Of a stretch of 64,000 nucleotides of DNA, positions 1 to 64,000 are shown piece by piece. How positions within the stretch are numbered: the first letter of the stretch is position 1; each line of letters opens with the position of its first letter. The notes beneath the pieces are model-generated. The model was not told where the DNA came from and did not search any database. It saw nothing but the letters and a program-made list of their open reading frames with translations. The DNA is from Tunturiibacter empetritectus (GTDB lineage Bacteria > Acidobacteriota > Terriglobia > Terriglobales > Acidobacteriaceae), in contig NZ_JACCCU010000001.1 of NCBI RefSeq assembly GCF_013410875.1, forward strand, positions 1,612,001 to 1,676,000. Direction: 5' to 3'. The position numbers and the translations under genes are program-made.

Positions 1-51
1 GTAGATACTCCTCCCGAACCCGATGCGTTCTGCGGAGATATTCTGAATTAA
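1..51 (+). other. possible 3' end of a truncated upstream gene
   Basis: The frame starting at base 1 is open for 16 codons and ends with TAA at 49-51. This could be the tail of a gene that begins left of the window, but a second frame is also open here and the stretch is too short to judge. Bases 52-153 show no gene. Confidence 0.15.
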
Positions 52-153
52 GGGTGAGGATGCCAGAAAAATAGTTGCAGTGGGAATAACACCTCAGTGG
101 GTTATCAGAGATGACAACATTGGAGGCAAAGCACTTAAGCCGAAGATTGGCAT

Positions 154-190
154 AAAAAAGGCCGTCTTTTCGCGGGAAAAGGCGGCCTTT
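154..190 (-). terminator. intrinsic terminator of the deoxyhypusine-synthase-like gene
   Basis: A 15-base inverted repeat (arms around 158-172 and 176-190, one G-U type mismatch) with a 3-base loop is seen. Read on the minus strand it is followed by a run of six T (154-159). It lies 18 bases beyond the stop of the minus-strand gene at 208, as expected for a Rho-independent terminator. Confidence 0.85.
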
Positions 191-207
191 ATGGGGTTTT
201 ATAGGGT

Positions 208-1275
208 TTATGCGGTTACGGGAACCTGGTCAAGAATGGTGGTCCATTTTTTCCCTTTTCGGGACGCCTGGGCGTTCTTGTGGAAGGCATAACCGGTAAT
301 CAAGGGTAGAGCGAGTGTGGCTTCGGAGAAGACCATCTGCTCGTAGGTGAGGTCGACTTTGCCCCAGCTGGAGGCTTCTTTGAGGGTGGAGCCGGAGAGG
401 GCGCCGTCGCGGGCGTCGGCTACGGTGATCTGGATGGCGTACTTGTGCATGGAGGCTTCGACACCGAGGATGTCGGCGGCTACGACGATGTCCTGGGCGA
501 AGTTCTTGGGGACGCCGCCGCCGACCATGAGGAGGCCGGTGGTGGGGTTGGCGATCTTCAGTTGGGTGATCTCGTAGAAGTCTTTTGCAGAGTCGATGGA
601 AACCATAGGCTTGCCCTGACGGGCGTGCTGATGTGCGACGAGACCGAAGCCTGCGGAGCAGTCGGAGAAGGCGGGACAGAAGATGGGGACGTTCTTCTCG
701 TAGGCGGCGAGGACGATGGAGTCGCGGCCGCCAGCTTGCGGGGTCTTGCCGTTTTTGCTGAGGTAGGCGCCCATCTCGCGGATGAACTCGCGGGAGCTGT
801 GCGGCCTGGGCTCGAGGGAGTTGGTGATCTGGTGGGTGATCTCGTCGCACTGGCGAAGCTCTTCTTCGTCGATGAAGGTGTCGTAGATGCGGTCGATCAT
901 GAGTTCGCGGAGCTCGGCATCGCCTGCACCGTACTTGTACTCGTCGCCGGCGACGTAGTGGTTGAAGCCGAGGGCCTCGAAGAAGTCCTGATCGACGATG
1001 TTGGCGCCAGTGGAGACGATGGCATCGACCATGTTGTTGCGGATGAGGTCGACAAATATCTTTTGAAGGCCGGCGGATATGAGGGAGCCGGCGAGGCAGA
1101 GGATGACGCCGCAGTCGCTGTCGCGGAGCATCATGTCGTAGATGTTGGCGGCGCGGGCGGTGTCACGCGCGGAGTAGGCCATCTGGGACATCGCGTCGAC
1201 CAGGGGAACGACGTTGTGCTGCTTGAGGTCGAGATGCTGAATGGGGCGGGCTAGAAGTTCTTTTTTTGTAGGCAT
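208..1275 (-). CDS. deoxyhypusine synthase-like protein
   Basis: The 355-residue protein has the fold signature of the deoxyhypusine synthase family, which uses NAD and spermidine to transfer an aminobutyl group. The GGGVPK segment near residues 252-257 matches the family's catalytic lysine loop (GGGxxK), so K257 is the likely imine-forming residue. The C-terminal SSWGK segment is also family-typical. Bacteria lack eIF5A, and bacterial members are reported to act as homospermidine synthases or have unknown substrates, so the true acceptor is open. The start has AGGAG only two bases upstream, which is unusually close. A strong terminator follows. The neighbouring hydrolase is on the same strand but separated by a repeat element. 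Confidence 0.85.
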   Translation of the reverse strand: MPTKKELLARPIQHLDLKQHNVVPLVDAMSQMAYSARDTARAANIYDMMLRDSDCGVILCLAGSLISAGLQKIFVDLIRNNMVDAIVSTGANIVDQDFFEALGFNHYVAGDEYKYGAGDAELRELMIDRIYDTFIDEEELRQCDEITHQITNSLEPRPHSSREFIREMGAYLSKNGKTPQAGGRDSIVLAAYEKNVPIFCPAFSDCSAGFGLVAHQHARQGKPMVSIDSAKDFYEITQLKIANPTTGLLMVGGGVPKNFAQDIVVAADILGVEASMHKYAIQITVADARDGALSGSTLKEASSWGKVDLTYEQMVFSEATLALPLITGYAFHKNAQASRKGKKWTTILDQVPVTA

Positions 1276-1345
1276 GGCTCCTACAGGATATCAATTTTGG
1301 CTAGTAACAGTGCGGGATTTCATGTGAATTTCATACGAGGGGCTT

Positions 1346-1444
1346 GTGTCCTGCCGGACGGGCCCACTGCGCGTGGGGCGGTCACTTCGTGACGCGTATA
1401 CCGGTCTTGGTGGGTCGGCTGCCTGGGTCCTCCCTTTGGTCGGC
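1346..1444 (+). repeat. dispersed ~100-bp element, copy 1
   Basis: This shares its sequence with the copies at 5293 and 59308: a CCTGCCGGACGGGCCC-type head, the small hairpins CCCACTGCGCGTGGG and GTCACTTCGTGAC, a GTATACC box, and a tail resembling GGTCCTCCC-TTGGTCGG. It sits against the 3' end of the alpha/beta hydrolase gene. The paired hairpins recall REP/BIME elements; no coding role is seen. Confidence 0.85.
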
Positions 1445-1455
1445 GCGGGACTTCT

Positions 1456-2370
1456 TCAGGGCTTGAGGAAGGTCTGGACGGCTTTGTCGAAGGCGGCGGG
1501 TTGGTCGTACATGATGAAGTGGCGGGAGTCATCGATGCGGAGGATCTTCAGGTTGGGCTTGGCGGCGTAGGCGGTGGTGTAGAGAGCGGTGACCTGGTTG
1601 GCTGGGCCTTCCGCGGTTTCATAGGGATAGAGAAGCGTCATCGGAGTTTTGATTGTGGCTAGCTGAGGACGGAGGTCGGTGCCGAGGTCTTCGAGCATGG
1701 CGTTGGCGAAGACGGTGCGGTCGGAGGCGATGGAGGAGGCTGAGACCAGGCGCTGGCCTTCGGGATCTTTGACGAGCCGGTTGGTATAGAGGGGGCTGGA
1801 TGCGGCGAACTGGTCGTTGGGCATGGCGACGAACTGGTCGTGGGCAGCCTTGGCCTGGGGTGCGACGCTTTCTACGGTGGCGGCTGGATCGAAGACGAGT
1901 CCGTAGAAGGGGAGGGTGTCAACGATGAGGAGCTTGCTGACGTCTTCGGGATGGGCCTGGGCGAGCATGAGGGCTAAGAGGCCGCCCATGGAGTGGCCGA
2001 TGACTGGGATTGGCTGGAGGTGGTTGATGAGGATGTACTGGTGGAGCTGCTCGACCACGGGGGTAAGGATAGGACCGTTTGCGTTGGGGCCGGAGAGTTC
2101 GCCAGCGAAGCCTGCGATCTGTATAAGGTGAAGGCGATAGGTTGCGGTGAGAAGTTTTGCTTCGGCGGCGTAGACGTCGCGGGAGCTGGCGAGGCCGGGG
2201 ATGAGGAGGACGTCGGGGCCTTTGCCGGGGGCGACGCCTTCGATGACGACGGAGAAGCGGGTGGGCGCTGCGGTGATGGCCTGGCCAAAGACTGGCTTTT
2301 TCAACAATAGGATGCCAGCCAGGATCAGCATGAGGATGACGAGGCGGCAGGTTGTGCGGGATGTGGTCAT
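1456..2370 (-). CDS. exported alpha/beta hydrolase
   Basis: The 304-residue protein begins with a hydrophobic signal segment (about residues 8-30), so it is likely periplasmic or membrane-attached. The alpha/beta hydrolase fold is indicated by the oxyanion region (LLIPGLASS, about 55-63), the nucleophile elbow GHSMGG with Ser127, an aspartate in the LLIVDTLPF strand, and a late histidine in DDSRHFIMYD. The substrate cannot be told; esterases, lipases and haloperoxidase-like enzymes share this pattern. The ATG start is preceded by GGAG at a good distance. The gene stands alone, with a dispersed repeat at its 3' end. Confidence 0.8.
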   Translation of the reverse strand: MTTSRTTCRLVILMLILAGILLLKKPVFGQAITAAPTRFSVVIEGVAPGKGPDVLLIPGLASSRDVYAAEAKLLTATYRLHLIQIAGFAGELSGPNANGPILTPVVEQLHQYILINHLQPIPVIGHSMGGLLALMLAQAHPEDVSKLLIVDTLPFYGLVFDPAATVESVAPQAKAAHDQFVAMPNDQFAASSPLYTNRLVKDPEGQRLVSASSIASDRTVFANAMLEDLGTDLRPQLATIKTPMTLLYPYETAEGPANQVTALYTTAYAAKPNLKILRIDDSRHFIMYDQPAAFDKAVQTFLKP

Positions 2371-2507
2371 GGCTGAGCTCCTTCGAACGATTTCAGTGTG
2401 CCGGGTTCGTTGCCTAGTTGTTAGTGGCTCACGTCACTGAAGTGAGGTGACAGATGTCATGGGCGGGACGATCGCGTTGATTGCCGGGAGACTTCGAGTC
2501 GTTCCGG

Positions 2508-3797
2508 CTAGATCGGCCTAGCTCCAGTTGTGTTCGGCGCGAAGGAGAGTTTTGAAGAGGTGCACTTTGCGACGATGAGGGTGATGTCGTCGTGTTGCTC
2601 GTGGGTGCTGAAGGTCTTGATCTCGTCGATGATGGCAGAGAGGAGGGCCTGGGGCGCGAGTTTGGAGTGCCGGCCGAGAGCGGCGATGAGGCGGTCTTCG
2701 CCGAACTCCTCTTCGGAGTCGTTGAAGGATTCGGTAACGCCGTCGGTGTAGAGGGTGAAGATGTCTCCTGGGGCGAGCTGGCATTCGACGATGGGGGAGT
2801 GCCACTCTTCGAAGAGACCGAGGACGGTTGCGGTGGAGTGGAGACGCTCGACGTCACCGTTGTGGCGGAGGATGATGGCGCAGAGGTGGCCGCAGTTGGC
2901 GTAGCGAAGGAGACGGGCGGTGTCGTCATAGTCGGCGAAGAAGACGGTGGCGTAGGCGCTGTCGGTGGTGTTCTGGTAGAAGAGGCGGTTGACGGATTGG
3001 AGGAAGGTGTGGGGCTCATCGCGGGCGAGGGTGAACTGGCTGCGGAGATTGGCCTGCAGGTTGGCCATGAGGAGAGCGCCGGCGATGCCTTTTCCGGCGA
3101 TGTCGCCGATGACGAGACCGAGGCGGCCGTGGCCGAGGGAGAGGAAGTCGTAGTAGTCGCCGCCGACGTGACGGGCCTGGATGCAGACGCCGGCGTAGTC
3201 TAGGGTTTCGAGCGGGGGAAGGGTCTGGGGGAAGAGGCGGGCCTGGACCTGGCGGGCGATCTCAAACTCCTGCGCGGCGCGGCGCTCGGCCTCGATCTTC
3301 TCGATGGCGTTGTTGCGCTGGCGCTCGATCTCGCGGCTGATCTGGCTGGAGGCGAGGAGTTCGAAGGAGTTGCCGTCGATGTCGTAAAAGCCGGCTACGG
3401 TGGCGCCGAAGATGGTCTGCTGGGGCGGGTGATGGAAGCGAACGCCGCGGTTGCGCCAAAGTTCGTAGGTGGTGTCGATGTCCTCGGAGATGAAGCCAAT
3501 CTGGGTGTTGCGACCGATGAGTTTGTAGTTCTCTGTGCCGGGCCTGGGCGCCATGAGGGCTAGGACTGCGGAGCCGTCGGGAGGAGCGACGGCGACCCAG
3601 CGGCCGTCGAAGTCGAAGTGGGCGTCTGCAACGATGCTGAAGCCGAGCTGGTCGACGTAGAACTTGAGGCTTTTGTCGTGGTTGCGGACGTAGACGGTGG
3701 ATTTGAAGATGCGCAGGTAGGGGCACTCTGGACACTCGCGCTCGGCCTGTTCGGCGAAGATGCGGGCGGAGGAGGTTGCCTGGGGTTCGGGCTTCAC
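2508..3797 (-). CDS. VOC (glyoxalase-like) domain fused to a SpoIIE-type PP2C phosphatase
   Basis: The first part (about residues 29-150) reads as a vicinal-oxygen-chelate fold with the typical end GNSFELL. A charged helical linker (about 152-182) leads into a PP2C/SpoIIE phosphatase (about 184-412). The metal-binding aspartates are visible in GGDYYDF (D214, D217), IGDIAGKG (D232), TDGVTE (D352) and HDDIT. SpoIIE/RsbU phosphatases dephosphorylate anti-sigma antagonists in partner-switching pathways. The VOC domain would then be a ligand sensor, which is inference. A CPEC motif (C22, C25) precedes the VOC domain. The start is GTG with GGGAGC upstream. No anti-sigma or antagonist gene lies nearby. 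Confidence 0.85.
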   Translation of the reverse strand: MKPEPQATSSARIFAEQAERECPECPYLRIFKSTVYVRNHDKSLKFYVDQLGFSIVADAHFDFDGRWVAVAPPDGSAVLALMAPRPGTENYKLIGRNTQIGFISEDIDTTYELWRNRGVRFHHPPQQTIFGATVAGFYDIDGNSFELLASSQISREIERQRNNAIEKIEAERRAAQEFEIARQVQARLFPQTLPPLETLDYAGVCIQARHVGGDYYDFLSLGHGRLGLVIGDIAGKGIAGALLMANLQANLRSQFTLARDEPHTFLQSVNRLFYQNTTDSAYATVFFADYDDTARLLRYANCGHLCAIILRHNGDVERLHSTATVLGLFEEWHSPIVECQLAPGDIFTLYTDGVTESFNDSEEEFGEDRLIAALGRHSKLAPQALLSAIIDEIKTFSTHEQHDDITLIVAKCTSSKLSFAPNTTGARPI

Positions 3798-3971
3798 GTG
3801 GTTGCTCCCTTTGCGAAGGTGTGCCGTTTTTCCGCTGCGGCTGGGCGATTGCTGGAGTTACGTGATCATCATCAACCCTTTGCCGATTCGATGTACAGGG
3901 CCACTTGGACTCAACGGATGGGCCAAGGGGAGGGAGTTGCTTTGAAGTGAATTGGAGACGAGACTGTTGGG

Positions 3972-5276
3972 ATGAATGTTAACTTTGCGGAGCGGGCCCA
4001 TAACCATAACTGGAAGCTGGACCCGATTGTGCGGTCGCTGCTGGATACGGACTTCTACAAGCTGCTGATGCTGCAGTTTATCTGGAAGAACTTTCCGAAG
4101 ATCCATGTGACTTCGGAGGTTACAAACAGGACGGTGTCGGTGCGGCTGTCGGAGCATATTCCGATAGCTATGCTGGTGGACCAGATGGAGCATGTGCGCG
4201 GGCTGCGGTTTCGGCGGTCGGAGATTATCTGGCTGGCGGGCAATACGTTCTATGGGACGCGGTCGATCTTTGAGCCGGCGTTTCTGGAGTGGCTGGAGAG
4301 GGACTTTCGGCTGTCGGATTACACGGTGACGGAGCACGATGGGCAGATTGTGGTGCGGTTTGAGGGGCTGTGGACCGAGGTGACGATGTGGGAGGTCTAT
4401 GGGCTGGCGCTGGTGAGTGAGATGAAGACTCGGGCGGCGTTGAGTACGCTGAGCGAGCTGGAGCTGGATGTTTTGTATGCGCAGGCGAAGACGAAGCTCT
4501 GGGAGAAGATGGAACGGCTGCGGGAGGTGCCGGAGATAAGGATCTCGGAGTTTGGGACGCGGCGCCGGCATAGTTTTTTGTGGCAGGAGTATGTGGTTGA
4601 GGTGATGCGGATGGCGCTGGGGCCGAGTCTGTCGGGTACGTCAAATACTTTTCTTGCTTACAAGCATGACCTGGAGGCGATGGGGACCAACGCGCATGAG
4701 CTGCCGATGGCGATGGCGGCGTTGGCGAACGATGATGAGGAGTTGCACGCGTCGCAGTATCGCGTGTTGGAGCTTTGGCAGAAGAGCTATGGTGGCGAGT
4801 TGCTGATCATGTTGCCGGATACGTTTGGGACGACGCAGTTCTTGGCTGGAGCTCCGGATTGGGTGGCGGACTGGACGGGGCAGCGGTGCGATAGTAAGGA
4901 CCCTTTTGTTGCTGGGGATGAGTATGTTGCTTGGCTGACGGAGCGGGGCAGGGATGCGAAGAAGAAACGGCTGATCGCGTCCGATGGGTTGGATGTGGAG
5001 GATATTCTACGGCTGCATGAGTACTTTCATGGACGGATACGGTTTAGCGCTGGCTGGGGGACGTTGCTGACGAATGATTTCCGTGGATGCCATCCGCGGG
5101 GCGAGACTGCGCTGGAGCCGATCAGCCTGGTGTGCAAGCTGATGACGGTGGGGGGGCGGCCGGCGGTGAAGCTGTCGGATAATGCGCGGAAGTCTACTGG
5201 GCCGGTAGAGGAGATTGCTCGGTATCGGCGGGTGTTTGGGAGTGTGGCGGTGATGGGGGCTTTGGTTACGGTTTAA
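3972..5276 (+). CDS. pncB: nicotinate phosphoribosyltransferase
   Basis: This enzyme makes nicotinate mononucleotide from nicotinate and PRPP in NAD salvage. The 434-residue length suits the family. Diagnostic stretches are LLDTDFYKLLM near the N-terminus, EFGTRRRHSF in the middle, and GTNAHELPM, which carries the regulatory phospho-histidine (about H241). The C-terminal part has the substrate-site segments LPDTFGTT and RFSAGWGTLLTNDF. The ATG start has only a weak ribosome-binding site. It stands alone between a divergent phosphatase gene and a repeat element. Identification is by recognition of the family and is firm. Confidence 0.95.
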   Translation: MNVNFAERAHNHNWKLDPIVRSLLDTDFYKLLMLQFIWKNFPKIHVTSEVTNRTVSVRLSEHIPIAMLVDQMEHVRGLRFRRSEIIWLAGNTFYGTRSIFEPAFLEWLERDFRLSDYTVTEHDGQIVVRFEGLWTEVTMWEVYGLALVSEMKTRAALSTLSELELDVLYAQAKTKLWEKMERLREVPEIRISEFGTRRRHSFLWQEYVVEVMRMALGPSLSGTSNTFLAYKHDLEAMGTNAHELPMAMAALANDDEELHASQYRVLELWQKSYGGELLIMLPDTFGTTQFLAGAPDWVADWTGQRCDSKDPFVAGDEYVAWLTERGRDAKKKRLIASDGLDVEDILRLHEYFHGRIRFSAGWGTLLTNDFRGCHPRGETALEPISLVCKLMTVGGRPAVKLSDNARKSTGPVEEIARYRRVFGSVAVMGALVTV

Positions 5277-5292
5277 TTTTTTAGTTTAAAAG

Positions 5293-5398
5293 ATGTGGCC
5301 TGCCGGCTGGGCCCGCTCCGCGCGGGGCGGTCACTTCGTGACTTGTATACCTTGTTTTGGTGATGTGAGTGCTGTGGGCCTCGCGTTGCTCGTCGGGT
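5293..5398 (+). repeat. dispersed ~100-bp element, copy 2
   Basis: This is the same element as at 1346 and 59308, more diverged in its tail. The GTCACTTCGTGAC hairpin and the GTATACC box are identical to copy 3. It lies directly after the pncB stop and ends about 40 bases before the likely start of the S1/P1 nuclease gene. Confidence 0.8.
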
Positions 5399-5434
5399 TA
5401 CTTTTGGTTGATGCGAGACACGTATACTTTTTGC

Positions 5435-6370
5435 ATGATGAGAGGTATGGGTTTAGTGAGGATTGCGGCTGCGATGGCTTTGCTGCCGGTGATGACGGTT
5501 CAGCAGAGTTTGGCGTGGGGCAGGGAGGGGCACATGATGATCAACCGATTGGCAGGGGCTGCGCTGCCATCGGATGTGCCGGAGTTTTTACGATCGAAGC
5601 AGGCGCTGGATGCGCTGGAATACTATGGGCCGGAGCCGGACCGGTGGAAGTCGCCGCTGGAGCCGGAGCTGAATGCGGCGGGTTTTCCGGAGCACTATAT
5701 CGATCTGGAGTGGGCCGACCTGATTGGGGAGCTGCCGCGGAAACGGTATGACTATGTGCGTGCGCTTGAGTTTGCGCAGAAGTCGCATCTGGATCTGGCG
5801 CTGACGCCGGAGAAGGTTGGGCTGCAGCCTTATGTGACCGCTGAAGTGTGGGAGCGGTTGAAGAGCGCTATGCGGGATTATCGGAAGCTGAAGGAAGACC
5901 ACAAAGATACAAAACCTTCGGAGTGCGAGATTGTGTTTCTGGCGGGATGGCTGGGGCACTATGTCGCGGATGGGTCGCAGCCGCTGCATACGACGATTCA
6001 GTACAACGGGTGGACGGGGCCGAATCCGAATGGGTATACGACCGAGCACAAGATTCATGCGATGTTCGAGTCTATTTTTGTGTCTGCCAATGTGAAGCCG
6101 GGAGAGGTTGCTCCGTTGATCGCGGAGAAGCCGGTGGTGCTGGGGGATGTGTTTACCGACTACATGGCCTATCTGCGGCATACGAACTCACTGGTGGAGA
6201 AGACGTATCAGCTGGAGAAGGCTGGTGCGTTTGCTGGCGCGGGAACGCCTGAGGGGAAGGCATTTGCTGAGGAGAGGCTGGCGGCTGGCGCTACGGAGTT
6301 GCGGGACATGATCTATTCCGCGTGGGTGAAGAGCGCTGAGCCGTTGCCGCTATCGAAGTATGCGGACTAG
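5435..6370 (+). CDS. exported S1/P1-type nuclease
   Basis: This is a secreted zinc-dependent single-strand nuclease or phosphodiesterase. From the chosen start the protein has a signal peptide of about 26 residues. Cleavage before WGREGH would expose the N-terminal Trp that binds zinc in this family. Further ligands are visible in HYIDLEW and GWLGHYVADGSQPLHTT. An upstream in-frame start at 5369 is possible, but it would bury the signal peptide. A TATACT box at 5423-5428 sits just before the start, so transcription could begin very close to it. The start could also be 5438 or 5447. The nuclease class is secure; the biological target is unknown. Confidence 0.88.
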   Translation: MMRGMGLVRIAAAMALLPVMTVQQSLAWGREGHMMINRLAGAALPSDVPEFLRSKQALDALEYYGPEPDRWKSPLEPELNAAGFPEHYIDLEWADLIGELPRKRYDYVRALEFAQKSHLDLALTPEKVGLQPYVTAEVWERLKSAMRDYRKLKEDHKDTKPSECEIVFLAGWLGHYVADGSQPLHTTIQYNGWTGPNPNGYTTEHKIHAMFESIFVSANVKPGEVAPLIAEKPVVLGDVFTDYMAYLRHTNSLVEKTYQLEKAGAFAGAGTPEGKAFAEERLAAGATELRDMIYSAWVKSAEPLPLSKYAD

Positions 6371-6375
6371 ACGAG

Positions 6376-7107
6376 TTACTCTTCTGAGTTCGTCGCGGTT
6401 GAGAGCAGGGGGTACTGGTGGTGCTCGACGCGCTTGAGGAGTCTTCGCAGGAGTGGGGTGAGCGCGAGCGCGATGATTGGGATTGCGATTGCGGCGAAGA
6501 TAGCCCAGAGGATGAAGGCGTGCCACTCCCATAACCAGAGCTGACGGGAGAGGGCGAGGGGATGCTCGCGTGCGGCGTGAAGCAGCTCGTTTGCCGAGAG
6601 GGGCATGGGGGCGGTGTGGAAGACGCGGCTGGCGAGACGGATGAACGGGATGACGAGGACGATTTCGAGCGGATAGACGACGTGGTTGCCCAGCTGGGAG
6701 GCGGCGATGTTGAGGCGCAGGACGAAAGCTACAGCGAGGCAAAGGACGGTGGTGCTGCCGAGGATGGGGTTGATGCCGATGAGGAGGCCTACGGCGAGGC
6801 TCCAGGCTAGTTTTTCCGGCGATGCTCCCATACGAAGAAGCGCGAGGACGGGAAGGGCGACGCGGCGATAGAGCCAATTGTGATGGACGGGTTCGGGGAC
6901 TTCGCGGTTGACTTTGAGATTGGATTCGCTTGGCTGCACTGCTGACAGGATAGACTGCGCGATGAGGCTTCGTTCAACAAGTGCAGCTTCAATGCGAGTG
7001 AGGATTGGATCTGGTGAACTTTTTTCGGGCTGCCTGGCGGAGTGTTTGGATGGTGGGGATGTTCGTGAGGTTCGGTGCGGAGTTGGCGCTGACGCGGCCG
7101 TCGACAC
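6376..7107 (-). CDS. DUF2062 membrane protein
   Basis: The C-terminal two thirds match DUF2062: a helix with LLRMGASPEKLAWSLAVGLLIG, a PILGSTT turn, and three to four membrane spans ending with basic residues. The N-terminal ~80 residues are Ser/Thr/Pro-rich and unlike the domain. This GTG start makes the gene overlap the divergent acyltransferase by about 95 bases. The true start may therefore be internal, for example a GTG at about 6936, although no good ribosome-binding site is seen there. Function is unknown. DUF2062 proteins often neighbour lipid or glycosyl transferases, which fits the adjacent acyltransferases. Confidence 0.75.
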   Translation of the reverse strand: MSTAASAPTPHRTSRTSPPSKHSARQPEKSSPDPILTRIEAALVERSLIAQSILSAVQPSESNLKVNREVPEPVHHNWLYRRVALPVLALLRMGASPEKLAWSLAVGLLIGINPILGSTTVLCLAVAFVLRLNIAASQLGNHVVYPLEIVLVIPFIRLASRVFHTAPMPLSANELLHAAREHPLALSRQLWLWEWHAFILWAIFAAIAIPIIALALTPLLRRLLKRVEHHQYPLLSTATNSEE

Positions 7108-7808
7108 GAAAGGCGCGGGCTGCTTGGCTGCATCGCTTTTGTGCGAGTGCGATGCGGGGGCTGGGGATTGAGATCAGTGTTGCGGGGAGTTTTCCTGAGC
7201 GCGGGGCGGTGATCTCGAATCACTTGAGCTATCTGGACATTGTGGTGTTTGCGGCGGTGCACCCTTGCGTGTTTGTGTCGAAGGCGGAGATTAAAAAATG
7301 GCCGGTGGTGGGGTGGATGACGACGATGTCGGGAACGGTTTATGTGGAGCGCGGGCATGGCGGGTCGGCCATGAGAGCGCGGGCGGGGATGCAGGCGGCG
7401 GTGGACGCGGGATTGCCGGTGGTGTTCTTTCCTGAGGGGACGACGAGCAATGGAAGCGGACTGTTGAAGTTTCATAGCGGGCTGCTGGCGCAGGCGATTG
7501 ATGGTGGTGCTCCGGTTACTGCAGCTTGTCTTCGCTATGAACTTGGGGAAGACAACGGACCGGGTGTGAGCGTTGCGGATGACGTCTGCTACTGGGGCGA
7601 CCGGAATATGCTGGGGCATGTCTTCACCTTTCTTGGGCTGCATGGGGTGAGCGCGAAGGTGCGGTTCGCAGAAAGGCCGATGGAGTTTTCGAGCGATGCG
7701 CTGCACCGGAAGCAGGCGGCTGTGGAGGCCAGGGCGGCGGTGGCTGCGTTGAGAACTAACACCTTTGGGGAAGGGGAGCAGGTGGCGGGGGAGATGCACC
7801 ATTTTTGA
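7014..7808 (+). CDS. lysophospholipid acyltransferase, PlsC family
   Basis: This is a 1-acyl-glycerol-3-phosphate acyltransferase type enzyme at the membrane. The two catalytic blocks are clear: NHLSYLD (NHx4D, about residues 70-76) and FPEGTTS (about residues 140-146). An N-terminal hydrophobic stretch can anchor it. The start is uncertain: GTG at 7014 has GAGGA ten bases upstream, and TTG at 7005 is the alternative. It precedes the OlsB-like gene by about 95 bases. Its closest relative in the window is the acyltransferase at 8718, with which it shares block order and spacing. It may supply phosphatidic acid or act in ornithine-lipid synthesis. Confidence 0.88.
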   Translation: MNFFRAAWRSVWMVGMFVRFGAELALTRPSTRKARAAWLHRFCASAMRGLGIEISVAGSFPERGAVISNHLSYLDIVVFAAVHPCVFVSKAEIKKWPVVGWMTTMSGTVYVERGHGGSAMRARAGMQAAVDAGLPVVFFPEGTTSNGSGLLKFHSGLLAQAIDGGAPVTAACLRYELGEDNGPGVSVADDVCYWGDRNMLGHVFTFLGLHGVSAKVRFAERPMEFSSDALHRKQAAVEARAAVAALRTNTFGEGEQVAGEMHHF

Positions 7809-7814
7809 TTCAAC

Positions 7815-7839
7815 GAATGTTCATTTGACGTGAACATTC
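7815..7839. promoter_or_regulatory. perfect 9-bp inverted repeat upstream of olsB-like gene
   Basis: GAATGTTCA and TGAACATTC are separated by seven bases. The repeat lies 7 bases after the stop of the PlsC gene and 65 bases before the OlsB-like start. It could be an operator for a dimeric regulator or an RNA hairpin. There is no T-run, so a terminator is less likely. The regulator is unknown. Confidence 0.55.
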
Positions 7840-7903
7840 TGTAACAGAAGAGGACGCAGACTGACATCGAACGCACCACAATCCTGGCTTGCAAGGAGAG
7901 TCG

Positions 7904-8716
7904 ATGCTTACAGTCACTGAGTCTGGGTCTATCGCACTTCTTCCGAATAAGGCTGTGTCTCCGGAGCTGCCGTCGAAGAAGGATATTCGACTGGAGGCAG
8001 GAGATTATGTAGTGCGGCTGGCGTTGAGTGAGGGGGAGCGGGCCGCGGCGTACAGGCTGCGCTTTCTGGTGTTCAACCTGGAGATGAATGAAGGGTTGGA
8101 GTCGGCCTATGCCGATGGGTACGACAAAGATCACTTTGATGATGTGTGCGACCACATGATTGTGCAGGAGCGCAGCACGGGCGCGATTGTCGGGACATAC
8201 CGGATGCAGATGGGGGATGTGGCGGGAAAGTACTTTGGGTACTACAGCGAACAGGAGTTCTGCTTCAAGCCTTATGAGGCGATGCGGGCACAGATTGTGG
8301 AGCTGGGCCGGGCGTGCATCCACCGGGAGCATCGGTCGTCGGAGGTGCTGCATCTGCTGTGGAGGGGGATTGCGCGGTATGCGCTGGTGAATGGTGGGCG
8401 GTACATGATGGGGTGCTGCTCGCTGACGTCGCAGGATGCGGAGATGGGCCATGCTGTGTATGAGTCGCTGCGCGGCTGCATGGTGGAGCCTTCACTGTTG
8501 ACGGTTGCTGCCGCTTCGTTTCGATTGCCGGCTGCGAAGGTTGAGATGACGGAGGTTCGCGCTCCGAAGCTGCTGCGGGCTTACCTGACGATTGGTGCGA
8601 AGATCTGCAGTGAGCCGGCGATCGATCGAGACTTCAAGACGATCGATTTTCTGACGCTGTTGGATCTGCAGACGCTGCATCCGAGGGTGGCGAAGAGATT
8701 TCTTGAGGGGTGCTGA
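7904..8716 (+). CDS. olsB: OlsB-like ornithine N-acyltransferase (GNAT fold)
   Basis: The 270-residue protein matches the OlsB/hemolysin-type N-acyltransferase group, which attaches a 3-hydroxyacyl chain from ACP to ornithine as the first step of ornithine lipids. Family landmarks are YRLRFLVFNLEMNEG, VGTYRMQ, VELGRACIHREHR and the terminal FKTIDFLTLLD. ATG at 7904 is chosen because AAGGAG precedes it by five bases; a TTG 15 bases earlier is less likely. Its position between two PlsC-type genes supports a lipid role, the downstream one filling the OlsA step. The enzyme could use another amino acid as acceptor, such as glycine or lysine. Confidence 0.82.
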   Translation: MLTVTESGSIALLPNKAVSPELPSKKDIRLEAGDYVVRLALSEGERAAAYRLRFLVFNLEMNEGLESAYADGYDKDHFDDVCDHMIVQERSTGAIVGTYRMQMGDVAGKYFGYYSEQEFCFKPYEAMRAQIVELGRACIHREHRSSEVLHLLWRGIARYALVNGGRYMMGCCSLTSQDAEMGHAVYESLRGCMVEPSLLTVAAASFRLPAAKVEMTEVRAPKLLRAYLTIGAKICSEPAIDRDFKTIDFLTLLDLQTLHPRVAKRFLEGC

Positions 8717-8717
8717 G

Positions 8718-9536
8718 GTGAGGGTGGCGGTCGCTGTGTGGCGATTTTTGCGTTCGGTGCTGCGTGGCGTCTTGTTTGTGGGACTGTTGGCGGCGGCGGT
8801 GGTGGATTGCTGGATCCGGCACCCGAGGGTGGGGGCTGAGGGTGCGGTCTGGATTCATGGGTGGTGCCGGCGGATTGTGAGGGTGCTGGGGTTCGAGTGC
8901 ATGGTGGAGGGGACGGTGCCGTCGGGCGGGGCGGTGGTGTCGAATCACCTGAGTTACCTGGATATTTTGCTGTACAGTTCGGTGCAGCCGTTCGTGATGG
9001 TGGCGAAGACGGAGGTGCGTGGATGGCCGCTGCTGGGCTGGCTGACGGCGCAGGCGGGGACGGTGTATGTGGAGCGGGGCGGTGGGCCGAAGACGTATCC
9101 GGGTGTGAATCGGGCGATGGCGGAGGCTTATCGGAGCGGCTTGCCGGTGCTGTTCTTTCCGGAGGGGACGACGACCGATGGTGCAGAGGTACTGCCGTTT
9201 CGGCGGGGGCTGTTTCACTCGGTGTTGAATGGTGGGGTTGCGCTGCGGGTTTCGGCGCTGCGGTATTCGCTTGATTCTCATGTAGTGAATGGAAGCGCGA
9301 CGGTGGGTGAGGATGTGTGCTGGTGGGGGGACATGAAGTTTACGCCGCACATGTTCCGGTTTCTTGGGTTGAGGGGGCTGCGGGCGAAGATCAGGTTTGG
9401 GGAGGAGATTGTCGAGCGGGCGGACCGGTTTGTGCTGTCAGAGGCGGCGCAGGGGGTGGTGGCGGAGATGTATGAGGGGCTGAAGGTTGGGGTGAGTGTG
9501 TGGGAGCACGACTCCGAGTTGGTAGGAGCGCTTTAG
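8718..9536 (+). CDS. olsA: OlsA-like O-acyltransferase, PlsC family
   Basis: This is the likely second enzyme of ornithine-lipid synthesis, acylating lyso-ornithine lipid. NHLSYLD and FFPEGTTTDG give the catalytic NHx4D and EGT blocks. A hydrophobic N-terminal helix (about residues 7-30) anchors it. GTG at 8718 is preferred: GAGGGG lies seven bases upstream, and the start is one base after the olsB stop, which implies translational coupling. A TTG at 8703 would overlap olsB. The role follows from position, since PlsC paralogs are hard to separate by sequence alone; ordinary phosphatidate synthesis is the alternative. Confidence 0.82.
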   Translation: MRVAVAVWRFLRSVLRGVLFVGLLAAAVVDCWIRHPRVGAEGAVWIHGWCRRIVRVLGFECMVEGTVPSGGAVVSNHLSYLDILLYSSVQPFVMVAKTEVRGWPLLGWLTAQAGTVYVERGGGPKTYPGVNRAMAEAYRSGLPVLFFPEGTTTDGAEVLPFRRGLFHSVLNGGVALRVSALRYSLDSHVVNGSATVGEDVCWWGDMKFTPHMFRFLGLRGLRAKIRFGEEIVERADRFVLSEAAQGVVAEMYEGLKVGVSVWEHDSELVGAL

Positions 9537-9593
9537 GCGGTTGAGAGTTAGTTAGTGAAACCAAACGTGCAACAGCAAGAACAAAGGCGAATG

Positions 9594-9626
9594 CGGGGGT
9601 TCTTCGCTGCGCTCAGTATGACAAGC
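9594..9626 (+). repeat. dispersed repeat of the TTCGCTGCGCTCAG-ATGACA type
   Basis: This resembles the copies at 16434, 50840, 50910, 51882 and 60214 but has TATGACA in place of GGATGACA. It is preceded by a short AACAGC-AAGAACAAAGGCG stretch like the leader of the longer copies. Confidence 0.6.
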
Positions 9627-9736
9627 TTTTCCGTTCGACTCGCATCTGGTTCCTAACAGAACTCTCTTATGCAATGACGGGACCAGATGTCATTACGACT
9701 AAGGCAAGCTCTGATTAAGTACATAGCATTCCCTCA

Positions 9737-9790
9737 GCGACTAAAGTCGCATTGCTCGGTTCGATTTTGTGGCGGGACTAAAGTCCCGCC
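9737..9790. repeat. paired palindromes GCGACTAAAGTCGC and GGCGGGACTAAAGTCCCGCC
   Basis: Two perfect stem-loops share the core GACTAAAGTC and are 20 bases apart. The second has a 9-bp stem and could act as a bidirectional transcription barrier between two convergent genes. The shared core suggests a mobile or amplified hairpin element. Confidence 0.75.
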
Positions 9791-9840
9791 CTTTCAAAAT
9801 AGAACTTGATCATGCGTTTCCTAGTCCTATCTGCTACTCA

Positions 9841-10725
9841 CTATTCGACGGCGATCTGGGGGATTAGGGCGTTGAGGAGGTTGGTGAACTGTCTTTCTAC
9901 GCGCTTGCCTGTCTCCATGACGTCCTCGTGGTCGATGGTGTCAGCGGTCTCGCGTCCATAGGCGGGGACTCCGGCGGCCATGTTGGTGACGAGGGAGAGA
10001 CCGAGGACTTCGATGCCCATGTGGCGGGCGACGATGACCTCGTGGACGGTGGACATGCCGACGAGGTCGGCTCCCAGGGTGCGGAAGGCGCGGATCTCGG
10101 CGGGGGTCTCGAAGCTGGGGCCGAGGACAGCGAGGTAGACGCCTTCGGTGAGGAGGAACTCCTGGCGGGCAGCCTCTTCGATGGCGAGGGTGCGGAGGCG
10201 GAGCGAGTAGGCAGTGGACATATCGAAGAAGCGCTGGGCTGGGGTTTCGAGGACGGTGAAGCGGGGTTCGTTGGGGCCGAGGGCGGCGTTGGTTCCGGTG
10301 AGGTTGATGTGGTCGGAGATGGCGACGATGGAGCCCTGGGCGAGGGTGGTGCGGATGCCTCCGGCGGCGTTGGTGACGATGAGAGTTTTACATCCGAGGA
10401 GGCCGAGGACGCGGGTGGGGAAGGTGACCTGCTCCATGCTGTAGCCCTCGTAGGCGTGGACGCGGCCCTGCATGACGGCTACGGGGACGCCTGCGATCAG
10501 GCCGAGGACGAGGTGGCCGGAGTGGCCCTGGACGGTGGATTGGGGGAAGTGAGGGATGTCGGCGTAGGGGATGCGCGTGGCGGACTTGACGTGGGTGGCG
10601 AAGTTGCCGATACCGGAGCCGAGGATGATGCCGATGGCGGGCTGGAGCGGGGTCTTGCTGCGGATGCAGGCGGCGGCGGCCTGGGCCCTGGTGTAGAGGT
10701 CGGTCGTCTGGCTGGTCTCGCTCAT
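9841..10725 (-). CDS. purine nucleoside phosphorylase
   Basis: This cytosolic enzyme splits purine (deoxy)nucleosides with phosphate. The 294-residue protein matches the trimeric PNP/MTAP family: IGIILGSGIGNF for phosphate binding, the histidine-rich HSGHL, VMQGRVHAYEG, TNAAGG, a substrate-site SFETPAEIR, and GADLVGMSTVHEVIVARH. The ATG start has AAGGAC five bases upstream. The family is firm; a methylthioadenosine specificity is less likely given the substrate segment. It joins the NupC transporter, pyrimidine phosphorylase and cytidine deaminase found within the next 11 kb on the same strand, although unrelated genes lie between them. Confidence 0.93.
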   Translation of the reverse strand: MSETSQTTDLYTRAQAAAACIRSKTPLQPAIGIILGSGIGNFATHVKSATRIPYADIPHFPQSTVQGHSGHLVLGLIAGVPVAVMQGRVHAYEGYSMEQVTFPTRVLGLLGCKTLIVTNAAGGIRTTLAQGSIVAISDHINLTGTNAALGPNEPRFTVLETPAQRFFDMSTAYSLRLRTLAIEEAARQEFLLTEGVYLAVLGPSFETPAEIRAFRTLGADLVGMSTVHEVIVARHMGIEVLGLSLVTNMAAGVPAYGRETADTIDHEDVMETGKRVERQFTNLLNALIPQIAVE

Positions 10726-10756
10726 TGCAGTCCTTGCAACTCCTGGTTATAGTTCC

Positions 10757-10776
10757 GAGGGGGGGTACCCCCCCTC
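10757..10776. repeat. 20-bp perfect palindrome GAGGGGGGGTACCCCCCCTC
   Basis: The sequence is fully self-complementary around GGTACC and lies 32 bases upstream of the purine nucleoside phosphorylase start. It could be cruciform-prone or part of an amplified repeat family; its role is unknown. Confidence 0.8.
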
Positions 10777-10963
10777 ATTACCGGCGTGTAACTTATTCAG
10801 AATCATAGACTTGCTGGCTATCTCTCCCTGCAAAATCGTCATAACAAAAGGGTTACGGCTAAATTCGTCCAGTCAAAGGACTTAGAGGCTACTGCACAAA
10901 GCTGGCTCGATCCGGTTTCGGCAAAAATTCATACCTGTTATAAGTCTACCGAGTTGGAGTGGG

Positions 10964-10994
10964 TAAATGCGCCACGGTTTGGGGATTTATTTTT
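10964..10994 (-). repeat. dispersed A/C-rich repeat core, copy 1
   Basis: About 26 of 30 bases match the stretch at 42140-42170. On the minus strand both read AAAAATAAATC-CAAA-CCGTGGCG. Both copies lie on the 3' side of minus-strand genes. Confidence 0.7.
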
Positions 10995-11149
10995 TGCGTG
11001 TTGAGAGTGCGGAAAGGCTGGATTGACGGTGGTTTTGTGGAGGTGAGGGCGGATTTATTTTGTTTTTTGGGTGTGCAGGGGGCTTGACAGGAAAAACACT
11101 AGTCGAGAGAGGCGGGTACGTGGTGAGAGACGGTGGCGGGAGGATGACG

Positions 11150-11713
11150 CTAAGGATTTTGCGGTGGTGCAGGAACGGCTACCAGAGCCTTGACCTTGTC
11201 GGTCAGTACACCGATGGATTGCGTGAAGGCAATCGCGGTCTTTGCTTTGTTGCTTCCGAGGTTGGCAGGCATGACGATCGAATAATAAAACTGATCATTC
11301 TTCGAAGCGGAGTAGATGGACAGCGTGAAGGTCGGGATATAGGCCTCCGTCGTGTCACTGGCTATGTTCACGTTCCCACCGGGTTTTATTATGGATTCAT
11401 GGACGATGGTGCTTGAGCTGATGTCAAAGATAAGATCGGCCTGGCTCGGAGAGTCGACTAACTGGAAGTAGCCCCACTGCTTGAGGGACGCATACAGCTC
11501 ATCGTAGGTGACGTTCGGTCCTCCAGGTATGAATTGGTTGAACCCGTGGTCAACACCTCCATTAGAAAGAAAGATCTTCTTGGCGGCTGTGACTTTCAAT
11601 ATCACTACTGGTGGGGGCGGCGGAGGGGGAGGCGGTGCCACTACCTGCTGCGCGCAGCCCACGGTAAGCAGAGTCAACAGGAGAGTGAGGCGCGGTAGAG
11701 GTTTACGAGTCAT
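11150..11713 (-). CDS. lipoprotein of unknown function
   Basis: The 187-residue protein has a short signal peptide with a lipobox ending LLTVGC (Cys about residue 20), then a run of nine prolines. The remaining ~145 residues contain a YDELYASLKQWGYFQLVDSPSQADLIFDIS segment, which resembles small outer-membrane lipoprotein domains that bind partner surfaces. I do not recognise the family. The gene is AT-richer than its neighbours. No convincing ribosome-binding site is seen before the ATG. It is likely an outer-membrane or periplasmic-face lipoprotein. Confidence 0.75.
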   Translation of the reverse strand: MTRKPLPRLTLLLTLLTVGCAQQVVAPPPPPPPPPVVILKVTAAKKIFLSNGGVDHGFNQFIPGGPNVTYDELYASLKQWGYFQLVDSPSQADLIFDISSSTIVHESIIKPGGNVNIASDTTEAYIPTFTLSIYSASKNDQFYYSIVMPANLGSNKAKTAIAFTQSIGVLTDKVKALVAVPAPPQNP

Positions 11714-11950
11714 GAAGTTCAGAGGTTAGTTGCACAGAGAGAGAAGTACGTATGCGAACAGGACCAACGTTATTCGAAGTTGTGGGGGACTCTGCTAACT
11801 CTTTCGTGTTAGGACTCAGACTGCTTGACAGGAAAGCGGGAGGCGGGGCCTTGGGTGTAGTGTTCTGGAGACGATGAGAAGAGCGAAGTTTCAGCATGAA
11901 CGTTCGATCCAACGAAGGAATGATCGGGCAAGGCTGATGGTTGGAGGGGT

Positions 11951-12478
11951 ATGAGCTCTGCGGACGAGGTGGCGGGGGTGCTGGCTTCGATTCATGCGGA
12001 GTCGGGCGCGAGCCTGCTGGCGCTGGCGGAGGCTTCGCCTATGTTGCTGGTTTTTTTGCGACACTTTGGGTGCTCTTTTTGTCGTCAGGCGATCAGTGAT
12101 GTTGCAGATCTTCGTGGTGAGTTGGCGCGGCGCGGGGTGAGACCGGTGTTTGTGCATCTGGGGACGCCGGAGCGTGCGAAGCCGTTCTTCGAGTATTACG
12201 GTCTGGGGGATGTGGAGCGGGTGAGCGATCCGGAGGCGGTGGTTTATCAACTGCCTGTGTTTGCGCTGCCGAGGATGCATCCGGCGCTGACGTTGTTGCA
12301 ACCTTCGGTGTGGATTGGGTGGTTGAAGGGTGCGATCTTCAAGCATGGGATCGGGGCGATCAAAGAAGACGGCCATCAGATGCAAGGGCTCTTCTTTTTG
12401 AAGGGGCCTAAGATTGTGCGGCAGTTTCGGTATCGGACGATTGCGGATGAACCGGATTATCTGCGGCTGGTTGGGTGA
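11951..12478 (+). CDS. peroxiredoxin-like protein (AhpC/TSA, SelL-like group)
   Basis: The protein is a thioredoxin-fold redox protein. FLRHFGCSFCRQ gives a CxxC pair near residues 39-42 after the first strand, as in the SelL/PRXL2 peroxiredoxin-like family. FVHLGTPERAKPFFEYYGL then follows, as does a long IFKHGIGAIKEDGHQMQGLFFLKG segment typical of that group. The length of 175 suits it. GGAGG lies just before the ATG. Its end overlaps the end of the convergent acyltransferase gene by 71 bases, which is long for a convergent pair. The redox substrate is unknown. Confidence 0.78.
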   Translation: MSSADEVAGVLASIHAESGASLLALAEASPMLLVFLRHFGCSFCRQAISDVADLRGELARRGVRPVFVHLGTPERAKPFFEYYGLGDVERVSDPEAVVYQLPVFALPRMHPALTLLQPSVWIGWLKGAIFKHGIGAIKEDGHQMQGLFFLKGPKIVRQFRYRTIADEPDYLRLVG

Positions 12479-13541
12479 GATCTTCAGGCTTCAGCTTCCT
12501 CTGCTTACCACGAGTTAGCCTTCGGCCAAGCGCAATCGAGCCTTCCTCTACATATTTGGCGTAGAAGTGCGCCGCTGTGAATGCGCTGACAAGATATGCG
12601 GAGATCACGATGGCCGAAGGAACTTTGGTGTAGAGCAGAGTGAAACAGAGAAACAGGGCCGTTCCATGCAGCAGGTAGAGGCTGTAGGAGATCTTGCCAA
12701 GGTAGACGAAGAAAAACCGGGAGAGCCAACCGCGAACGCGGCTGCAATCCGCGATAACAATGACGCCACAGGCTGCCAGAACGTTGATGAAGTTCTTACT
12801 TTCGCCCGCATAAAATCCTACGACCACCAGGCCAAGCAGCAGATAGCGCATGGGTGTGCCGATTCCACGAAACCACAAGTAGATCCGTTCTCTCTCCTTC
12901 GCGGCCAGGGCGCCTATCATGAAGGCTCCTGTGTACATCACAAGCCCACCAAAGTCACCGGGGAGCCGTGCTCCTTCGAAGCCCAGAGCAAGTGCAGCCG
13001 CTAAGCCGATCAGTGTTGGGCCACGTAAGGCCCAGCACAGTAAAGGAAAGAAGAACGAAATGGCCAATTCAAATTTTAGAGACCAAAAACCCATGCTAAG
13101 TGGCTGCGGAGTTACTCCACCACTGCCAAACACAAGTTGATGCAGAACGAGTTTTCGTGTGATCGGTTCATGCCAGGTATCGTAGTACGTCTGTGTCAGA
13201 GGGAGTTTGGCTCCGCCAAACTTTGAGGCGAAGTACGCTGCCAACAGAGCTACGCCGAGATATGGCAGATAAATCCGGCATAGACGGCGGGTCAGATATC
13301 GTCCATACGGCAGCTGCTTTCCAACCCAAAAAGGAAGCGAAAGGACATAGCCACTCAGGACAAAGAAGAGCACAACGCACTTCCCGCCAGCGAAGAGAGG
13401 ACCGAAGATAAATGGAAGAGTAGCCCACGTCATGATTACGCGGACATGATTGAAGACCACCACAGTCGCGGCTAATCCTCTCAAGGCGTCCAGATGGTGC
13501 AGGCGTCCTACAGAGGAGCCGGAAGTCGTCAATTCTTGCAT
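12408..13541 (-). CDS. acyltransferase-3 family membrane protein
   Basis: This is an integral membrane acyltransferase of the OafA/YrhL type, which acylates cell-surface sugars or small exported molecules. The start of the domain HHLDALRGLAATVVVFNHV shows the conserved histidine and DALRG motif. About ten hydrophobic spans follow, including FFVLSGYVLSLPFW and ISYSLYLLHGTALF near the end. ATG at 13541 is chosen because AAGGAC precedes it; an in-frame start 54 bases upstream would add a poor N-terminus. The acceptor is unknown. The gene is less GC-rich than the surrounding housekeeping genes. Its 3' end overlaps the convergent peroxiredoxin-like gene. Confidence 0.85.
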   Translation of the reverse strand: MQELTTSGSSVGRLHHLDALRGLAATVVVFNHVRVIMTWATLPFIFGPLFAGGKCVVLFFVLSGYVLSLPFWVGKQLPYGRYLTRRLCRIYLPYLGVALLAAYFASKFGGAKLPLTQTYYDTWHEPITRKLVLHQLVFGSGGVTPQPLSMGFWSLKFELAISFFFPLLCWALRGPTLIGLAAALALGFEGARLPGDFGGLVMYTGAFMIGALAAKERERIYLWFRGIGTPMRYLLLGLVVVGFYAGESKNFINVLAACGVIVIADCSRVRGWLSRFFFVYLGKISYSLYLLHGTALFLCFTLLYTKVPSAIVISAYLVSAFTAAHFYAKYVEEGSIALGRRLTRGKQRKLKPEDLTQPAADNPVHPQSSDTETAAQS

Positions 13542-13772
13542 CAAGTCCTTTAAGGTGAGGCGGGTTAGCGACGCAGCCCAAGCTCCGCCCTCCAACCAAA
13601 CTTGTCGTTGCCGATTAACTGCCGGTAGTGCTAGATAGCTTCGGTCGTCAAAGTCTATCGCGAAGCCTCCGCAGCGTCGATGAATTCTTTGTTTCGAGAA
13701 AGAGCTGACAGCGATGCCGGGAATGAAACCAATTGCACAGAGAGCGGTACTTCGTGAGGAGGGCGGTCAGGC

Positions 13773-14897
13773 CTAGAGGAGTTTGGCGATGACCAGAGTC
13801 AGGTCGTCGGTTTGCTCTTTGGGGCCGGCGAAGGCGGAGACGGCGTCGGCGATGTCGGTTACCAGGGTGGTGGCTGGCTCTGAACTTTTGTCCAGGATGA
13901 GTTTTGTAAGACGCTCGAACGAGAACTCTTCTTCGCTTTCGTTCTCCTGCTCGGTGACGCCGTCGGTGTAGAAGACGAGGATGTCGCCGGGCTCGAGGGT
14001 GATGATCGTGTTCGAGAACTGGGTGTCAGGCAAGATGCCCATGATGGGGCCGGCTTCCTCGAGAAGCATGGATTGGGAGTTGCTGGTTCGCAGGAGCAGA
14101 GGTGGGTTGTGGCCTCCGCTGGCGTACTCCAGTATGCGGAGTTTCGTATTGAACCGGGCGTAGAACATGGTGACGAAGGTAGCGGGACGGGTGATTTGTT
14201 TGAGGCACTCGTCGAGATCTTTGAGGATCGCGGCTGGGCCGCTTAGCTCGTGCGCACGAAGACGCAGGGCAACGGCGAGAGAGGGCATGAGCAGAGAGGC
14301 GGCGGCCCCTTTGCCGGAGACGTCTGCTATGACGACATCGACTATTTCGTCGGAGATCTGGAAGAAGTCGTAATAGTCGCCACCGAGGAGCCGGGCGGTC
14401 TGCATGAAGGCAGCGAGCTCGAGCCCTGGAACGATAGGAGCTTTGGATAGCACCTGGCGCTGGACTTGTGCGGCGAGGAGGAGATCGTCTTCGTATTCGT
14501 CGCGTTGGCGTCGCACCTCGGCGGCAAGGCGGCCGCGTTGTTTTGCGATAAGGCTGACAAGAAACCCAACAATGAGAAAGCCGGCAAGGCTAATGATGAA
14601 GCGGACGATTCTGACGTGAGTGTTGTCGCCGATGGGGCCGTAGAGCTCTTGCAATATGGAACCCAGGACCGCGAGTCCGATGGTGATGGGAAGAGGGTTG
14701 ATGAAGGCGCTGAGGGCGATGGGAAGGACGTAAAGATAGCCGAGGGAGATGTTGGCTACGACGATCCAGTCCGTGTAGGCGACGGAGACCACAGCGAGGA
14801 CGACGACCAGGTTGAGCAGCCCAGTGGTCTTTATTTCTTCGGTTTGAACTTGTTGTTTGTACTCGGCAGTGTTTTTACTGCTTCTGAGGAATGCCAT
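13773..14897 (-). CDS. membrane-anchored SpoIIE-type PP2C phosphatase
   Basis: Three to four membrane spans (about residues 26-118) are followed by a charged coiled stretch (RGRLAAEVRRQRDEYEDDLLLAAQVQRQVL). A PP2C/SpoIIE domain follows (about 165-373), with GGDYYDF (D174, D177), IADVSGKG (D192), YTDGVTE and TDDLT supplying metal ligands. Such proteins dephosphorylate anti-sigma antagonists in response to membrane signals. The linker coil resembles that of the VOC-linked phosphatase at 2508. No partner gene is adjacent. AGGAGAG lies ten bases before the ATG. Confidence 0.87.
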   Translation of the reverse strand: MAFLRSSKNTAEYKQQVQTEEIKTTGLLNLVVVLAVVSVAYTDWIVVANISLGYLYVLPIALSAFINPLPITIGLAVLGSILQELYGPIGDNTHVRIVRFIISLAGFLIVGFLVSLIAKQRGRLAAEVRRQRDEYEDDLLLAAQVQRQVLSKAPIVPGLELAAFMQTARLLGGDYYDFFQISDEIVDVVIADVSGKGAAASLLMPSLAVALRLRAHELSGPAAILKDLDECLKQITRPATFVTMFYARFNTKLRILEYASGGHNPPLLLRTSNSQSMLLEEAGPIMGILPDTQFSNTIITLEPGDILVFYTDGVTEQENESEEEFSFERLTKLILDKSSEPATTLVTDIADAVSAFAGPKEQTDDLTLVIAKLL

Positions 14898-15022
14898 CGT
14901 GCTGAGCTCTCCTGTCTCTCCCGTTGTGACGCGCAGTTACTGCATTCTCTTCGTAACGCGATCCGTTGGGAGAGAAGCAGGATTGCGGAGAATTTTAGTG
15001 CAAAGGGTGGTTGGTCCGAAGT

Positions 15023-16261
15023 TTATTTGATAAGCATGGAGACGATGCTGGCGGACATGAGGTTGGCCATGGTTCCGGCGAGCATGGCGCGGAGGCCTAG
15101 CTGGGCGAGGTCGTTGCGGCGGTTGGGGACGAGTGCGCCGATGCCTCCGATCTGCATGCCAATAGAGCCTACGTTTGCGAAGCCGCAGAGGGCGAAGGTG
15201 GCGATGGAGAAGGTGCGCGGGGCGAGGGTGGATTTGATGGCGCCGAGCTGGGTGAAGGCGACGAACTCGTTGATCATGGTGCGGGTGCCGAGGAGGTTGC
15301 CGATGGTGTGGGCGTCGTGCCAGGGGACGCCGATGAGCCAGGCGACGGGTGCTCCGATGACGCCGAGGATGGCGTTGAGGGAGTGGGGGAAGGGGATGTG
15401 GCCGTGGCCCCAGAGGAAGTTAGAGATGCCCAGCATGATGGCGTTGAAGAGGCCGACGAGTGCGACGAAGCTGATGAGCATGATGGCGACGTTGAAGGCG
15501 AGGCGGCCGCCGTCGATGGTGCCGCGGGCTACGGCGGCGATGAAGTTTTCGTTTTTGTGCTCCTCGTTGGGCGGCATGTGGACGGTGCCGATGGTGGCGG
15601 GGACTTCGGTCTCGGGGACGAGCATCTTGGCGACGAGGATGGTGCCGGGGGCGGTCATGATGACGGCAGAGAGGAGATCCTGCGCGTTGATGCCGAAGCT
15701 GATGTAAGCGGCCATGATGCCGCCGGAGACGTGGGCCATGCCGGAGGTCATGATGACCATGAGTTCGGAGCGGGTGGCGCCGGCGAGGAAGGGACGGATT
15801 GTGAGGGGGGCTTCGGTCTGTCCCATGAAGATGCTGGCGGCGACGTTGGTGGACTCGGCGCCGGAGGTACCCATCGTGCGCTGCATGATCCATGCGACGA
15901 CGCGGATGATGTACTGCATGAGGCCGACGTGGTACATGATGGCGAAGAAGGCGCTGACGAAGATGATGGTGGGGAGGACGGCGAAGGCGAGGACGGCGAA
16001 GGGGCGGCCGGGTATGCCGAGAGGACCGAAGACGAGGGAGGAGCCGTCGACGGAGTGGGCGAGGAGGGAGGTGATGACGTTCGAGATGTTGCGGAGGATG
16101 GCCTGGCCGGCGTTCCATTTGATGACGAGGAAGGCGAAGAGGATCTGCAGGCCGAGTCCCCAGGCCACGGTGCGCCAGCGGATGGCGCGGCGGTTGGTGG
16201 AGAAGGCGTAGGCGAGGCCGAGGAAGGTGATGAGGCCGAGCAGACCGGTGAATCGGGACAA
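15023..16261 (-). CDS. nupC: concentrative nucleoside transporter, NupC family
   Basis: This is an inner-membrane cation-coupled nucleoside importer. The 412-residue protein has the CNT signature GAESTNVAASIFMGQTEAPL, a GTRTMINEFVAF helix and the conserved CGFANVGSIGMQIGGIGAL near the end, with about eight to ten membrane spans. The start appears to be TTG with AGGAGC seven bases upstream. It fits the salvage enzymes on the same strand: purine nucleoside phosphorylase at 9841, pyrimidine phosphorylase at 19267 and cytidine deaminase at 20676. It is not in one operon with any of them. Confidence 0.93.
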   Translation of the reverse strand: MSRFTGLLGLITFLGLAYAFSTNRRAIRWRTVAWGLGLQILFAFLVIKWNAGQAILRNISNVITSLLAHSVDGSSLVFGPLGIPGRPFAVLAFAVLPTIIFVSAFFAIMYHVGLMQYIIRVVAWIMQRTMGTSGAESTNVAASIFMGQTEAPLTIRPFLAGATRSELMVIMTSGMAHVSGGIMAAYISFGINAQDLLSAVIMTAPGTILVAKMLVPETEVPATIGTVHMPPNEEHKNENFIAAVARGTIDGGRLAFNVAIMLISFVALVGLFNAIMLGISNFLWGHGHIPFPHSLNAILGVIGAPVAWLIGVPWHDAHTIGNLLGTRTMINEFVAFTQLGAIKSTLAPRTFSIATFALCGFANVGSIGMQIGGIGALVPNRRNDLAQLGLRAMLAGTMANLMSASIVSMLIK

Positions 16262-16378
16262 AGGCTTCGCTCCTGCTGCTGAGATGAACGCAGTTTGAAT
16301 ACTTTGGTTGAGTGTACCGGAGACGAAGTGCCTCGAGGGATCTCCTTTTTCCGGGTGGTTCGATGGCTGGGTGAGCGG

Positions 16379-16490
16379 TAGAGAACAGACAACGGCGTGT
16401 GGTTTGAAAAGGGCGAGCGGTTGGGGCAGGGCGGAGTTCTTCGGGATCCTTCCCCTTCGACAAGCTCAGGGTCAGGATGACAGCAAAGAC
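16379..16490 (+). repeat. dispersed repeat, long form (AACAGACAACGGCG leader plus GGATCCTTC-CAGGATGACA)
   Basis: This matches the copy at 50773 in both its leader (GAACAGACAACGGCGTG, then GGGCAGG-CGGAGTTC) and its tail (GGATCCTTC to CAGGATGACAGCA). It lies between the nupC start and the end of the sigma-54 activator gene. No coding role is seen. Confidence 0.8.
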
Positions 16491-16545
16491 TCAATCGGGC
16501 CTCTTAGTTTGGTATCGGGCTTCGCCCGCATAATCTCCAGCGGAG

Positions 16546-18435
<1,890 letters not shown>

Positions 18436-18481
18436 CGGGCCTCCGTTGAAGGAGAGTGTAGCTGAATCGGCCGGGTGACCG

Positions 18482-18557
18482 CGATTCTGGGCACGAGCCG
18501 GGACACGATTCGGGGCGCGGGAGCCGATTGGATACCGCGGGGAACCGTTCGGATACC
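18482..18557. promoter_or_regulatory. candidate enhancer: iterated CGATT/CGTTC-GG sites
   Basis: Related units start at 18482, 18506, 18525 and 18546. The last two are the clearest: CCGATTGGATACC (18524-18536) and CCGTTCGGATACC (18545-18557), exactly 21 bp apart, two helical turns. The array lies 108-183 bp upstream of the -24/-12 promoter and beside the activator gene, where a bound sigma-54 activator would be expected. Binding is inference. Confidence 0.55.
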
Positions 18558-18664
18558 AGAAGAGTGATTGTTGGGCGAGCGTTGCCGGCTTGCGGGCCGG
18601 GTTTGCGATCCCATCTTGTTGCAAATAAAAGTGAGCTGCGGATTGTCCGGAGTTTGGCGCGGTT

Positions 18665-18680
18665 TGGCCATGCGGTTGCA
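18665..18680 (+). promoter_or_regulatory. sigma-54 (-24/-12) promoter
   Basis: TGGCCATGCGGTTGCA fits the sigma-54 pattern TGGCAC-N5-TTGCA, with GG and GC exactly ten bases apart and one deviation (C in place of A) at the fifth base. Transcription should start near 18691, leaving a leader of about 80 bases before the ATG at 18771. Confidence 0.75.
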
Positions 18681-18770
18681 TTCTATTCGGGCGTAACAAC
18701 AAGCTCCGGAGAGAACGAAATCCAGAGACCAATCGGGACCTGAGAGAGAAATCTCACAAAGGAGATCGTC

Positions 18771-19199
18771 ATGAAAAACCTTACTGCAATCGCACTCTTC
18801 GTCGCCGCCGGTATCGCCACCGCTGGTAGCGCCATGGCCCAGGATCATAAGGTCACGGCAAGTGTTCCTTTCAACTTCACGGTGAATGGCCGCACGCTGC
18901 CCGCCGGGAACTACACGATCGGTAACGACAGCAACTCGCCGCGGATGCTGACTATTGCGGACCGTCAGAAGGGTGTTGCCTTGATGGCGATCACGGTTCC
19001 TGATTACAGTTCCTCAGCAGACAACAAGCTGGTCTTTCATCACTACGGGAACCAGTACTTCCTGAGTGAGATTCGCACAGCGAATGGATCAATGAGCTGC
19101 CACCTGACGACTTCGAAGCAGGAGAAGCGGGCCAAGACTCAGGCGCAGGAAGAAGCGTCCGTACGCGTCAATAGCGATGTTCTGATTGCTCTCAAATAG
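18771..19199 (+). CDS. small exported protein of unknown function, sigma-54 promoter
   Basis: The 142-residue protein has a clean signal peptide (cleavage after SAMA, about residue 23). The mature part of ~119 residues starts with VTASVPFNFTVNGRTLPAGNYTI, is beta-rich and ends with a charged, glutamine-rich tail. It has two cysteines at most and no membrane span, so a periplasmic or secreted protein is likely. AAAGGAG precedes the ATG. A -24/-12 promoter lies at 18665 and a strong terminator at 19219, making a monocistronic unit. I recognise the general style as common in acidobacteria but not a function. The divergent sigma-54 activator probably controls it. Confidence 0.85.
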   Translation: MKNLTAIALFVAAGIATAGSAMAQDHKVTASVPFNFTVNGRTLPAGNYTIGNDSNSPRMLTIADRQKGVALMAITVPDYSSSADNKLVFHHYGNQYFLSEIRTANGSMSCHLTTSKQEKRAKTQAQEEASVRVNSDVLIALK

Positions 19200-19218
19200 T
19201 TTGTGCTTTGCGTGAGTA

Positions 19219-19254
19219 GGACCCGGCGATGAAAATCTCCGGGTCCACTTTTTT
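19219..19254 (+). terminator. intrinsic terminator of the small exported protein gene
   Basis: An 8-bp stem GGACCCGG/CCGGGTCC (19219-19226 and 19239-19246) with a 12-base loop is followed by six T at 19249-19254. It lies 20 bases after the stop of the gene at 18771. Confidence 0.88.
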
Positions 19255-19266
19255 GGGGGCTGGGAG

Positions 19267-20661
19267 TCAGGTGCTCTTCGTGATGACTTCGCGGAGGAGC
19301 GGCTGGAGTTGGGGTGGGTTGGGGGCGATGTGGAGGGTGTCGCGGAGCATGCTCTCGGGTTCGTCGAGGAGCGAGAGGTCTTCGCTGAAGAGTGTGACTA
19401 GAGGTTGACCGGCTTTGATCGGGTCGCCAAGTTTGGCATGCATCTCGATGCCGGCATGGGCGCTGACGGGATCGCCGGGTTTGGCTCGGCCTGCACCGAG
19501 ACGCTGAACGGCCCAGCCTACTTGTTTGCAGTCCATGGAGGCGAGGTATCCGGAGTGGGTGGCGGTGAGGGTGCGCGAGGCGGTGTAGAGGTGGTGGGCG
19601 GCGGGGTCGTGGAAGAGGGAGACGTCGCCGCATTGGGTGGCTATGACTCTGATCCATGCTTTGAAGGCTGCGCCGCTGAGAAGGATCTCGTCGGAGAGCT
19701 TAGCTCCTGCTTCGGGAGTGGGGGCTTTACCTGCGAGATGAAGCATCCAGCCGGCGAGGAGGTTCGAGAGCTGGATGAGGTCGGCGGAGAGGGGGTGACG
19801 ATCCTCGATGCGTGTGGCGCGCAGGATGTCGACGCACTCCCAGACTTCGATCCAGTTGCCGGAGAAGCGGCCGAGGGGTTCGTCGTGATTGGTGAGGAGG
19901 GCGACGGTGCGAGTGCCGGAGGCTTCGCCGGTCTGGACCATGAGTTCGGCGAGGAGCTTGGACTGGTCGTAGGTGGGCATGAAGGCGCCGCTGCCGGTTT
20001 TGACGTCGAGGACGAGGGCGTTGAGGTCTTCGGCTAGTTTTTTGCTCATGATGCTGGCGCAGATGAGGTAGGGAGATTCGACGGTGCCGGTGTGGTCGCG
20101 GAGGGCGTAGAGGATACGGTCGGCGGGGACGAGATGCGGGGTTTGTCCGACGAGGGCTGCGCCGCACTTTTCGAGCGTGAGGAGGAGTTGGTCGAGGGTG
20201 AGCTGGGTGTTGAAGCCGGGGATGGTTTCGAGCTTGTCGAGGGTGCCACCGGTGTGGCCGAGGCTGCGGCCGGAGATCATGGGCACGCAGATGCCAGGGA
20301 TACCGTTGGCGTTGGGCGAGGTTAGGCCTGCGGCAGCGAGGATGGGGGCGATGAGGAGGGAGGTCTTGTCGCCGACGCCGCCGGTGGAGTGCTTGTCGAT
20401 GGTGAAGCTGTGGAGGGGGGCGGCGTCGAAGGTCTCCCCGGAGTAGCGCATGGCGGTGGTGAGGGTGGCGAGCTCTTGTGGGTTGAGGCCGTGGTGGAAG
20501 ACGGCCATGAGGAAGGCGGCGATCTGGGCGTCGGTGACGAGTTGTTTTTGTGGCGTGCGTTGAACGAGGGCGTGGATGAAGGCCTGGATCTCTGCGTCGC
20601 TGAGGGCGCGGCCGTCGCGCTTGTGGAGGACGATGTCGATGGGATGGATGGTCTGGGTCAT
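19267..20661 (-). CDS. deoA: thymidine / pyrimidine-nucleoside phosphorylase
   Basis: This cytosolic enzyme cleaves thymidine or other pyrimidine nucleosides with phosphate. The 464 residues show the family blocks HKRDGRALSDAEI, the phosphate loop KHSTGGVGDKTS, and SGRSLGHTGGTLDKLE (a family signature with Ser for the usual Gly or Ala). DVKTGSGAFM also appears, along with a C-terminal swivel domain. It starts 14 bases after the cytidine deaminase stop, so the two form an operon that takes cytidine to uridine and then to uracil plus sugar phosphate. Whether it prefers thymidine (DeoA) or is a broad Pdp is not resolved. Confidence 0.92.
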   Translation of the reverse strand: MTQTIHPIDIVLHKRDGRALSDAEIQAFIHALVQRTPQKQLVTDAQIAAFLMAVFHHGLNPQELATLTTAMRYSGETFDAAPLHSFTIDKHSTGGVGDKTSLLIAPILAAAGLTSPNANGIPGICVPMISGRSLGHTGGTLDKLETIPGFNTQLTLDQLLLTLEKCGAALVGQTPHLVPADRILYALRDHTGTVESPYLICASIMSKKLAEDLNALVLDVKTGSGAFMPTYDQSKLLAELMVQTGEASGTRTVALLTNHDEPLGRFSGNWIEVWECVDILRATRIEDRHPLSADLIQLSNLLAGWMLHLAGKAPTPEAGAKLSDEILLSGAAFKAWIRVIATQCGDVSLFHDPAAHHLYTASRTLTATHSGYLASMDCKQVGWAVQRLGAGRAKPGDPVSAHAGIEMHAKLGDPIKAGQPLVTLFSEDLSLLDEPESMLRDTLHIAPNPPQLQPLLREVITKST

Positions 20662-20675
20662 TTTGGGATCAGCTT

Positions 20676-21110
20676 TTAGAGGACGAAGGCGGCGGGTAGG
20701 AGCTCGGCGATGGTGGCCTGGGCGATGGAGCCGCCTGCGGCGGGGAAGTAGATGACGGTGTCGGGGGTGCTGAACTCGTGGATGGTCTGGCGGCAGGCTC
20801 CGCAGGGCTGACTCGCGGTGTCGTTGAGGTTGGCGACGGCGATGGCGCGGATGCGGATGCCGGGGCCTCGGAGGGCGACGGCGGAGGTGATGGCGGTCTG
20901 CTCGGCGCAGGTGGTGAGGCGGTAGGAGGCGTTTTCGACGTTGCAGCCGGTTACGATGGTACCGTCGGTGAGGAGGAGGGCGGCGCCGACGCGGAAGTTG
21001 CTGTAGGGTGCGTAGGCGTGGTGCGCGACGGCGGCGGCTTGCTGCTGGAGGGCGGCGATTTGTGCTGGCGTGAGGGCGCTGGGTGAGGCGGCGGAGAGTT
21101 CGGAGGACAT
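20676..21110 (-). CDS. cdd: cytidine deaminase
   Basis: This zinc enzyme deaminates (deoxy)cytidine. From ATG 21110 it has 144 residues, close to the usual tetrameric Cdd length. Zinc and catalytic motifs are CAEQTA (Cys and Glu) and PCGACRQ, and the substrate motif is GCNVENASY. An in-frame ATG 69 bases upstream would add a non-conserved leader and is rejected. The C-terminus is slightly longer than that of short homologs. The gene is first in an operon with the pyrimidine phosphorylase. The divergent cheA starts about 87 bases away. Confidence 0.93.
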   Translation of the reverse strand: MSSELSAASPSALTPAQIAALQQQAAAVAHHAYAPYSNFRVGAALLLTDGTIVTGCNVENASYRLTTCAEQTAITSAVALRGPGIRIRAIAVANLNDTASQPCGACRQTIHEFSTPDTVIYFPAAGGSIAQATIAELLPAAFVL

Positions 21111-21196
21111 GATGTGAGTGAGGCTATCGGGTGCGGGGGGCCGATAGCAAGTGGCTGGCGCCTCATGGTTACCGTTCAACGCCCGATATAGGTTGT

Positions 21197-23401
21197 GTGG
21201 ACGAGCTAACCAAAGAATTTATTGCGGAGAGCCAGGAGGGTCTGGACCGGATGGAGCGGTGCCTGACCGAACTGGAGATGCGGCCTGACGATAGTGGATT
21301 GCTGGGGGAGATCTTCCGCGCCGTTCATACGATCAAGGGGACGACGGGATTTCTGGGATTCGATCGGCTGGAGAAGCTGGCGCATGCTGGAGAGCATCTG
21401 CTGGGGTCGCTGCGGGACGGCAAGCTGGAGGTCAGCTCGGATCTGATCAGTGGGTTGCTGAGACTGATGGACGGACTGCGCTCGATCCTGGTGCTGATCG
21501 AGGAGACTGGGAGTGAAGGGACGCGGGCCGGCGATGAGGACGGCGAGCTGATTGCGGAACTGGCGATGTTGAATGGGCAGCTGCCTGCGGAGCTGCCGGA
21601 GATTGAAGCTCCGCAGATTGCGTTGGTGGAGACGGCGAAGAGTGAGGGGGCTGCGCCGGTCGCTTCGAACAGCGGTGCGTTTTCGACTTTGCAACCGCCT
21701 GCGTTGCAGCCGGTTATGGTGACGGAGAAGGCGAGCGCGGATAAGACGCTGCGCATCGATGTGGATGTGCTGAACCGCATGATGAACCTGGTGGGCGAGT
21801 TGGTGTTGACGCGCAACCAAATGCTGCAGAGCGGCATGGAGGCGGCGAACTTTCCTGAGCTGGCGCGACGTCTGGATAGTGTTACGGCGGATCTGCGCGA
21901 GACGGTGATGCAGGCTCGGATGCAGCCGGTGGGAAATCTGTTTGGGAAGTTTCCGCGGATGGTGCGGGATCTTGCGCGGACGTGCGGACGCGAGGTGCGG
22001 GTTGAGTTTAGTGGGCAGGAGACGGGGCTGGATAAGAGTCTGCTGGAGGCGATTAAAGATCCGCTGACTCATGCAGTGCGGAATGCGGTCGATCATGGGA
22101 TTGAGTCGCCTACGAACCGTGTGTTGGCAGGGAAGTCGGCTGAGGGTTGTCTGCGGTTGAAGGCGTTCCACCAGAGCGGATCGGTGGTGATCGAGATTGA
22201 AGATGACGGCGCCGGGATTCCGATTGAACGGGTGTTGCAGAAGGCGATTGAACGCAATCTGGTAACGGCGGAAGATGCTGCGGGGATGTCGGAGCGGGAG
22301 GCGTTGCAACTTATTTTTCTACCGGGATTTTCTACGGCGGCTGCGGTGACTACGGTCTCCGGGCGCGGCGTCGGCATGGATGTAGTGCGGGCCAATGTGG
22401 AGAAGGTTGGCGGAAGTGTTGAGGTCGAGTCTCGCAGGGGCATAGGGACTACGTTGCGTCTTCGGGTGCCGCTGACGCTGGCAATTGTTCCTTCGCTGGT
22501 GGTGAAGAGTGGGGGACAGTCATTTGCGCTGCCGCAGAGCACGCTGGTGGAACTGGTGGATATTCCGGAGCGGGAGTTTTCGCAGGTGGTGCAGAGGATT
22601 GGTTCATCGGAGCTGTACCGTTTGCGGGAGCGTCTGCTGCCGATGGTGTGGCTGGATCGGTTGCTGGGTTTGGAGGCGGATAATCCTGATCAGTCGAAGG
22701 GACACTACTTGGCGGTGCTTGAGGCGGAGGGCTGCAGGTACGGTCTGGTGGTCGATGACCTGATGTCGCCGGAGGAGATTGTGGTGAAGCCGCTGTCGCC
22801 GGTGCTGCGGGAGATTGGTTTGTTCTCGGGCGCTACGGTGCTGGGTAATGGCACGCTGGCCTTGATTCTGGATATCGGTGCGACTGCGGCACGGGCTGGA
22901 GTGAAGCCGATGGAAGAGGAGGTCGCTGGAATCGGCGCTGGAGAGGCTGCGGTGCTGGAGGATGCGGGGATTTCGTTCCTAATCTTTGAGGATCGGGTGA
23001 GAGAGCGAACGGCGTTGCCGCTGGATGTGGTGGAGCGGATTGAGAGTGTGCCGCTGGGACAGATTGAGTATGCGGGGGGGCGGCCGTTGCTGCAGTATCG
23101 CGGTGAACTGCTGCCGCTGCGGGATGAAGGAAGTGTGCTGATGGAGTTGGAGTCTAGGCGGCGGGTGGGCGAAGAGGTGATGGTGACGGTGCTGATCTGC
23201 GGCGATGCCAACGTGGGAGGAGCACAGCGTGGAGGAATGGTAGTGCGGCAGGTTCTGGATGTTTCGACGGGAACGTTGATCGATCAGGGTGAGGCGAGCC
23301 ATGAGATGGGGATGGAGCTTGCGCTGGTGAAGGAGAAGCTGACGCAGGTTCATCGTGAGTTTGGCGTGAAGGCGAAGGCTGCCTGGCAGGAGGTTGCGTG
23401 A
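21197..23401 (+). CDS. cheA: chemotaxis histidine kinase CheA with two CheW-like domains
   Basis: From GTG 21197 the kinase has 734 residues. Domains in order are Hpt (1-105, phospho-acceptor His44 in AVHTIKG) and a linker with no visible P2 response-regulator-binding domain. A dimerisation helix pair follows (from about 181, DKTLRIDVDVLNRMMNLVGELV), then an HATPase (N-box near 286 in HAVRNAVDHGIESP; G-box GRGVGMDVV). A CheW domain starts at about 432. A further ~145 residues from about 588 look like a second CheW-type domain. The start is inferred; the ribosome-binding site is weak. It heads a five-gene operon with overlapping ends. Confidence 0.92.
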   Translation: MDELTKEFIAESQEGLDRMERCLTELEMRPDDSGLLGEIFRAVHTIKGTTGFLGFDRLEKLAHAGEHLLGSLRDGKLEVSSDLISGLLRLMDGLRSILVLIEETGSEGTRAGDEDGELIAELAMLNGQLPAELPEIEAPQIALVETAKSEGAAPVASNSGAFSTLQPPALQPVMVTEKASADKTLRIDVDVLNRMMNLVGELVLTRNQMLQSGMEAANFPELARRLDSVTADLRETVMQARMQPVGNLFGKFPRMVRDLARTCGREVRVEFSGQETGLDKSLLEAIKDPLTHAVRNAVDHGIESPTNRVLAGKSAEGCLRLKAFHQSGSVVIEIEDDGAGIPIERVLQKAIERNLVTAEDAAGMSEREALQLIFLPGFSTAAAVTTVSGRGVGMDVVRANVEKVGGSVEVESRRGIGTTLRLRVPLTLAIVPSLVVKSGGQSFALPQSTLVELVDIPEREFSQVVQRIGSSELYRLRERLLPMVWLDRLLGLEADNPDQSKGHYLAVLEAEGCRYGLVVDDLMSPEEIVVKPLSPVLREIGLFSGATVLGNGTLALILDIGATAARAGVKPMEEEVAGIGAGEAAVLEDAGISFLIFEDRVRERTALPLDVVERIESVPLGQIEYAGGRPLLQYRGELLPLRDEGSVLMELESRRRVGEEVMVTVLICGDANVGGAQRGGMVVRQVLDVSTGTLIDQGEASHEMGMELALVKEKLTQVHREFGVKAKAAWQEVA

Positions 23402-23931
23402 AGATAGCCGGTCGGGAGATGGTCGACGAGATTCAGGATGAGAGCGATGCGGTCTCGCTTTGTTCGTTGTATGCGGGAAGTGAGATGTTCGGCATCGACA
23501 CCAGGAAGATACACGAGGTGCTTGGGGAGCGGGATCTGCAACGGGTGCCGATGTCGCCGGCGTTCATCGCGGGTGTCGTGCCTTATCGCGGCGAGGTGCT
23601 GACAACGGTGAATCTTCGGGCCCTGTTGGGGATGAAGGCTCACTCCGGCAGATGCTGCGTGCTGGTGATGGCGGAGGATGAGGCTGCGGAACGGTTTGGG
23701 CTGGTGGTGGATGCGGTGGGCGGAGTGGTGACGGTGAGCCGCCGCGCGTTAGAAGACAATCCCTGCACCTTGGAGGCGAGGGGCAAATGGTTGTTCGATG
23801 GAGCCTACAAGATGGACGCGGGCTTGATGGTGCAGCTGGATCCGCGGAAGCTGTCGCCGTCGCGCCTGTCGGAGGTGGGATTGTTCAAGAGCAGTTCGAA
23901 TGGAGGCATAGATGCGAGCCCTGATCGTTGA
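23398..23931 (+). CDS. cheW: chemotaxis coupling protein CheW
   Basis: The protein (177 residues from GTG 23398) is a CheW scaffold linking CheA to receptors. It shows the family pattern: YAGSEMFGIDTRKIHEVLG at the start of the fold, VPMSPAFIAGVVPYRGEVLTTVNLRALLG in the middle, and VVDAVGGVVTVSRRALEDNP. It overlaps cheA by four bases (GTGA) and cheY by 20 bases, so translation is coupled. Its C-terminal tail of about 30 residues is longer than in a minimal CheW. Confidence 0.9.
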   Translation: MKIAGREMVDEIQDESDAVSLCSLYAGSEMFGIDTRKIHEVLGERDLQRVPMSPAFIAGVVPYRGEVLTTVNLRALLGMKAHSGRCCVLVMAEDEAAERFGLVVDAVGGVVTVSRRALEDNPCTLEARGKWLFDGAYKMDAGLMVQLDPRKLSPSRLSEVGLFKSSSNGGIDASPDR

Positions 23932-24283
23932 TGATTCGAGCTTTATCCGGGAGTATTTGCGGCACCTGCTGGGCCGGATGGATGTGGTGTGTGAAGAGGC
24001 GAAGGATGGGAGCGACGCGCTGGCGGTGCTTCGGGCGGAGGAGTCGTTCGACCTGATGCTGCTGGATGTGAACATGCCGGTGATGAACGGGCTGGAGTGC
24101 GTGAAGAAGTTGCGCGAGGCTAAGCTTGGGCCAGAGATGAAGGTGATGATGGTGACGACCGAGGCCGATCACTCGTTTATCACGACGGCGCTGGACAATG
24201 GCGCAGATGAGTTTCTGATGAAGCCGTTTACTCCGGAGAGCCTTCGGGAGAAGATGCTTCTGCTTGGCGTCATCGCAGCTTGA
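23912..24283 (+). CDS. cheY: chemotaxis response regulator CheY
   Basis: This is a single receiver domain of 123 residues without an output domain. The acidic pair (VDDSS, D7 and D8), the phospho-acceptor aspartate (D52 in LLLDVNMPVMNG), the conserved threonine (TTEAD) and the lysine (MKPF) are all present. GGAGG lies five to six bases before the ATG. It follows cheW with a 20-base overlap and would be the soluble output of CheA. The target (flagellar motor or another system) is not in the window. Confidence 0.9.
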   Translation: MRALIVDDSSFIREYLRHLLGRMDVVCEEAKDGSDALAVLRAEESFDLMLLDVNMPVMNGLECVKKLREAKLGPEMKVMMVTTEADHSFITTALDNGADEFLMKPFTPESLREKMLLLGVIAA

Positions 24284-24320
24284 CGTTGTGGGCGAGAGAG
24301 AAAGTCTGAGGACAGCAGAT

Positions 24321-25550
24321 ATGGGATCCATGGAGGAGCGGCCGCTCCGCATTCTTGCAGCGGACGACTCGGCGGTGATGCGCGGGGTGATGTGGAAGCT
24401 GTTTCAGAGTCACGCGGAGGATCGGTCGAGCGAACTGCCGCGGATGGAGTTGTGCGGCGTTGCGTTGGATGGAGTGGATTGCCTGGAGTCGGTGGGCCGG
24501 CTGTCGCCGGATGTTTTAGTGCTGGATCTTGAGATGCCGAGGCTGAATGGGCTGGAGGTTTTGCGCCGCTTGCAGGTGGAGAGTCCGGGGCTGCCGGTGA
24601 TCATGTGCAGTGCGCATACGGAGCGGGGGGCAAGGTCGACGTTGGAGGCGCTGGCATGTGGCGCTGCAGACTATGTGACTAAGCCGGCGGAGCAGCGGGA
24701 TTTTGCTTCGGCGATGCTTTCGCTTTCGCAGCAGCTGCTGCCGCGGATTGCTGCGCTAGCCAGAGGAGCGAAGCGGAAGCAGGAGAGCGTGGTCACGCAG
24801 GATGGCTCGAGCAACGCGGGCAGGGCTCCGGCTGGTACGACGTTGCCGAAGTCGTCCGCTCCGATTGAGCTGGTGGTGATCGGATTGTCTACCGGTGGGC
24901 CATCGGCACTGGAGCAGTTGTTGCCGCGATTGCCCGCAGATTTTCCTGTTCCGGTGTTGATCGTTCAGCATATGCCGAAGCTGTTTACTGGGGCGCTGGC
25001 GGAGCGATTGGATAAGTGCTGTTCGCTGCGGGTGAAAGAGGCCTATGAGAACGCGATGATTCGACCGGGCACGATCTGGCTGGCTCCGGGGGATGCGCAT
25101 ATGGAGGTAGGGCAAGGGAACGGGTTGATGGACAGACAGGATGCGGGGTTGGCGGGGCGGAGCAGCAGGGTTCGGCTGCATCAGCGGGAGCCGTTGAATC
25201 ACTGCAGGCCGGCGGTGGACTACCTGTTTTTTTCTGCGGCACGCATGTATGGCGCGTCTGCTCTGGCGTTGGTGATGACGGGCATGGGTGCGGATGGTCT
25301 GGATGGGGCGCGGGCTGTTCATGAACGCGGGGGAGTGGTGCTGGCGCAGGACGAGGCGAGCTCTGCGGTATGGGGCATGCCGGCCAAGGTGACTGAGGCT
25401 GGAATTGCAAGCGCAACGCTTCCGCTGGGGGAGATTGCGGGTGCGCTGAATCAGAGGGTCAACGCGGGAAGACTGACGAAGATGGAGACGGCACGCCTTG
25501 CAATCTCGGCGATGGCGCCGCGACGGGAGATCAACGATGGCCTGCTCTGA
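24321..25550 (+). CDS. cheB: chemotaxis methylesterase CheB
   Basis: This enzyme demethylates or deamidates chemoreceptors. An N-terminal receiver (AADDSAVMRG; phospho-Asp in LVLDLEMPRLNG) is joined by a linker of about 40 residues to the esterase domain. Its serine (GLSTGGPSAL), histidine (IVQHMPK) and aspartate (MTGMGADGL) are visible. ATG 24321 is chosen, with GAGGA upstream; a TTG 57 bases earlier would overlap cheY. ATG 24330 is also possible. It overlaps cheR by 14 bases. Confidence 0.9.
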   Translation: MGSMEERPLRILAADDSAVMRGVMWKLFQSHAEDRSSELPRMELCGVALDGVDCLESVGRLSPDVLVLDLEMPRLNGLEVLRRLQVESPGLPVIMCSAHTERGARSTLEALACGAADYVTKPAEQRDFASAMLSLSQQLLPRIAALARGAKRKQESVVTQDGSSNAGRAPAGTTLPKSSAPIELVVIGLSTGGPSALEQLLPRLPADFPVPVLIVQHMPKLFTGALAERLDKCCSLRVKEAYENAMIRPGTIWLAPGDAHMEVGQGNGLMDRQDAGLAGRSSRVRLHQREPLNHCRPAVDYLFFSAARMYGASALALVMTGMGADGLDGARAVHERGGVVLAQDEASSAVWGMPAKVTEAGIASATLPLGEIAGALNQRVNAGRLTKMETARLAISAMAPRREINDGLL

Positions 25551-26364
25551 TACGGACTACGCTTATCTTCGTGAGCTTGTGCTGGAGCAATCGGCGAATC
25601 TGATCGATGCCTCGCGCAATGCTTTGTTCGACACAAGGCTGACACCGATCGCGCGATTGTCTGGTGCGGAGAGCCTTCAGGATTTTGTGAATATGTTGAA
25701 GGCCGGGCGACCGGCTCATCTACATCGCGCGGTCGCCGAGGCGATGACGATCAACGAGACGAGCTTCTTTCGCGACATGAGGCCGTTTGAGATGCTGCGG
25801 CAGATTCTGATTCCGCGGCTTATGGAACGTCGAGCAGAGCAGCGGCGGCTGCGGATCTGGAGTGCGGCGAGTTCGACCGGGCAGGAGGCTTACAGTCTGG
25901 CGATGATGATTGCGGAGCACTTTCCGGAGATTGCGAGCTGGGATGTGAAGATCATCGGCACCGACATCTCGCGTCACGTGGTCGATTATGCGCAGAAGGG
26001 GCGGTATCGGCGGCTGGAGGTCAACCGCGGGTTACCGGCGCGAATGCTGCTGAAGTATATGACTCGACATGGTGAGGAGTGGGAGGTTAGTCCCCAGATT
26101 CGGTCGATGTGCGAGTTTCATTACGCCAATTTGTGCGCTCCGTTGCCTTTGCTGCCAACATTCGATTTGGTGTTGTTGAGAAATGTACTGCTTTATTTTT
26201 CTCAGCAGGACCGAAGGACGCTCTTCAGGGAGATTCATCGGAAGCTTTCTTCTGGAGGGTATCTGGTGCTGGGGAATGCGGAGCAGGCGGAGGATTCTAC
26301 GAATCTTTTTGAGGTGGAGTTTGGGGCAGACTGCTATTTTTATGGTCCGGTTAGCGCGAGTTGA
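25537..26364 (+). CDS. cheR: chemotaxis methyltransferase CheR
   Basis: This SAM-dependent methyltransferase adds methyl groups to receptor glutamates. The 275 residues show the N-terminal all-alpha domain, TINETSFFRD, the SAM motif WSAASSTGQEAYSLAM and IIGTDIS. LVLLRNVLLYFSQQDR stands where most CheR proteins have CRNVLIYF. ATG 25537 has GGGAGA seven bases upstream and lies inside the end of cheB. It closes the operon. No receptor gene is present, so methylation targets lie elsewhere in the genome. Confidence 0.9.
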   Translation: MACSDTDYAYLRELVLEQSANLIDASRNALFDTRLTPIARLSGAESLQDFVNMLKAGRPAHLHRAVAEAMTINETSFFRDMRPFEMLRQILIPRLMERRAEQRRLRIWSAASSTGQEAYSLAMMIAEHFPEIASWDVKIIGTDISRHVVDYAQKGRYRRLEVNRGLPARMLLKYMTRHGEEWEVSPQIRSMCEFHYANLCAPLPLLPTFDLVLLRNVLLYFSQQDRRTLFREIHRKLSSGGYLVLGNAEQAEDSTNLFEVEFGADCYFYGPVSAS

Positions 26365-26382
26365 GAGGAAGATGGCGGGTCA

Positions 26383-26420
26383 TGGACCTGAGAGCCTTGG
26401 ACTGGACCTGAGAGCCTTGG
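26383..26420. repeat. 20-bp tandem duplication
   Basis: TGGACCTGAGAGCCTTGG occurs twice with a 20-base period (26383 and 26403). It lies between cheR and the Lhr helicase gene. Confidence 0.85.
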
Positions 26421-26427
26421 CGCGCAT

Positions 26428-26467
26428 CAAAGTGTGTGCGGCATTATGCTGCTGAGAGCACACTTTG
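26428..26467. promoter_or_regulatory. inverted repeat just upstream of the Lhr start
   Basis: CAAAGTGTG (26428-26436) and CACACTTTG (26459-26467) pair perfectly with 22 bases between. The right arm ends three bases before the ATG at 26471, where a ribosome-binding site should be. If formed in RNA the hairpin would affect initiation; a DNA operator is the alternative. Confidence 0.5.
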
Positions 26468-26470
26468 ACT

Positions 26471-29400
26471 ATGCCGCCGAAGATTAAGAAGCCTTCTAAC
26501 TCGAAGAAGTTGGTGCCGGGAAAGATAGAGCCATTGCTGCCTAAGAAGCTCGGCGGTGAGGAGGCGCTTGGGCTGTTTCATCCGATTACTGCGAAGTGGT
26601 TTCGGGCTGTGTTTGAGGCGCCGACGGCTCCACAGGTGGAGGGCTGGCCAGCGATCGCTCGTGGTGAGTCGACGTTGATCCTTGCGCCGACGGGCACGGG
26701 CAAGACGCTGACGGCGTTTTTGTGGTGTCTCGACAGGTTGATGATGCGGACGGCTCCTGAGGCTGAGCGTGGATGCAGGGTGGTTTATCTTTCGCCGCTT
26801 AAGGCACTGGCGGCGGATGTGGAGCGCAATCTCCGATCTCCGCTGGTTGGGATTGCCAACATGGCGAAGCGCGAGGGTGTTGCGTTGCGGATGCCCGAGA
26901 TCAGCGTGCGCACGGGGGATACGTCGCAAAAGGAGCGCGCGCGGTTTCGCAAGCATCCTGGCGACATTTTGATTACTACGCCGGAGAGCCTTTATCTGCT
27001 GTTGACTTCGGAAGCGGGGGAGTCGCTGCGGTCGGTGGAGACGGTGATTGTAGATGAGATTCATGCGCTGGTACCGAGCAAGCGCGGAGCGCATATGGCG
27101 CTGTCGCTGGAGCGGCTGGAGGCGTTGACGGGGAGGAGGCTACAGCGGATTGGGCTGTCCGCCACGCAGCGACCGCTTGAGGAGGTGGCGCGATTTCTTG
27201 GCGGCGCGGAGGCGGTTGGGCAGCGAGTCGGCGAGTCAGCGGGACAGCAGGTCAGCGAGTCAGCGAGTCAGCGGGTCAGCGAAGCGGCTGGTGAGTTGAG
27301 CGGGGTTGAGTCGGCGCTTGATGTGAGTCATGTGTTGATGAGTACGGCCAGTGACGATGGGGTGAGGCCCGACGTTGGCGCGGATGCTCCACTGTATCGG
27401 CCAGTGACGGTGGTGAACGCCGGGGCTCGGAAGGTGCTGGAGCTGAAGGTTGAGGTTCCGGTGGAGGATATGGCCCGGCTGGGGGAGATTCAGGAGCAGC
27501 CCAGTGGGCCGGCTTCGCAGGGGCCGAAAAGAACTTCGATCTGGCAGTCGATCCATCCGCGATTGCTGGAGATTATTCAGGGGCGGACGTCTACGCTGAT
27601 CTTTGTGAATGCGCGAAGGGTGGCGGAGCGGCTGGCTGGGGCGTTGAATGAGCTTGCGGGAGATCAGATTGCGCGGGCACATCATGGGTCGTTAGCCGCG
27701 ACGCAGAGGACGGAGATTGAGGAGCTGCTGAAGGCGGGAAAGATCAAGGCGCTGGTGGCGACTTCGTCGCTTGAATTGGGGATCGATATGGGGGCGATCG
27801 ATCTGGTGATTCAGATTGAGGCTCCGCCTTCTGTGGCTAGTGGGATGCAGCGGATTGGAAGAGCGGGGCACCAGGTGGGGGCACCGTCCAATGGGATTAT
27901 CTTTCCGAAGTACCGGGCGGATTTGATTGCGTGCGCGGCGGTGACGCGGGCGATGCATGAGGGGCATGTGGAGTCGACGCGGTTTCTGCGGAACCCTCTG
28001 GATGTGCTGGCACAGCAGATGGTGGCGGTGATTGCTCATCCACCTTTAGGTGCGGCCGATGCGGAGAGACGGACGAAGCATAAGACGGAGGAAGAGGAGA
28101 GTCCAGGGATTAGTTATGCTGCTCTGTTTGCGCTGGTGCGCGGGGCAGCCCCATTTGCAGGACTGAGCCAGAGTGTGTTTGAAGGCGTGCTGGATATGCT
28201 GGCGGGACGGTATCCGTCGGATGAGTTTGCCGAGCTGCGGCCGAGGATTACGTGGGACAGGACGAGGAACTGGATTACGCCGCGTGCCGGGGTGAAGCGA
28301 ATTGCGATTTTGAATGGCGGGACGATTCCTGATCGCGGGACGTATGGGGTGTTTCTGGCGGGGCAACGCTCGAAGCCTGTGCGGGTGGGGGAGCTGGACG
28401 AGGAGATGGTCTTCGAGAGCCGGACGGGAGATACGTTTATCCTTGGGGCTTCGACTTGGCGGATCGATGAGATCACGCATGACCGGGTGCTGGTGACGCC
28501 TGCTCCTGGTGAGGCGGGGAAGATGCCGTTCTGGCATGGAGACCAGGCGGGGCGGCCGCTGGAGTTTGGGCGGAGGATTGGGGCGCTGGTGAGGGAGTTG
28601 CGCGATGCTCCGCGAAGCGTGGCGATGGCGCGGCTGACGACGGAGCATGACCTGGAGCCGGGGGCGGCGGAGAATGTGTTGCGGTATCTGGCGGATCAGG
28701 AGTTGGCTACCGTTGTTGTTCCTGATGACCAAAATATTGTGATTGAACGGGTGAGGGATGAACTGGGGGATTGGCGGGTTTGTGTGCTGACGCCATTTGG
28801 GAGCAGGGTTCATGCGCCGTGGGCGATGGCGGTCACAGCGAAGCTGCGTGCGGGGAACGGGCAGGAGGTGGAGACGATGTGGTCGGAGGATGGCTTTGTG
28901 CTGCGCTTTCCTGAGACCGAAGAAGCTCCTGCGATTGAACCGATTTTGTTGGAGGCTGAGGAGGCAGCGGAGTTAGTGCTGCGGCAGCTGGGATCGACGG
29001 CGTTGTTTGCGGCGAAGTTTCGCGAAAGCGCGGCGCGGGCTTTGTTGCTACCGAGAAGAAGGGCGGATGGGCGGACTCCGCTGTGGCAGCAGAGGAAGAG
29101 GGCTTATGACCTGTTGAGTGTGGCTAGCCGTTTTGCTTCTTTTCCGATTGTGCTTGAGGCTTATCGCGAGTGTCTGCGGGATGTGTTTGATATGCCTGCT
29201 CTGATGGAGACGCTGCGCGGGGTGCAGAACAGAAGTTTGCGGGTGCATACGGTAGACTCGCGGACGCCTTCGCCGTTTGCTTCGGCGCTGCTGTTTAGTT
29301 ATGTGGCGAACTATATCTACGACGGAGATGCTCCGCTGGCAGAGAGGCGGGCGCAGGCGCTTTCGATCGATCAGGATCAGCTTCGGGAGTTGATGGGGGA

Positions 29401-31369
29401 TGCGGATCTTCGGGAGCTGCTCGATATCAATGCGATTGAGGAGACGGAGGAGCAACTGCAGTGTTTGGTTGAGGGGTACCGCGCGCGGAACATGGATGGG
29501 GTGCATGATCTGTTGTTGCGGCTTGGGGACTTGACGCGGGAGGAGCTGCGACTTCGATGTGTAACGGATGAGGTTGCAGAATCGGTTGGCAAGCTGATGC
29601 GGGCCCGGCGGGTGCTGGAGGTGCAGGTCGCAGGAGAGAAGCGGGTGATTGCGGTGGAAGATGCGGCGCGGTATCGGGATGCACTGGGAGTGCCACTGCC
29701 GCCGGGGCTGCCGGGCGCGTTTCTTGAGGAGATGCCGGATGCGCTGCTGGATCTGATGAGGAGGTTTGCGCGGACGCATGGCCCCTTTACGACGCCTGAG
29801 GCTGCCGGGCGATTTGATCTGCCGGTGGAGAGCGTGGAGGCGGTGCTGCAGCGGCTGATTCAGAGTGGGAAGGTAGTGGAGGGTGGGTTTCGGCCGGGGG
29901 GGATTCATCGGGAGTGGTGCGACAACGAGGTGCTGCGTTCGATTCGGCGCAGGTCGCTGGCGCGGTTGCGGAAGGAGGTCGAGCCGGTGGAGCAGAGGAC
30001 GCTGGCGCGGTTGTTTACGCGGTGGCAGGGTGTGGTACAGCCTCGGCGGGGGTTGGATGCTCTGCTGGATGTGATTGAGAATCTGCAGGGGGCGCCGTTG
30101 CCGGCTTCGATTCTAGAGACGGAGATTCTGCCTGCGCGGTTGGTGGGGTATAAGAGCTCGGATTTGGATACTTTGATTGCGGCGGGTGAGGTAATTTGGG
30201 TGGGGTTCGATCCGATTGGGGAGAGAGATGGGCGGATTGGGCTTTATCTGGCGGAGAAGCTGTCTGCTCTTTGGCCTATTGCCCCGACGCTGCCGGCGGA
30301 GCGAGTGATGCGGGATCAGGATGGGAAGGTGATTCCTGCTGCGGCGATTGCAGTGAGTAAAGAGACGGAGATTGTGGAGTATTTGAAAGGGCATGGGGCT
30401 TCGTTCTTTCAGGATCTGCATGATGGGGTCGGGGGCGGGTATCCGGGGGAGACGTTGGAGGCGCTTTGGAGTTTGGTGTGGCGAGGGATGCTTACTAATG
30501 ATGGCTTCGCCGCGCTGCGTGCTTACTGCGAGAGGTCGGCGGCGAGTGGGGCTGGTAGATCTGGGAAGCCGGCTCGGAGGGTGCATCAACAGATTGGATT
30601 TCGGTCGAGGAGGACGACTCCGCCGACGGCGCAGGGGCGGTGGGGGTTGAATGCGGCGGCGTTTGCGATGGAGAGATCGGCGACTGAGTGGAGTCATGCG
30701 ATTGCGCAACAGTTGCTGACGCGGTATGGGGTGGTGTTTCGTGAGACAGCGCATGCGGAGAATCTGCCGGGTGGGTTTTCGGCGATCTACGACGTGATGA
30801 AGGCGCTGGAGGAGAGCGGAAAGATTCGGCGAGGGTACTTTGCGGCGGATCTGGGGGCGACGCAGTTTGCGCTGCCGGCTGCGGTGGACCTGCTGCGGTC
30901 GTTGCGGTCTGCGAACCAGGCGGACAAGACGGAGATGCTGCAGCTGGCGGCGACTGATCCGGCGAATCCCTATGGAGCCTTGATGCGGTGGCCTGCCGCA
31001 CCGGAGGAGGGGTCTTCCTTGACGCGGAGCGTTGGGGCTCGTGTGATTCTTTGCGATGGGGCGCTTGTGACTTATCTGCGGCGGGGGAATCCTAATTTGC
31101 AGGTGTTTCTGCCGGAGGAAGAGCCGCAGAGATCGCAGGTTGCGCGGAGTTTGGCGGAGTTTCTGGTGTCGCGGGTGCAGGCCCAGGAGGATGCACAGGG
31201 CAGGGGTGGGATGTTGATTGCGAGTGTCAATGGAGTGGCAGTGGCGGAGCATTGGATGGCAAAGTTTTTGCTCGATGCGGGATTTGCGGCGGGGGCTATG
31301 GGGTTCAATGTGCGCAGGGGATTGCCGCCGCTGCCGGGCGCTCGCGGTGAGGTGAGAGCGAATGCCTGA
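26471..31369 (+). CDS. lhr: Lhr-type large ATP-dependent helicase
   Basis: This superfamily-2 helicase of about 1632 residues acts in DNA repair or RNA metabolism. Motifs include APTGTGKT (about 72-79), YLSPLKALAAD, DEIHAL, GLSATQ, TSSLELGIDMG and QRIGRAGH, followed by the long Lhr C-terminal region. Between the SAT motif and RPVTVVNAGARK sits an extra stretch of about 65 residues. It includes an eight-residue periodic segment encoded by a 56-base tandem repeat (27223-27278). ATG 26471 is preceded by a hairpin and no clear ribosome-binding site; a TTG six bases earlier is the alternative. It overlaps the downstream Nei glycosylase gene by eight bases, which suggests joint DNA repair. Confidence 0.93.
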   Translation: MPPKIKKPSNSKKLVPGKIEPLLPKKLGGEEALGLFHPITAKWFRAVFEAPTAPQVEGWPAIARGESTLILAPTGTGKTLTAFLWCLDRLMMRTAPEAERGCRVVYLSPLKALAADVERNLRSPLVGIANMAKREGVALRMPEISVRTGDTSQKERARFRKHPGDILITTPESLYLLLTSEAGESLRSVETVIVDEIHALVPSKRGAHMALSLERLEALTGRRLQRIGLSATQRPLEEVARFLGGAEAVGQRVGESAGQQVSESASQRVSEAAGELSGVESALDVSHVLMSTASDDGVRPDVGADAPLYRPVTVVNAGARKVLELKVEVPVEDMARLGEIQEQPSGPASQGPKRTSIWQSIHPRLLEIIQGRTSTLIFVNARRVAERLAGALNELAGDQIARAHHGSLAATQRTEIEELLKAGKIKALVATSSLELGIDMGAIDLVIQIEAPPSVASGMQRIGRAGHQVGAPSNGIIFPKYRADLIACAAVTRAMHEGHVESTRFLRNPLDVLAQQMVAVIAHPPLGAADAERRTKHKTEEEESPGISYAALFALVRGAAPFAGLSQSVFEGVLDMLAGRYPSDEFAELRPRITWDRTRNWITPRAGVKRIAILNGGTIPDRGTYGVFLAGQRSKPVRVGELDEEMVFESRTGDTFILGASTWRIDEITHDRVLVTPAPGEAGKMPFWHGDQAGRPLEFGRRIGALVRELRDAPRSVAMARLTTEHDLEPGAAENVLRYLADQELATVVVPDDQNIVIERVRDELGDWRVCVLTPFGSRVHAPWAMAVTAKLRAGNGQEVETMWSEDGFVLRFPETEEAPAIEPILLEAEEAAELVLRQLGSTALFAAKFRESAARALLLPRRRADGRTPLWQQRKRAYDLLSVASRFASFPIVLEAYRECLRDVFDMPALMETLRGVQNRSLRVHTVDSRTPSPFASALLFSYVANYIYDGDAPLAERRAQALSIDQDQLRELMGDADLRELLDINAIEETEEQLQCLVEGYRARNMDGVHDLLLRLGDLTREELRLRCVTDEVAESVGKLMRARRVLEVQVAGEKRVIAVEDAARYRDALGVPLPPGLPGAFLEEMPDALLDLMRRFARTHGPFTTPEAAGRFDLPVESVEAVLQRLIQSGKVVEGGFRPGGIHREWCDNEVLRSIRRRSLARLRKEVEPVEQRTLARLFTRWQGVVQPRRGLDALLDVIENLQGAPLPASILETEILPARLVGYKSSDLDTLIAAGEVIWVGFDPIGERDGRIGLYLAEKLSALWPIAPTLPAERVMRDQDGKVIPAAAIAVSKETEIVEYLKGHGASFFQDLHDGVGGGYPGETLEALWSLVWRGMLTNDGFAALRAYCERSAASGAGRSGKPARRVHQQIGFRSRRTTPPTAQGRWGLNAAAFAMERSATEWSHAIAQQLLTRYGVVFRETAHAENLPGGFSAIYDVMKALEESGKIRRGYFAADLGATQFALPAAVDLLRSLRSANQADKTEMLQLAATDPANPYGALMRWPAAPEEGSSLTRSVGARVILCDGALVTYLRRGNPNLQVFLPEEEPQRSQVARSLAEFLVSRVQAQEDAQGRGGMLIASVNGVAVAEHWMAKFLLDAGFAAGAMGFNVRRGLPPLPGARGEVRANA
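27223..27278 (+). repeat. 8-bp tandem repeat inside lhr (seven imperfect GCGAGTCA units)
   Basis: Units at 27223, 27231, 27239, 27247, 27255, 27263 and 27271 match GCGAGTCA with zero to two changes. Three units equal eight codons, giving the residue pattern GESAGQQV, SESASQRV. Gain or loss of one unit would shift the frame. Confidence 0.85.
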
Positions 31370-32390
31370 AGGGGATACGATTTATCGCGCTGCTCGAGCG
31401 CTGCAGAGGGCGATTGGGGGCAAGGTGGTGACTGGGTTCGACACTGGGTTGGCCAAGCTGGCTCGAGTGAACGATGATGCTCCACTGATAGGCAGGACCG
31501 TCGAGAAGGTAGAGTCACGCGGGAAGTGGTGCCTGATTTTTTTCTCGGGTGATTTGATTCTTGTGACGCATATGTTGATGAGCGGAAGCTGGCATCTGTA
31601 TCGCACCGGAGAAAAGTGGTGGATGGGAAGGGATAGGATGCGGGTGGTGATTCGGGTGGGGCCTGAATCTTCTTCTTCGATGCAATCTGAGATGGAGGAA
31701 GAGCGGTCGTTTGTTTCCGCAAACGATACCCCACCCTTTGCGATGAAGCCGCAAAGGATGGGGCACCCGGTTGATGTGGGGTGGGAGGCTGTTGGGTTCA
31801 ACATTCCCGTTGCGGAGTTCCATACGGCGCGGTCGCTGGAGCGGAGTAGCCAGGTGCCGAAGCTGGGGCCGGATATTTTGTCGGATGAGTTTACCGTGGA
31901 GGGTGGGATGGCTCGGCTGGGTGCTTATGCGGTAGAAAATCCTGAGGCGGAGATTGCTGTGGTGCTGCTGAATCAGCGCGTGCTGGCTGGGCTTGGGAAT
32001 GTTTACAAGAGCGAGGTGGCGTTTGCGGCGGGGGTGAATCCGTTTCGCGCAATGAGGACGATTACGCAGCGAGAGATGGAGGTGATGGTGGAGGTATCGC
32101 AGAGGTATATGAAAGCGAATGTGGTGGACGGGGCGGGGGATGGTATTGTGACTTACTCGGGGAATCGGCGGACGACGCATTCGTCGAATCGCGAGGAGAG
32201 ACTTTGGGTGTATGGACGGCAGGGGCAGGAGTGCCGGCGGTGTGGGGCGGCGGTGATGATGCGGAAGCAGGGGGTGCAGGCTCGGTCTACGTATTGGTGT
32301 CCGGAGTGCCAGCCCTGGGTTGGGATGGGGGAGACGGCTGCTCCGGTGGGGCGGGCAGTCGCGGTGCGACGCGGGAAGATCGGATGTTAA
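31362..32390 (+). CDS. nei: endonuclease VIII-type DNA glycosylase
   Basis: This base-excision-repair enzyme of the Fpg/Nei family has 342 residues. The N-terminus MPEGDT carries the catalytic Pro2 and Glu3 and the Asp-Thr typical of Nei. HMLMSGSW, LLNQRVLAGLGNVYKSE (helix-two-turn-helix) and a C-terminal zinc finger (CRRCG, CPEC) complete it. Residues of about 101-147 are an insertion that other members lack, and part of it is encoded by a hairpin repeat (31729-31763). It is translationally coupled to lhr (eight-base overlap). Its stop region overlaps the convergent membrane-protein gene by four bases. Confidence 0.92.
   Translation: MPEGDTIYRAARALQRAIGGKVVTGFDTGLAKLARVNDDAPLIGRTVEKVESRGKWCLIFFSGDLILVTHMLMSGSWHLYRTGEKWWMGRDRMRVVIRVGPESSSSMQSEMEEERSFVSANDTPPFAMKPQRMGHPVDVGWEAVGFNIPVAEFHTARSLERSSQVPKLGPDILSDEFTVEGGMARLGAYAVENPEAEIAVVLLNQRVLAGLGNVYKSEVAFAAGVNPFRAMRTITQREMEVMVEVSQRYMKANVVDGAGDGIVTYSGNRRTTHSSNREERLWVYGRQGQECRRCGAAVMMRKQGVQARSTYWCPECQPWVGMGETAAPVGRAVAVRRGKIGC
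31729..31763 (+). repeat. hairpin repeat inserted in frame within nei
   Basis: CCCCACCCTTTGCG and CGCAAAGGATGGGG form a 14-bp stem with one wobble pair and a 7-base loop. The sequence reads like an intergenic dispersed repeat of acidobacteria rather than normal coding sequence, but it keeps the frame. No second copy is in this window. Confidence 0.65.
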
Positions 32391-32818
32391 AGTTCCTCCG
32401 GATCAGGTCGTGCGCCGTTCGGATCTAGAAGTCTGGCAAAGACGGCTAAGACTAAAAAGAGTAGTAAGAGTTCCGGCAGCCAGAAGAAGAGCAGGGTCAG
32501 CGAATTGTCTAGAGGTAAAAGGCGCCCTGCTAACACAATGATGAGCCCATGAGCGATCAGAGTGAGTACGATTGGGAGCAGGAGCCGCGGATAGTTTAGA
32601 AACTTCCGGATCGCAATTAATAAGGAGCCAAGCGTGCAGATGGACCAGAGAATTTCTTGTCCAGCTGCACGTTTCCCCGCCTCTAGAAAAAAATCAATAT
32701 AGATAGCTCCACCGGCAAAGAGTAATCCCAAGACAATCCAGCGAGGGCGGTTGCGCTGACTAATCTTTCTTATCTGTGACGCTGCCCATGCCTTATCTTC
32801 TGTTTTGACGTGTCGCAT
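32387..32818 (-). CDS. small membrane protein of unknown function
   Basis: The protein has about 143 residues and four hydrophobic spans: WIVLGLLFAGGAIYIDFFL, EILWSICTLGSLLIAI, LLLPIVLTLIAHGLIIVLAG and TLLFFWLPELLLLFLVLAVFA. It has a basic N-terminus and an acidic C-terminus. I do not recognise the family. ATG 32818 is the first ATG; a TTG six bases earlier is possible. The gene is AT-richer than its neighbours and its stop overlaps that of nei. It lies 19 bases after the penicillin-binding protein gene and may be the last cistron of that operon. Confidence 0.65.
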   Translation of the reverse strand: MRHVKTEDKAWAASQIRKISQRNRPRWIVLGLLFAGGAIYIDFFLEAGKRAAGQEILWSICTLGSLLIAIRKFLNYPRLLLPIVLTLIAHGLIIVLAGRLLPLDNSLTLLFFWLPELLLLFLVLAVFARLLDPNGARPDPEEL

Positions 32819-32837
32819 TCCCAACTCAAACTGACCT

Positions 32838-35447
32838 CTATTGTGGTGGAGTGGGCTGCTGTTGCTGTTTGTCTTTGTCTTTGCCGCCGCCGAAGATCTT
32901 CTGAAGGAAGTTTTTCTTCTTGGGCTGGGCTGGCTGCTGGGTGGTGTCGGGGGCGTTGCCGTCGGGTGGTGTGTTCGGGTTGACGCGGACGATGGGCGCG
33001 GGGCTGGGTGGCATCGTGGTGTCAGGAGTGGATTTGCCGCCCAGGCCCAGCATCTTCTGGATGAAGTTCTGCGGACTCTCGCTCATCTGACTGCAGGTGT
33101 TGACCGGTGCGGTGCCGTCGAGGAAGGCAGCATAGAGGATGTTGCCAGGGCAGCTGGGGTCGGCGAGGAGGTTGGATGTCTTGTCGATGCGAGCTGTCGT
33201 GATGCCTACGGGCGGGATGAAGGCTTTGACGTCAGAGTACTGAGGCAGGAGGATGGCGCGCTTCATGAACTCGGTCCAGATGGGTTCGGCGGCGTGCGCG
33301 CCCTCCAGCTTGATGTCGGTGTAGTCGTCGTTGCCGACCCAGATGATGCAGATCAGGTTGGAGGTATAGCCTGCGAACCACGCGTCGTGGCTGGTGCCGG
33401 TCTTGCCAGCGGCGGGGGCGGTGAAGCCGTGGCCTCGGACGGCGGCGGCGGTGCCGTAGTTCATCACTCCTTCGAGGAGAGATTGAGTGAGGTAGGCGGC
33501 GCGAGGGTCCATGACCTGCTTGGCTTCGGGTGAGAAGTCGGAGACGACGTCTCCATTCGCGTTGCGGACGGAGGCGAGCATCCAGGGGGTGAGGTGGACG
33601 CCGTTGTTAGCGAAGACCGTGTAGGCCCCGGCCATGTCGATAGGTGTGGCGTTGTAGGTGCCGATGGCTACCGACGGAGTGCCGCGCGCGTTGGTAATTC
33701 CGGCAGACCGGGCGAGTGCGGCGACATTGTCGAAACCTACCATCTGGCCCAGCTGAACTGTAGCCGCGTTGAGTGAGTGAGCGAGGGCGTAGGCTGCGGT
33801 CACGTCGCCTTTATAACCGCTGATCTTATTCTTTGGCGTGTAGGTCTGGCGGCCGTTGTCGTAGGTGAAGGTGGTCTCTTCGTCGTTGAGTTGGGTGAGC
33901 GCGGTGAAGACTCCGCTTCCTGCTCCTTCTTCGCCGCTGCTGAGCGAGAGACCGTTGAGGGAGCTGTTGTAGGCCGCGGCGTAGACGAAGGGTTTGAAGA
34001 TGGACCCGGTTGGGCGCTGGGAGACGGCGTGATTGAGCTGGGAGGCGCCGTAGTTGCGACCGCCGACGAGGGCAAGGATCTGCCCTGTGTGCGGGTTGAT
34101 CGCTACGAGCGAGACCTGGGGATAGGTGATGGGACCGGAATCCTCGTCTTTGGAAGTCTTATGCCGTTTGCGGACAAGCTCGTCGACGTTCTTCATTCCG
34201 ATCTCGATGGCCTCGGAGGCGGCGCGCTGAAGTTCGGGGTCGAGCGAGGTGTAGATTCGGAGGCTCTGGTGAGCGATGTCCTGGTCGCCGATGTGTTTGA
34301 CGAGCTGGTCGTGGACGAGGTCGACGAAGTACGGGGCTTCGCTGGCGTCAATGTTGGGGGGTGCGAGGCGTAAGGGGTCGGCCTTTGCAGCTTGTGCCTG
34401 GCTGGCGGTGATGGCACCGGTTTCTACCATGGAGTCCAGGACAACGTTGCGCCGCGCCATGGCGCGCTCGGGATGACGGTAGGGATTGAGGCGAGTGGGC
34501 GACTGGATGGTGCCGGCGAGGAGAGCGCACTCCGCAAGGTCGAGCTGCTGGAGATTTTTGCCGAAGAAGGTCTGGGCGGCCTCGCCGAATCCGTTGATGG
34601 CGTAGCTGCCTCGCTGGCCGAGGTTGATCTCGTTAGCGTACATCTCGAAGATCTGCTTTTTATTGAAGCGGGCTTCGAGCTGGAAGGTGATGAGGATCTC
34701 GATCATCTTGCGCTTGATGCGCTTCTCGGGCGACAGGAAGAGGTTTTTTGCAAGCTGCTGGGTTAGCGTAGAGCCGCCGCAGGTGCGGTGATGGGTGACG
34801 AGGTCGGAGAAGGCGCACTTGGCGATGCGGAGGTAGTTGATGCCGCCGTGATTGAAGAAGTCGCGGTCCTCAATGGCGGTGACGGCCTGGACCATGCGGG
34901 GAGGGATCTCGTCGTAAGAGACGAGGCGGCGCTTGGTGCGGTTCTTGTCTTCGGAGAGGGCGGTGATGAGCTGGGGCTCGAGCTCGTAGGCGCTGAGGGT
35001 GACACCGTTTTCAGCGGTGATGCTTTGCACGATGCCGCCACTGGTGTTGATGGTGGCGCCGTCGGTGTTGTGGTAGCTTTCGGGGCCGGGTTTGATGAAG
35101 ATGTTGTCTGCGTTGAGCTGGTAGGTGCCAAGCTGGGAGTTGGCGTTGTAGCCTGCCTGGCGCAGGTCTGCGGCGATGGCGGCGGCGGAGAGCTTCTGTC
35201 CGGCACGAACCTCGCGTGGCGCGGCGTAGATCTGCGAGACGCTGGCGAAGATGGGGCCGGAGGCGATGCGGTCGTCGACGACGCGCTGGTAGTGGTAATA
35301 GAAGTAGGCGAAGACACTGCAGCCGACGACCAGGATGGCGAGCAGAGCGATGAGAGCCACACGCAGAATGTGCGACTCCAGACCGGAGGCTTTCAGTTTG
35401 TTTCGGACGTTGCTGCCGTATTTGAGTTTGACTGGCAAGAGGCTCAT
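32838..35447 (-). CDS. bifunctional penicillin-binding protein, class A (1A/1B)
   Basis: This is a peptidoglycan glycosyltransferase-transpeptidase of 869 residues. One membrane span lies near residues 29-50, followed by a UB2H-like region. The GT51 domain has EDRDFFNHGG with the catalytic Glu, GGSTLTQQLAKN, RKMIEILITFQLE and NEINLGQ. The transpeptidase has STGS-type TGSIFKP (Ser and Lys), SLN and KTGTS. The tail is proline-, lysine- and glutamine-rich, ending with poly-Gln. It starts 11 bases after the prolyl-tRNA synthetase stop, which indicates an operon. It resembles PBP1B more than PBP1A. Confidence 0.92.
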   Translation of the reverse strand: MSLLPVKLKYGSNVRNKLKASGLESHILRVALIALLAILVVGCSVFAYFYYHYQRVVDDRIASGPIFASVSQIYAAPREVRAGQKLSAAAIAADLRQAGYNANSQLGTYQLNADNIFIKPGPESYHNTDGATINTSGGIVQSITAENGVTLSAYELEPQLITALSEDKNRTKRRLVSYDEIPPRMVQAVTAIEDRDFFNHGGINYLRIAKCAFSDLVTHHRTCGGSTLTQQLAKNLFLSPEKRIKRKMIEILITFQLEARFNKKQIFEMYANEINLGQRGSYAINGFGEAAQTFFGKNLQQLDLAECALLAGTIQSPTRLNPYRHPERAMARRNVVLDSMVETGAITASQAQAAKADPLRLAPPNIDASEAPYFVDLVHDQLVKHIGDQDIAHQSLRIYTSLDPELQRAASEAIEIGMKNVDELVRKRHKTSKDEDSGPITYPQVSLVAINPHTGQILALVGGRNYGASQLNHAVSQRPTGSIFKPFVYAAAYNSSLNGLSLSSGEEGAGSGVFTALTQLNDEETTFTYDNGRQTYTPKNKISGYKGDVTAAYALAHSLNAATVQLGQMVGFDNVAALARSAGITNARGTPSVAIGTYNATPIDMAGAYTVFANNGVHLTPWMLASVRNANGDVVSDFSPEAKQVMDPRAAYLTQSLLEGVMNYGTAAAVRGHGFTAPAAGKTGTSHDAWFAGYTSNLICIIWVGNDDYTDIKLEGAHAAEPIWTEFMKRAILLPQYSDVKAFIPPVGITTARIDKTSNLLADPSCPGNILYAAFLDGTAPVNTCSQMSESPQNFIQKMLGLGGKSTPDTTMPPSPAPIVRVNPNTPPDGNAPDTTQQPAQPKKKNFLQKIFGGGKDKDKQQQQPTPPQ

Positions 35448-35458
35448 TCGTTGGACGG

Positions 35459-37258
35459 TTAGAGGCCAGCTGGGGAGAGCGAGTTGTTCAGCGTGGAGGT
35501 TATCTGGCCGGATACCTTCGTGGTGACTTCGTTGAGGGCGACGTCTTCGGTGACGCTTCGCAGGCGGTCGACAAATTCTACCTTGCCCTCGGCGACTCCG
35601 CGACCGATATTGATTCGATACGGGATACCGACGAGATCGGCGTCTTTGAACTTGACTCCTGCGCGTTCGTCGCGGTCGTCGAGGAGAACGTCTACGCCTG
35701 CGGCTTCGAGGTCTGCCGCGATCTTTTCTCCCGCAGCGAGAAGGGCCTCGTCGCCGATATTGGTGATGGTGACGACGACCTGGAAGGGGGCGATGGCAGG
35801 GTGAAGGGCGTAGGCCGTGCCCTGGTTGGCTGCGGCTGAGTTTTCAATCGCGGCGGTGAGGATGCGTTCGATGCCGATGCCGTAGCAGCCCATGATCGGA
35901 GTGACCTCTTTGCCGTCACGGTTGAGGACGGAGGCTCCCATGCTTTTGGTGTACTTATCGCCTAGTTTGAAGATGTGGCCGACTTCGACGGCTTTGCCGA
36001 GGCGCATGGGCTGGCCGCCGATGGGGTCGAGCTCGCCTTCGACGATGTTGCGGACGTCGGCGACGAGGGTGGGCTTGAAGTCGCGAGTGGGGGTGACGTT
36101 GCGGAGGTGATACTCCTCCTTGTTGGCTCCGGCGACGAGGTTGGTGCGGCCTTCGAGCGCCTTATCGAGGATGATAAGGGTGCCGGGTTTTTTGGGATGT
36201 GGCGCGGCTTCGAGGCCGATGGGGCCGAGGTAGCCTGCGGGGGCCCTGAAGGTGGCTTCGATCTCTTCGGCGACCATGGGCCTGAGCTCGCCGCCGGCGA
36301 TGGCGAGGAGCTTGGCTTCGTTGAGGGAGTGGTCGCCGCGGAGGAAGACTACGACAGGGCGGAGTTTGCCGAGTTTGGCGTGGTCGGCTTCGGGTAGTTC
36401 GACCATATAGGCCATGGTTTTGATCTGGTGGACTGGCGCGAGGTTGAGGAAGGCGCCGACCTCGTCGATGGTGCGCTGGCCGGGGGTGTGGACGAGCTCG
36501 GGGAGTCCGTCGCCAGTGGGGGCGAGGCTTTCGACGGGGGCCAGCTGCGAGGTGGCTTTTTCGATATTGGCGGCGTAGCCGGATGGGCTGCTGGCGATGA
36601 GGTCTTCGCCGGCGTCGGTATAAACCATGAACTCCTGCGAGGCAGAGCCGCCCATGGCCCCGGAGTCTGCGTCGACGGCGACGAACTGCAGACCGCAGCG
36701 GGTAAAGATGCGGCGGTAGGCTACGTCGTGCTTGTTGTAGGAGACGTCGAGGCCGGCCTCATCAATGTCGAAGGAGTAGGCGTCCTTCATAAGGAACTGG
36801 CGGACGCGAAGAAGCCCGGATTTGGGGCGGGGTTCATCGCGGAATTTAGTCTGGATCTGGTACCAGATCTGGGGGAGCTGCTTGTAGCTGCGGAGCTCGT
36901 TGCGAGCGATGGAGGTCATGACCTCTTCGTGGGTCATGGCAAGGCAGAGCTCGGCACCCTTGCGGTCTTTGAGGCGGAACATGTTTTCGCCCATGCCGGA
37001 CCAGCGGCCGCTGGACTCCCATAACTCTTTCGGGTTAAGAGCGGGGAGAAAGAACTCCTGGCCGATGCGGTCCATCTCCTCGCGCACGATGGCGACGATC
37101 TTATTGACGGAGCGGTTTCCGAGGAAGAGGTAGCTGTAGATGCCAGCGCCTAGCTGGCGGATGTAGCCTGCGCGTAGGAGGAGTTTGTGGCTGGCGACTT
37201 CGGCGTCTGCGGGTGCTTCGCGGAGGGTGGGGATGAAGAGTTGCGACCAGCGATGCAT
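35459..37258 (-). CDS. proS: prolyl-tRNA synthetase
   Basis: This class II aminoacyl-tRNA synthetase charges tRNA-Pro. From ATG 37258 it begins [20 protein letters not shown], the usual start of bacterial ProS; an ATG 27 bases upstream is possible. Class II motifs are visible in [34 protein letters not shown] and [11 protein letters not shown]. The inserted editing domain is present ([25 protein letters not shown]), so it is the bacterial-type enzyme with Ala-Pro editing. The penicillin-binding protein gene follows closely. Confidence 0.95.
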
Positions 37259-37568
37259 TGTCAAAAAAGGCGCTTTCCGGCCCATCGCGCCGAGGCTCGG
37301 GTGGGCGTTTTAGGATGAGCCTTCATTCTAACCGGGTTGTTTGAGATTTATTTCTGGACGAGGTTTGTTTGGGTTGATGGGGCATGGAATGGGGTTAGGT
37401 CTGGATTGTGACCGCTATGTCGTTCATGTGACAGACTTTCGAAGTTGATAAAGCGTACAGTCCAAGTAATCGCATCTACCCGCCCTGCAATTCGTGGGCA
37501 ACTCGTCTTTGCGGCTAGAGAGGGTGACTCTCGTGCAAAGGACGCTAGAGGTGCGAAAGAACCACACG
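37259..37568. other. divergent intergenic region
   Basis: The region between proS and the Crp/Fnr gene holds no convincing gene. An in-frame GTG extension of the Crp/Fnr gene begins at 37494 but looks non-conserved. No strong promoter pair or palindrome was recognised. Confidence 0.6.
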
Positions 37569-38306
37569 ATGCCTGAGATACTTCCGCGACCAAGAAATCT
37601 CATATTGGCCCAATTGCCGGATGCCGAGTATGAGGCGTTGGTGAGATTTCTTGTGCCTATCGAGCTGCCTCTGGAGACGCGTCTCTCGGAGCCTAATGAG
37701 GCTATCGAGTTTATTTATTTTTTGAATAGTGGCTTGATCTCGACGGATGCGATAACGGAGAAGGGCGAATCGGTGGAGGTTGGAGTGATCGGGCGTGAGG
37801 GGTTCTCCGGTTTGCCGGCGCTGTTGGATCAACCGCAGATGTCGCATTCGGTGTTGATGCAGGGACAAGGCGAGGGGCTGCGAATCCGTTCTTCTATCGT
37901 GCGCGATCAGTTTTTGAAGGGTGGAATGTTACGACGGCTGGTCCATTCGTTTGCCTACCTGCAGCTTGTGCAGACTGCTCAGTCAGTGTTGTGCAACCGG
38001 ATGCATGAGGTGGATGCGAGGCTGGCGCGATGGCTGCTGACATCCGCTGACCGGATGGAGTCGGAGTCTTTGAACCTGACCCAGGAGTTTCTGGCGCGGA
38101 TGCTGGGGGTGCAGCGGTCGACGGTGACGGTGGCGGCAGGAGATCTGCAGCGGGCCGGAGTTATTGGCTACAGCCGGGGAAAGATCAACATTCTGGATCG
38201 CCCGGCGCTGATCAAAAAAGCTTGCGAGTGCTACAGCATCGTTACTTCTTCCTACAATCGAATTATCAGCAAGACATCGGCTGAAGAGTTGAGCTATGTC
38301 GATTAG
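37569..38306 (+). CDS. Crp/Fnr family transcriptional regulator
   Basis: The protein has about 245 residues: a cyclic-nucleotide-binding-like beta barrel (about 20-130, with YFLNSGLIS and VEVGVIGREGFSGLPALL), a long dimer helix, and a C-terminal winged helix (LTQEFLARMLGVQRSTVTVAAGDLQRAGVI). No cysteine cluster for an iron-sulfur centre is seen, and the cAMP-contact residues are not conserved, so the ligand is unknown. ATG 37569 is preferred over an upstream GTG at 37494. It is convergent with kdsD with 16 bases between, and its targets are unknown. Confidence 0.87.
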   Translation: MPEILPRPRNLILAQLPDAEYEALVRFLVPIELPLETRLSEPNEAIEFIYFLNSGLISTDAITEKGESVEVGVIGREGFSGLPALLDQPQMSHSVLMQGQGEGLRIRSSIVRDQFLKGGMLRRLVHSFAYLQLVQTAQSVLCNRMHEVDARLARWLLTSADRMESESLNLTQEFLARMLGVQRSTVTVAAGDLQRAGVIGYSRGKINILDRPALIKKACECYSIVTSSYNRIISKTSAEELSYVD

Positions 38307-38322
38307 GAAAGCGGCTTCGGGA

Positions 38323-39324
38323 TCAGGTGAGTTGCAAGGTCCACAGGTCGTGGAGGTGGACGACACCTTCTACCCGGCCGCCTGAAGCTACGACGATGAG
38401 TGAGGTGATCTTCTTTTCCTCCATGATGGCCAGGGCTGAGGAGGCCAGGGTGTTCTCTGCGATGGTGTGAGGCTGTGAGTTCATGATCTCGGCTGCGGTG
38501 TGTTCGAGGGCGTGGGAGCCGTCGCGCTCGAGGAGCCTGCGGAGGTCGCCGTCGGAGATCATGCCGGCAAGGTGGCCATCTTTGAGCACGGTGGTCATGC
38601 CGAGTTTCTTTCGCGACATCTCGTAGATGACCTGCGGCATGGGTGTAGCTTCGCCGACCTGAGGGAGCGCATCGCCGGTGTGCATCAGCTCGCGGACGCG
38701 GGCAAGGCGTCTGCCGAGGCGGCCGCCGGGGTGGAGGTCGGCGAAGTCTTCCGGTGTCCACTTACGGAGGCGGCTTACTTCGAGGGCGAGGGCGTCGCCA
38801 AGAGCGAGCATAACGGTGGTGGAGGCGGTGGGTGCGAGGTTGAGGGTGCAGGCTTCGGTGGAGACGCGGGAGTCGAGAAAGATGTTACTGGCTTGGGCGA
38901 GGGTAGAGCTGGCGCAGCCGCTGATGGCGATCAGTGTGGCGTTGAGGCGTTTGAGGGTGGGGAGGAGGCGGAGCAACTCTTCGGTTTCGCCGCTATAGGA
39001 GAGGGCTATCACGATGTCGCCGGGCGCGAGCATGCCGAGGTCGCCGTGAATCGCTTCGGCAGCGTGGAGGAAGTGCGCCGGCGTGCCTGTGGAGCGAAAA
39101 GTGGCGGCGATCTTGCGGGCGATGATGCCGCTCTTGCCAATGCCGCTGAGGGTGACGCGGCTCTGATTCGTAGCGGCTTGAAGGAGACGATCGATGGCCT
39201 GGGTGAACGGGGCGAGCATCGTGGTGTCGAGGCGGAGGGCGAGCTCGTTGAGAGCGGCTGCCTCGATGCGGACGAACTCGGAGGGACGCGGTGTGTCGGA
39301 TGCGGTGGTGGCTTTGCTGGACAT
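38323..39324 (-). CDS. kdsD: arabinose-5-phosphate isomerase
   Basis: The enzyme converts ribulose-5-phosphate to arabinose-5-phosphate, the first step to KDO for lipopolysaccharide. The 333 residues comprise a SIS domain (LSGIGKSGIIARKIAATFRSTGTPA, HGDLGM, SYSGETEE) and two CBS domains, the usual KdsD/KpsF layout. LHPGGRLGR marks the joint. No other KDO genes are adjacent. Presence of KDO fits a Gram-negative outer membrane. The start ATG lacks a clear ribosome-binding site. Confidence 0.92.
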   Translation of the reverse strand: MSSKATTASDTPRPSEFVRIEAAALNELALRLDTTMLAPFTQAIDRLLQAATNQSRVTLSGIGKSGIIARKIAATFRSTGTPAHFLHAAEAIHGDLGMLAPGDIVIALSYSGETEELLRLLPTLKRLNATLIAISGCASSTLAQASNIFLDSRVSTEACTLNLAPTASTTVMLALGDALALEVSRLRKWTPEDFADLHPGGRLGRRLARVRELMHTGDALPQVGEATPMPQVIYEMSRKKLGMTTVLKDGHLAGMISDGDLRRLLERDGSHALEHTAAEIMNSQPHTIAENTLASSALAIMEEKKITSLIVVASGGRVEGVVHLHDLWTLQLT

Positions 39325-39510
39325 AATGGCTGAACCATGTCGATGCTAGCAGAGCGATGCGCGGGGCGCGGCGGTGTGGGCTTCAGCACGGTCTTGCCGG
39401 GGGAGCAGCAACTTCTGGAGGATGCTGTCGTTGCATCGTTTATGGGGGCTTTGCGTCTAAACTAAAAGGGCTAGTGTGGCGCGAAGGTTTATGCCGAAAG
39501 GATTTTTCAC

Positions 39511-40161
39511 GTGAAGCGGAGCGGATTGGTCTTTGGTGTGATGGTGGTTGGGATTGCGCTGCTGTTGTGGGCAGGGTGGCACAATCTGCGCGAGCGAAGG
39601 CTTGCGATGCAACAGGCTCAGGAAAACCACGTGGTTCTTGTGCCGGAGAAGGCGGGATCGGCGGCGCAGGATTCGCAGTCTCCTGAAGCGGAGGCGATGC
39701 AGATGCGCGGCAAGGTTGCACCTGCGTTTACGCTTGCGACTTTGGATGGCAAGAAGGTTTCGCTGAGCGATTATAAGGGCCGGCCGGTGCTGGTGAACTT
39801 CTGGGCGACTTGGTGTGGGCCCTGCAAGGTGGAGATGCCGTGGTTTGAAGAGTTTCGCAAACAGTATGCGGCGCAGGGCTTTGAGATCCTCGGACTTGCT
39901 GACGATGTTGATGCTGGTAAAGACGCGATCGCTAAGGTGGCACAGAAGACTGGCGTGACCTATCCCATTTTGCTGACCGATGGGAAGATTCAGAAGGCTT
40001 ATGGCGGACCGGATGGGATGGACTACCTGCCGATGTCGTTTTATGTCGATAAAAATGGCGTGATCGTCGAAGAGACGGCTGGACTTGGCAGCAAGGATGA
40101 GATCGAGGCGCACATCAAGAAGATCGTTGCTTCGGAAGCGACGGCGGCGGGTGGACAGTGA
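39511..40161 (+). CDS. TlpA/ResA-family thioredoxin-like protein, membrane-anchored
   Basis: An N-terminal membrane helix (about residues 5-22) anchors a periplasmic thioredoxin fold with WCGPC (about residues 107-111 in NFWATWCGPCKVEMP) and a cis-proline (YLPMSF). Such proteins reduce disulfides in cytochrome maturation or other envelope proteins. The start is GTG with AAAGGA eight bases upstream. The downstream DsbD-alpha-like gene overlaps its stop, making a redox pair, so electron delivery to or from that partner is plausible. Confidence 0.9.
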   Translation: MKRSGLVFGVMVVGIALLLWAGWHNLRERRLAMQQAQENHVVLVPEKAGSAAQDSQSPEAEAMQMRGKVAPAFTLATLDGKKVSLSDYKGRPVLVNFWATWCGPCKVEMPWFEEFRKQYAAQGFEILGLADDVDAGKDAIAKVAQKTGVTYPILLTDGKIQKAYGGPDGMDYLPMSFYVDKNGVIVEETAGLGSKDEIEAHIKKIVASEATAAGGQ

Positions 40162-40652
40162 TGGGATTGATGAGGTCCTTCGCGGGATTGCTGATTGGGT
40201 TGCCGGTTGTGTTGACGGCGCAGCAGGTCGGGAATCTTGATGCTCCTGTTGTAAAGCCGAAGTCGTATGTTGTGTATGGGGCGGAGCCGCAGAGTGTTGC
40301 GGCAGGGAAGCGCAGCGTGCTGGAGCTGCACTTTCGCGTGCTGGATGGCTATCACGTAAATTCGCATACGCCGAAGTCGGAGCTGTTGATTCCGACCAGG
40401 ATTGAACTGCAGCCGGCGGCTGGAGTGAAGACTGAGGCGGTTGAGTACCCGGTTGGTACTTCGTACAGCTTTAGCTTCGACCCGACGGAGAAGCTGGATG
40501 TTTATACGGGTGCGTTTACTGTGAAGTTGCCGGTGGTGGCGGAGGCGGGGACGCATACGGTGGATGCAACGTTGCGGTACCAGGCGTGCGATCATGCGGC
40601 GTGCTATCCGCCGAAGAGTCTGCCGGTTCAGGTGATCTTCACGGCGAAGTAA
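40161..40652 (+). CDS. DsbD N-terminal (alpha) domain-like periplasmic protein
   Basis: The 163-residue protein has a signal peptide and one domain like the N-terminal domain of DsbD. It carries a CDHAAC cysteine pair in the YQACDHAACYPP segment, which in DsbD passes electrons to substrates. The membrane and C-terminal thioredoxin domains of DsbD are absent here. It overlaps the TlpA-like gene by one base (TGATG), or by four if the GTG at 40158 is used. The pair may be a split thiol-reduction relay that needs a membrane partner coded elsewhere. Confidence 0.82.
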   Translation: MGLMRSFAGLLIGLPVVLTAQQVGNLDAPVVKPKSYVVYGAEPQSVAAGKRSVLELHFRVLDGYHVNSHTPKSELLIPTRIELQPAAGVKTEAVEYPVGTSYSFSFDPTEKLDVYTGAFTVKLPVVAEAGTHTVDATLRYQACDHAACYPPKSLPVQVIFTAK

Positions 40653-40781
40653 CCAGTGGTAGTAGCTCGTTGTGGAGCGATCGGGAAAACTTCTGTTGGT
40701 AGGCTCGATACGTCTGGAGGTTTTTCTGATGTAGTGGTGGCATCATGGAAGAACAGGACAGACAGGAGCGGGCGGACGGGA

Positions 40782-41963
40782 ATGGAAGAATTTCGAAGGC
40801 TGACACGGCTGCCGGCGTATGTCTTCAACATCACAAGTGAGCTGAAGGCTGCGGCGCGCAAGCGTGGTGAGGACATTATTGATTTCGGGATGGGGAATCC
40901 CGATGGCGCGACGCCGAAACATATTGTAGACAAGCTGATTGAAGCGGCGCAACGGACGGCTACGCACCGGTACTCGTTGTCGCGTGGCGTTCCTCGACTG
41001 CGTCGGGCGATTTGTAACTGGTACAAGCGGCGCTACGATGTGGATCTGGATCCGGAGACCGAAGCGATCGTTACGATCGGCTCGAAGGAGGGGATCGCGC
41101 ACCTTTGCCTGGCGGTGCTGGATGACGAAGATACCGTCGCTGTGCCGAATCCCAGCTATCCTATTCATATCTTTGGGCCGGTGATTGCGGGCTCGAAGGT
41201 GCAGAGCATTCCTATGCGGGGCGGTACTGCGGAGGCGCTGCTGGAGGAGTTGGAGCATGATCTGCCACGCATGGAGCCGCGGCCGAAGCTGCTGATTCTG
41301 AACTTTCCCTCGAACCCTACGGCGCAATGTGTGGAGCTTTCGTTCTTTGAGCGGATCGTGGCGCTGTGCAGGGAGTTGGGGATTTATATCATTCACGATC
41401 TGGCCTATGCGGACATTGTGTTTGATGGATATCGTGCGCCAAGTATTTTAGAAGTGCCTGGGGCTAAGGAGATTGCGGTTGAGTTCTTTACGCTCTCAAA
41501 AAGTTACAATATGCCTGGGTGGCGAGTAGGCTTCATGGTGGGAAACTCCAAGCTGGTCGCGGCCTTGGGGCGCATCAAGAGCTACTTCGACTATGGGACG
41601 TTTACGCCGATTCAGGTGGCGGCGATCTGTGCGCTGGATGGGCCGCAGGAGTGTGTAGCGGAGATTCGCGATATTTACAGGGAACGGCGGGATGTTCTAG
41701 TGCCGGGGCTGAATAAGCTGGGATGGCCGGTGGAGTTGCCGAAGGCGACCATGTTTGCTTGGGCTAAGATTCCGGAGCAGTACAAAGGGCTTGGATCTAT
41801 TGAGTTTTCGAAGAAGCTGCTGCTGGAGGCGAAGGTCGCGGTGAGCCCTGGGGTGGGTTTTGGCGAGCATGGGGATGGGCATGTGCGGTTTTCGCTGATT
41901 GAAAATGAGGAGCGGACGCGGCAGGCGCTGCGGGGGATCAAGCAGATGTTCAAGGCGGGTTGA
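40782..41963 (+). CDS. alaC: alanine aminotransferase (AlaC type)
   Basis: This PLP-dependent class I aminotransferase closely follows E. coli AlaC along its whole length: RLPAYVFNIT, GEDIIDFGMGNPDGATP, IGSKEGIAHL, PNPSYPIHIFGPVIAG, FPSNPTAQCVELSFFE, and the PLP lysine in FFTLSKSYNMPGWRVGFMVG. It makes alanine from pyruvate and glutamate. ATG 40782 gives 393 residues; an in-frame start 126 bases upstream would add a non-conserved leader. It stands alone between the redox pair and a repeat-rich gap. Confidence 0.94.
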   Translation: MEEFRRLTRLPAYVFNITSELKAAARKRGEDIIDFGMGNPDGATPKHIVDKLIEAAQRTATHRYSLSRGVPRLRRAICNWYKRRYDVDLDPETEAIVTIGSKEGIAHLCLAVLDDEDTVAVPNPSYPIHIFGPVIAGSKVQSIPMRGGTAEALLEELEHDLPRMEPRPKLLILNFPSNPTAQCVELSFFERIVALCRELGIYIIHDLAYADIVFDGYRAPSILEVPGAKEIAVEFFTLSKSYNMPGWRVGFMVGNSKLVAALGRIKSYFDYGTFTPIQVAAICALDGPQECVAEIRDIYRERRDVLVPGLNKLGWPVELPKATMFAWAKIPEQYKGLGSIEFSKKLLLEAKVAVSPGVGFGEHGDGHVRFSLIENEERTRQALRGIKQMFKAG

Positions 41964-42016
41964 TGGTTTAATTTAGGAAAAAATATGACCCTGGTGAGAG
42001 CCGTTTTTTTGTTGTT

Positions 42017-42170
42017 TTGCTGGTGTTTTTGAGGGGTGTTTGGAAAAAACGTGGTGTTTGGTGGTGGTTTTTTGTGGTTAAGAATGTGGTGGCTGGTGGT
42101 GAGAGCGTGGTGTTTCGCCGCGTAGTTTTTGGGGCCCGAAAAATACGCCACGGTTTTGAGATTTATTTTT
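42017..42170 (-). repeat. A/C-rich low-complexity repeat region, copy 2 of the 10964 core
   Basis: On the minus strand the region is full of ACCAC and CAAAAAC motifs. It contains the 30-base core shared with 10964-10994 (42140-42170). The core overlaps the last codons and the TAA stop of the DUF4440 gene. Confidence 0.7.
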
Positions 42171-42579
42171 GGGGTGCAGGTGGATTTGGGGTGGTGGGCA
42201 TGGGTGCGGCTGGAATTGGAGTTCCTTGGTGGAAGGTAATCTGCCATTGGCCGTTGATGAGGGTCCAGATGGAGCTGCGCCAGGATTGGCCGATGAGTTC
42301 TCCGGCGGCATTGCGGCGGGTGGCTTTGTAGGTGGCGAGGACGACGTTGGGGGCTAGTTCCCGGGTTTTGAAGTCGGAGAGGAGGGAGGCTGGGTGGGGA
42401 GGTTCGGCTTTCAGGTCTTCGAGGATGGTGGCTTTGTCGAAGACTCGGCCTGAGCTGCCGAACTCGACGAAGTCGTCGGTCAGTTGGGAGGCGACGGCGT
42501 TCGAGTCGCGGCGGATGTTTGGGTCGAGGAGCCGTTCTTCGAGGGACTTCAGGTGGTCGGCGATTTGCATGTAGGCCAT
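42163..42579 (-). CDS. DUF4440 / NTF2-like protein
   Basis: From ATG 42579 the protein has 138 residues with one NTF2-like fold: a helix (HLKSLEERLLDP), LTDDFVEFGSSGRVFDKATILEDL, and two late strands (VVLATYKATRR, SSIWTLINGQWQITFHQGTP). Such domains bind small ligands or serve as immunity or accessory proteins; no enzyme role is claimed. A TTG start at 42648 would translate a dispersed repeat and is rejected. The C-terminus (proline-rich) ends inside another repeat. Confidence 0.75.
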   Translation of the reverse strand: MAYMQIADHLKSLEERLLDPNIRRDSNAVASQLTDDFVEFGSSGRVFDKATILEDLKAEPPHPASLLSDFKTRELAPNVVLATYKATRRNAAGELIGQSWRSSIWTLINGQWQITFHQGTPIPAAPMPTTPNPPAPQK

Positions 42580-42616
42580 TTCTGCGGTTTGCTGAGATGG
42601 GTGATAGCGCCAGTAA

Positions 42617-42658
42617 CAACAAACGCAGATTCCTTTCGGGAATGACAAACAAAAAAGC
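42617..42658 (+). repeat. dispersed repeat GATTCC-TTCGGGAATGACAAACAAAAAAGC, copy 1
   Basis: A short hairpin ATTCCTTTCGGGAAT is followed by GACAAACAAAAAAGC. The same stretch with one change is at 46243-46280. This copy lies between the DUF4440 gene and the S53 protease gene. Confidence 0.8.
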
Positions 42659-42687
42659 GAAAGGGTCTCACCAACTGTGGAACTGCT

Positions 42688-45552
42688 TTAGTTCACCGTG
42701 AGGGTGAAGGTGGTGGAGGCGGTGATGGACGTGTTGACGGAGTCTTTTCCTGTGAGGGTGAGGGTGTAGGTGGTTGCGTTGGACGATACTGCAGGTGGCG
42801 TGCCGGGGTTGTTTCCGCCGCTGCCTCCGCCGCAGCCGGTGAGGGTGGTGGCGATGCAGGTGAGAGATGCCAGAGCTAGAAGCAGCGACAGGGGGATCTT
42901 ACGCCGGTGTCGTGCGAGAAAGCCGCAGAGTATCAGCCCGGCGTAGAGCGCGATCTGCGTCTTGCGCCAGGGGTATGGAGCTTCCCGCTTCGCGGCAACG
43001 CCAGGGTGGATGGGGCGAAGGTTCGAGCGCACTGCGGGGGATGGGGAGTTGCATGCCGAACCTACGAAGATGGTGAGCGTTGCCGCGTTCAGGTTGCTGG
43101 TGGTTGATGGACGGATGGTGTAACACACTTCCGCTGTGCCATTCGTCGTGGAGGCAGCGAGAGACCAGGCGACCCGGCCACTGTAGCCCGCAGCGGGCGT
43201 TGCGCTGATTGGGATGCTTCCCTGGCTGCCGTTTGCAACGGTGAGATTGGCGGCTGACACGCTGAAGCTGCCGGTGGCGGTTACGCTTCCTGCCAGCAAG
43301 GAATAGGTGGAGGTGGAGGTGGAGTGGGTCGCGTCGCCTGAGTAGGTGACGACTATCAGGTGATAGCCAGGAGTTGACGGTGCGATAAGGCTGTAAGTGG
43401 CGGTTGAATTGGCTGAGAGAGCCAAAGAGGCCTGAGCCACGACGCCATCGACCGACACTGAGACGCTGCCGGTGGGCACGTTGATTGCGGTCTGTGCGTA
43501 CAGGGGGCCGATGCCTATCTGGATCGATACGGGTTCGGCCACGGCAGCTGCTGTCGGCGATACGGTGAGGTTCACGACTGTGGGGAGGAGATTGGCTGCG
43601 CTGCTGGCGGGCCAGACCTTCGTCAACGCATTGAAATCGATGCTGCCAAGGCCTGTCGCCTGGTCATAACCTGTGGCGGCAGCGTAGTTCGACTGGCCAG
43701 GTGTGGAACAGACAGCGGCCACGGGCAGGCATGCGTTGGTGCCGGAGGTGATGTCGTGAAAAGCGGTCGCATATGTGGTTGGTGTGCTGGCCAGGGTGTA
43801 CAGCATGGTGTTGACGTTGCCTTGCCCGGTGGCGTTTTTGGCTCCGTTCAGAAGGGCGATGTAGCCTGCGAAGATGGGAGCGGCAAAGCTGGTTCCTCCG
43901 GCGACAGTGTATTTGTTGTTGCTCCCTAGAAGTCCGTTAGCGCAACTGTTAGTCAGACCCTGCAGATCGGCGAGGGAGGGGTCAGTGGTGCAAAAGAGAA
44001 AGCCCGGATTATCGATGGAGGACTGAAGCGCAATGTCGGGGAGGAGACGGAAGGAGCCTGCGGGGATGCCAGGAAAGGCGCTCTGCCATGTGGGCCGGGG
44101 AAACACTGTGCTGGCGCCTCCTCCGCCTGCAGCAATGCCATTCGAGGCGGAGTCTTCGTTCCAAGCCACCTCTGGAACGTAGGACAGCAACGAACTGATG
44201 ACATCAGAGCTGGTGGCGCCATCCCAATAGGAGTTCGCCCCAGAAGTAAAGGTGCCGGGCGCCATTTGAGTGCCGCCCACTGCTGTGACGTAGGGGCTGC
44301 TTGCCGGAAAGCTGACTGCCAGAGCTTGCTGCTGTGCCGTGGTGGCCTCCGAAGAGGGAAACGAGGCACAAGCAGTCGAGCCGCTATCTCCTGAGGAAGC
44401 CACCAGAGTCTGGCCCTGCGATGCCGCCTCTTCGAACAACGCATTGTTCTGACTGAGTTCACTTGCGCTTAGAAGCTGTTCACAGATGCCGTAGCTGATG
44501 CTTACCACTGGAGCGATGTTTTCTGTGATGGCGAAGGAAAGCGCATCGAAGACGTCGAAGTTCTGGTTGCTACCGACATAGACAAGAAATATGTTCGCAT
44601 TTGTTGCTATGCCGGAGGAGTACTCGAGATCGATCTCCGATTCCCCTTCATCGCCGGGTGAGGTGGCTTCGACACCGGAGTTTGGAACCAGAACCGTACT
44701 GATGTTGACCGTTCCCGGGGCGAGGTTGCCCCGAAAATAGCTGACTCCTTCGGAGAGATTCACATAGGACTGGCCAACGACAGCTAACCCCTGACCTGTA
44801 CCGGAGGATATTTGGTAGAGAGGGTTTAGGTCGTACATCACCGTGATGTCCTGCGGGCCGAGATAGTGAATCTGAGTTGGGGCGGCGGTGTAGTCCGGAT
44901 GGGGGCGGATTTTTACGTTTGGTTTGGGGCGGAAGTCGGAGAGGTGGAGTACGGCTGCGGTGACGGGGACGAGTTCGGCGGGGAGGGTGAGATCGGCGGC
45001 GGGGGCGAAGTGTTGCTCGCCTTCAGTGGTGCGGTAGTGGTGGAGCTCGGTGCTGAAGGCTGCCTGGACTTGCGCGGCGGTGCCGGAGAAGGTGATGCGG
45101 TCGCGGCTGCGGGATACGCTGTCGATGTGAAAGCCGCGTGAGGTGAGCCAGCTTTGAGTGGCTGCAATGTCCTCCGCTGCGACGCCGAAGCGGGTGGCGA
45201 AGGTCTCCGGGGTGAGCCACTGGTGGTAGAGCGGTGAGGCCGTGTTCTGCTGGGCGGCGAGAAGCTCTTGCAGGTTGGCTTCCTGCGTGGGCGAGCGTTT
45301 GAAGACCAGAGTGATGCCTGGGATGGGGGTGTTGGAGGCGACGGCGCCGCGGTCCTCAGCGTCGCGCACTCTTGGGGTGCGTGAGTTTGCAAGGACTGCG
45401 CGGGATGAGCCGGTGATGGCGCCTTTGATTCGGGGTTCCGGCGTTTGCGCGAAAGAGGTTTGGGAGGCTGGGGTTTGGGAGAACGAGGGCAGAGAGGAAA
45501 CCAGCAGGGCCACGGTAAGGAGTGGCAGGAGTACTCGACGAAGGTGCTTCAT
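42688..45552 (-). CDS. exported S53 (sedolisin/pro-kumamolisin) peptidase with C-terminal membrane motif
   Basis: This is a secreted acid serine-carboxyl peptidase of about 954 residues. A signal peptide precedes a pro-domain (YHQWLTPETFATRFG). The catalytic domain follows, with Glu and Asp (GESEIDLEYS), the oxyanion Asp (SSGDSGS) and the nucleophile Ser (GGTSFAAPIFAGY). An Ig-like beta region comes after it. Near the C-terminus two hydrophobic helices separated by RHRRK end in TLTGCGGGSGG, a lipobox-like motif, and a further beta stretch of about 45 residues follows. ATG 45552 is chosen. An acid-active protease fits an acidophilic soil bacterium. Confidence 0.9.
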   Translation of the reverse strand: MKHLRRVLLPLLTVALLVSSLPSFSQTPASQTSFAQTPEPRIKGAITGSSRAVLANSRTPRVRDAEDRGAVASNTPIPGITLVFKRSPTQEANLQELLAAQQNTASPLYHQWLTPETFATRFGVAAEDIAATQSWLTSRGFHIDSVSRSRDRITFSGTAAQVQAAFSTELHHYRTTEGEQHFAPAADLTLPAELVPVTAAVLHLSDFRPKPNVKIRPHPDYTAAPTQIHYLGPQDITVMYDLNPLYQISSGTGQGLAVVGQSYVNLSEGVSYFRGNLAPGTVNISTVLVPNSGVEATSPGDEGESEIDLEYSSGIATNANIFLVYVGSNQNFDVFDALSFAITENIAPVVSISYGICEQLLSASELSQNNALFEEAASQGQTLVASSGDSGSTACASFPSSEATTAQQQALAVSFPASSPYVTAVGGTQMAPGTFTSGANSYWDGATSSDVISSLLSYVPEVAWNEDSASNGIAAGGGGASTVFPRPTWQSAFPGIPAGSFRLLPDIALQSSIDNPGFLFCTTDPSLADLQGLTNSCANGLLGSNNKYTVAGGTSFAAPIFAGYIALLNGAKNATGQGNVNTMLYTLASTPTTYATAFHDITSGTNACLPVAAVCSTPGQSNYAAATGYDQATGLGSIDFNALTKVWPASSAANLLPTVVNLTVSPTAAAVAEPVSIQIGIGPLYAQTAINVPTGSVSVSVDGVVAQASLALSANSTATYSLIAPSTPGYHLIVVTYSGDATHSTSTSTYSLLAGSVTATGSFSVSAANLTVANGSQGSIPISATPAAGYSGRVAWSLAASTTNGTAEVCYTIRPSTTSNLNAATLTIFVGSACNSPSPAVRSNLRPIHPGVAAKREAPYPWRKTQIALYAGLILCGFLARHRRKIPLSLLLALASLTCIATTLTGCGGGSGGNNPGTPPAVSSNATTYTLTLTGKDSVNTSITASTTFTLTVN

Positions 45553-45761
45553 ATGGAGCTGACACTCTTTTCTTGGGCCTGAACGCGTTGGGGTGAGACC
45601 AGACAAGAGACTAGCAGAGGAGGTTGCGGGAACTCTATAAATTTCTTTGGGGAAAGAGTTCGGCGGTAACGTGGCTCGATCGTGAGATGGTCGGCGGCGA
45701 AGGCTTCGAGAGTTGGTTTGGGACTAGACGGGGTGAGGTTTTTCTGGGGTAAACTTTCCGC

Positions 45762-46214
45762 ATGAAAAATCTCTTTGAAGCGTCGGCAGTGGACGAGGTG
45801 AAGGGGCGGATGGCGCAGTTGCGACCGGATAGCGCGGCGCAGTGGGGCAGGATGAATGCAGCGCAGGCGGTGGAGCATTGTGCGAGGGGGATGGAGTTGG
45901 CGTTAGGAGATCGGCGCCCGCCGCGGATGTTGATTGGGAGGATTTTGGGGCCGGTGATAAAGCCGATGGCGTTTCGAGATGGGGAGCCGATGCGCAAGAA
46001 CTCGCCTACGGTGCCGGGGCTGGTAGTGGAGGAGGAACGGGATCTGGAGACGGAACGGGAGCGGTTGTGCGGGCTGATCGACCGCTTTGCTGCGGCCGGA
46101 CAGGCGGGTTGCACTACACATCCGCATAGCTTCTTCGGGAGATTGACGCCGCAGGAGTGGTCGGCTTGGATGTACAAGCACCTGGACCATCACCTGCGGC
46201 AGTTTGGGGCTTAG
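45762..46214 (+). CDS. DUF1569 protein (DinB-like fold)
   Basis: The 150-residue protein fits DUF1569: WGRMNAAQAVEHCARGMELALGD near the N-terminus, VIKPMAFRD, THPHSFFGRLTPQEWSAWMYKHLDHHLRQFG at the end. The spaced histidines could bind a metal, as in the DinB/YfiT superfamily of thiol-dependent transferases. Substrate and role are unknown. It is a single gene convergent with gltX, with a dispersed repeat after its stop. Confidence 0.82.
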   Translation: MKNLFEASAVDEVKGRMAQLRPDSAAQWGRMNAAQAVEHCARGMELALGDRRPPRMLIGRILGPVIKPMAFRDGEPMRKNSPTVPGLVVEEERDLETERERLCGLIDRFAAAGQAGCTTHPHSFFGRLTPQEWSAWMYKHLDHHLRQFGA

Positions 46215-46242
46215 TGCGGATTTGCGGTTGATAGGGAGATGG

Positions 46243-46280
46243 CAACCTCAGATTCCCTTCGGGAATGACAAACAAAAAAG
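46243..46280 (+). repeat. dispersed repeat GATTCC-TTCGGGAATGACAAACAAAAAAGC, copy 2
   Basis: This is nearly identical to 42617-42658, with ATTCCCTTCGGGAAT as the hairpin. It lies between the convergent 3' ends of the DUF1569 and gltX genes, where it might help terminate transcription. Confidence 0.8.
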
Positions 46281-46323
46281 CATGCCAGACTCCATGCCGC
46301 TGCTACGTTGCTCGAGGGCGTCT

Positions 46324-47853
46324 CTATTTTTTTGTGTTTGCGAGTTTCTTCTGGGTTTCGAGGAAGCGGCGGACGCGGTCGAGGGTGCGGGATTTGCCGA
46401 AGACGATCATGCTCTCGAGCAGCGGTGGAGACATGGTGCTGCCGGTGAGGATGGCGCGGAGGAGCATGAAGTTTTCTTTGACCGACCACTGCTGGGCTTC
46501 GCCTAGTTGCTTGAGGGCGGGCTCAAGGGCTTCGTGGGTCCAGTCGGTAGCTTCAAGGACGGTGAGTTGCTCGGCGGCGAAGGTGAGGGTCTCTTCGGGC
46601 GTGCGCTTTTTTGGGACGAAGACTTCTGCGGTGGGCATGATGTCGTCGGCGAAGAGGAAGTGGGTGAGGTTGCCAAACTCGCCGAGGGTTTCGATGCGGG
46701 TCTGGATGAGTGGGGCTATTTGTTGCAGGTAGGCGTCGCTGAGGATGGTTTCGCGTAGGGCCTTGTAGAAGGCTTCAGGGGTGAGGGCGCGGAGGTATTC
46801 GCCGTTGAGCCACTTTAGTTTGGTGAGGTCGAAGACGGGGCCGCCGAGGCGGATATTTTTGACGTCGAAGCGGGCGACCATGTCGGGAAGGGTGAAGATG
46901 TCGGTCTCGCTTGGTTTGGTGGTGGCTTTGGTTTGTGGGGATGGTGCTGGCGTGGCTGCGTCTGCGCTGGGTGCGGGCATGCCGCCGCCCATGAGACCTA
47001 GGAAGTTGATCATGGCTTCGGGGAGGATGCCGGCCTGGCGGAAGTAGATGAGGGAGACAGGATTTTTGCGTTTGGAGATTTTGGACTTGTCCAGATTGCG
47101 CAGGAGAGGCATGTGCCAGAAGCGGGGGATCTGCCAGCCTAAGGCTTTATAGAGGAGGACGTGCTTGGGGGTGGAGGAGATCCACTCTTCGGCGCGGATG
47201 ACGTCGGTGATGCGCATGAGGTGGTCGTCGACGACGTTGGCGAGGTGATAGGTGGGGAAGCCGTCGGACTTCATGAGGACCTGGTCGTCGACGTTGGAGT
47301 GGTCGAAGGTGATGTCGCCGCGCAGCTCGTCACGAAATGTGGTCTGGCCGGCGGGGACCTTCATGCGGACGACAAAGGGGCGTCCTTCGGCGAGGTAGGC
47401 GTCTATTTGTAACTGCGAGAGTTCGCGGTGGCCTCCGTCGTAGCGAGGGGGGAGTTTGGCGGCGATCTGGCGCTGTCTGAGAGACTCCAGTTCTTCGGGG
47501 GTCTCAAAGGCGCGGTAGGCGGTGCCGTTGGCGAGGAGGAGTTCGACATGCTCGCGGTAGATTTCGGTGCGCTCGGACTGGCGATAGGGGCCGTAGGGGC
47601 CACCGAGGTCGGGGCCTTCGTCCCAGGTGAGGCCGAGCCAGCGGAGGGAGTTGAAGATCTCCTGCTCGGAGGTGGCGACGAAGCGGGTGCGGTCGGTGTC
47701 TTCGATGCGGAGGACGAATTTTCCGTCGCGCTGGCGGGCGTAGAGGTAGTTAATGAGGCCGATGTAAGCGGTGCCTACGTGAGGGTCGCCTGTGGGGGAG
47801 GGAGCGATGCGGACGCGGATGGGGGAGTCGGAGGTGCTGATGCTATTCGTCAT
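46324..47853 (-). CDS. gltX: glutamyl-tRNA synthetase
   Basis: This class I synthetase of about 509 residues charges tRNA-Glu. The nucleotide motif PSPTGDPHVG stands for HIGH and SKISKRKNP for KMSKS. GLTWDEGPDLGGPYGPYRQSER and RIEDTDRTR are family-typical. A proline/alanine-rich stretch of about 25 residues (around 295-320) interrupts the usual sequence after the KMSKS domain. ATG 47853 is chosen; a TTG nine bases earlier is possible. Whether it is discriminating or also charges tRNA-Gln cannot be decided here. Confidence 0.93.
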   Translation of the reverse strand: MTNSISTSDSPIRVRIAPSPTGDPHVGTAYIGLINYLYARQRDGKFVLRIEDTDRTRFVATSEQEIFNSLRWLGLTWDEGPDLGGPYGPYRQSERTEIYREHVELLLANGTAYRAFETPEELESLRQRQIAAKLPPRYDGGHRELSQLQIDAYLAEGRPFVVRMKVPAGQTTFRDELRGDITFDHSNVDDQVLMKSDGFPTYHLANVVDDHLMRITDVIRAEEWISSTPKHVLLYKALGWQIPRFWHMPLLRNLDKSKISKRKNPVSLIYFRQAGILPEAMINFLGLMGGGMPAPSADAATPAPSPQTKATTKPSETDIFTLPDMVARFDVKNIRLGGPVFDLTKLKWLNGEYLRALTPEAFYKALRETILSDAYLQQIAPLIQTRIETLGEFGNLTHFLFADDIMPTAEVFVPKKRTPEETLTFAAEQLTVLEATDWTHEALEPALKQLGEAQQWSVKENFMLLRAILTGSTMSPPLLESMIVFGKSRTLDRVRRFLETQKKLANTKK

Positions 47854-47898
47854 AGAGGCCAAGAGTTAATGCTAGCAGAGGGCTTGGCCTCTATGGGA

Positions 47899-48666
47899 TT
47901 AGAGCTTCGAGCCACCGTCGACCGGGATGCTGGCTCCGGTGATCCAGCGCGCTTTATCGGAGGCGAGAAAGGCGACTACGTCGGCGACGTCTTCGGGCTT
48001 GCCGAGTCGCTTGAGAGCTTGCATTTCTAAAGCGGTTTCGCGTCCGGCTTCGGTTTTGGTGAAGTTCGACATGTCGGTGTCGATGACGCCTGGTGCGACG
48101 GCGTTGACGCGGATACCGTTTGGTCCGAGGATGGCGGCCCAGTTCCTGACGAGAGTTTCGAGTGCACCTTTGGTGGAGGCGTAGGCGAGGACGGAAGGGT
48201 TCTCGATGCCGGGTTTACCGATGACAGCGTGGGCTACGACGGAGGTGATCATGATGATGTTGGAGCCTTCGCCGAGAATGGGCAGGAGTTGCTGCACGAG
48301 GAAGAAGGGGCTTCGGACGTTGGTGGCGAAAAGATTGTCGAAGTCTTCTACGGTGTGATCGGCGATGCGGGCAGACTTGCTGACTCCTGCGTTGGATACG
48401 AGGATGTCGAGTCGATCGCCGACGATGGAGCGGACCTTTTCGGCAAGCAGGGCAGCGCCGTTCGGGGTTGCGAGATCTACGGAGATTGCGTCTGCGCGTC
48501 CGCCTTTGGATTGAATGGCGGCGACGAGAGATTGGGCCTCCTGCGCGGAGCGGCCGTAGTGAACCAGAACGTGGGCTCCGGCTTCGGCGAGAGCCAGGGC
48601 TGTAGCGCGGCCGATTCCTCGGGAGGCTCCGGTAACGAGCGCGGTTTTATTGTGAAGCGTGATCAT
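47899..48666 (-). CDS. short-chain dehydrogenase/reductase
   Basis: This classical SDR has 255 residues. It shows the NAD(P) motif TGASRGIG, the NAG segment (LVSNAGVSKS), a catalytic serine in MITSVV and YASTK with Tyr and Lys. PVDGGSKL closes the protein. The HYGRS turn after the second strand suggests NADPH. FabG-like sequence alone does not fix the substrate. AGGAG sits six bases before the ATG. It follows a second SDR gene on the same strand with about 135 bases between, and both are near a divergent LysR gene. Confidence 0.87.
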   Translation of the reverse strand: MITLHNKTALVTGASRGIGRATALALAEAGAHVLVHYGRSAQEAQSLVAAIQSKGGRADAISVDLATPNGAALLAEKVRSIVGDRLDILVSNAGVSKSARIADHTVEDFDNLFATNVRSPFFLVQQLLPILGEGSNIIMITSVVAHAVIGKPGIENPSVLAYASTKGALETLVRNWAAILGPNGIRVNAVAPGVIDTDMSNFTKTEAGRETALEMQALKRLGKPEDVADVVAFLASDKARWITGASIPVDGGSKL

Positions 48667-48801
48667 TCTTTCTCCTCGTTTGTGAGTGCACGGGTTGCGG
48701 CGACTCGATGTATGCCACAGGTTGAGAGCCGACTCATCCTTGGGCCGGCTCTCAATTGTGTTTGCAAAGGTGACACTTTTTTGTGCCGAGTGCAGGTTGG
48801 C

Positions 48802-49542
48802 TCAGGCGTTGGTTCCGCCATCTACTGTGAGATTGGTTCCTGTGATGTAGGAGGCTTCTGGACTGGCGACGAATGAGACCAGAGCTGCAACCTCATCGAC
48901 CGTGCCGTAGCGGCCGAGCGATGTGGCAGCCTTTTGAGGAACAGCCCAGTCGCCGGAGGCGGGATTCAGATCGGTGTCGATTGGGCCTGGCTGGACGTTG
49001 TTGACGGTGATGCCGCGGCCACCAATTTCTCTGGCCAGCCCCTGCGTGAACATCTTGACGGCGCCCTTGGTGGCGGAGTATGCGACGAGACCGGGAGCGA
49101 CGACCCGCTCGCCGACGCAGGAGCCGATCATGATGATGCGACCGCCAGTCTTCAAGTGCTTGAGAGCGGCCTGGGTTGCGGCCAGTACACCGCGGATGTT
49201 GATGTTGATGACCTGGTCGATCTCGTCCAAGGGGGTCTCTTCGAATGGCTTGGGGATGGCGGTGCCGGCGTTGTTTACGAGAATGTCGAGTCCGCCGAAG
49301 GTTGCGACGGTCTTTTCGACCGCGGCTTTGACTGCCTGGGGGTCGGCGGCGTCGGCTTGAATGGCGAGGGCTTTTCCGCCCTCGGCTTCAATCGCTTTGA
49401 CTACGGCAGAGGCCGAGGTTGCGTCTTTGGCGTAGGTGATGGCGACGCTGGCGCCGTCGGAGGCGAGACGTTTGGCGATCGCTGCGCCGATACCGCGGGA
49501 GCCGCCCGTAACGAGTGCTACTTTTTTCGTGAGGTTAGACAT
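48802..49542 (-). CDS. short-chain dehydrogenase/reductase, LysR-linked
   Basis: This classical SDR has 246 residues: TGGSRGIG, NNAGTAIP, IGSCVG and YSATK supply the cofactor and catalytic residues. The TYAKD turn after the second strand suggests NADP. The end TVDGGTNA is usual for the family. AAAGGAG lies five bases before the ATG. It is divergent from the LysR gene, and a LysR-type box lies between them. It is therefore the most likely direct target and may reduce a quinone or ketone; the substrate is unknown. Confidence 0.88.
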   Translation of the reverse strand: MSNLTKKVALVTGGSRGIGAAIAKRLASDGASVAITYAKDATSASAVVKAIEAEGGKALAIQADAADPQAVKAAVEKTVATFGGLDILVNNAGTAIPKPFEETPLDEIDQVININIRGVLAATQAALKHLKTGGRIIMIGSCVGERVVAPGLVAYSATKGAVKMFTQGLAREIGGRGITVNNVQPGPIDTDLNPASGDWAVPQKAATSLGRYGTVDEVAALVSFVASPEASYITGTNLTVDGGTNA

Positions 49543-49669
49543 GATTCTCCTTTAATGTTCCTGTGAATGATTCATGAGTCGGCCGACCGTCATGGTCTTC
49601 GAAGGTGTGAAGCTCCTATCTGATGTGGTGTCGTCGCGATTGGATTTGCCATTTTCAGGAATAACAGCC

Positions 49670-49684
49670 ATTCCATTGAGGAAT
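49670..49684. promoter_or_regulatory. LysR-type operator (T-N11-A)
   Basis: ATTCC-ATTGA-GGAAT is a perfect palindrome containing the T-N11-A core of LysR-family sites. It lies 128 bases upstream of the SDR start (49542) and 134 bases upstream of the LysR start (49818), midway between the divergent genes. Confidence 0.55.
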
Positions 49685-49817
49685 AGATCCAGAACGTGAG
49701 GTAAGCATCGGAGAGTGAGACAGCCCCCTCATTAGGGTTGCTGATCGCCGCGCAGAAAGAGGTATATGCGCTGCTGCTTGAGGAAATACAATCCATTTTG
49801 TAGAGCGGAGAGTTGGC

Positions 49818-50726
49818 GTGGATAAATTGGATGCGATGCAGGTGTTCGTCCGGCTGATAGAGAAAGGGAGTTTCTCCGCTGTCGCGAAAGAACGTGGAGT
49901 TGGCCAGCCTGCTATCAGCAAACAGATCTCTGCGCTGGAAGATGAACTGGGAACTGAACTGATTCATCGGACGTCCCGCTCGATTGTGCTGACGGAGGCG
50001 GGTCATGATTTCTATGAGTCTGCTTCACGGATTCTTGATGACTTTGAGAGCGCGACTTCACGCATCGGTCGAGGACAGACGGCCCCGAAGGGGCTGATTC
50101 GCGTGACCGTTGCTCCTACGTTCGCCCGGCTGCACATGGTGTCAAAGCTGTCTGCATTTTTCGCTGCCTACCCTGATATTGCGATCGAGATGGCTGCGTC
50201 GGAGAGTCCGACGACGATCATCGAGGATGGGTTCGATCTGGCGATTCACTCGGGCGATCTGCCGGACTCGAGTCTGGTTGGGCGCAGGTTCGCGCAGACG
50301 ATGATTATTCTGGTGGCTACTCCGCAGTATCTGTCGCGGTATGGAGCTCCTGGTTCGCCGGACGAGCTTAGCCGATTCCGATCGGTTGTTTTTATGGAGC
50401 GAGGGGCGGTGCAGCCTTGGAAGTTCGGATCGGGAAAAGACGTTAAGCGAGTTATTCCGACTGGAGTGTTTCGCACCAGCGATATTGAGCAGATGAGGAT
50501 GGGTGTCCTAGAACATCTGGGGATTGCGCAGGCCCCAGCGTGGCTCTTCGCCGCAGAGCTGAGAGAAGGTACAGTTCTACGTCTGATGAGGCCCTTTGAG
50601 CGAATGGTGCCGATCCTTGCGGTGAGGCCTGCGAGTCGCAGGATGTCGACCAAAGTGCGGGTGTTTATTGAACATTTGGAGAAGACGTTTGCGCTGTGTT
50701 CGCAGTTCAATCCGCGAACTGGATAA
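49818..50726 (+). CDS. LysR family transcriptional regulator
   Basis: The 302-residue regulator begins with the LysR winged helix: LDAMQVFVRLIEKGSFSAVAKERGVGQPAISKQISALEDELG. An effector domain follows (about 90-290), with GLIRVTVAPTFARLHMV at its start. The start is GTG with CGGAGAG six bases upstream. It resembles the group of LysR proteins that stand next to and control short-chain dehydrogenase genes. The effector is unknown. Confidence 0.92.
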   Translation: MDKLDAMQVFVRLIEKGSFSAVAKERGVGQPAISKQISALEDELGTELIHRTSRSIVLTEAGHDFYESASRILDDFESATSRIGRGQTAPKGLIRVTVAPTFARLHMVSKLSAFFAAYPDIAIEMAASESPTTIIEDGFDLAIHSGDLPDSSLVGRRFAQTMIILVATPQYLSRYGAPGSPDELSRFRSVVFMERGAVQPWKFGSGKDVKRVIPTGVFRTSDIEQMRMGVLEHLGIAQAPAWLFAAELREGTVLRLMRPFERMVPILAVRPASRRMSTKVRVFIEHLEKTFALCSQFNPRTG

Positions 50727-50772
50727 TATGTGATCTAAACGGTCACAAAATTGCAGTAGCTTGCAATGGGGC

Positions 50773-50960
50773 GATAAAGAACAGACAACGGCGTGAAGAG
50801 GTTGGGTGGAAAGGGACGGGCGGTTTGGGCAGGACGGAGTTCGTCGGGATCCTTCGCTGTGCTCAGGATGACAGCAGAGGCTTAGTGCGCCAGCTAATAC
50901 GGAGTTCGGAGGGATCCTTCCCCCATCGGCTTCGCTCAGGGGCAGGATGACAGCAACAGG
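50773..50960 (+). repeat. dispersed repeat, long form plus second copy of its tail
   Basis: The leader GAACAGACAACGGCGTGAAG and the tail GGATCCTTCGCTGTGCTCAGGATGACA match 16379. A second tail copy (GGATCCTTCCCCC to CAGGATGACAGCAACAGG, 50911-50960) follows directly, giving a tandem. The 273-base gap between the LysR and DUF1080 genes holds no gene. Confidence 0.8.
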
Positions 50961-50999
50961 CCGCCTAATTTTGTGATGGAAGGCTGATTCAGAGTTGCG

Positions 51000-51788
51000 C
51001 TACTTGAGTTCGCGGACCCATATGTTGCGGAAGCTGATGGGTTCGCTGTGGTCGCCGTGGGCTTGCAGCTTGATTGGGGCGGTGTCGTACTTTTTGTAGA
51101 AGGGCTGGCCGATGTAGCGGGTCTCGCCTTTTAGCTCGAAGTGATTTTGGACGAGGATGCCGTTGAAGAAGACGGTGGCGTAGGCGGGGGTTTTAAGGGT
51201 GCCGTCTTCGTTGAAGGTGGGTGCGGTCCAGATGACGTTGTAGGTCTGCCACTCGCCGGGTTTGCGGTTGGGGTTGGCGAGTGGGATGGCCTGCTTATAG
51301 ATGCTGCCGGCCTGGCCGTTGACGTAGGTTTTGTTGTTGTAGGAGTCGAGGATCTGGAGCTCGTAGCCGGCGTCGCCGGTGCCGGTGGAGGCGAGGAAGA
51401 CGCCGCTGTTGCCGCGGGCCTGGTCGGTGCCGGTGATGTTTGTGGGGATTCGCCACTCGATGTGGAGCTGGTAGTTTTTGAAGCTGTGTTTGGTTTCGAT
51501 GTTGCCGGAGCCTGGGGCTTTGCTGACGGTGAGGATGCCGTCGGCTACGGTCCATTGAGCGGGGGATTTGTCTTTGGTGGAGACCCACTGGTCGAGGTTT
51601 TTGCCGTCGAAGAGGACGATGGCGTCGGAGGGTGGCGCGGAGTCGGTGGCTCCGGGTGTGACGATCGGGGGGACCGGCTCGTAGACTTCGGTGTCCTCAT
51701 GCTTTGGCGCAGCGGGCTGTTGCGCGGAGAGGGAGACGGTGACGACGGTCAGGGTTGCGAAGGCTAGGAGCGAAGAGTGGATGTGCAT
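51000..51788 (-). CDS. exported DUF1080 (3-keto-disaccharide hydrolase-like) protein
   Basis: The 262-residue protein has a signal peptide (about residues 1-22) and a DUF1080 jelly-roll. Landmarks are IVLFDGKNLDQWVSTKD, HSFKNYQLHIEWRIP, GNSGVFLAS, YELQILDS and PISFRNIWVRELK. Members bind or hydrolyse sugars, and some act on 3-keto-glycosides in the periplasm. No other carbohydrate gene is adjacent. Activity cannot be proven from sequence. Confidence 0.88.
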   Translation of the reverse strand: MHIHSSLLAFATLTVVTVSLSAQQPAAPKHEDTEVYEPVPPIVTPGATDSAPPSDAIVLFDGKNLDQWVSTKDKSPAQWTVADGILTVSKAPGSGNIETKHSFKNYQLHIEWRIPTNITGTDQARGNSGVFLASTGTGDAGYELQILDSYNNKTYVNGQAGSIYKQAIPLANPNRKPGEWQTYNVIWTAPTFNEDGTLKTPAYATVFFNGILVQNHFELKGETRYIGQPFYKKYDTAPIKLQAHGDHSEPISFRNIWVRELK

Positions 51789-51881
51789 GATTTCTAGATG
51801 AGGATATACCCAATTGTGCGCAGTTTGGGTGTGTCGTCATGTTGCGACGGGTGGAACGGATGGAGCCATGAGTAAAAATAC

Positions 51882-51910
51882 GGGGATCCTTCGCTCCGCT
51901 CAGGATGACG
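51882..51910 (+). repeat. dispersed repeat, short form GGATCCTTCG-CTCAGGATGACG
   Basis: This carries only the tail of the repeat seen at 16434 and 50840 (GGATCCTTCGCTCCGCTCAG, then GATGACG). It lies between the DUF1080 start and the DAHP synthase stop. Confidence 0.75.
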
Positions 51911-51952
51911 ACTTTCTAAATTCGACGCCTTTGTATTGGTTGGAAGAGTGCG

Positions 51953-53020
51953 CTAGCTGCGGGCGGCGCGGACGGCGGCGGCTAATTCGGCTAGGGCGGC
52001 TTTGGTTTCGGGCCAGTCGATGCAGGCGTCGGTGATGGATTGGCCGTAGACGAGGGGTTTACCGGGGACTAGCTTTTGCGCGCCAGCGACGAGGTTGCTT
52101 TCGAGCATGACGCCCATGATGCGGGTGTCGTTCGCTGGAGTTGCGGCGGTAATCTGGGCGGCTACGTTGCGGGCTACGGCGGATTGCTGGGTGTGGTCTT
52201 TGTGGCTGTTGGCGTGGCTGCAGTCGATCATGACCTGAGGGCGGATGCCGGCTTTTTCCATCTGCTTGCAGGTGTCTTCTACGGCGGTGGCGTCGTAGTT
52301 GGTGGTGTTGCGGCCGCCGCGCAGGATGATGTGGCAGTCCTGGTTGCCTTTGGTGACGAAGATGGCGGTCTGGCCGTGCTTGGTGTGGCCGAGGAAGTTG
52401 TGAGCCTGATTGGCGGAGAGGATGGCTTCAATGGCGATCTGCACGTTGCCGGAGGTGCCGTTTTTGAAACCGACGGGGCAGGAGAGGCCGGAGACGAGCT
52501 CGCGGTGGACCTGACTTTCGGTGGTGCGGGCGCCGATGGCTCCCCAGCTTACGAGGGAGGAGACGTACTGCGGGGAGATCATGTCGAGGAACTCGGTGCC
52601 GGCGGGGACGCCCATCTCGGCGAGGTCGAGGAGGAGGTGGCGGGCTTTGCGGAGGCCGTCGTTGATCTTGAAGGACTCGTCGAGGTAGGGGTCGTTGATG
52701 AGGCCCTTCCAGCCGAGGGTGGTGCGGGGCTTCTCGAAGTAGACGCGCATGATGATGCAGAGGTCGCGGGAGTGCTCGGCGATGGCGGATTTGAGTAGCT
52801 CGGCGTACTCGCGGGCGGCGTCGGTGTCGTGGATGGAGCAGGGGCCGACGACTACGAGGAGACGATGGTCTTCGCCGTGGAGGATTTTGATGATCTCGGT
52901 GCGGGCTTTGTAGACGGTCGCGGAGGCGGCTTCGGTGATGGGGAGCTCTTCTTCGAGGGCGACGGGCGGGAGGACGACTTTGGTCCAGGTGATGCGAAGG
53001 TCATCGGTGGGAAAGAGCAT
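51953..53020 (-). CDS. aroG: 3-deoxy-7-phosphoheptulonate synthase, AroG class
   Basis: This cytosolic enzyme makes DAHP from PEP and erythrose-4-phosphate, the first step of the shikimate pathway. From ATG 53020 it has 355 residues, near E. coli AroG length. Motifs are VVVGPCSIHD, MRVYFEKPRTTLGWKGLINDP, GARTTESQVHR, GFKNGTSG, ILRGG and IDCSHANS, typical of the type I-alpha class. Which aromatic amino acid inhibits it is not shown. An upstream GTG at 53083 is less likely. Confidence 0.95.
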   Translation of the reverse strand: MLFPTDDLRITWTKVVLPPVALEEELPITEAASATVYKARTEIIKILHGEDHRLLVVVGPCSIHDTDAAREYAELLKSAIAEHSRDLCIIMRVYFEKPRTTLGWKGLINDPYLDESFKINDGLRKARHLLLDLAEMGVPAGTEFLDMISPQYVSSLVSWGAIGARTTESQVHRELVSGLSCPVGFKNGTSGNVQIAIEAILSANQAHNFLGHTKHGQTAIFVTKGNQDCHIILRGGRNTTNYDATAVEDTCKQMEKAGIRPQVMIDCSHANSHKDHTQQSAVARNVAAQITAATPANDTRIMGVMLESNLVAGAQKLVPGKPLVYGQSITDACIDWPETKAALAELAAAVRAARS

Positions 53021-53218
53021 GGGTCTCGCTAGAGTCTGATCAGATGGAGCGGCGTTCCGCTGTGAGTCTTGTGAAATTATCACGTCTGTTTATCTTATAG
53101 CCTGTGGTGTGATTGTAGAGCTGCTTGCGGTGCTGCGGTGCAGACTAGAATGGTGACTGCGGGTTGAGGTTGTCGAGCCGTAGTTCAGCTGCTAGACGCA
53201 ACAGGAAAGGTTCCCCCA

Positions 53219-54253
53219 GTGAAGGCATTAGTGAAGAGCCGCGAAGAGCGCGGCCTGTGGCTCGAAGATGTTCCTGAGCCAGAGATGGGCATCAATGACG
53301 TTAAGATTCGTGTTCTGGCTACCGGCATCTGCGGGACCGACCTTCACATCTATGAGTGGGACGCGTGGGCTCGCTCGACGATCAAGCAGGGGCTGACGAT
53401 TGGACATGAGTTTGTCGGCGAGGTGGTGGCGGTTGGGTCGAATGTAAACGATATTCCGATTGGGCAGCTGGTGAGCGGCGAGGGGCATGTGGTTTGCGGG
53501 CGCTGCCGTAACTGCCTTGCGGGGCGGCGCCATCTTTGCGCGTTCACGCTGGGCGTTGGGGTGAATCGCAACGGGGCGTTTGCGGAGTACGTTGTGCTGC
53601 CGATGTCGAATATCTGGATTCACAGTGCAGGGGTGCCGCATGAGATTGCGGCGATCTTCGATCCGCTGGGCAATGCGGTGCATACTGCGCTGGCGTTTCC
53701 CGTGCTGGGCGAGGATGTGCTGGTTACGGGGGCTGGGCCGATCGGGATTATGGCTGCGGCTGTGGCTCGACATGCGGGTGCTCGGCACGTGGTGATCTCG
53801 GATCCGAATGAGTACCGCAGGGCTCTAGCGGAGAAGGTGGGGGTGACGCTGGCGGTTGATCCTCGGGCGACTCCGCTGAAGGAGATTCAGCAGAAGCTGC
53901 ATATGCAGGAGGGCTTCGATGTGGGGCTTGAGATGTCGGGGAATCCGAATGCGTTTCGGGATATGCTCGCGAATATGAGCCACGGCGCGAAGATTGCGAT
54001 GCTAGGGATTCCTTCGGAGGATATTTCGATTAATTGGAATCAGGTGGTGTTCAATCAGCTTACGATTCGCGGCATCTACGGACGGGAGATGTACGAGACC
54101 TGGTACAAGATGACCGTGATGCTTGAGAGCGGGCTGGATATCTCGGGCGTGATTACGCACCGGATGAACTGGCGTGACTATGAGGACGGCTTTGCGGCGA
54201 TGCGGTCGGGGAACTCGGGGAAGGTGATTCTCGACTGGAGCGACGTTGGTTAG
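53219..54253 (+). CDS. tdh: L-threonine 3-dehydrogenase
   Basis: This zinc medium-chain dehydrogenase oxidises threonine to 2-amino-3-ketobutyrate. The 344 residues match Tdh: [28 protein letters not shown], the structural-zinc cysteines in [34 protein letters not shown], and [13 protein letters not shown] in the C-terminal part. The start is GTG after AGGAAAGG. No kbl (2-amino-3-ketobutyrate ligase) gene is adjacent, although that is its usual partner. Confidence 0.93.
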
Positions 54254-54399
54254 GTGCCACGAGTATTGCTCTACGCTAGATAAAACCTCACTTTCCACTC
54301 GGCTCGCTCTGGTTGCACCGAGCGGGCTGTGGTGCAGGCCTGTGTCCATTGCAGGCTTCGCTAGAGCTTTGAGGATCGCTCATGCGAGTGACGACGCCT

Positions 54400-54405
54400 T
54401 ATAAT
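54400..54405 (+). promoter_or_regulatory. -10 box TATAAT upstream of the GyrI-like gene
   Basis: TATAAT lies 30 bases before the ATG at 54435. No good -35 hexamer is seen at 16-18 bases upstream. Confidence 0.45.
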
Positions 54406-54434
54406 CGCACCTGCGAAAAGACAGAGAGGATGCG

Positions 54435-54911
54435 ATGAATATCCAGCAACACGCCGGGTTCTACGTGGTAGGCGTAGCGGCTCGCACAGATAATGCGGCT
54501 GAGAAGAACGGCAACGGAAAGATCGGGGAGATCTGGCATAGGCTGTTGCGCGATAATCTTGCTGCGAAGATTCCGAACAAGCTTGGCATCGATCTGATTG
54601 CGGTATATACCGACTATGAGTCGGACCATAAGGGCCAGTACACGTACCTTCTGGGTTTGCCTGTCTCTTCGATCCAGAACATACCTAAGAACTTCGTCGC
54701 GAAACACGTTCCTGATGGCCGCTATGCTGTGGTTACGTCGAACAGAGGACCGGTGACGAAGGTTGTTCCTGAGACGTGGCATCGGATCTGGTCGATGTCG
54801 CCCGGGGAGCTAGGGGGGACGCGATCCTTCCGAGCGGACTACGAGATTTACGATCAGCGTTCGGCCGATCCGGAGAAGGCCCAGATTGAAGTTTATGTCG
54901 GCCTTCGTTGA
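54435..54911 (+). CDS. GyrI-like / effector-binding domain protein
   Basis: The 158-residue protein is a stand-alone SOUL/GyrI-type ligand-binding domain, the same fold that forms the sensor of AraC/MerR regulators. Visible are GFYVVGVAARTDNA, IGEIWHRLL, a YLLGLPV segment and the late WHRIW...YEIYD with the acidic residues expected in the drug-binding pocket. There is no DNA-binding domain. A TATAAT box is upstream. The ligand and partner are unknown. Confidence 0.8.
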   Translation: MNIQQHAGFYVVGVAARTDNAAEKNGNGKIGEIWHRLLRDNLAAKIPNKLGIDLIAVYTDYESDHKGQYTYLLGLPVSSIQNIPKNFVAKHVPDGRYAVVTSNRGPVTKVVPETWHRIWSMSPGELGGTRSFRADYEIYDQRSADPEKAQIEVYVGLR

Positions 54912-54943
54912 ACGCATTTGTCATGCACTGCAACTGTTTTACC

Positions 54944-55018
54944 GGTCGGGCCCACTGCGCTTGGCCACCCTGCAAGCGATGATCTGTTTGCGGGGTCCCG
55001 GTTGGAACGGTCAGTTCC
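54944..55018 (+). repeat. degenerate copy of the ~100-bp element
   Basis: The head TACCGGTCGGGCCCACTGCG resembles the copies at 1346 and 59308. The middle hairpin is lost and the tail (GGGGTCCCGGTTGG) is only weakly similar. Confidence 0.5.
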
Positions 55019-55126
55019 TTACGGGTTTACCTCTTTCTTGCAGCTACGATCAGTGATGGCCCTCCTGTAGATAAGAGAAGTTTGCCGCCCACGTATACTT
55101 GTTGCGTCGCGGTATCAGGAGACCTT

Positions 55127-55882
55127 ATGCAAAGCCGCATTCTCGGTACCACTATGCCTGTTCTTGAGTTTGCTCTCGGCCCGAATGATGCGGTCATCTC
55201 GGAGGCGGGAGAACTCTCGTGGATGACTGCTTCGGTCCAGATGACAACCCACACTCAGCATGCGGGCGGCGGCGGCTTCTTCGGTGCTATTGCGAGAGTG
55301 GCCGGAGGCGGATCGTTGTTTATGACGGAGTATCGCGCGATTGGCGGCCCTGGCGAGGTTGCGTTTGCGACGCGAGTGCCAGGACACATCGTGCCTGTGG
55401 AGGTTGGGCCGGGGCATGAGTACATGGTTCATCGGCATGGCTTTCTCTGCGCTACCGCAGCCATCGAGCTGGGGGTTGGCTTCCAGCAGTCGCTTGGTGC
55501 TGGGATCTTCGGTGGAGATGGATTTTTATTGCAGAAGATCAGCGGGCAGGGGATTGCGTGGCTTGAGCTGTCTGGGGAACTTGTGATCAAGGATCTTGCT
55601 CCCGGTGAGACACTGCGGGTTCATCCGGGCCATGTGGGCGCGTTTCAGTCTACCGTTGCGTTTCAGATTCAGCGCGTTCCTGGCATCAAGAACATGATCT
55701 TTGGTGGCGATGGTGTGTTTCTTGCGGCGCTGACAGGTCCCGGTCGGGTGTGGTTGCAGACGCTGCCTATCTCGCGGCTTGCCCATCAGATTCAGGAGTA
55801 CCTGCCGAAGGAGCGCGCGCAGCAGGCTGCTGAGGGTGGGGTAGTCGGTGGCATTGTTGGCTCGATCCTAAAAGGAATGTGA
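55127..55882 (+). CDS. AIM24 / TIGR00266 family protein
   Basis: The 251-residue protein is a beta-helical AIM24 family member: FALGPNDAVISEAGELSWM near the start, a glycine-rich run (GGGGFFGAIARVAGGGSLF), MTEYRA, FLQKISG-type FLLQKISGQGIAWLELSG, and GPGRVWLQTLP at the end. It ends with a hydrophobic glycine-rich segment. ATG 55127 has AGGAGA five bases upstream; the earlier in-frame start is rejected. A TATACT box lies at 55094-55099. Function in bacteria is unknown; yeast AIM24 is mitochondrial. Confidence 0.88.
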   Translation: MQSRILGTTMPVLEFALGPNDAVISEAGELSWMTASVQMTTHTQHAGGGGFFGAIARVAGGGSLFMTEYRAIGGPGEVAFATRVPGHIVPVEVGPGHEYMVHRHGFLCATAAIELGVGFQQSLGAGIFGGDGFLLQKISGQGIAWLELSGELVIKDLAPGETLRVHPGHVGAFQSTVAFQIQRVPGIKNMIFGGDGVFLAALTGPGRVWLQTLPISRLAHQIQEYLPKERAQQAAEGGVVGGIVGSILKGM

Positions 55883-55962
55883 CGCTATGCCTTTCAAGCC
55901 ACCGACTTTTTGGCGTCAGTGCGACTGTTTGGCTCCTTTCTGTATGGGTGTTGATTTTGCAA

Positions 55963-56280
55963 TCAGCTAGCCGTTGCCAGAGCTTCCCCGAGTTGTTTGA
56001 TGTGAGTCGCGGTTGCGGTGTCCTGGTCGCCGGCAACCGATATGGTCTCCTTGCCTAACGTGTGTAGCAGGTTTTTGATGGCTGTGCCGTCGAGGTTCGG
56101 GTCATGCAGGAGTTTCTTCAATTGGCCGAGATCCTTAACGACTTTCTTCACGCCTGCGTGCTCATGCTTGGAGAGATATTCTTCCCAGCCTTCGATGTTG
56201 CTTGTGGCTTTGTCGACCGTGAGGGATTTAGCTCCCTGTTTCAATGCGTTGATCGTCGTTTCGAAACGTGTCGTTGACAT
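55963..56280 (-). CDS. small helical protein of unknown function
   Basis: The 105-residue protein is hydrophilic and largely helical, with no membrane span or signal peptide. It has heptad-like stretches (VKKVVKDLGQLKKLLHD, IKNLLHTLGKE) and ends with THIKQLGEALATAS. GAGGAG seven bases before the ATG makes it a real gene. I do not recognise the family. The composition recalls small stress- or DNA-associated proteins, but that is only an impression. Confidence 0.72.
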   Translation of the reverse strand: MSTTRFETTINALKQGAKSLTVDKATSNIEGWEEYLSKHEHAGVKKVVKDLGQLKKLLHDPNLDGTAIKNLLHTLGKETISVAGDQDTATATHIKQLGEALATAS

Positions 56281-56541
56281 TGCTTGGCTCCTCTAAATGG
56301 TTGAAGATCGCCTGAGAGTAGAGATCGACAACGTGCGCGAACCCCTAATACAGCGATGGGATGCCTGGAGCAGGTGTATTCGGATTGTGAAGAAGAGTGA
56401 AGATTGACGACACAGAAAGAGCAGATCGGTTGTTGCAGTCCGCCGCACATGTTTGCGAAGACCTTCCTGCCAGCCTCACCTTTCAACGATCCCTGAGAGA
56501 TCCCTGGTTTTCCTGCGGGCTAGAATCAAACAGAGGCCCGA

Positions 56542-57936
56542 ATGTCCGCAGCTAAACTCGATGTTCATCCAGGACGCTCGAAGAGATATCCTGCTGGTCC
56601 TTCTTTTCTTCCACGGCTTGTCTCTGGCCGCATGTTTCGACAGACGGCGGTGGAGTCTATGACGGAGTCTGCCCGGCGTTATGGCGACCTGGTTCATTAC
56701 ACCGTCTTTGGGCGACATATCTACCAGTTGAATCACCCTGAACTTGTGGAGGATCTTCTTCTCAAGGATGCGGGCAAGCATCACCGCGGCATTGTGATGC
56801 AGAGGGCGAAGACTGTGCTGGGTGAGGGTTTGCTGACCAGTGAGGAGCCGCTGCATATGCGTCAGCGAAGGCTTGCGCAGCCGGCATTCCTGCGTCAAAG
56901 AATCGCGGCGTATGGCGAGGTGATTGGGCAAAACGCTGCGGGGATCTCGGAGAGCTGGAAGCCTGGGGCGGTGCGTGATGTGCATGAAGATATGCTGGAG
57001 CTGGCGTTGCGGATCGTTGGCAAATGCCTGTTCGACCTGGATGTTCAGTCTCACGAAGAGGTGAAGAAGGTTTCGACGGCGGTCGATGCATTCATGGGAT
57101 TTCTTCCGCTGGCTATTCTGCCTTTTTCCGAACAGATTCAACGACTGCCTCTGCCTGCCATGAGGCGAATTCGCAAAGGACAGGCTGACCTCGACGCGAT
57201 TATCTATGGAATGATTCGGGAGCGCCGCCGGTTGCCGGGTGATCGGGGCGACCTTCTTTCGATGTTGCTTGAAGCGGTGGATGTCGAAGACTCAAGTGGC
57301 CGTATGTCGGATCAGCAGGTGCATGATGAGTGTCTGACGATTATGCTGGCGGGCCATGAGACCACTGCTAACGCGCTGAGCTTCGCGTTATGGCTGATTG
57401 CGAAACACCCAGATGTGCAGACACGTCTGTGGCAGGAGGCATGCACGATTCTTGGCGACCGAGCGCCGACGGCGGACGACTACGCGCGTCTGACTTATGC
57501 TACTCAAGTCTTTTCGGAGACTATGCGGCTTTATCCTCCGGTGTGGGTGATAGCGCGCACTTGTGTAGATCCGTACGAGATCGCCGGTTATCCAATTGCC
57601 AAAGGGACTGTTCTTATCGCGCCGCAGTTCGTTGTTCATCGGGATCCGCGTTTTTATCCTGATCCGCTACGCTTTGATCCTGAGCGTTTTGCGGTAGACA
57701 AGAAGGAGGGTGCGAGATCGCGGCCACGGTTTGCCTTCTTTCCGTTCGCGGCGGGTAGCCGGCAGTGCATCGGTGAAGGGTTGGCCTGGATGGAGGGAGT
57801 GCTGTCTCTTGCTACGATCGTTCGCGACTGGCGGCTTAGTCTGCCCGAGGGATCAGCTACTGAGATCGTGCTTAATCCTGCGATCAGTCTTCGGCCGAAG
57901 TATGGAGTTCCGTTGCTGGTGGAGCGGAGAAGCTAG
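56542..57936 (+). CDS. cytochrome P450
   Basis: This soluble heme monooxygenase has 464 residues. The I-helix oxygen-binding motif is AGHETT, the K-helix ExxR is in ETMRLYPP, and the heme loop [12 protein letters not shown] supplies the Cys ligand in the usual FxxGxRxCxG form. [31 protein letters not shown] is the C-helix region. No signal or anchor is seen. The sequence resembles fatty-acid or terpene hydroxylating bacterial families. The ferredoxin and reductase are not in the window. It shares a CTAG stop overlap with the convergent DoxX gene. Confidence 0.93.
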
Positions 57937-58367
57937 CGGCGGTTGATCGGGAGAGTGATTGACGAGTCGATCGACCATCCGTTGTGTCGATGGAGAAAGA
58001 TTAGCGCGGAGTAGACCAGGGCATAGGTTAGCTGCGTTCCTGCGGCGGCCCAGTCCTGCAGGAGCGCCGACCCAAATGTCAGGAGTGTGATGAGGAGACT
58101 TGCGGCGATGAGAGCTGCTCGCGTTCTCAGGCCGATCATGATCAGGAGACCTAAGAGAGCTTCTATTGAGGGCAGGATTAAGCCGAAGATCCATACGCTC
58201 CAGGCGGGAAGTGGTGCGTGACTGAACTGCATGACGAGTTTCGCGGCGAACTCTCCCGGGCCTGCGATCATGCGGCTTACGCCGTGCATCAGAAGGTTTA
58301 CGCCGACTGCGATACGGAGCAAGACGTATGCTGTTCGCTCATCGGAAAGCTTCAATTCTTCTGCCAT
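57933..58367 (-). CDS. DoxX family membrane protein
   Basis: The 144-residue protein has four membrane helices and the DoxX pattern: LLRIAVGVNLLMHGVSRM near the N-terminus, LPSIEALLGLLIMIGLRTRAALIAASLL in the middle, and LTYALVYSALIFLHRHNGWSID at the end. Members are often redox- or stress-related, but the role is unclear. GGAGA lies five bases before the ATG. Its stop codon overlaps that of the convergent P450 gene in CTAG, and no terminator separates them. Confidence 0.85.
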   Translation of the reverse strand: MAEELKLSDERTAYVLLRIAVGVNLLMHGVSRMIAGPGEFAAKLVMQFSHAPLPAWSVWIFGLILPSIEALLGLLIMIGLRTRAALIAASLLITLLTFGSALLQDWAAAGTQLTYALVYSALIFLHRHNGWSIDSSITLPINRR

Positions 58368-58516
58368 CGGTTCTCCGCTTGTTTGTGTTTGTTGAATTCG
58401 AGATTCGCTCTTTCATCAGATGCCAAAACTGATGCAGGGTTACGAGCCTTGCCGTAGAAGATAAGAAATGGTTGAGAGAGGCATAAGTTGCGCGCGTCTC
58501 TCTATATTCTGGAGCC

Positions 58517-59308
58517 ATGTCAGGAAACTCAACCGAGCCGTTTCTTCATCTTGCCCATGTTAATGTAGCCCGCGGAGAGAATGTAGTTCTTCACGATATC
58601 AACCTGTCGGTGAACGCTGGAGAGCACATTGCGATTCTTGGCCCTAATGGGTGTGGCAAGTCGACGCTGATCAAGACGATTACTTGCGAGTGTTATCCGC
58701 TGGTGCAGCCGGAGACGAAGGTCAGGATCTTTGGGCGGGAGCGGTGGGATCTGACGGAGTTGAAGAAGCGGCTGGGCGTGGTTTCGGCGGAACTGCCGGG
58801 GAAGCAGACGCTGCAGACTACAGGGCGAGATGCGGTGATTACTGGCTTTTTTTCGAGTAGTACACTTTGGCCGAATCTTGTGGTGACGGATGCTATGCGG
58901 GTTCATGCGGAGGAGGTGCTCGAGCAAATTGATGCTGTGAGGTTTGCGGAGAAGACGGTGGGGGAGATGTCGGCGGGGCAGCAGAGGCGGATTATGATTG
59001 GGCGGGCGCTAGTTGGGTCGGCTGGGATGTTGTTGTTAGATGAGCCTTCGAATGCGCTGGATCTGGCGGCGCAGGCGGAGCTGCGCGGGTTGTTGCGGAG
59101 GCTGGCGCAGCAGGGGACTGGGATCATGCTGATCACGCACCATATTGCGGATATCCCGCCGGAGATCGATCGGATTTTGATGATGCGGGAGGGGCGGATT
59201 GTGGCGGATGGGTCGAAGGGGGAGCTGCTGACCGCGGAGAGGCTGAGTGAGTTGTTTAATACGGAGGTTCAGCTTTCGGAGAGGGATGGTTTTTATCATG
59301 CTTGGTGA
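58517..59308 (+). CDS. ABC transporter ATPase without adjacent permease (ModF-like)
   Basis: The 263-residue ATPase has Walker A (GPNGCGKST), signature MSAGQQRR (Met and Ala for the usual Leu and Gly), Walker B (LLLDEPSNALD) and the switch histidine (ITHH). The layout matches the stand-alone ATPase group of COG1119 (ModF/YlmA-like). No membrane subunit is nearby. It may serve another transporter or a non-transport role. A dispersed repeat begins at its stop codon. Confidence 0.88.
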   Translation: MSGNSTEPFLHLAHVNVARGENVVLHDINLSVNAGEHIAILGPNGCGKSTLIKTITCECYPLVQPETKVRIFGRERWDLTELKKRLGVVSAELPGKQTLQTTGRDAVITGFFSSSTLWPNLVVTDAMRVHAEEVLEQIDAVRFAEKTVGEMSAGQQRRIMIGRALVGSAGMLLLDEPSNALDLAAQAELRGLLRRLAQQGTGIMLITHHIADIPPEIDRILMMREGRIVADGSKGELLTAERLSELFNTEVQLSERDGFYHAW

Positions 59309-59410
59309 TGTGTCCTGCCGGACGGGCCCACTGCGCGTGGGGCGGTCACTTCGTGACTTGTATACCTTTTCCTGGCACGATTGGGATTGCTGGTCCTCCC
59401 GTTGGTCGGA
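59308..59410 (+). repeat. dispersed ~100-bp element, copy 3
   Basis: This is nearly identical to copy 1 over the head, both small hairpins and the tail GGTCCTCCC-TTGGTCGG, and shares CTTGTATACC with copy 2. It lies between the convergent ABC ATPase and ArgA-like genes. Confidence 0.85.
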
Positions 59411-59425
59411 AGGAGGAGAACCGCT

Positions 59426-60049
59426 CTATTCTGCCTGGGGGATTACGCCGGTCTGGAGTTTGACTAGTTCAGTTTGTGCGATGCGGGATGGGCCAAGGAC
59501 GGCGATCTTTGGCAGGGGGCCGCGGACCATGGCTACCTCGTCGCAGGCGTAGAGGCGGGGGCAGGTCTGGCAGTCCTTGTAGATCTTGTCGGGCAGGGTG
59601 GTGCGGTCGACGGCGCGAAAGCCGAAGTGAAAGAAGAAGTCGGGGATGCGGGTGAAGAGGCAGACGGCGGTGACCTTTTGCTCTTCTGCTTCTTCGAGGA
59701 GGGCGCGGAGGAGACGGCCGCCGGCGCCCTGGCCTTTGGCTTCGGGCTTGACGACGATGGAGCGGACCTCGGCGAGGTGGGGACCGTAGAGGTGGAGAGC
59801 GCCGCAGCCGAGGAAGACGCCGCCTGAGTCGCCGTCGATGGGGGATTCGGCTACGGCGAAGTCGCGGATGTTCTCGCAGATCTCGGCGTAGTTGCGGCGG
59901 AGGAGGGTGCCGTCGCCGGACAGGGAGTTGACGAGGTCGAAGATGTCGACGGCGTCGGGGAGCTTGGCCTTGCGCACGGTTGCTCCGCCTACGCGTGGGC
60001 GCGATGAGGAGGTGGATTCACTCACAGTCATCAGGGGGGTGATGGGCAA
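59426..60049 (-). CDS. N-acetyltransferase, ArgA-like (N-acetylglutamate synthase group)
   Basis: This GNAT protein of about 207 residues fits the COG1246 short ArgA group. VRKAKLPDAVDIFDLVNSLS starts the fold, EVRSIVVKPEAKGQGAGGRLLRALLEEAEE forms the acetyl-CoA loop and helix, and a KDCQTCPRLYACDEVAMV stretch with three cysteines is characteristic of that group. Its place beside argH and argG supports a role in making N-acetylglutamate. The start may be TTG 60049 (GAGGAG nine bases upstream) or ATG 60031. It is about 230 bases after argH. Confidence 0.82.
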   Translation of the reverse strand: MPITPLMTVSESTSSSRPRVGGATVRKAKLPDAVDIFDLVNSLSGDGTLLRRNYAEICENIRDFAVAESPIDGDSGGVFLGCGALHLYGPHLAEVRSIVVKPEAKGQGAGGRLLRALLEEAEEQKVTAVCLFTRIPDFFFHFGFRAVDRTTLPDKIYKDCQTCPRLYACDEVAMVRGPLPKIAVLGPSRIAQTELVKLQTGVIPQAE

Positions 60050-60189
60050 TTACTTTGGCTCCTCTTTATATTTTCGCAGAGTATTGGATGATTTGAGGAC
60101 CGGGTTTGGTGCGGGGTTGAGGAATGCGGTTCGCGTGCGGGGAACCGCGCTTGTGATGAAGCTCAAACTTCCGGGTTGAACTTTGAGGC

Positions 60190-60265
60190 AGAAAGGTTCG
60201 GGCGGTAGAGGCTGGTTGAGTTCTTCGGGGTCCTTCACTGCGTTCAGGATGACGGCAAAAACAAA
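60190..60265 (+). repeat. dispersed repeat, GGTCCTTCACTGCGTTCAGGATGACG form
   Basis: This shows GAGTTCTTCGGGGTCCTTC, then TTCAGGATGACGGCAAA, like 16434-16486 with substitutions. It lies between argH and the ArgA-like gene. Confidence 0.7.
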
Positions 60266-60279
60266 CGTCACGCGTGTTC

Positions 60280-61782
60280 CTAGAGACGGGACTTTGCTTC
60301 GGAGAGTGCGGTTTTGACGCGGGGGCGGGCGGTGCCGCCGATGACGTCGTGGCAGTCGAGGGTGGCTTCGAGGGTGATGGCGGGGAAGAAGTCTTCGCCG
60401 AATTGGGGGCAGATGGTGCGGAGTTCTTCGAGGGTGAGTTGCTGGAGTTCGCGTTGGGTTTTGGGGGTCCCCTCTCCCATTGCTAGCCGGACGGCGTTGC
60501 CGATGTGCTCGTGGGCTTTGCGGAAGGGGATGCCCTTGTCGGTGAGGTAGGTTGCGGCGGCCATGGCGTTGAGGTAGCCGGAGTGGGCGGCGGTCTTCAT
60601 GGTGTCGTAGCGGAACTTGAGGGAGGAGGTGAAGGCGGGGAGGACGCTGAGGATGCCGGCGATGGTGTCGGCAGCGTCGAAGACTGGTTCCTGGCCTTCC
60701 TGCAGGTCTTTGTTGTAGGCGAGGGGGAGGCCCTTTATCAGGGTCGCGAGGGTCGTAGCGGCTCCCAGTAAGCGGCCGGATTTGCCGCGGATGAGTTCGG
60801 TGAGGTCAGGGTTTTTCTTTTGCGGCATGGCGGAGGAGCCGGTGGAGAAGCGCTCGGGGAGGTCGAGGAAGCCGAATTCCGCCGTGGAGTAGAGAGTGAG
60901 TTCTTCGGCGAAGCGAGAGATGTGGATGCCTAGTGTGGCTATGGCTTGGGTGAATTCGAGGGCGAAGTCGCGGTCGCTGGTTGCGTCCATGCTGTTGGGG
61001 GTGGGGGCGTCGAAGTTGAGGGCGCGGGCGGCGATGGAGCGGTCGAGGGCGAGGGTTGCGCCTGCTACTGCGCCGGAGCCGAGGGGGCAGAGGTTCATGC
61101 GCTTGCGGGCGTCGATGAGGCGACTGGCATCGCGCTCGATCATGCTGACGTAGGCGAGGAGCCAGTGGGCTACTAGGACGGGCTCGGCGCGCTGGAGGTG
61201 GGTGTAGGAGGGCATGGTGGCTTCGCCTGCTTGCTCGGCTAGTTCGACCAAGGCTTTGCGCCATGCGGTCAGGCCCGTGAGGGTGTTGTCGATGGCTTCG
61301 CGGACGAAGAGGCGCATGTCGGTGGCGATCTGCTCGTTGCGGCTGCGGCCCGTATGAAGTTTGAGGGCTAGGTCGCCGATCACCTTTGTTAGTTGGAGTT
61401 CTACGAAGTGGTGGATGTCTTCGGCTTGGGGGTTGAGTGCCACGATACTGCTGGAAGCGGAGATGACTAAGTCGACACCGGCTCTGTTGAGTTTGTGGGC
61501 GTCGCGGAGGGCATCGAGGTTGGTGAGCTTCGTGCTTTCCTCTAAAGAGAGCGGGATCACGCGGTCCAGTCCGTCGAGCATTTGCTTTAGTTCATCAGGT
61601 GTGAGGATACCGGCGGCCGCGATGGTCTCTGCGTGCGCCTTTGAAGCTGCTATCTCATGCGAGAGAAGCCGCACATCGAAGGGGAAGGAGCGCTGCCAGG
61701 ATTCGAAGGTGGCGTCGAGTGGTTCGCGGAAGCGGCCGGACCACATTTTGCTCGAATTTGTATCGGTGTGCATATCTATCAT
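60280..61782 (-). CDS. argH: argininosuccinate lyase
   Basis: This enzyme splits argininosuccinate to arginine and fumarate. The 500-residue protein shows SGRFREPLDA, LHTGRSRNEQIATD, SYTHLQRAEPVLVAHWLLAY and the superfamily signature GSSAMPQKKNPD, all in the usual order. It is somewhat longer than the usual ~460. It lies in line with argG on the same strand but an orphan gene sits between. The ArgA-like gene follows downstream. Confidence 0.95.
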   Translation of the reverse strand: MIDMHTDTNSSKMWSGRFREPLDATFESWQRSFPFDVRLLSHEIAASKAHAETIAAAGILTPDELKQMLDGLDRVIPLSLEESTKLTNLDALRDAHKLNRAGVDLVISASSSIVALNPQAEDIHHFVELQLTKVIGDLALKLHTGRSRNEQIATDMRLFVREAIDNTLTGLTAWRKALVELAEQAGEATMPSYTHLQRAEPVLVAHWLLAYVSMIERDASRLIDARKRMNLCPLGSGAVAGATLALDRSIAARALNFDAPTPNSMDATSDRDFALEFTQAIATLGIHISRFAEELTLYSTAEFGFLDLPERFSTGSSAMPQKKNPDLTELIRGKSGRLLGAATTLATLIKGLPLAYNKDLQEGQEPVFDAADTIAGILSVLPAFTSSLKFRYDTMKTAAHSGYLNAMAAATYLTDKGIPFRKAHEHIGNAVRLAMGEGTPKTQRELQQLTLEELRTICPQFGEDFFPAITLEATLDCHDVIGGTARPRVKTALSEAKSRL

Positions 61783-61841
61783 TTCTTTCCGGTTGCGGAC
61801 TAATGTAAGTGAGGCACTAACGGTTCATGTAGTGAGCTCAC

Positions 61842-62435
61842 TTATTTGGATGGTGTCCAAGCACGCAAATTATTCCAATTGCCGTTGTAATCAACATCAA
61901 CGTCAAGGTAGTTTGGCTCGCAGTTGTCAGCCACAGCAGCGACCCGAAATCGATACGTTCCTGTATAACCTTTCAGTTCTTCATCCTTTGCCCGAGTCTC
62001 TTTGAATGTGAATTGCCATCCTGGCCCCTCTTTGCTAATTCGGGCAAGATCGACGTAGAAAACGATACCTTTTTGAATGGATCTGGGGTCAAAGTTCCAA
62101 CCTGCCCACGGAATCTGCGAACCTGTGAACGGGGTTGGCGTGCTTCCGGAAGGATGTTGACTCGTGAGAGACGTAACGAAAACCCGGCAATTCTGAGCGG
62201 CAGTTTTTCCTTGATTACGGAGACTCACTCTAATTAAGACGCCATTGAAAGGGCCTCCGCTAGTCCACGCCGCCTCGAATTTGTCTGCGTTAGCATCGAA
62301 TTCAAGTTTTAGTTTGGGTCGCGCATACCAATCGCGAAAGTGTTGATAAGCACCAGACAAAATTCCGGCAACAATACCACCAACGATTGCGGCCTCGGCA
62401 CCGATTCGAGCGGCCTGTAAGGTATCGCAGTCCAT
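61842..62435 (-). CDS. hypothetical protein with N-terminal membrane helix
   Basis: The 197-residue protein has a helix near residues 10-30 (ARIGAEAAIVGGIVAGILSGAYQ) and a beta-rich domain of about 160 residues, with LIRVSLRNQGKTAAQNCRVFV in the middle. I do not recognise the family. It interrupts argG-argH and is AT-richer than its neighbours, with less biased codons, which suggests gain by transfer. GAGGAAAC lies upstream. A TTG three bases earlier is possible. Confidence 0.7.
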   Translation of the reverse strand: MDCDTLQAARIGAEAAIVGGIVAGILSGAYQHFRDWYARPKLKLEFDANADKFEAAWTSGGPFNGVLIRVSLRNQGKTAAQNCRVFVTSLTSQHPSGSTPTPFTGSQIPWAGWNFDPRSIQKGIVFYVDLARISKEGPGWQFTFKETRAKDEELKGYTGTYRFRVAAVADNCEPNYLDVDVDYNGNWNNLRAWTPSK

Positions 62436-62467
62436 CAACGCTTGTTTCCTCTCGTTTATCTATGTGG

Positions 62468-63850
<1,383 letters not shown>

Positions 63851-63857
63851 TTAGCTC

Positions 63858-64000
63858 TCATTGAGTGATGTATGGAGCGAAGTCGTTGTGATGTATTGCG
63901 ACGTACTCATCCATGCGTCGCCAAATTGTTTCGTCTCCGCAAACTCGGTCACTCAAGTCATTGAATTCGTGATCGTCTCCGAGATGAGGCATGAACTCAT
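63858..64000 (-). CDS. possible C-terminal part of a gene cut by the window edge
   Basis: On the minus strand a frame stays open from the window edge for 46 codons and ends with TGA at 63858-63860. The peptide is acidic and aromatic (HLGDDHEFNDLSDRVCGDE, DEYVAIHHNDFAPYITQ) and reads like a real protein tail. It is AT-richer than argG. I do not recognise the family. Confidence 0.4.
   Translation of the reverse strand, partial: EFMPHLGDDHEFNDLSDRVCGDETIWRRMDEYVAIHHNDFAPYITQ

Follow-up and report, generated by a model that had tools for sequence, protein, structure and literature searches.

A VOC domain fused to a SpoIIE-type phosphatase suggests an unusual chemical sensor in a soil acidobacterium

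The VOC-SpoIIE gene and the fold of its sensor domain

We analysed a window of 64,000 nucleotides from Tunturiibacter empetritectus, whose genome measures 5.07 Mb and is 99.88% complete. The window carries a gene, called as an exact ORF with a GTG start codon, for a protein of 429 amino acids (Table 1). Pfam matched Glyoxalase PF00903 at residues 34-147 (E 4.2e-13, 50.2 bits, cut-off 20.6) and SpoIIE PF07228 at residues 223-412 (E 5.2e-50, 170.5 bits, cut-off 25). A further 28 proteins, homologues at 54-91% identity, have both domains and form an alignment of 29 rows with the window protein, so the pairing is no chance match. Both Pfam matches, the two-domain homologues and the predicted fold described below bear out an earlier note, which had read the protein as a VOC sensor fused to a SpoIIE-type phosphatase. 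The full-length model built on the 29 rows had a mean pLDDT of 79.8 and a pTM of 0.59, and at this pTM the placement of the domains relative to each other is uncertain.

Table 1. Positions of the features discussed; positions refer to the window unless another locus is named.
Feature	Locus	Positions	Strand	Basis or remark
VOC-SpoIIE protein gene	window	2508..3797	-	ORF, Pfam, 29-row alignment
AGGGAG, likely ribosome-binding site, 7 bases 5' of GTG	window	3805..3810	-	reading of the sequence
VOC-fold sensor domain, residues 27-150	window	3348..3719	-	Pfam, models, GloA alignment, fold searches
Single predicted helix, residues 151-186, VOC to phosphatase	window	3240..3347	-	model, junction alignment
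SpoIIE/PPM phosphatase domain, residues 187-414	window	2556..3239	-	Pfam, alignments, fold searches
Deoxyhypusine-synthase-like enzyme	window	208-1275
Alpha/beta-hydrolase	window	1456-2370
Second SpoIIE phosphatase	window	13773-14897		Pfam
HTH_11 + WYL + SpoIIE fusion	L038	1027-2787
HTH_11 + WYL + SpoIIE fusion	L039	1465-3009
HTH_11 + WYL + SpoIIE fusion	L040	748-2325
HTH_11 + WYL + SpoIIE fusion	L041	721-2295
VOC and phosphatase in different frames	L035	1163-2391
Hanks-type Ser/Thr kinase + receiver domain	L126	1644-3110		divergent, adjoining VOC-SpoIIE
Hanks-type Ser/Thr kinase	L119	13808-16225		4-5 kb from VOC-SpoIIE
Hanks-type Ser/Thr kinase	L122	1520-3703		4-5 kb from VOC-SpoIIE
RsbW-like + STAS gene pair	C1	1,766,871-1,767,610		about 150 kb from VOC-SpoIIE
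SpoIIE-HATPase(RsbW-like)-STAS-SpoIIE cluster	G000:C2, L078	4160-8328		first SpoIIE and HATPase ORFs overlap as listed

Structure prediction, proposed in the earlier note as a check of this region, gave a VOC fold, with a pLDDT of 90.4 for the domain modelled alone. DSSP of the predicted structure placed two beta-alpha-beta-beta-beta units at residues 32-82 and 97-149. The top solved match was TnmS1 (5UMQ; Z 18.9, rmsd 2.7, 124 aligned residues, 38% identity), tied with 4HC5 (Z 18.6) and 5UHJ (Z 18.4), and the top three in Foldseek were the same. UcmS2, TnmS2, TnmS3 (with riboflavin or tiancimycin) and 5UJP followed at Z 16.5-16.9. The bleomycin-binding VOC proteins (Z 13.6-14.4) scored no higher than the glyoxalases (13.5-14.3), among them GloA2 at Z 14.3 and E. 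coli glyoxalase I (1F9Z) at Z 13.5. By these scores the domain appears structurally closer to TnmS1-type proteins than to glyoxalases, with 4HC5, which has no assigned function, in a tie. Since 4HC5 ties, this structural branch also includes proteins that are not known as drug binders, and together with the low Z of the bleomycin binders this means that kinship of fold does not fix the ligand.

To examine the metal site, we took E. coli GloA from its genome record and aligned it with all 29 VOC domains, that of the window protein among them. The ligands of E. coli glyoxalase I, which we take to be His5, Glu56, His74 and Glu122 (the alignment served as a check of the residue letters), fall on K32, A80, Q99 and E146 of the window protein. 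The domain thus shares the VOC fold with its two units with GloA, but it retains only one of the four ligands, E146. Across the 29 rows we found no H in the His5 column, no E in the Glu56 column, H in four rows of the His74 column and E in nine of the Glu122 column. A full set of four is possible in none of the 29 rows, and a GlxI-type metal site is therefore absent. The match to TIGR00068 reached 18.7 bits against a cut-off of 120. The earlier note had seen few of the metal ligands of catalytic VOC enzymes, as we now find by alignment, and neither outcome that it had named as refuting its reading appeared: the VOC fold is present and a complete glyoxalase site is not. A sensor role of the domain is thus well supported.

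The actinobacterial proteins TnmS1, TnmS2, TnmS3 and UcmS2 share the VOC fold with the window domain at 27-42% identity over its length. UcmS2, too, is an antibiotic-binding VOC protein. In the alignment, TnmS1 reads V, D and L at the second, third and fourth GlxI ligand positions, so the nearest solved relative is likewise without the GlxI site, three positions having been read for it. The products of tnmS1-S3 act in tiancimycin sequestration, a form of resistance, and their homologues are widespread, according to the available part of PMC9854587. In contrast to these resistance proteins, the VOC domain of the window protein is part of a fusion with a signalling output.

Ten residues of the VOC domain, R38, P72, P73, G75, W114, P125, G131, D139, D141 and N143, are invariant in 29 of 29 rows. 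The invariance of D139 and D141 would suit a domain that has kept enzymatic activity at another active site, so that the fusion would couple a metabolic reaction to signalling, and enzymes of the VOC superfamily are chemically diverse. We consider this very improbable, given GlxI ligand columns of 0, 0, 4 and 9 of 29, first-ranked folds that are binding proteins or have no assigned function, and a replacement by WYL (see below) that leaves the rest of the protein kept. As a separate observation, the 29-row alignment shows a subgroup of VOC-SpoIIE proteins (L034, L036, L037) with about 25 additional residues inserted into the latter half of the VOC domain. Shorter VOC matches and the trees indicate that L087-L089 probably have the same insert.

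Phosphatase, linker helix and sensor exchange

A wider phosphatase alignment was made of 39 VOC, 4 WYL and 31 other proteins, after 4 low-scoring rows of 78 had been dropped. D214, D232, D352, D403 and D404, which by assignment to SpoIIE positions are presumably the metal-binding aspartates, are invariant in all 74 aligned rows. Against solved SpoIIE-type PPM members the domain gave Z 22-26, and its nearest solved neighbours included SiaA (25.6), the RsbU domain of Rv1364c (24.8), SpoIIE (23.3) and RssB (22.7). Judged from its residues, the phosphatase is probably enzymatically active.

In the model the last VOC strand passes straight into one continuous helix that runs from sensor to phosphatase in blocks of pLDDT 72-79. 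E, R, K and Q are abundant in the helix, whose hydrophobic or coiled-coil periodicity was not significant (permutation p 0.51). Charged positions are conserved, with R161 in 39 of 39 VOC rows and E or D at 171 also in 39 of 39, at places that a coiled coil might be expected to fill with apolar residues. The linker of RsbU was found in experiments to be flexible and to adopt a short coiled coil upon activation, and several of the linkers modelled for other sensors have polar residues at the a and d core positions (both from the available part of PMC12143880). The present linker is compatible with the RsbU-type model, rather than proof of it.

In an alternative reading, the VOC domain would be only a structural dimer module that pairs the phosphatase and binds no ligand, and activity would be set by expression or by a protein bound to the linker, as RsbT acts on RsbU. 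Control of a linker by a partner is experimental for RsbU (same part of PMC12143880), and the VOC domain tolerates variation at the former metal site. Much of the domain is nevertheless strongly conserved, as the ten residues found in 29 of 29 rows illustrate, the closest folds of characterised proteins belong to binders, and no neighbouring gene family recurs in more than three of 17 outside-genus loci. We regard a purely structural role as fairly unlikely.

Four homologous proteins from the same family carry an HTH_11 + WYL regulator as sensor where the window protein has VOC. Such an HTH-WYL-SpoIIE protein is probably a DNA-binding ligand regulator that carries a serine phosphatase. Their linker and phosphatase are 61-64% identical to the VOC-SpoIIE counterpart. 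The homology begins at residue 151-152, where the predicted helix starts, so the VOC and WYL modules occupy the same linker and phosphatase. Since much the same linker and phosphatase also bears HTH-WYL, the sensor is exchangeable.

In a tree of VOC domains, 37 fused domains and the frame-split L035 formed one branch (96/89), with eight other VOC proteins apart; this fits a single recruitment, within a small sample of eight outside VOC proteins. In the phosphatase tree, the four WYL rows were nested among the 37 VOC rows in a 41-row branch (97/95), outside which lay two further VOC rows, L033 and L139. A tree that keeps the 37 VOC rows as a clade of their own, free of WYL, was not rejected (AU p 0.43), and neither was L033 placed with the core (AU p 0.45). 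On account of these values, we claim from the sequence comparison an exchange of sensor modules at residue 151, without its direction or number. The frame-split homologue L035 has its VOC and phosphatase in different frames, through either a sequence error or a broken gene.

Distribution and genomic neighbourhood

In the survey of the domain pair across Acidobacteriota that the earlier note had proposed, at least 23 of the 150 family genomes and at least 11 of the 396 phylum genomes had the full pair. When the protein served as query, at least 20 family genomes, its own included, had a match spanning both domains (21 matches). Three more (G084, G009, G059), whose VOC domain is interrupted by an insert, were verified at the loci concerned, while G078, with VOC and phosphatase in different frames, was excluded. 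The family count is a lower bound, as it includes matches starting inside the linker only partly. The phylum count came from an alignment query with the best four candidates per genome scored (12 matches), and its carriers were 7 of 21 genomes of the genus, the host among them, and four outside the class (G325, G376, G210, G356). The presence of VOC-SpoIIE across genomes is patchy, and five of seven named related loci belong to Edaphobacter. In tblastn against 72,556 plasmids, none of the 263 records covered 80% of the query.

VOC relatives, free or fused, were found in 52 of 247 phylum genomes at E 1e-8. Among the 64 matches listed from these genomes, the VOC frames longer than 400 amino acids without SpoIIE were G187 (718 aa) and G380 (406 aa). 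By eye, the first resembles a dehydrogenase with a cytochrome and the second a free VOC protein with an upstream run-on, and no signalling-like output was apparent on either.

We compared 26 neighbourhoods, 25 of them centred on the gene (L044 lost it to an overlapping frame). Seventeen loci came from outside the genus, three of them short contig ends, and nine were close loci, where L046 and L129 are identical in sequence and were counted twice. Found in the close loci, and not among the families shared by at least three outside-genus loci, were a hybrid histidine kinase (just beyond the window), a deoxyhypusine-synthase-like enzyme, a hydrolase and a nicotinate phosphoribosyltransferase. The deoxyhypusine-synthase-like protein matches the NCBI model for 1,9-bis(guanidino)-5-aza-nonane synthase at 597.7 bits (cut-off 500). 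The alpha/beta-hydrolase was considered as a fixed RsbQ-like partner and rejected. Its start reads like a signal peptide, it occurs in seven of the nine close loci, on the opposite side of the gene in L045 and L128, and it had no match in the 17 outside-genus loci (E 1e-15, half coverage).

As a conserved operon partner, one non-self family was found in at least three of the 17 outside-genus loci (L119, L122, L126), and none in more. Its members are Hanks-type Ser/Thr kinases, which points to another possible partner and slightly lowers the odds of a STAS target. Profile searches of the host genome placed no STAS, RsbW-like or sigma gene beside VOC-SpoIIE, and a Pfam scan of 10 chosen neighbours at other loci gave no STAS or RsbW-like domain. 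The closest HATPase_c_2 match lies about 3 kb off, beyond the window, at 22.8 bits and below the cut-off, in a hybrid histidine kinase. Genome-wide there were matches to SpoIIE (13), STAS (11), Sigma70_r2 (24) and HATPase_c_2 (15, four of them strong).

The phosphatase could also act on something other than STAS, for example a metabolic enzyme, a receiver-kinase protein or a protein targeted by a Hanks-type Ser/Thr kinase. The lack of a linked STAS gene and the Ser/Thr kinase genes near three of 17 outside-genus loci agree with this, as does the finding that variable loops decide substrate choice in this phosphatase family (available part of PMC11418112). Three of 17 may however be chance. STAS proteins are moreover numerous in the genome (11 matches), and the closest solved phosphatases include RsbU/SpoIIE types with STAS substrates (substrates partly from the same portion of PMC11418112). 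A target of another kind is improbable in our estimate.

The window encodes a second phosphatase, with a SpoIIE match at E 5.4e-48. The earlier note had given it a membrane sensor and a linker similar to that of VOC-SpoIIE. It has several stretches of hydrophobic residues in the region from about residue 21 to 120, which makes a membrane sensor plausible, and Pfam named none above its cut-off (best DUF4118, E 0.16). The similarity, 32.8% identity over query residues 130-412, supports for the linker no more than a motif common before SpoIIE domains. Among the scanned SpoIIE proteins of the genome there were GAF and HAMP above cut-off, 7TMR-DISM below it, and several proteins without a named sensor. 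Several inputs, as the same note had supposed, thus fit the sensor types on the 13 SpoIIE proteins. Their convergence on one common anti-sigma switch is possible, with no STAS or HATPase_c_2 gene adjoining VOC-SpoIIE to speak for it.

Proposed mechanism and known systems

Taken together, the fusion suggests an unusual chemical sensor in a soil bacterium, as SpoIIE-type phosphatases can turn on stress programmes. The reading we favour, at barely better than an even chance, is a soluble, non-catalytic small-molecule receptor that gates a dimeric PPM phosphatase acting on a STAS anti-anti-sigma factor. The class of ligand, the dimer, the direction of control and the STAS target are the parts that we infer. 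The cytosolic VOC pocket would bind a small molecule, probably an aromatic or amphipathic one. Pairing is common among VOC proteins of this kind, and the ligand would alter how the VOC domains pair or the angle between them. The linker helices would then become stiffer or shift, and both PPM domains would be joined into an active dimer via their switch helices. The active phosphatase would dephosphorylate the STAS anti-anti-sigma factor, which would in turn take an RsbW-like kinase off a sigma factor or another target. The genome holds candidate genes for such partners in the RsbW-like and STAS pair and in the SpoIIE-HATPase-STAS-SpoIIE cluster (Table 1), which supports a STAS mechanism.

A bolder form of this, which we hold to be somewhat unlikely, is that the receptor is a drug-binding VOC protein captured in Acidobacteriota. 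Antibiotics or other aromatic natural products of soil competitors would directly switch on a sigma programme, and the phosphatase would exchange this receptor for other ligand modules, such as WYL, at a fixed joint. If the VOC pocket does bind natural products, chemical competition in soil would be linked directly to a regulatory programme in Acidobacteriota.

Returning to the favoured STAS reading, VOC-SpoIIE resembles the RsbU/RsbP/RsbZ-type proteins of Bacillus and Clostridioides in its N-terminal sensor, helical linker and SpoIIE-type PPM domain with invariant acidic residues. It differs from them in having VOC as the sensor and no linked STAS or RsbW-like gene. The sensors named for PPM phosphatases in the available part of PMC12143880 are RsbU-N, PAS, GAF, response-receiver and HAMP, and its main text makes no mention of glyoxalase, VOC or WYL. 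Glyoxalase is likewise absent from the available main text of a PP2C survey (PMC12088040), and no SpoIIE-glyoxalase fusion is described in the available portions of PMC8638967, PMC6213207 and PMC4219479. A literature search for vicinal oxygen chelate together with SpoIIE found nothing, and domain-architecture databases may list the pair without study. With VOC, the toolkit of sensors proposed to be interchangeable among PPM phosphatases would gain a further class. Nature offers a test of this idea, as the very different VOC and HTH-WYL sensors sit on closely similar linkers and phosphatases and join them sharply at the residue where the helix starts.

A minor observation concerns two cysteines of the phosphatase domain, C205 and C302, which are present in all 43 VOC and WYL rows. 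In the 31 other rows, position 302 holds C in 17, A in 13 and G in one. The pair is a possible candidate for redox control.
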